Positions 1 to 19,788 of a stretch of DNA of 19,788 nt are shown piece after piece. This DNA comes from Clostridia bacterium. Lineage in GTDB: Bacteria; Bacillota_A; Clostridia; RUG12999. The position numbers and the translations under genes are program-made. The notes beneath the pieces were generated by a model. The model was not told where the DNA came from. It searched no databases and worked only from the letters and a program-made list of their open reading frames with translations. The stretch lies in NCBI GenBank assembly GCA_017558425.1, contig JAFYVD010000046.1, positions 1 through 19,788 of the forward strand. The letters are read 5' to 3'. The first letter of the stretch is position 1; each line of letters opens with the position of its first letter.

Positions 1-681
1 GTCTTCGGGGTGAACTTTTGTTTTGATATAGCTGTAAGCGTAAACGTCAATACCAAATTTTGCGGCTCTGTGAATGAGCTCATTAAAATCAAGATAACCA
101 TAAGGTGTGAGGTTTGCCTCTTTTGCGAAAACGAGGATTGCGTCACGGCCTGCGTGAGCAATTGCGGACAGATGTTCATCGGGATATTCGTCAAGACCGT
201 AACCTGAATGAAGCATTCTGGGCGAGAAAAGCGGTTTTCTGCGAGTTACCTTTTTTGTGAGGTAAGGAGCTTTTTTCTCGGACATTTGGTCCTCGAAGAA
301 ATAAAGAGCCTGAGCGGCACCTCTGTCGTCATAGCCGCAAACTGTAACTTTATCGGCAACTTCGGCCATAAATCCTTTGTAAGAATCGGCAGAACCGAGG
401 TCTGCGCAGATTTCTGCTTTTGTGGCAACATAAATTTCGCCGTCAGCGGGAGTTCCTTTTTTAACGAAAACAGAAACACCCATAGAAGTGTATAAATAAT
501 CGGCAAAATCCTTTGCGGCAGTAAGAATTACATCAGATGCATTTTCGTCAATGACGATTTTCATACCATCTTTAATTTCGAATTCGTCTGCGCCGGGTTT
601 TACCGCAATGTCTCTTAAATCTTTTTTGTGGATTTCAAGCATAGCTTTTCTGAAATCGTAATTTTGCTGAGTATGTAACAA
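1..681 (-). CDS. Glycoside-hydrolase-like protein, N-terminal part (GH20-type zincin-like domain plus start of barrel); runs off the left edge
   Basis: The first 227 codons are present and the 3' end lies outside the window. I place the start at TTG 681-679, because GGAGG (695-691) sits 9 nt upstream; the first in-frame ATG (642) has no comparable ribosome binding site. Residues about 30-135 show the alternating pattern of the small alpha/beta domain that precedes the catalytic barrel in family-20-like glycosidases: a run of IVIDENASDVILTAAKDF, then GEIYVAT, then VTVCGYDDRGAAQALYFFED. After a linker, RRKPLFSPRM and the following hydrophobic strand look like the start of a TIM barrel. No signal peptide is visible, so the enzyme is probably cytoplasmic. 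The catalytic residues are beyond the edge and the substrate cannot be named. It has its own promoter and follows the purine operon terminator, so it is probably an independent unit. An alternative is a GH67-like or other enzyme sharing the same N-terminal fold. Confidence 0.6.
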   Translation of the reverse strand, partial: MLHTQQNYDFRKAMLEIHKKDLRDIAVKPGADEFEIKDGMKIVIDENASDVILTAAKDFADYLYTSMGVSVFVKKGTPADGEIYVATKAEICADLGSADSYKGFMAEVADKVTVCGYDDRGAAQALYFFEDQMSEKKAPYLTKKVTRRKPLFSPRMLHSGYGLDEYPDEHLSAIAHAGRDAILVFAKEANLTPYGYLDFNELIHRAAKFGIDVYAYSYIKTKVHPED

Positions 682-712
682 GGCAATAGTCCTCCTTTTT
701 ATTATTGATTTC

Positions 713-741
713 ATTATAATATAACAGGTATTTAAAGTCAA
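713..741 (-). promoter_or_regulatory. Sigma-A promoter for the glycoside-hydrolase-like gene
   Basis: On the minus strand TTGACT (741-736) and TATAAT (718-713) are separated by exactly 17 bp. The -10 box lies about 30 nt upstream of the TTG start, leaving a short leader that contains GGAGG. It sits just past the purL terminator, so the gene has its own transcription start. Confidence 0.85.
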
Positions 742-743
742 GG

Positions 744-779
744 AAAAAACCGCAGAAAAAAACATTTTTCTGCGGTTTT
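744..779 (-). terminator. Rho-independent terminator of the purine operon
   Basis: A perfect 15-bp stem (779-765 with 760-746) with core CCGCAGAAAAA and a 4-nt loop is followed on the minus strand by a run of six T (749-744). It begins a few bases after the purL stop codon. The flanking A and T tracts make it potentially active in both directions. Confidence 0.9.
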
Positions 780-783
780 AAAA

Positions 784-3700
784 TTACTTATAATATTTTA
801 CTGCGGAGTTGAAGATGTTCATTTCATATTCACCTTCAACGTTCTTGTAAAGACCACTGCCGATACGTTCGGAGTGACCCATTTTACCAAACACTCTGCC
901 GTCGGGAGAAGTGATACCCTCGATAGCATAATCGGATCCGTTGGGACAGAATCTGATGTCGGAAGTGGGGTTGCCGTCAAGGTCAACATACTGAGTAGCA
1001 ATCTGACCATTATCCGCAAGCTTTTTGATAAGCTCTTCCGAAGCGATAAATCTGCCTTCGCCGTGTGAAATGGGCACGGTATAGATTTCGCCGGGCTGAG
1101 CCATTGAAAGCCAGGGGGATTTGTTGGAAACAACCTTTGTGCGAACAAGTCTGGACTGGTGACGACCGATTACATTGTATGTAAGAGTCGGGCAGTTTTC
1201 GTCTGTGTCAATGATTTCGCCGTAAGGTACAAGGCCGAGTTTGATAAGAGCCTGGAAACCGTTACAGATACCGCACATTAAACCATCGCGGTTTTTCAGC
1301 AGGTTGTGAACTTCTTCTTTAACGATAGCGTTACGGAAGAAGGCTGTGATGAATTTACCCGAACCATCGGGTTCGTCACCGCCGGAGAATCCACCGGGGA
1401 TGAATATCATCTGTGCCTGTTTAACTCTTTCTGCAAAGTATTTAACGGAATTGTCAATACCTGCGGCAGAAAGGTTGTTGATTACGATAATTTCAGCTTT
1501 GCCGCCTGCTCTTTCAACTGCTTTTGCAGAATCGTATTCGCAGTTTGTACCGGGGAATACGGGGATAAGAACAGTGGGTGTAGCAGCTTTAACTGTGGAT
1601 ACACGTTTTTCGTAAGCGGGTTTTGTAAGGTCGGGGATATCGGCTTTGCCGTTATCAATATTGTTGCAGGGGAACACGGGCTCAAGTTTATCTTCATAAA
1701 TTTTGAGGAGTTCACCAAGGCAGAGGCTTTCGCTGCCGTAAACAATAGCCGCTTTTTCAGTTGTTTTACCGATAACTGTTCCAACAGAAACATCTCCGCA
1801 AACTTCAAGCACGAAAGCACCGTAGTTGTAACCGAAGATTTCTTCTTTGCAGATGTCTGCAAATTCAAAACCTATGTTGTTACCGAACGCCATTTTCATA
1901 ACTGCTTCAGCAACACCACCCATACCGGGAGTGTAAGCCGCTTTTATTTTGCCGTCACGAACGAGGCTTGCAACTGTGTCAAACAGAGCAATTTCTGATT
2001 CTGCCACGGGCAGACCGTTTTCGTCATATTCGGGTTTTAAGAGCACAACATTATTTCCGGCACATTTAAATTCGGGGGAGATAATGTTTTTGATTTTATC
2101 TGTTGTAACTGCGAAAGATACAAGTGTGGGCGGAACATCAATGTTTTCGAAAGATCCGCTCATAGAGTCTTTACCGCCGATTGCGGCAATGCCATAATCC
2201 ATCTGTGCAGAGAATGCACCAAGAAGTGCGGCGAGAGGTTTGCCCCAACGCTTGCCGTCTTTAAGCGGTTTTTCAAAGTATTCCTGGAATGTCAGGTAAA
2301 CATCTTTGAAATCTGCACCTGTTGCAATCAGTTTGGAAACAGATTCAACAACTGCAAGGTAAGCACTGTGATAAGGGCTCTTTTCAGCAATGAACGGGTT
2401 GTAACCCCAAGCCATCAGCGAACATGTGTCTGTGTCGCCTTTTTCAAGGGAAACTTTGTTAACCATTGCCTGAGAAGGTGTGAGCTGATATTTACCGCCG
2501 AAAGGCATAAGTACTGAACCGGCACCGATTGTGGAGTCGAAACGTTCGGAAAGTCCGCGTTTTGAACAGATGTTAAGGTCATCGGCGAGAGCTTTCATAC
2601 CTTCTGCGAAATCAGCGGGGATTTCTTTTTTATAAGCTTCGGGAGCGGCAGGAGCAACGTCAATATGCTTTTCCGCACCGTTGGAGTTTAAGAATTCTCT
2701 TGAAATGTTACAGATATCTTTGCCATTCCAGTTCATTACAAGGCGAGGCTCAGCAGTAACTTTCGCAACGATAGTAGCTTCAAGGTTTTCAGCCTGAGCA
2801 AGCTGAATAAATCTGTCAGCATCTTCGGGAGCAACAGCAACAGCCATTCTTTCCTGAGATTCACTGATTGCAAGTTCTGTACCGTCAAGACCGTCGTATT
2901 TTTTGGGAACTGCGTTAAGGTCAATTTCAAGACCATCTGCAAGTTCGCCGATAGCAACAGATACACCACCTGCACCAAAGTCGTTACAACGTTTGATAAG
3001 CTGAGAAGCTTCTTTGTTTCTGAAAAGTCTCTGGAGCTTTCTTTCTTCGGGAGCATTACCCTTCTGAACTTCAGCACCGCAGGATTCAAGAGACTGGAGT
3101 GTGTGAGATTTTGAAGAACCTGTCGCACCGCCACAACCGTCACGGCCTGTTCTGCCGCCGAGGAGGATGATAACATCGCCCGGAGCGGGTCTTTCACGAC
3201 GAACATTTTCAGCGGGAGCTGCCGCAATAACAGCACCGATTTCCATACGTTTTGCAACATAGCCGTCGTGATAGATTTCATCTACCTGACCTGTTGCAAG
3301 ACCAATCTGGTTACCGTAAGAACTGTAACCTGCAGCTGCTGTCTGAACAATTTTTCTCTGGGGGAGTTTACCCTCTATTGTTTCTTCAAGCGGTTTTAAC
3401 GGGTCTGCCGCACCTGTAACACGCATAGCACCGTAAACATATGAACGGCCTGAAAGCGGGTCACGGATTGCACCGCCGATACATGTAGCCGCACCACCGA
3501 AAGGTTCAATTTCTGTGGGGTGGTTGTGAGTTTCGTTTTTGAACAGAAGCAGCCAATCCTGGTCTTCGCCATCAACGGTAACAGTCATTTTAACTGTGCA
3601 TGCATTGATTTCTTCGGACTCATCAAGCTTGTCAAGTTTGCCGGCTTTTTTCAGATATTTAGCGGCAATTGTACCGATGTCCATAAGGTTAACGGGTTTT

Positions 3701-4476
3701 GTTCTGCCGATGTCGGCACGGGTTTTAACATATCTGTCGTAAGCGCTCTGAAGGAGTTTGTCTTCAAATTTAACGCTGTCGATAGTAGTAAGGAATGTGG
3801 TGTGACGGCAATGGTCAGACCAGTATGTATCAATCATACGGATTTCAGTGATGGTGGGGTTGCGGTTTTCGGAAATAAAATACTGCTGGCAGAATTTTAT
3901 ATCGTCGAGATCCATTGCAAGACCGTAATTTTTCACGAAATCAGAGAGACCCTTTTCGTCAAGCGAAATGAACCCTTCAAGAGTTTCGACAGATTCAGGG
4001 ATGTCATAGCTTGCCGCAAGAGTTTCGAAGGTTTCGAGAGTTGCTTCACGGCTTTCAACCGGGTTGATAACATATTTTTTAATAGCATCAACGTCGGCGT
4101 CTGAAATGTTGCCGCTTAAAATGAACACTTTTGCTGTGCGTACAGTAGGTCTGTCACCGCAGGAAATAATCTGAATGCACTGGGATGCCGAGTCAGCTCT
4201 CTGGTCAAACTGACCGGGGAGATATTCTGTGGCAAACACTTTGCCGCCTTTTGCATCGGGCATTTCGGTTGAAATAATATCAAGCTGAGGCTCGGAGAAA
4301 ACGGCTGTGCAAGAATAATCAAACAGGTCTTTTTCGATGTTTTCAACATCGTATCTGTTGATTATACGAAGGTCTGTGAGACCTTTTATACCCAGCAGGG
4401 AAACAATGTCGTTTTTAAGAGCTTTTGCTTCGTGAGCGAGCTCTTTTTTCTTTTCTACATAAATTCTGTATACCAT
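784..4476 (-). CDS. purL: Phosphoribosylformylglycinamidine (FGAM) synthase, single-chain PurL with fused glutamine amidotransferase
   Basis: It converts FGAR, glutamine and ATP to FGAM, the fourth step of purine synthesis. The 1230-residue chain fuses the synthase and glutaminase parts, so no separate PurS or PurQ is needed; this length fits the clostridial fused form. Visible motifs are YWSDHCRHTTF (residues 218-228), the ATP and metal-binding stretch KNETHNHPTEIEPFGG (313-328), and GGRTGRDGCGGATGSS (440-455). A class I glutaminase domain starts near 966, with the nucleophile Cys1071 in GICNGFQAL and the His1201/Glu1203 pair in GHSER. ATG 4476 is chosen because AAAGG (4489-4485) lies 8 nt upstream and the usual start MVYRIYVEKK follows. 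The open frame extends upstream into purD, but that extension has no family resemblance. It is the last gene of the operon, 4 nt after purD. All key residues appear intact, so this is a working glutaminase in the operon. Confidence 0.97.
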   Translation of the reverse strand: MVYRIYVEKKKELAHEAKALKNDIVSLLGIKGLTDLRIINRYDVENIEKDLFDYSCTAVFSEPQLDIISTEMPDAKGGKVFATEYLPGQFDQRADSASQCIQIISCGDRPTVRTAKVFILSGNISDADVDAIKKYVINPVESREATLETFETLAASYDIPESVETLEGFISLDEKGLSDFVKNYGLAMDLDDIKFCQQYFISENRNPTITEIRMIDTYWSDHCRHTTFLTTIDSVKFEDKLLQSAYDRYVKTRADIGRTKPVNLMDIGTIAAKYLKKAGKLDKLDESEEINACTVKMTVTVDGEDQDWLLLFKNETHNHPTEIEPFGGAATCIGGAIRDPLSGRSYVYGAMRVTGAADPLKPLEETIEGKLPQRKIVQTAAAGYSSYGNQIGLATGQVDEIYHDGYVAKRMEIGAVIAAAPAENVRRERPAPGDVIILLGGRTGRDGCGGATGSSKSHTLQSLESCGAEVQKGNAPEERKLQRLFRNKEASQLIKRCNDFGAGGVSVAIGELADGLEIDLNAVPKKYDGLDGTELAISESQERMAVAVAPEDADRFIQLAQAENLEATIVAKVTAEPRLVMNWNGKDICNISREFLNSNGAEKHIDVAPAAPEAYKKEIPADFAEGMKALADDLNICSKRGLSERFDSTIGAGSVLMPFGGKYQLTPSQAMVNKVSLEKGDTDTCSLMAWGYNPFIAEKSPYHSAYLAVVESVSKLIATGADFKDVYLTFQEYFEKPLKDGKRWGKPLAALLGAFSAQMDYGIAAIGGKDSMSGSFENIDVPPTLVSFAVTTDKIKNIISPEFKCAGNNVVLLKPEYDENGLPVAESEIALFDTVASLVRDGKIKAAYTPGMGGVAEAVMKMAFGNNIGFEFADICKEEIFGYNYGAFVLEVCGDVSVGTVIGKTTEKAAIVYGSESLCLGELLKIYEDKLEPVFPCNNIDNGKADIPDLTKPAYEKRVSTVKAATPTVLIPVFPGTNCEYDSAKAVERAGGKAEIIVINNLSAAGIDNSVKYFAERVKQAQMIFIPGGFSGGDEPDGSGKFITAFFRNAIVKEEVHNLLKNRDGLMCGICNGFQALIKLGLVPYGEIIDTDENCPTLTYNVIGRHQSRLVRTKVVSNKSPWLSMAQPGEIYTVPISHGEGRFIASEELIKKLADNGQIATQYVDLDGNPTSDIRFCPNGSDYAIEGITSPDGRVFGKMGHSERIGSGLYKNVEGEYEMNIFNSAVKYYK

Positions 4477-4480
4477 ATTC

Positions 4481-5749
4481 TTATCCTTTCTTGGCTTTAA
4501 GAGCTTTCTGACCGATGTCTTTGCGGTAGAAAGCATTTCCAAAGGAAACTTTTTTAACTTCGTTGTAAGATTTTTCAATAGCTTTTTCAAGTGTGTCGGC
4601 TGTAGCTGTTACGCCCAGAACACGTCCGCCACCCGAAAGAAGTTTTCCATCCTCAAGTTTTGCACCTGCAACATAGATTTCACCTTCGCCGTCTGTGGGA
4701 AGGGTGATTTCAAAACCTGTTTCATATTTTCCTGGATAGCCTGCAGATGCCATAATTACGCAACAAGCAGAGCCGGTGGAAAATTCAACTTCTGTTTCGG
4801 AAAGTGTTTCGTTTTCAACTGCTTTCATAATTTCGAACAGGTCGGATTTGAGCAGCGGAAGAACAACCTGAGTTTCGGGGTCGCCGAATCGGCAGTTGTA
4901 TTCAATAACTTTAGGACCATTCGGTGTAAGCATAAGGCCGAAATAGAGGCAACCTTTAAATGTTCTGCCTTCGGCGTTCATTGCATTCAATGTAGGAATG
5001 AAAATTGTTTCCATACACTCTTTTGCAATTTCATCGGTATAGTAGGGGTTGGGAGCAACCGTACCCATACCGCCGGTGTTAAGTCCCTGGTCGTTATCAA
5101 GTGCACGTTTGTGGTCCATGGAAGATACCATCGGAACAACGGTTTTACCGTCTGTGAAAGAAAGAACAGAAACTTCCGGACCTGTGAGAAACTCTTCGAT
5201 AACGATTCTGGAACCGCTTTCGCCGAAAACTTTGTCTTCCATCATAGATTTAACAGCCGCAATCGCATCTTCTCTTGTTTCGGCGATAATAACGCCTTTG
5301 CCGAGAGCCAGACCGTCAGCTTTGATAACTGTGGGGATAGGAGCTGTTTCAAGATAGGAAAGAGCCTCTGCCATATCGGTGAAAACCTGATATTCTGCAG
5401 TAGGAATTGAATATTTTTTCATAAGGTTTTTGGAGAAAACCTTGCTTCCTTCGATTTCAGCCGCTGCTTTTGAGGGGCCGAAACAAGGAATACCGATTTC
5501 ACGGAGTCTGTCGGTTACACCTAAAACGAGCGGGTCGTCGGGAGCAACAACGGCAAACTTAATATCGTTTGATTTCGCAAAATCAACAATAGCTTCAACA
5601 TCTTTTGCACCAATACCTGTGCAAACAGCATCGGCGGCGATACCGCCGTTGCCGGGAAGTGCATAGATTTCCGAAATTTCAGAACTTTTTTTAAGAGATT
5701 TTATAATAGCATGTTCGCGGCCACCGCCGCCCACAACCATTATTTTCAT
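4481..5749 (-). CDS. purD: Phosphoribosylamine-glycine ligase (GAR synthetase)
   Basis: It joins glycine to phosphoribosylamine using ATP, the second step of the pathway. It has 422 residues, the normal length for the family. The N-terminal nucleotide-like fold begins MKIMVVGGGGREHAI. The ATP-grasp domain contains KADGLALGKGVIIAE (143-157), EEFLTGPEVSV (185-195), NTGGMG (224-229) and the metal-binding end VIEYNCRFGDPETQ (281-294). ATG 5749 is preferred over the longer frame because AGGAGG (5763-5758) lies 8 nt upstream and the protein then begins at the conserved glycine-rich loop. The ribosome binding site lies immediately after the glyA stop, with 16 nt between the genes. Its substrates come from two neighbours: glycine from GlyA and phosphoribosylamine from the PurF-like protein. 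Confidence 0.97.
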   Translation of the reverse strand: MKIMVVGGGGREHAIIKSLKKSSEISEIYALPGNGGIAADAVCTGIGAKDVEAIVDFAKSNDIKFAVVAPDDPLVLGVTDRLREIGIPCFGPSKAAAEIEGSKVFSKNLMKKYSIPTAEYQVFTDMAEALSYLETAPIPTVIKADGLALGKGVIIAETREDAIAAVKSMMEDKVFGESGSRIVIEEFLTGPEVSVLSFTDGKTVVPMVSSMDHKRALDNDQGLNTGGMGTVAPNPYYTDEIAKECMETIFIPTLNAMNAEGRTFKGCLYFGLMLTPNGPKVIEYNCRFGDPETQVVLPLLKSDLFEIMKAVENETLSETEVEFSTGSACCVIMASAGYPGKYETGFEITLPTDGEGEIYVAGAKLEDGKLLSGGGRVLGVTATADTLEKAIEKSYNEVKKVSFGNAFYRKDIGQKALKAKKG

Positions 5750-5765
5750 AGGTGATTCCTCCTGA

Positions 5766-7007
5766 TTATTCGTAAATGGGGAACTTTTCGCAAAGCTCAA
5801 TTACTTCTTTTGTAACCTGGTCTTTTGTAGCTTCAAAATCAGAAGCAACAAGTTTGATCCAGTGAGCAATTTTCTTCATTTCTTCTTCTTTGAAACCACG
5901 TGATGTAACAGCAGGAGTACCGATACGAACACCACTTGTTACAAACGGGCTTTCAGGGTCGTTGGGGATTGTATTTTTGTTAGCTGTGATATGAACTTCG
6001 TCAAGACGGTGTTCCATTTCTTTACCTGTGATGCCGAAAGGACGAAGGTCAAGAAGCATCAGGTGGTTATCAGTACCGCCGGATACAATGTTAAAGCCTT
6101 CTTTAAGGAATTCTTCGGATAAAACTTTTGCATTTTTAACAATCTGTTTCTGATATTCTTTGAATTCATCTGTTAAAGCTTCGCCGAAAGCAACAGCTTT
6201 AGCAGCAATGATGTGCATGAGTGGTCCGCCCTGGATTCCGGGGAAGATAGCTTTATCAATCTGTTTTGCATATTCTTCTTTGCAGAGGATAAGGCCGCCA
6301 CGAGGACCGCGGAGAGTTTTGTGAGTTGTTGTTGTAACAACGTCAGCATAGGGAACGGGAGAGGGATGGAGACCTGCAGCAACAAGACCTGCGATGTGCG
6401 CGATGTCAACCATCATAATTGCGCCAACTTCGTCACAAATTTCGCGGATTTTTGCAAAGTCGATAGTTCTTGCGTATGCACTTGCACCCGAAACAATCAT
6501 TTTGGGTTTGCATTCAAGAGCGATTTCGCGCATTTTGTCATAGTCGATTCTGCCTGTTTCATCGTCAACACCGTAAGGAACAATGTTGAAATATTTACCG
6601 GAAATATTAACAGGGCTACCGTGAGAAAGGTGACCGCCGTGAGCAAGGTTCATGCCCATAACTGTGTCGCCCGGTTCGAGGAATGCGAAGAATACTGCGA
6701 GGTTAGCGTTAGCACCACTGTGAGGCTGAACATTAGCGTGTTCTGCACCGAAAAGCTTTTTAGCTCTTTCTCTTGCGATTTCTTCAACTTCGTCAACGTG
6801 GATACAACCGCCGTAATATCTTTTGCCCGGATAACCTTCTGCATATTTGTTTGTCAGAACACCGCCGGCAGCAAGAAGAACTGCTTCGGATACGATGTTT
6901 TCGGAAGCGATAAGCTCAATGTTGTGTTTCTGACGGGAAAGCTCTTTGTCGCAAGCGGCATAAACTTCGCTGTCATAGTTTTTAAGATTGTCAAAAAATT
7001 TACTCAT
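5766..7007 (-). CDS. glyA: Serine hydroxymethyltransferase
   Basis: This PLP enzyme interconverts serine plus THF with glycine plus 5,10-methylene-THF. The 413-residue protein has the normal length and motifs: [10 protein letters not shown] (31-40), [13 protein letters not shown] (55-67), the PLP-ring Asp201 with His204 in DIAHIAG, and the Schiff-base Lys230 in [14 protein letters not shown]. The start at 7007 is supported by AAGGAG (7022-7017), 9 nt upstream. Its position between the AICAR transformylase and purD makes metabolic sense: glycine feeds PurD, and the one-carbon unit, once oxidised to 10-formyl-THF by enzymes not in this window, feeds PurN and the AICAR transformylase. As part of this transcript it would also be under the ZTP riboswitch. 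Confidence 0.97.
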
Positions 7008-7032
7008 TGTAATAGTCTCCTTATATAATATA

Positions 7033-8220
7033 TTAATGGTGGAAAAGTCTCATATGTGTGAATGCCATTGAAATACCGAGCTTGTTGCAAGCATCGATTA
7101 CAAGCTGGTCGCGGATGGAACCGCCGGGCTGAGCAATGTAGCTTACGCCACTTTTTGCAGCACGTTCAATGTTGTCGCTGAAGGGGAAGAATGCATCCGA
7201 ACCGAGAGCAACGCCTTTGATGGAAGCAAGGTAAGCAACCTTTTCTTCTCTTGTGAAGGGTTCGGGCTGAGTTTTGAAGAACTGCTGCCACATTCCGTCT
7301 GCAATCACCTGGTCTGCATCAAAATCGGAAATGTAAAGGTCGATACAGTTGTCTCTGTCAGGTCTGCCGATTTCATCAAGGAAAGGCAGGTTCAGCACTT
7401 TGTCGTGCTGACGGAGATGCCAGTTATCAGCTTTCTGACCTGCAAGTCTTGTACAGTGAATTCTGGACTGCTGACCTGCGCCAACGCCGATTGCCTGACC
7501 ATCTGCCGCAAAGCAAACCGAGTTGGACTGTGTATATTTTAATGTAATAAGAGCAACGATGAGGTTTCTTACTGCATCTTCAGGTAGGTCTTTGTTTTCT
7601 GTAACAATTTCTGTGAGCAGTTCGCGATTGATTTCAAAATCGTTTCTGCCCTGTTCGAAAGTGATGCCGAAAACCTGTTTTCTTTCGATGGGGTCGGGAA
7701 CATAGTTTTCGTCAATTTTAACGATGTTGTATGTACCCTTACGTTTTGTTTTAAGAATTTCAAGAGCTTCGTCTGTGTAACCGGGAGCGATTACGCCGTC
7801 AGATACTTCTCTTGCGATGAGGGAAGCTGTAACTTTGTCACAAACATCGGAAAGAGCAATCCAGTCACCGAAAGAACTCATTCTGTCAGTACCTCTTGCA
7901 CGAGCATAAGCAAGAGCGAGGGGAGAAGAATCAAGGTCTGCGATATCGTCAACGTAGCAAGCCTTTTTGAGTTTGTCGCTCATAGGAAGTCCGAGAGCGG
8001 CGGATGTGGGGCTTACATGTTTGAAAGATGTTGCACAGGGGATACCGAGTGCAGCTTTAAGGTCGCGAACGAGCAGCCAGCTGTTGAAAGCATCAAGGAA
8101 GTTGATGTAACCGGGTTTGCCGTTTAAAATTTCAACAGGAAGGTCGCTTCCGTCGTGCATAAAAATTCTTGAAGGTTTCTGGTTGGGGTTACAACCGTAT
8201 TTAAGTTCAAAAGAATTCAT
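7033..8220 (-). CDS. purH: Stand-alone AICAR formyltransferase (C-terminal half of PurH only)
   Basis: It transfers a formyl group from 10-formyl-THF to AICAR (ZMP) to make FAICAR, the ninth step. The 395-residue chain covers only the transformylase; the MGS-like IMP cyclohydrolase domain that precedes it in ordinary bifunctional PurH is absent. The catalytic Lys-His pair is visible as K67-H68 in [13 protein letters not shown]. Other family motifs are [25 protein letters not shown] and a C-terminal [17 protein letters not shown] ending in RLFHH. The start ATG 8220 overlaps the previous stop by one base (TAATG), with GGAGG (8234-8230) 9 nt upstream, so the two genes are probably translationally coupled. 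The missing cyclohydrolase step is supplied by the neighbouring PurO-like gene. Its substrate ZMP is what the operon's riboswitch senses. Confidence 0.93.
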
Positions 8221-8951
8221 TACTGAAGTCCTCCTTCGTGTTTATTTACAATTCTTGTGTCAATTTCACCTGTTTTAAGGTTGGTGAAACGGACAAACAT
8301 AGAAATTTTGTTGTTTTCATCAAGAGCTTCCCAAACTTTTTTTGTAAGATCATCAATGTCATTGGGAAGGGAAATTCTTTCAGGTTCACCTGTGAAAGTG
8401 GGGAGAGGATTTCCGTCGCAGTTGTAGGTGTGAATGAAATGACCTACACCCGCGAGTGCAGGATATGTGAATGTATATCTGCTGCAAGCTGAACCTTCTG
8501 CATCGGCACTTTTTAAAATGTTCATTTTATAAGTGAAATCGCCGTTTGCAAAGTTGAGCATACCGCTGATTCTGGGAGTGAAGTTGGGAGCGTCGGGTTC
8601 GAACTCGCGAGTGTCGAGAGCTGCTTCGAAGCTTTCGCCTTTTGCAAGATGGTCGTAAACTGTATCTGTCTGGTCGCCATTTGTAACAATGAGTTTGTTT
8701 TCGAATTTTCTAACAGGCGAATAGATGATGAGAGAGGGGTCTGAAACCTTGCTTTCATCATAAGGATAAATGGTAATATCTTCGCCGTTAACTCGGAAAA
8801 CTCTGTTCCTTGAGTTTTCGCTTCTGCCCATAATGAAGTAGATTGCAACAGCGTTTTTACCGTCTGCGGTTTTGCCGATTGCAATACCTCTGCCGGGGTA
8901 TGTATTTTCTTTAAGAAGGTCTAAGAGACAGTGTGTTTCGTAAACGTTCAT
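8220..8951 (-). CDS. purO: PurO-like IMP cyclohydrolase
   Basis: It is predicted to close FAICAR to IMP, the last step, in place of the missing N-terminal half of PurH. The 243-residue protein resembles the archaeal-type IMP cyclohydrolase family (PurO, PF07826): YPGRGIAIGKT (18-28), MGRSENSRNRVF (41-52), and later EFEPDAPNFTPRISGM (116-131). ATG 8951 is chosen over the longer frame because GGAG (8963-8960) lies 8 nt upstream and the start overlaps the purN stop as ATGA; the earlier candidate would be buried in purN. The family call rests on motif recall and on context, since a stand-alone AICAR transformylase follows immediately and otherwise nothing here would make IMP. No transmembrane segment or signal is seen. 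Confidence 0.85.
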   Translation of the reverse strand: MNVYETHCLLDLLKENTYPGRGIAIGKTADGKNAVAIYFIMGRSENSRNRVFRVNGEDITIYPYDESKVSDPSLIIYSPVRKFENKLIVTNGDQTDTVYDHLAKGESFEAALDTREFEPDAPNFTPRISGMLNFANGDFTYKMNILKSADAEGSACSRYTFTYPALAGVGHFIHTYNCDGNPLPTFTGEPERISLPNDIDDLTKKVWEALDENNKISMFVRFTNLKTGEIDTRIVNKHEGGLQ

Positions 8952-9550
8952 TTCTTTTTCTCCTTTACAATCTGTTTTGATACAAGCTCGCAGGCTTTTG
9001 GAAGTATAATCCATTCAGCTTGCTGCATAACTCTTTTCTGCAAAATTTCGGGGGTGTCATTTGCGCGGATTTTCACAGCCTTTTGTGCAATGATTTTACC
9101 ACCGTCGGGAATCTCGTTCACAAAATGAACGGTAGCACCCGTAACTTTAACGCCGTATTTAAGTGCTTCTTCGTGAACCTTCAGTCCGTAATACCCTTTT
9201 CCGCAGAAAGATGGAATCAGCGCCGGATGAACATTGATGATACGGTTGGCAAAACGGGAAGTGAATTTTTCTGAAAGAATCTTCATAAATCCCGCAAGCA
9301 CTATGAGGTCAATATGTTCATCCTCAAGTTTTTTTATAAGTAAATCCTCAAAGTCGGGAGATTTAGAAGGGATAACTGCTGTGGCAATGCCGGCATTTTC
9401 AGCACGGGTGAGTGCAAAGGCATCGGGATTACCGGATATAACAAGCGAAATTTCACCGGTTTTGATAATTCCTGCTTTTTGCGCATCAATCATTGCCTGC
9501 AGATTTGTTCCTCCACCCGAAACAAGGACTGCTATTTTTGCTTTAATCAT
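8948..9550 (-). CDS. purN: Phosphoribosylglycinamide (GAR) formyltransferase, 10-formyl-THF dependent
   Basis: It formylates GAR to FGAR with 10-formyl-THF, the third step. The 200-residue protein has the typical Rossmann-like fold start [18 protein letters not shown] (6-23). The three catalytic residues of the family are present as Asn106 and His108 in [11 protein letters not shown] and Asp149 in PDGGKIIAQ. The loop [15 protein letters not shown] fits the family. Start ATG 9550 overlaps the purM stop (ATGA), with AAGGTG just upstream, and its own stop overlaps purO in the same way. The tight packing from purM to the AICAR transformylase suggests coupled translation. Confidence 0.96.
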
Positions 9551-10581
9551 AAGATAACACCTTCGTCGCCTTTAACGATTTCACCAATGATGTAAGCGTC
9601 TTCGCCGGCAGCTTTTAAGATGTCAAGAGATTTTGCTGCATCTTCTTTTGATACAACAATGCTCATACCTACGCCCATATTGAATGTGTTGAACATATCA
9701 CGTTCGGGAATGTTGCCACGTTTTGCGATAAGGTCGAAAATGGGGAGGATTTTAAGAGAAGATTTGTCAATCTTCGCAGAGTAACCTTCGGGAAGGCTTC
9801 TCGGAATATTTTCGTAAAAACCGCCGCCTGTGATATGGGAAATTGCTTTAACTTTAACTTCGTCCATAAGAGCGAGAACGGGTTTTACATAAATCTTTGT
9901 GGGAGTGAGAAGAGTTTCGCCGATTGATTTTCCGCCGAGCTCAGCAAGAGGAGTTGTGATGTCGCCGTTTTCTACATCGAGAACTTTTCTTACCAGAGAG
10001 AAACCATTTGAGTGAACACCGGAAGAGGGGAGAGCGATAATTACATCGCCTTCTGTAACTGTGGTGTTGTCAAGAATTTTGTCTTTATCAACCACGCCTG
10101 TGGAATAGCCTGCAAGGTCATATTCCTTTTCGGGATAGAAACCGGGCATTTCAGCAGTTTCACCACCGATAAGTGCCGCACCTGCCTGAACGCAACCCTC
10201 AGCTACGCCGGATACGATAGCTGCAACTCTTTCGGGGTCGTTTTTGCCAACTGCAATGTAGTCAAGGAAAAATAAGGGTTTTGCACCGCTGCAGATAATG
10301 TCGTTAACGCACATAGCAACACAGTCGATACCAACTGTATCGTGCTTGTCCATTTTAAATGCAATTTTAAGTTTTGTACCAACACCGTCAGTACCGCTTA
10401 CAAGAACGGGTTTTTTGATTCCTTCAAGGTCAAGCTCAAAGAGACCTCCGAAACCGCCCAGACCACCGATTACACCGGGGGTAACTGTTCTTGTAATGTG
10501 AGTTTTCATAAGTTCAACCGCTTTGTAACCGGCTGTGATGTCAACACCGGCATTTTTGTAACTTTCGCTGAAACTTTTCAT
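9547..10581 (-). CDS. purM: Phosphoribosylformylglycinamidine cyclo-ligase (AIR synthetase)
   Basis: It cyclises FGAM to AIR using ATP, the fifth step. The 344-residue protein is the usual length. It shows the PurM/PurL superfamily features: a glycine-rich stretch [12 protein letters not shown] (39-50), [12 protein letters not shown] (61-72), [12 protein letters not shown] (84-95), a GGETAEMPG motif and [14 protein letters not shown] near the C-terminal half. ATG 10581 has AAGG (10592-10589) 7 nt upstream. The gene lies 29 nt after the PurF-like gene and overlaps purN by four bases. Nothing unusual is seen. Confidence 0.97.
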
Positions 10582-10610
10582 AATGATACCTTAGCCTTTC
10601 TATATTAATC

Positions 10611-12035
10611 TTATTCTTTACCTGTCCAACAATAGGTGCAAAGCTGACTTTCGTCAAGACCTATTGATTCGATAACACCTTCGAGTGACTGGAATTCCAG
10701 AGAAGCAAAGTTAAGCTTTTCGCAAATTCGTTTTCTTAAGTTTTTGCCACGTTCTGTAGCTGAATCACTGTATTCGCTGAGGTAGTTTAAACCTTCTTCA
10801 CCTTCAAGTTCAACTATAATCTGACGGGCGATAAGCTCCATATCACTTGTTGCTCTTGAGAAGTTGAGGTATTTACAAGCATACATAATGGGGGGGCAAG
10901 CGGAACGCATGTGAACCGACTTGGCTCCGTTTTCGTAAAGGAAATCAACCGTTCCTTTAAGCTGAGTTCCTCGAACAATTGAGTCATCCACGAAAAGAAG
11001 GTTTTTGTCCTGAATCAGTTCGTGAACGGGGATGAGTTTCATTCTTGCAACTTTGCTGCGTTCTTTCTGACTTGCAGGAATAAAACTTCTCATCCATGTA
11101 GGAGTGTATTTGATAAATGGTCTTGCAAAAGGAATTTTACTTTCGTTAGCATATCCGATTGCGTGGGGTGTACCCGAATCGGGAACGCCGCCAACATAAT
11201 CTATATCATCGATAAGACCTGTTTCTTTATCGTGCTTTGCCATAATCTCGCCGTTGCGATATCTCATGCTTTCGACATTTACGCCTTCGTAACTTGTTGT
11301 GGGATATCCGTAATAACTCCAGAGGAAAGAACAGATTTTAAGTTCCTTTCCGGCAGGGGCAAGCTGCTCAATGCCATCAAGAGTTACTTTGACAATTTCG
11401 CCGGGACCAAGTTCTTTTTCGGTTTCATAGCCGAGCTTCTGGTAAGCAAATGATTCAAAAGAAACACAGTAACCATCTTCTTTTTTGCCAATGAGAATGG
11501 GGAGACGACCAACGCGGTCTCTTGCAGCTATAAGTGAACCATCGTTGTTGAGAATGAGTATAGATGCTGTGCCCTGAATTACCTTCTGTGCAAATCTGAT
11601 ACCTTCAACGAAATCACTTTTCTGGTTTATAAGTGCTGCAACAAGCTCTGTTGAGTTTATCTTTCCGCCTGTCATTGTGCTGAAATGTCCGCCGCTGAAT
11701 GACAGATAGTGTTCAATCAATTCTTCGGAGTTATTGATAACGCCGATAATGCAGATTGCAAAAGTTCCGATGTTGGAACGAATGAGGAGTGGCTGAGGGT
11801 CGCTGTCGCTAATACAGCCGATTGCCGATGTGCCGCTCATTTCGTCAAAAACGTGTTCAAACTTTGTTCTGAAGGGTGAATTTTCAATGTTGTGAATTTC
11901 ACGCTGAAGACCGAGTTTGCTGTCATACGCCGCAATTCCGCCTCTTCTTGTACCTAAATGTGAATGATAGTCGGTGCCGAAGAAAACATCCGAAAGTGCA
12001 TCTTCTTTACAAATTGCTCCAAAAAAACCGCCCAT
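10611..12035 (-). CDS. purF: PurF-like amidophosphoribosyltransferase with a degenerate glutaminase domain
   Basis: By position and fold this is the first enzyme of the pathway (PRPP to phosphoribosylamine). It has 474 residues; ATG 12035 is supported by AAAGG (12048-12044), 8 nt upstream. The phosphoribosyltransferase half is well preserved: GGVPDSGTPHAIGYA (282-296), FIPASQKERSKVARMKL (318-334) and the PRPP loop LFVDDSIVRGT (348-358). Four cysteines (235, 387, 466, 469, the last two in CTYCWTG) match the Fe-S ligand pattern of Bacillus-type PurF. The N-terminal Ntn domain has the right outline but not the chemistry. Met is followed by GGFFGAI where the catalytic Cys should be, and by hand alignment to E. 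coli PurF the positions of Arg73, Asn101 and Asp127 are Ser, Ile and Ser (GCISDSD, CIIGVINN, INSTEL). No alternative start gives an N-terminal Cys. It may use free ammonia, be fed by a partner, or have another role. The gene symbol marks homology only. Confidence 0.85.
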   Translation of the reverse strand: MGGFFGAICKEDALSDVFFGTDYHSHLGTRRGGIAAYDSKLGLQREIHNIENSPFRTKFEHVFDEMSGTSAIGCISDSDPQPLLIRSNIGTFAICIIGVINNSEELIEHYLSFSGGHFSTMTGGKINSTELVAALINQKSDFVEGIRFAQKVIQGTASILILNNDGSLIAARDRVGRLPILIGKKEDGYCVSFESFAYQKLGYETEKELGPGEIVKVTLDGIEQLAPAGKELKICSFLWSYYGYPTTSYEGVNVESMRYRNGEIMAKHDKETGLIDDIDYVGGVPDSGTPHAIGYANESKIPFARPFIKYTPTWMRSFIPASQKERSKVARMKLIPVHELIQDKNLLFVDDSIVRGTQLKGTVDFLYENGAKSVHMRSACPPIMYACKYLNFSRATSDMELIARQIIVELEGEEGLNYLSEYSDSATERGKNLRKRICEKLNFASLEFQSLEGVIESIGLDESQLCTYCWTGKE

Positions 12036-12083
12036 AAATTTCGCCTTTCTGCCCAAAATAAAATGTTTTATTAAACGAACATA

Positions 12084-12111
12084 CGCCTCTTGCCTTGGGC
12101 AGGCAGGGGCG
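12084..12111 (-). other. Imperfect hairpin in the purE-purF intercistronic gap
   Basis: The 87-nt gap between purE and the PurF-like gene is the longest inside the operon. It contains arms CGCC-C-CTGCC and GGCA-A-GAGGCG with one mismatch and one bulge. An AT-rich stretch, without a clean T run, follows before the next ribosome binding site. It could be a processing or stability element or an attenuator; it may also be without function. Confidence 0.3.
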
Positions 12112-12122
12112 CATGAGAATTA

Positions 12123-12617
12123 TTAATTGTTGTATTTCGCCGCAACTGAATCATTTGCGGAAAGAACCTTGTCCGCAGCTGATTTTCTCTGTGCGTCAAG
12201 CTTTGCCGCCAGATCTGAATCTGAAACGGCGATGATTTGCATTGCCAGAAGTGCTGCGTTGACAGCTCCGTCGATTGCAACTGTTGCTACGGGTATGCCT
12301 GAAGGCATCTGAACTGTTGAAAGCAGAGCGTCCAGACCATCAAGGGTTGATGATTTAACCGGTAAACCGATTACCGGCAAAGTGGTACAGGCTGCAACTG
12401 CGCCTGCAAGATGAGCCGCTTTACCTGCGGCTGCAATGATAACACCAAAGTCGTTTGCTCTGGCGTTTTCTGTGAACTCACGAACCTGCACGGGAGTGCG
12501 GTGAGCTGAGTATACGTGTACCTCGTAGGGTACTTCAAAATCTTTTAATGTTGTTATAGCTTTTTCAACAATGGGCAGGTCACTGTCGCTACCCATAAGA
12601 ATTCCAACTTTTTTCAT
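12123..12617 (-). CDS. purE: N5-carboxyaminoimidazole ribonucleotide mutase / AIR carboxylase
   Basis: It makes CAIR, the sixth step. The 164-residue protein begins MKKVGILMGSDSDLPIVEKA and carries SAHRTP (37-42), a glycine/alanine loop IIAAAGKAAHLAGAVAA (60-76) and LSTVQMPSGIPVATVAID (99-116), all typical of PurE. ATG 12617 is taken because the protein then starts at the conserved first strand; GGAAAGG (12636-12630) lies 12 nt upstream, a rather long spacing. The usual partner PurK is not in this window, so whether this enzyme takes N5-CAIR (class I) or AIR plus CO2 (class II) is open; the loop keeps the AAHL feature usual for class I but replaces GG by GK. It is the first gene after the riboswitch, and the terminator's T tract ends right at its ribosome binding site. 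Confidence 0.95.
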   Translation of the reverse strand: MKKVGILMGSDSDLPIVEKAITTLKDFEVPYEVHVYSAHRTPVQVREFTENARANDFGVIIAAAGKAAHLAGAVAACTTLPVIGLPVKSSTLDGLDALLSTVQMPSGIPVATVAIDGAVNAALLAMQIIAVSDSDLAAKLDAQRKSAADKVLSANDSVAAKYNN

Positions 12618-12636
12618 TAGTAAACACAACCTTTCC

Positions 12637-12680
12637 AAAAATTAAAAACGGACAGACCTATACTGTTTATAGATCTGCCC
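12637..12680 (-). terminator. Intrinsic terminator of the ZTP riboswitch (expression platform)
   Basis: A 13-bp stem pairs 12680-12668 (GGGCAGATCTATA) with 12662-12650 (TATAGGTCTGTCC), including two G-U pairs, around a 5-nt loop AACAG. It is followed by five T (12648-12644), then AA and five more T. Its 5' arm begins inside the conserved aptamer end CUGGGCA, so the folded aptamer and the terminator exclude each other. Ligand binding should therefore allow read-through into purE. Confidence 0.92.
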
Positions 12681-12753
12681 AGACGGTCGACACTTTTAAT
12701 ATTTTTTGCTCCCCGGCAGTTAAAACCTGCCAAATCCGTCAGTTGCAAAAAAC
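12677..12753 (-). ncRNA. ZTP (pfl) riboswitch aptamer controlling the purine operon
   Basis: The minus strand folds as the pfl/ZTP class. P1 pairs TTTTTTGC (12752-12745) with GCAAAAAA (12709-12702). P2 is GGCAG (12731-12727) with CTGCC (12719-12715), followed by the conserved CCGGGGAGC. After a 16-nt linker comes CCGTCTGGGCA (12686-12676), the 3' signature usually written CCGCCUGGGCA. The pseudoknot partners GACGG (12740-12736) and CCGTC (12686-12682) are exactly complementary. This matches a compensating change from the usual GGCGG/CCGCC. The class senses ZTP/ZMP, which builds up when 10-formyl-THF is short, and activates purine and folate genes. Here it heads an operon containing both formyltransferases and glyA. 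Confidence 0.93.
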
Positions 12754-12775
12754 AGTTTATATAACTTATATGAAT

Positions 12776-12804
12776 ATTATATAATATAATACATAAAAAG
12801 TCAA
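12776..12804 (-). promoter_or_regulatory. Sigma-A promoter of the purine operon
   Basis: On the minus strand TTGACT (12804-12799) and TATAAT (12781-12776) are 17 bp apart. Transcription should begin near 12769, giving a leader of about 150 nt that contains the whole riboswitch and terminator. The resulting transcript would be about 12 kb. Confidence 0.88.
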
Positions 12805-12809
12805 TGTTA

Positions 12810-12856
12810 TTTTTGTATAAAAAGAGACAATATTTTTAAAATTATTTATACAAAAA
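12810..12856. promoter_or_regulatory. Candidate operator: 12-bp perfect inverted repeat between divergent promoters
   Basis: TTTTTGTATAAA (12810-12821) and TTTATACAAAAA (12845-12856) are exact reverse complements separated by 23 bp. The left arm lies 5 bp upstream of the purine -35 box, and the right arm 17 bp upstream of the protease -35 box. Such placement would suit a dimeric regulator acting on both promoters, but the region is very AT-rich and chance is a real alternative. It does not match the Bacillus PurBox. Confidence 0.3.
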
Positions 12857-12873
12857 GTTATTTTAAAATGTGC

Positions 12874-12902
12874 TTGAATAAGTCAGCGAATTGTGATATT
12901 AT
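12874..12902 (+). promoter_or_regulatory. Sigma-A promoter of the SLH-protease gene
   Basis: TTGAAT (12874-12879) and TATTAT (12897-12902) are 17 bp apart, about 35 nt upstream of ATG 12938. It diverges from the purine operon promoter, and the interval 12618-12937 holds only these two promoters, the riboswitch, its terminator and the inverted repeat. Confidence 0.75.
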
Positions 12903-12937
12903 AAAATAAACACCTTGTTTTGGAAAGAAGGTAGAAT

Positions 12938-14722
12938 ATGAGAAAGAAAATCATGGCACTTTTGCTTGCGATAATAATGGTAAGCGGCGTTTGTGTATAT
13001 GCTTCGGCGGAAAGGGATATAACTCCGCAAGAGGAGTTGGCGCTGGATTTGAAAAAAATGGGGCTGTTTAAAGGGGTGTCGGATACCGAATTTGAACTTG
13101 ACAGAGCGCCCACGAGAATTGAAGCTGTGGTTATGCTTATTCGTGCATTGGGCAAAGAGGAGCAGGCTTTGTCGGCAGAATGGGAGCATCCGTTTACAGA
13201 TGTACCCGATTGGGCTGACAAATATGTCGGATATGCATACAAAACGGGGATTTCAAATGGTACATCGGAAACCACCTTTGGTACAGAAACGGCATCGGCT
13301 GAAATGTATATCACATTTATGCTGCGTGCACTTGGATATTCGGACAAAAACGGACAGGATTTTGTTTGGGATAACCCTTTCACACTTGCTCGAAATACAG
13401 GCATTTATCCGATTGGACTCAGCACAACAAATTTCCTGCGTGCCGATGCTGTAATGGTTACATACGCGGCTCTTGCGGCACAGCTAAAAGAAAGCGAATC
13501 GTCACTTGCGAATAAGCTGATTTCCGAGGGCGTTTTCAGCAAAAGTCAGTTTGATGAAAACTATAAATCAGAGAAAATCACTCTCGCAGGCAGCCCTGTT
13601 GAACTCACAGCAGAGCAGATTTATGCCAGATGTTCGGCGGCTGTTTTTTACATTGAAGTATTTGATGAAAATAATTATATGCTTGGAACGGGCAGTGGTT
13701 TTTTTGTTGATGAATATGGTACTGCGATAACAAATTATCATGTTATTGACGGAGCGGTTTCTGCATCTGTGACCTTATCATCTAATGGAGATGTTTATGA
13801 GGTTTTAGGCGTATACGACTACAGCAAGGAAGATGACTGGGCTGTTATAAAAGTTGACGGTTCGGGATTTCCTTATCTTATGACAGGAGATGCTTCAACT
13901 GCGGTTGGAGGAGCAACTGTTTATGCAATTGGCAGCCCACTTGGCTTGCAGAACACCATTTCTCAGGGGATTATTTCTAACCCGAAACGCGTGATTGACG
14001 GCAAGAATTTTCTTCAGACGAGTGCCGCTATTTCTCAAGGTTCAAGCGGTGGTGCACTGATTAATAAATACGGCGATGTAATAGGTATTACTTCGGCAAA
14101 ATTCGTTGCCGGCGAAAATCTTAGTCTTGCTGTTCCGATGACTACGGTGAAGAAGAACAATACCGATTCGGTTACTACGTTGAAAGAATTGTTTGGAAGA
14201 AAAGAACTGCCGCAGTATTCTACAGATGGTTCGCTGACAAGAGAAGAACAGGCTTACAATTGGTTGGTAGCGTTTATTACAACAAGTGCAAACACTCAAA
14301 TTGCGGGTTATCCGGCGTTTGAAATTATAGAGCCGACTGAATATGGTGAAAAAAGTGTGGCGCTGATATTGCAGGACGGATTTGTGGCAGCCGGAATATC
14401 GGAAGACTATAATGGTTCGTATTATTTTTGTGCAATCGCACTAAGTCCCGGTGACAAACCGTATGTTTACTATACTTATGAAGGTTCGTCAGGGTTTTAT
14501 GGATTTAAAGGAACAAGGGAACTGGATGCGGAAAATTACATTCCGTTTGAACCGATTTATTTTGACGAAATAGAAGGGGAAGCGGAAGAAGATCTTAACG
14601 CCTCAATATGCGGAGATTATGTCTCTGACACCCTTGCTTTTGTAGAAGCGATATTTATAAAATACATATCGGAATTTGGTGACTTTGGCATTGCTGATCT
14701 TGGATTTACAAATTTTAAATAA
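12938..14722 (+). CDS. Secreted SLH-domain trypsin-like (HtrA-type, S1C) serine protease
   Basis: This is a predicted cell-wall-attached protease of 594 residues. A signal peptide (residues 1-24, basic start, hydrophobic core, ending YASA) is followed by S-layer-homology segments at about 27-70, 84-133 and, more degenerate, 140-182; these usually bind pyruvylated wall polymer. The protease domain spans about 228-405. The catalytic triad appears complete: His268 in TNYHVID, Asp300 in DDWAVIKV and Ser370 in GSSGGAL, with the HtrA-like IGSPLGLQNTISQGIIS between them. Unlike DegP or HtrA there is no PDZ domain and no membrane anchor. The last 170 residues (about 425-594) form a Tyr- and acid-rich domain I do not recognise. 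AAGG (12928-12931) is 6 nt before ATG. It diverges from the purine operon and shares a bidirectional terminator with the next gene. The natural substrate is unknown. Confidence 0.85.
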   Translation: MRKKIMALLLAIIMVSGVCVYASAERDITPQEELALDLKKMGLFKGVSDTEFELDRAPTRIEAVVMLIRALGKEEQALSAEWEHPFTDVPDWADKYVGYAYKTGISNGTSETTFGTETASAEMYITFMLRALGYSDKNGQDFVWDNPFTLARNTGIYPIGLSTTNFLRADAVMVTYAALAAQLKESESSLANKLISEGVFSKSQFDENYKSEKITLAGSPVELTAEQIYARCSAAVFYIEVFDENNYMLGTGSGFFVDEYGTAITNYHVIDGAVSASVTLSSNGDVYEVLGVYDYSKEDDWAVIKVDGSGFPYLMTGDASTAVGGATVYAIGSPLGLQNTISQGIISNPKRVIDGKNFLQTSAAISQGSSGGALINKYGDVIGITSAKFVAGENLSLAVPMTTVKKNNTDSVTTLKELFGRKELPQYSTDGSLTREEQAYNWLVAFITTSANTQIAGYPAFEIIEPTEYGEKSVALILQDGFVAAGISEDYNGSYYFCAIALSPGDKPYVYYTYEGSSGFYGFKGTRELDAENYIPFEPIYFDEIEGEAEEDLNASICGDYVSDTLAFVEAIFIKYISEFGDFGIADLGFTNFK

Positions 14723-14723
14723 C

Positions 14724-14756
14724 AAAAAAGATTCATCCGTCGGATGAATCTTTTTT
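14724..14756. terminator. Bidirectional rho-independent terminator between convergent genes
   Basis: The perfect stem AAAAAAGATTCATCC / GGATGAATCTTTTTT closes on a 3-nt loop (739-741 of this kilobase). The A and T tracts let it serve both the protease gene (plus) and the repeat protein gene (minus), whose stop codons flank it at 14722 and 14772. Confidence 0.92.
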
Positions 14757-14771
14757 ATGTGTTCGGGGTTA

Positions 14772-16193
14772 TTATTTAGCGCTGGTGAGCAGTTTGAATA
14801 TTTCTTCTGTCACATATGTTTTTGAATCAACTATAACGGGGAAGTTTTCTTCTGCCTGACCTTCAAACATAGCTTCGCCGATTTTTATTCTTACAATGTT
14901 TCTTGTTTTACCTGCAATGTCGATACTCCAATCACTGTCATTCCAATTAACTGTGTAACCGAGTGTTTCAAGAACGTGGCGGAGTGCAAATCTGGGAGCG
15001 GAACCTTCTGTAAACAGTGCAGCATCAGCAAATTCGAACGTTTCGCCATCAACGGTGAAAGTGGTTTCGTCTGCTGCTGTTTCTGCTTCTGCAAGGGATA
15101 AAACTGCAATTTTTTCAGCAGGAACGTGAGCGGGGAGGCTCATGCCGACTGTGGATGCAAATGCAACAATTTCAGAACCTTTTGTGATGTCGCCGCCGCG
15201 AAGCATAATTCTGATTTTGTGAGCAATAACGGGAGTTTCGTCTGAGTAAACAATTCTGTTATTTCCGTCGGCTGACATAATTTCGCCATTTTCGTTTGTG
15301 TCAACAACTGCATAAATGGGTGCAGCGATGGAGTTGTCTGTGTTTACAAAAATGTAGTAAGCATATGCCTGAGGAGGAAGACTTCTGGTTGTCATTGTGC
15401 TGACAACGGCTGTGATAACAGCGTCTTTTTCAATTTTTTCAACAGGGTTCATATTGTAGTCGCAGATGTATGTGTTTTCATCAATGTTGAAACGGAATTC
15501 GTTTTCGCCGATAACAACATAATCTTCACCGATTTCGCTAACTGTTCCGCTGATAGAAGTTTTATCTGCGATTGCAGATTCTTCAACTACAACTTCTTCA
15601 ACGGGAGCGAGGGATAAAACTGCAATTTTTTCAGCGGGAACGTGAGCGGGGAGGCTCATACCGACTGTGGATGCAAATGCAACAATTTCGGAACCTTTTG
15701 TGATGTCTGCGCCTTTAAGCATAATTCTGATTTTGTGAGCAATAACAGGGGTTTCGTCGCTGTAAACGATTTTGTTTGTGCCGTCGGCAGACATAATTTC
15801 ACCATTTTCGTTTGTATCAACAACGGCATAAATGGGATGTGCTTCAGAGTTGTCTGTATTAACAAAAACAAAGTAAGCGTAGTTCTGAGCGGGGAGTGAC
15901 ATTGTTGTCATTGTGCTTACAACAGCAACTACCTGTGCATCTTTTTCTACTTTTTCTACAGGATTTAAGCTGTAGTCGCAAATATAAGTATTTTCGTCGA
16001 TGTTAAGCTGAAGCTCATCGTCACCAAGCATTAAATATTCATCGGTAACTTCTGAAACAATACCGGAAACGGATGTCTTTTCAGCAACCTGTTCTGAAGT
16101 TTCGGCAGGGATTGGTTCTGTGGTCTGTGCGCTTGCTGTAAACATTGAGAAAACAAGTAAAACTGCAAGAGCTAAAGTGATAAATTTTTTCAT
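14772..16193 (-). CDS. Secreted repeat protein with C-terminal copper-amine-oxidase-N-like (stalk) domain
   Basis: The product is a 473-residue exported protein of unknown function. Residues 1-22 form a clear signal peptide ending ASA. Residues 39-196 and 211-368 are two near-identical copies with an exact 172-residue period; each holds NIDENTYICDY, YAVVDTNENGEIMSADG, IVYSDETPVIAHKIRIML and STVGMSLPAHVPAEKIAVLSL. Each copy itself looks like two related halves, since STMTTMSLPAQ and STVGMSLPAH occupy matching places. Residues about 378-470 (FTVDGETFEFADAAL ... LRHVLETLGYTVNWNDSDWSIDI) resemble the small domain first named from copper amine oxidase N-termini, common in exported clostridial proteins; no amine oxidase catalytic domain is present. 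ATG 16193 follows AAAAGGAGAA by 7-8 nt. A TTGACT lies upstream (minus strand, about 16244-16239), but the -10-like TATATA is only 13 bp away, so the promoter is uncertain. The function may be structural or ligand-binding in the wall. Confidence 0.8.
   Translation of the reverse strand: MKKFITLALAVLLVFSMFTASAQTTEPIPAETSEQVAEKTSVSGIVSEVTDEYLMLGDDELQLNIDENTYICDYSLNPVEKVEKDAQVVAVVSTMTTMSLPAQNYAYFVFVNTDNSEAHPIYAVVDTNENGEIMSADGTNKIVYSDETPVIAHKIRIMLKGADITKGSEIVAFASTVGMSLPAHVPAEKIAVLSLAPVEEVVVEESAIADKTSISGTVSEIGEDYVVIGENEFRFNIDENTYICDYNMNPVEKIEKDAVITAVVSTMTTRSLPPQAYAYYIFVNTDNSIAAPIYAVVDTNENGEIMSADGNNRIVYSDETPVIAHKIRIMLRGGDITKGSEIVAFASTVGMSLPAHVPAEKIAVLSLAEAETAADETTFTVDGETFEFADAALFTEGSAPRFALRHVLETLGYTVNWNDSDWSIDIAGKTRNIVRIKIGEAMFEGQAEENFPVIVDSKTYVTEEIFKLLTSAK
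15090..15563 (-). repeat. Tandem repeat copy 2 within the secreted repeat protein gene
   Basis: This encodes residues 211-368 and aligns with the first copy at a fixed 516-bp offset with no gaps. The last 100 bp or so are almost identical at DNA level, while other parts differ at many codons, for example QLNIDENTY against RFNIDENTY. Confidence 0.9.
15606..16079 (-). repeat. Tandem repeat copy 1 within the secreted repeat protein gene
   Basis: This encodes residues 39-196, the first 158-residue unit, separated from the second by a 14-residue Val/Glu-rich linker (PVEEVVVEESAIAD). The fixed spacing between copies shows an in-frame segmental duplication. Confidence 0.9.
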
Positions 16194-16281
16194 TTTTTTG
16201 TTCTCCTTTTCTGTTTTTCGTATATAATACTTTTCAAAAAGTCAAAAGGTTGCAAAAAAATAAAAAATTTTTTTATTGTAT

Positions 16282-16310
16282 TTGACAAAAAAGAATGCCG
16301 GTGATATAAT
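16282..16310 (+). promoter_or_regulatory. Full-consensus sigma-A promoter of the polysaccharide locus
   Basis: TTGACA (16282-16287), 17 bp, TATAAT (16305-16310) is an exact consensus. It lies about 48 nt upstream of ATG 16358, with GGGAG (16343-16347) in the leader. A second TATAAT at 16324 lacks a suitable -35 box. Confidence 0.9.
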
Positions 16311-16357
16311 ATTATAGGTATGTTATAATGTAAAAAAATTATGGGAGCTGATGATAA

Positions 16358-17677
16358 ATGAATTTGTTTGATAAGCTTGTAAATAAAGAAACAAAACTGT
16401 CGCTGGTAGGGCTTGGCTATGTAGGTATGCCGATAGCGGTTGCTTTTGCAAAAAAAGTGGATGTTATAGGGTTTGATATCAACGTATCTAAAATTGAACT
16501 TTATAAAAAAGGTATTGACTCGACGAATGAAGTCGGAAATGAAGTAATTAAAAACACAACTGTTGATTTCACAGCAGATGAAACAAAACTAAAAGAAGCA
16601 AAGTTTCATATTGTTGCTGTTCCAACTCCGGTAAGAGAGGATAAAACACCCGACCTTACCCCTGTTGAAAATGCAAGTAGAGTTCTTGGCAGAAACTTAA
16701 CGCCCGGCAGTATTGTTGTGTATGAATCTACGGTATATCCCGGGGTGACGGAAGACGTTTGTGTTCCCATTCTGGAAAAAGAAAGCGGACTCAAATGCGG
16801 AGTGGATTTTAAGATAGGTTATTCGCCTGAAAGAATTAACCCCGGTGACAAGGTGCACAGGCTTGAAACTATTATTAAAATTGTTTCGGGTATGGATGAA
16901 GAGACTCTTGATATTGTGGCAAAAGTGTATGAACTTGTTGTTGATGCAGGAGTTCACAAAGCCGGTTCCATTAAAATTGCCGAAGCGGCAAAAGTTATTG
17001 AAAACAGTCAGAGAGATATAAACATTGCGTTTATGAATGAACTTTCCATTATATTTAACAAGATGGGAATAGATACAAAATCTGTTCTTGAAGCTGCGGG
17101 AACAAAATGGAATTTTCTGCCCTTCAGACCGGGATTGGTCGGCGGTCATTGTATAGGTGTTGACCCCTACTATCTTACATATAAAGCTGAACAGACGGGA
17201 TATCATTCGCAGGTTATTCTTGCAGGTCGCAGAATAAATGACGATATGGGGAAATATATCGGCGAAAATGTTGTTAAGAATCTTATTAAAGCGGATGTTG
17301 CCATTCATGATGCAAAAGTTGCAATTCTTGGTCTGACTTTTAAAGAAAATTGTCCGGATACAAGAAATACAAAAGTTGTTGATATTATTAACGAACTTAA
17401 AGAATATGACATTGTTCCGGTTGTTTGTGACCCGGTGGCAGATGCTGATGAAGCGAAAAAATTATATGGAATTGAATTTGAAAAATTAGAGAATATCAAA
17501 GATATGGATGCAGTTATAATTGCAGTTGCTCATGAGGAGTTTGCGAAAATGTCTTTGGCGGATTATGATAAATTGTTTGCGGTAAAAGAAAACTGCAAAA
17601 AAGTTATTGTGGATGTTAAAGGGATTTTAGATAAAAAATCGGTTGAAAAAGAAAATTACAGATATTGGAGATTGTAA
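16358..17677 (+). CDS. tviB: UDP-N-acetylhexosamine C6-dehydrogenase (WbpO/TviB-type)
   Basis: This NAD-dependent enzyme oxidises C6 of a UDP-HexNAc to the uronic acid, giving UDP-GalNAcA or UDP-GlcNAcA for surface polysaccharide. The 439-residue protein has the expected three-part layout: NAD-binding VGLGYVGMPIAVAF (17-30), a central part with VVYESTVYPGVTEDV and GYSPERINPGDKVH (154-167), and the active-site Cys265 in PGLVGGHCIGVDPYYLT, with Lys212 in EAAKVIEN. A C-terminal Rossmann domain starts near AKVAILGLTFKENCPDTRN. ATG 16358 follows GGGAG by 10 nt. The neighbouring WbpP/TviC-type epimerase, 2 nt downstream, argues for the GlcNAc/GalNAc series rather than UDP-glucose or UDP-ManNAc. Exact substrate preference cannot be read from sequence. 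Confidence 0.9.
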   Translation: MNLFDKLVNKETKLSLVGLGYVGMPIAVAFAKKVDVIGFDINVSKIELYKKGIDSTNEVGNEVIKNTTVDFTADETKLKEAKFHIVAVPTPVREDKTPDLTPVENASRVLGRNLTPGSIVVYESTVYPGVTEDVCVPILEKESGLKCGVDFKIGYSPERINPGDKVHRLETIIKIVSGMDEETLDIVAKVYELVVDAGVHKAGSIKIAEAAKVIENSQRDINIAFMNELSIIFNKMGIDTKSVLEAAGTKWNFLPFRPGLVGGHCIGVDPYYLTYKAEQTGYHSQVILAGRRINDDMGKYIGENVVKNLIKADVAIHDAKVAILGLTFKENCPDTRNTKVVDIINELKEYDIVPVVCDPVADADEAKKLYGIEFEKLENIKDMDAVIIAVAHEEFAKMSLADYDKLFAVKENCKKVIVDVKGILDKKSVEKENYRYWRL

Positions 17678-17679
17678 AA

Positions 17680-18654
17680 ATGGGATACAGCGAAGTTGTT
17701 TTTTCTAAAGACAGCCAATTCCTTGTAACAGGTGGGGCTGGGTTTATCGGTTCTAATATATGTGAAGCGTTGCTTAAAATGGGCTATAAAGTGAGATGCC
17801 TTGATAATTTTTCCACAGGAAAAAGAGAAAACATTGAGCCTTTTATGGAAAATGAAAACTTTGAACTTATTGAAGGCGACATAAGAGATTTGGATACTTG
17901 TATGAAAGCTTGTGAGGGTGTGCATTATGTATCGCATCAGGCTGCGTGGGGAAGTGTGCCCAGGAGCATTGAAATGCCGCTTTTATACGAAGAAATCAAC
18001 ATTAGAGGCACGCTGAATATGATGGAAGCAGCAAGACAGAATAAGGTGAAAAAATTTGTCTATGCATCAAGCTCATCTGTTTACGGAGATGAACCAAACC
18101 TTCCTAAAAAAGAAGATAGGGTGGGCAAGGTGTTGTCGCCTTACGCTTTAACAAAAAAGACGAATGAGGAGTACGGAAGGCTTTACACAAAACTGTATGG
18201 ACTTGAAACAGTGGGATTCAGATATTTCAATGTTTTCGGAAGAAGACAAGACCCTCACGGATTCTATGCCGCTGTTATACCAAAATTTGTGAAAGCGCTT
18301 CTGAATGATGAAGCCCCGACGATTAACGGAGACGGCAAACAATCTCGCGATTTTACATATGTTGAAAATGTTATTGAGGCAAACATTAAAGGTATGGCAT
18401 CTTCGTCCGAAGCGGCGGGAGAAGCGTATAATATTGCATATGGCGGTCAGGAATACCTGATTGATTTATATAATAAGCTTTGTGAATTGCTCGGAAAGGA
18501 TATTAAACCTGTTTTCGGTCCGGACAGAGCGGGTGATATTAAACATTCAAATGCCGATATTTCGAAGGCAAGAAGACTTCTGGGCTACAGTCCTGACTAT
18601 GATTTTGCTAAGGGGCTTGAGCTTGCAGTTGATTGGTATAAGGAGAATTTATGA
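17680..18654 (+). CDS. tviC: NAD-dependent UDP-N-acetylhexosamine 4-epimerase (WbpP/TviC-type SDR)
   Basis: It is an extended short-chain dehydrogenase/reductase of 324 residues that probably interconverts UDP-GlcNAc and UDP-GalNAc, or the matching uronic acids. The NAD loop TGGAGFIG is at 17-24, the SSS before VYGD at 131-133, and the catalytic pair Tyr155/Lys159 in SPYALTKK. The stretch HQAAWGSVPRSIEMP (87-101) closely resembles the substrate-binding loop of WbpP-type epimerases. ATG 17680 is preferred to the in-frame TTG at 17665, because GGAG (17667-17670) lies 9 nt before the ATG and would be inside the coding region otherwise. It starts 2 nt after the dehydrogenase stop and overlaps the next gene by four bases (ATGA). 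The pair forms a typical precursor module for an aminouronic-acid polysaccharide. Confidence 0.9.
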   Translation: MGYSEVVFSKDSQFLVTGGAGFIGSNICEALLKMGYKVRCLDNFSTGKRENIEPFMENENFELIEGDIRDLDTCMKACEGVHYVSHQAAWGSVPRSIEMPLLYEEINIRGTLNMMEAARQNKVKKFVYASSSSVYGDEPNLPKKEDRVGKVLSPYALTKKTNEEYGRLYTKLYGLETVGFRYFNVFGRRQDPHGFYAAVIPKFVKALLNDEAPTINGDGKQSRDFTYVENVIEANIKGMASSSEAAGEAYNIAYGGQEYLIDLYNKLCELLGKDIKPVFGPDRAGDIKHSNADISKARRLLGYSPDYDFAKGLELAVDWYKENL

Positions 18655-19697
18655 GGGTTTTACTGATTTCGCCGTTGCCACCGCCGGCAGGGGGTATAGC
18701 AAGTTGGACAAAACGATATTTAGCAAGCAAAACTGCTAAGGAAAACGAAGTTGATGTTGTTAATATTGCAGTTGCCGGTGCAAGGGCGCAAAATTTTACA
18801 AGAAAAAAAGTTTTTTTCGATGAAGTGAAAAGACTATTTTCCTTTATCAAAGAATTGAAAAAGAAATTGAAGAACGGGAGTTATGATATTGTTCATATGA
18901 ACTCCGCCTGCAGTAAAACAGGGCTTGTTCGCGATGTAATTGCGGCGCACATAATCAAAAAGAACAAGACAAAACTTCTTGTGCATTTCAGATGTGATGT
19001 AACCTATATGTTGCGGTCGAAAAGCTCAAAGTGGTTGTTTAAAAAACTTGTGAGTTTGTGCGACAAAGTGTTGACATTGAATACCATTTCTCATAAATAC
19101 ATTCTGGAAGTCTGCGAAAAGGAATCAATTACTGTTCCGAATTTTGTTTCCGATGATTACGTTGATGAACTTACAAACAAAAAAGAAATAAAAGAATCAG
19201 CAGAAACTTTTTTGTTTGTTGGCCACGTTAAAGAAACGAAAGGCTGCGACTTAATATGCAGAATTGCAGAAAAATTTCAGGATAAAACTTTCGTGCTTGT
19301 TGGGACGATAGGCGAAAAAATAGCAAGTATGATAAATTCAGATAATGTGGTGCTGAAAGGCGAACTGCCTTTGGCAGAGGTGAAAAAAGAGTATCTTAGT
19401 GCAGACGTATTTATTTTGCCCACACATACGGAAGGGTTTCCGAATGTTGTTACAGAGGCCATGTCTTGCGGTATGCCGGTTATTACCACTCCGGTGGGGG
19501 CGATTCCGGATATGATTGAAGATCAGGGCGGTATAATGATTCCTGTGAATGACGAAGAGGCTTTGATTGCGGCAATTAATAAGATTGAATCCAAGGAATT
19601 GAGAGAAAGTATGTCTGAATTTAACAGGAAAAAGGTTAGAGAAAGCTACACCATTGACAAGGTTATGGACAGACTTTTTGAAATTTATAACAGATGA
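18651..19697 (+). CDS. Glycosyltransferase family 4 (GT-B fold)
   Basis: It is predicted to add a sugar from a nucleotide donor to a growing surface polysaccharide or lipid-linked oligosaccharide on the cytoplasmic face. The 348-residue protein shows the GT-B arrangement. An N-terminal domain begins MRVLLISPLPPPAGGIASWT with the glycine-rich acceptor loop. The C-terminal domain runs from about 185 with LFVGHVKETKGCDL and carries the donor-site E-x7-E motif EGFPNVVTE (261-269), followed by AMSCGMPVITTPVGAIPDMI. No transmembrane segment is seen. Its ATG overlaps the epimerase stop (ATGA), so it is co-translated with the precursor genes. Donor and acceptor cannot be assigned; UDP-GalNAcA or its isomer is a reasonable guess from context only. 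Confidence 0.9.
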   Translation: MRVLLISPLPPPAGGIASWTKRYLASKTAKENEVDVVNIAVAGARAQNFTRKKVFFDEVKRLFSFIKELKKKLKNGSYDIVHMNSACSKTGLVRDVIAAHIIKKNKTKLLVHFRCDVTYMLRSKSSKWLFKKLVSLCDKVLTLNTISHKYILEVCEKESITVPNFVSDDYVDELTNKKEIKESAETFLFVGHVKETKGCDLICRIAEKFQDKTFVLVGTIGEKIASMINSDNVVLKGELPLAEVKKEYLSADVFILPTHTEGFPNVVTEAMSCGMPVITTPVGAIPDMIEDQGGIMIPVNDEEALIAAINKIESKELRESMSEFNRKKVRESYTIDKVMDRLFEIYNR

Positions 19698-19719
19698 CGA
19701 AAAATACAGGTGGTGTCAT

Positions 19720-19788
19720 ATGAAAGATAAGAACCTACTTATCGTTACTTATAACAGTTATCCGGAAGGAAATGCAGGTGCGGTAAGA
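19720..19788 (+). CDS. Probable glycosyltransferase, first 23 codons; runs off the right edge
   Basis: AGGTGG (19708-19713) lies 6 nt before ATG 19720, and the frame stays open to the end of the window. The N-terminus reads MKDKNLLIVTYNSYPEGNAG and then AVR. A hydrophobic first strand followed by a YPxGxAxxxR-like turn is typical of GT4 enzymes. It starts 22 nt after the previous stop, in the same direction, so it is probably the next gene of the polysaccharide operon. The call rests on very little sequence. Confidence 0.5.
   Translation, partial: MKDKNLLIVTYNSYPEGNAGAVR

Follow-up and report, generated by a model that had tools for sequence, protein, structure and literature searches.

The purine operon and its PurF homologue

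The window, that is, the whole stretch of 19,788 nucleotides analysed here, carries a purine operon on its minus strand, headed by a ZMP/ZTP riboswitch (Table 1). PurF is the textbook glutamine amidotransferase (EC 2.4.2.14), and the only PurF homologue within the window, as already claimed for the operon in a preliminary description, is a protein of a type that starts with GGFF; its gene is called purF' below. The operon also encodes PurD, the consumer of phosphoribosylamine, while a PurO-like IMP cyclohydrolase and a stand-alone AICAR formyltransferase replace the bifunctional PurH. A place among purine genes is common, with at least two others found beside purF' in 75 of 80 loci from relatives. 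Adjoining the operon, the segment 12938-19697 holds genes on both strands for an HtrA-like protease-domain protein, a 473-aa protein without an NCBIfam match, a nucleotide-sugar dehydrogenase, an epimerase-like protein and a glycosyltransferase-like protein.

Table 1. Coordinates of the operon and of the parts of purF' (window numbering).
Feature	Position	Strand	Remarks
ZMP/ZTP riboswitch heading the purine operon	12670..12756	minus	Rfam RF01750, 60.5 bits (gathering score 39)
purE	12123..12617	minus	ATG at 12617 (the listed ORF reaches a TTG at 12638); TIGR01162 and Pfam AIRC
Shine-Dalgarno-like stretch AGAAAGGCG	12042..12050	minus	read just upstream of the purF' ATG
purF' (GGFF-type PurF homologue)	10611..12035	minus	474 aa, ATG at 12035, stop 10611-10613
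Met-Gly-Gly replacing Met-Cys-Gly, catalytic Cys1 lost	12027..12035	minus	Cys1 position Gly in 147/151, Ser in 4/151
purF' N-terminal Ntn (glutaminase-like) domain, residues 1-231	11343..12035	minus	glutamine site lost, domain conserved
Signature D22-Y23-H24-S25-H26-L27	11955..11972	minus	every residue invariant in 151/151; ordinary PurF has Arg at the L27 position
Signature P54-F55-R56-T57-x-F59	11859..11876	minus	five named residues in 151/151; gap in 81 ordinary PurF
purF' C-terminal phosphoribosyltransferase domain, residues 232-474	10614..11342	minus	
Cys235, presumed [4Fe-4S] ligand	11331..11333	minus	151/151
PRPP loop LFVDDSIVRGT, residues 347-357	10965..10997	minus	D350, D351, S352, V354, R355, G356 and T357 in 151/151
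Cys387, presumed [4Fe-4S] ligand	10875..10877	minus	151/151
Cys466, presumed [4Fe-4S] ligand	10638..10640	minus	151/151
Cys469, presumed [4Fe-4S] ligand	10629..10631	minus	151/151
purM	9547..10581	minus	TIGR00878, 457 bits
purN	8948..9550	minus	TIGR00639, 190 bits
PurO-like IMP cyclohydrolase	8220..9014	minus	PF07826; real start probably downstream of the one given, since homologues listed are mostly 238-244 aa
Stand-alone AICAR formyltransferase (PRK07106 type)	7033..8220	minus	NF005492, 664 bits
glyA	5766..7007	minus	NF000586
purD	4481..5800	minus	TIGR00877, 527 bits
purL (FGAM synthase fusion that includes a glutaminase part)	784..4590	minus	TIGR01857, 1869 bits; FGAM_synth_I residues 1009-1265

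The window protein scored 173.4 bits against the NCBIfam purF model TIGR01134 and did not reach its equivalog cut-off of 350 bits. In a homologue search with the protein, all 8000 scored candidates matched, a set that may include ordinary PurF beyond the 120 matches listed. The names of the matches confirmed the statement of the preliminary description that, in anaerobes, proteins of the MGGFF type carry the annotation amidophosphoribosyltransferase.

The ORF can be extended by seven codons upstream of the ATG, to a TTG, and no Cys lies ahead of GGFF; the mature N-terminus GGFFGAI and the lack of any upstream start yielding a Cys thus stood as described. Among the relatives, a Cys somewhere in the 30 in-frame codons before the start was found at 14 of 144 motif-bearing loci, indicating that no upstream Cys is conserved. 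The preliminary description had named Cys9 as an example of a catalytic residue that the true start or processing might expose. Only some relatives have a Cys at this position, the others having Ser, Arg, Gly, Leu or a different residue. Since the position varies, Cys9 is an unlikely hidden nucleophile, and a concealed start or processing event exposing a Cys was rejected on both counts.

Loss of the glutamine site and conservation of the PRPP half

The window protein and 150 relatives (L001-L110, L171-L210) were aligned, 151 sequences in all, against 81 ordinary PurF proteins from fetched loci (one of 82 such loci was left out for lack of a CG motif in the searched stretch). The Cys1 position is never occupied by Cys. 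The Arg loop that binds glutamine in ordinary PurF (H73-R75-Y76-T78 in the numbering of the L111 PurF) is a gap in 151/151, and Leu takes the place of the Arg in the LQHRG stretch of ordinary PurF, again in 151/151. The equivalent of the pocket Asn is Ile97 in the window protein and Ile, Val or Thr in all 151 sequences, while that of the pocket Asp is Ser128, with Ser, Ala or Thr in 117/151. These Arg, Asn and Asp positions are presumably E. coli Arg73, Asn101 and Asp127. The preliminary description had read them as Ser, Ile and Ser; the Ile, the second Ser and the loss of the Arg were recovered, but the replacement of Arg73 by Ser depends on the alignment, as the region is a gap in every sequence.

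The PRPP-binding half was retained. The DDSxVRG residues of the PRPP loop and the four cysteines are present in every aligned sequence; we presume the latter to be [4Fe-4S] ligands by analogy with B. subtilis PurF. The predicted model of the window protein (pLDDT 91.5) has the two-domain PurF fold and matched solved PurF structures over its full length; further matches to GlmS, GOGAT, AsnB and OPRT are expected domain relatives. The initial claim of a PurF homologue that has lost its glutaminase site and kept its PRPP half was therefore borne out, and the alignment that had been proposed as a check gave the same answer in all 151 sequences. Loss of the glutaminase site is fixed across the GGFF-type family.

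The N-terminal domain shows a conservation pattern of its own. Its invariant residues are D22, Y23, H24, S25, H26, L27, H48, P54, F55, R56, T57, F59 and R177, and 49 family-specific near-invariant positions were counted in purF', including H291 and Q358, the latter adjoining the PRPP loop. A decaying pseudo-domain was ruled out, since the ratio of N-domain to C-domain differences (1.24) is close to that of ordinary PurF (1.15).

Ordinary PurF, nitrogen genes and GOGAT in purF' genomes

The genome survey covered 297 genomes, metagenome-assembled in part, from the order of G001, a relative of the window; 90% completeness was requested, the values not being displayed. Ordinary PurF, counted at E < 1e-100, was found in 207/297 genomes (206 over the cut-off of the tool). 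Both types were present in 97 genomes, purF' only in 69, ordinary PurF only in 110 and neither in 21. A full ordinary PurF was thus lacking in 69 of the 166 purF' carriers, including one genome with a partial match (G255), and was present in tandem or elsewhere in the other 97. Among the rows nearest to the window on the tree, G001 and G309 have purF' only and G219 has both. In 50 genomes of close relatives, corresponding to 50 of the 80 loci and mostly separate from the survey, 37 had purF' only, 12 had ordinary PurF above the cut-off and one (G038) had it in two pieces; at least six other purine genes stood beside purF' in 24 of these 37.

Retention of purD in purF'-only genomes (67/69) was as frequent as in carriers of ordinary PurF (97/97 with both types, 107/110 with ordinary PurF only), and purD was found in 6/21 of the genomes with neither. 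The two purF' carriers without a purD match are G068 and G176. In many genomes (G210, G060, G164, G216, G222, G312 and others), the purD match was flagged with one internal stop and perhaps runs past the real stop. A phylum-wide spread of purF' was set aside, as the type occurred in 21 of 348 genomes of a phylum sample (E < 1e-100), one of which (G539) carries two GGFF-type genes. Bacteroides and other phyla may also include purF' carriers.

The surroundings of ordinary purF were scored for nitrogen genes, namely glutamine synthetase (type III or I), GOGAT domains, ammonium transporter or AsnB within about 10 kb, the fetched stretches being shorter than 10 kb per side where contigs end and the family names being verified on one example each. 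Since the first 40 loci had supplied the enriched clusters from which the queries were picked, the fresh half of the loci is the fair test. Its group with both types (A2) comprised 17 of 20 loci: a 100-base piece (L230) was left out, and G211 and G188 (L228, L229) have ordinary PurF only and were counted in the corresponding control group (B2). In genomes with both types outside tandem, ordinary purF lay near nitrogen genes at 31/57 loci (21/40 in the first set, 10/17 in the fresh one), compared with 3/42 controls with ordinary PurF only (0/20 and 3/22). The two-sided Fisher test, uncorrected for kinship, gave p values of 4.6e-7 for the combined sets and 0.0055 for the fresh set. The reverse held for purine genes: at least two others stood beside ordinary purF in 16/20 and, in the fresh set, 13/22 of the ordinary-only genomes, against 4/40 and 3/17 of the non-tandem loci with both types. 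On the other side, 26 of the 57 loci have no nitrogen gene nearby and 7 of the 57 lie in the purine operon, and G211 carries a full nitrogen cluster (L228) despite having ordinary PurF only. An ammonium transporter homologue is encoded in the nitrogen clusters of L111, L115, L119, L120, L122, L127, L139, L141 and L142; in L115, the one example checked, an AmtB-type transporter is fused to a C-terminal PII domain.

GOGAT, scored by PF01645 at E < 1e-50, was present in 90/97 genomes with both types and in 76/110 with ordinary PurF only, against 6/69 with purF' only and 3/21 with neither. GOGAT is absent from 34 of the 110 ordinary-only genomes, which keep a glutamine-dependent PurF. A tree was built from 128 PurF' proteins, 127 from genomes and one from the window, as no usable sequence came from 3 of 130 loci. 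Counting well-supported branches, ordinary PurF switches between present and absent at least 11 times; the best tree has 23 such changes, compared with 42.0 after shuffling, so that the absence of ordinary PurF is clustered. Of 11 independent pairs, most often 10 had GOGAT going with ordinary PurF and 1 had it going against (p 0.012 at the median, from 0.012 to 0.065). The absence of GOGAT may track genome reduction or kinship. The ammonia-using asparagine synthetase AsnA was also considered as an indicator of life on ammonia and was rejected, since it showed only a mild trend (53/69 with purF' only, 55/97 with both, 58/110 with ordinary PurF only) and the genomes with neither type looked alike (16/21).

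In at least 25 genomes, purF' and ordinary purF are neighbours on one strand, purF' preceding its partner in 19 and following it in 6. The tandem loci fetched all lay among purine genes (20/20) and none near nitrogen genes (0/20). Coupled divergence of tandem partners was not found at the level of overall identity, which was 0.307 within and 0.306 between the 20 tandem genomes compared.

In 13 of the 20 divergent members fetched, no purine gene lies in the fetched stretch, and therefore the role need not be common to the whole family; those outside the purine operon may have a differing one. These 13 GGFF-type genes (L198-L210) encode proteins 56-59% identical to the window protein, no neighbour cluster is common to more than two of them, and one (L209) belongs to G068, which was mentioned above for its missing purD match.

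Proposed function and comparison with known systems

Judging from the sequence data, we consider it quite likely that purF' encodes a functional enzyme for the first step of purine synthesis, one that has lost the use of glutamine and forms phosphoribosylamine from PRPP and free ammonia. The phosphoribosyltransferase domain would join free ammonia to PRPP, giving 5-phosphoribosylamine, the substrate of PurD, and the former glutaminase domain, still conserved, may serve in structure, channelling or gating. This ammonia reading rests on E. coli PurF, whose Cys1 mutants lose the use of glutamine and keep that of ammonia, according to PMC3261824, citing Mei and Zalkin 1989. Because 69 of the 166 carriers lack a full ordinary PurF and 67 of these 69 keep purD, purF' probably supplies phosphoribosylamine alone in such genomes, most simply from free ammonia. 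Of the two branches left by the preliminary description, an ammonia-dependent or partner-fed enzyme is thus favoured as the general rule, also by the position in the operon, while a true PurF elsewhere applies to the 97 carriers with both types and fails for the 69.

If the enzyme were fed by a partner, another glutaminase would release the ammonia; this could be ordinary PurF, joined with PurF' in a mixed oligomer, or an unlinked protein. The tandem pairs would suit a hetero-oligomer, and the N-terminal domain is conserved, but the carriers that lack a full ordinary PurF speak against such an arrangement, and no recurrent separate glutaminase was seen by eye among the 45 commonest neighbour ORF clusters of purF' loci, drawn from an ORF list that misses genes. 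The equal identities within and between tandem genomes point the same way as weak evidence, and we regard this alternative as rather unlikely. A regulatory or neofunctionalised paralogue, which would bind PRPP or nucleotides or form a different product while the true PurF is encoded elsewhere, is distinctly unlikely. The 97 genomes with both types, the family-specific positions such as Q358 and H291 and the location of divergent members outside the purine operon are in its favour; the unchanged PRPP loop, the placement of the gene in the purine operon and the purD retained by purF'-only genomes are against it, all the more as purD is scarce in genomes with neither type, which implies that its retention tracks having some PurF.

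The rebuilt N-terminal domain, with its D22, Y23, H24, S25, H26, H48 and R56, could instead cleave some non-glutamine substrate without relying on a Cys and so provide a new amide or amine donor. Its own invariant set, the absence of decay and the intact predicted Ntn fold are compatible with new chemistry, but with Gly, rarely Ser, following Met in place of the N-terminal Cys, and with the arginine loop and the pocket Asn and Asp gone, we judge it very improbable. Ordinary PurF could also be merely missing from incomplete assemblies, as the metagenomic origin of the genomes, their undisplayed completeness values and the partial matches in G255 and G038 might suggest. Such an artefact is hardly credible given that purD was recovered in nearly all purF'-only genomes, that absence is clustered on the tree and that a mostly separate genome set gave 37/50 with purF' only.

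Returning to the ammonia-dependent enzyme, the pairing of ordinary PurF with nitrogen-scavenging genes suggests an isozyme switch. In genomes with both types, gene neighbourhood would assign purF' to ammonia-rich growth and ordinary purF to nitrogen limitation. Extended to gut Clostridia, the proposal is that the operon PurF' would run on ammonia, that under nitrogen scarcity PurF would act together with glutamine synthetase, GOGAT, Amt-PII and AsnB, and that lineages losing GOGAT would have given up the glutamine-dependent PurF too and now depend on PurF' by itself; we hold the chances of this wider scheme to be evenly balanced.

If purF', whose clade is common in gut and rumen Clostridia, acts as proposed, the annotation and metabolic models of its carriers are wrong on the nitrogen cost of purines and on ammonium dependence, and glutamine analogues should spare the first purine step in purF' species. 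The analysis adds a bacterial clade that has a distinctive signature, in which the loss is fixed, which in many genomes provides the only full PurF, and which is linked to nitrogen genes.

Pairs of ammonia-using and glutamine-using routes are familiar from AsnA and AsnB and from GDH and GS/GOGAT, and the same logic is proposed for purF' and purF. Unlike those pairs, purF' and purF are both PurF homologues, and their proposed regulation is drawn from gene neighbourhood only. Compared with canonical PurF (B. subtilis 1ao0/1gph, E. coli 1ecf), purF' shares the two-domain fold over its whole length, the PRPP loop, the four Fe-S-type cysteines and the purine operon, and differs in lacking Cys1, the glutamine loop and the pocket Asn and Asp, with 21-33% identity and 173 bits against a cut-off of 350. 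In the open-access literature, a paper on archaeal PurF' was found and none was evident on the bacterial GGFF-type clade. According to that paper (PMC3261824, 2011), Crenarchaeota have a Cys-less PurF', each alongside a true PurF, and ammonia dependence is offered as a possibility. The Clostridia purF' resembles what is described there as a Cys1-less PurF homologue near purine genes and a possible ammonia-dependent PRPP aminotransferase. In contrast to these Crenarchaeota, where a true PurF always accompanies PurF', the bacterial type is the only full PurF in 69/297 sampled genomes, and purF'-only bacteria would make the 2011 archaeal hypothesis testable by knock-out and enzymology without a confusing second PurF.
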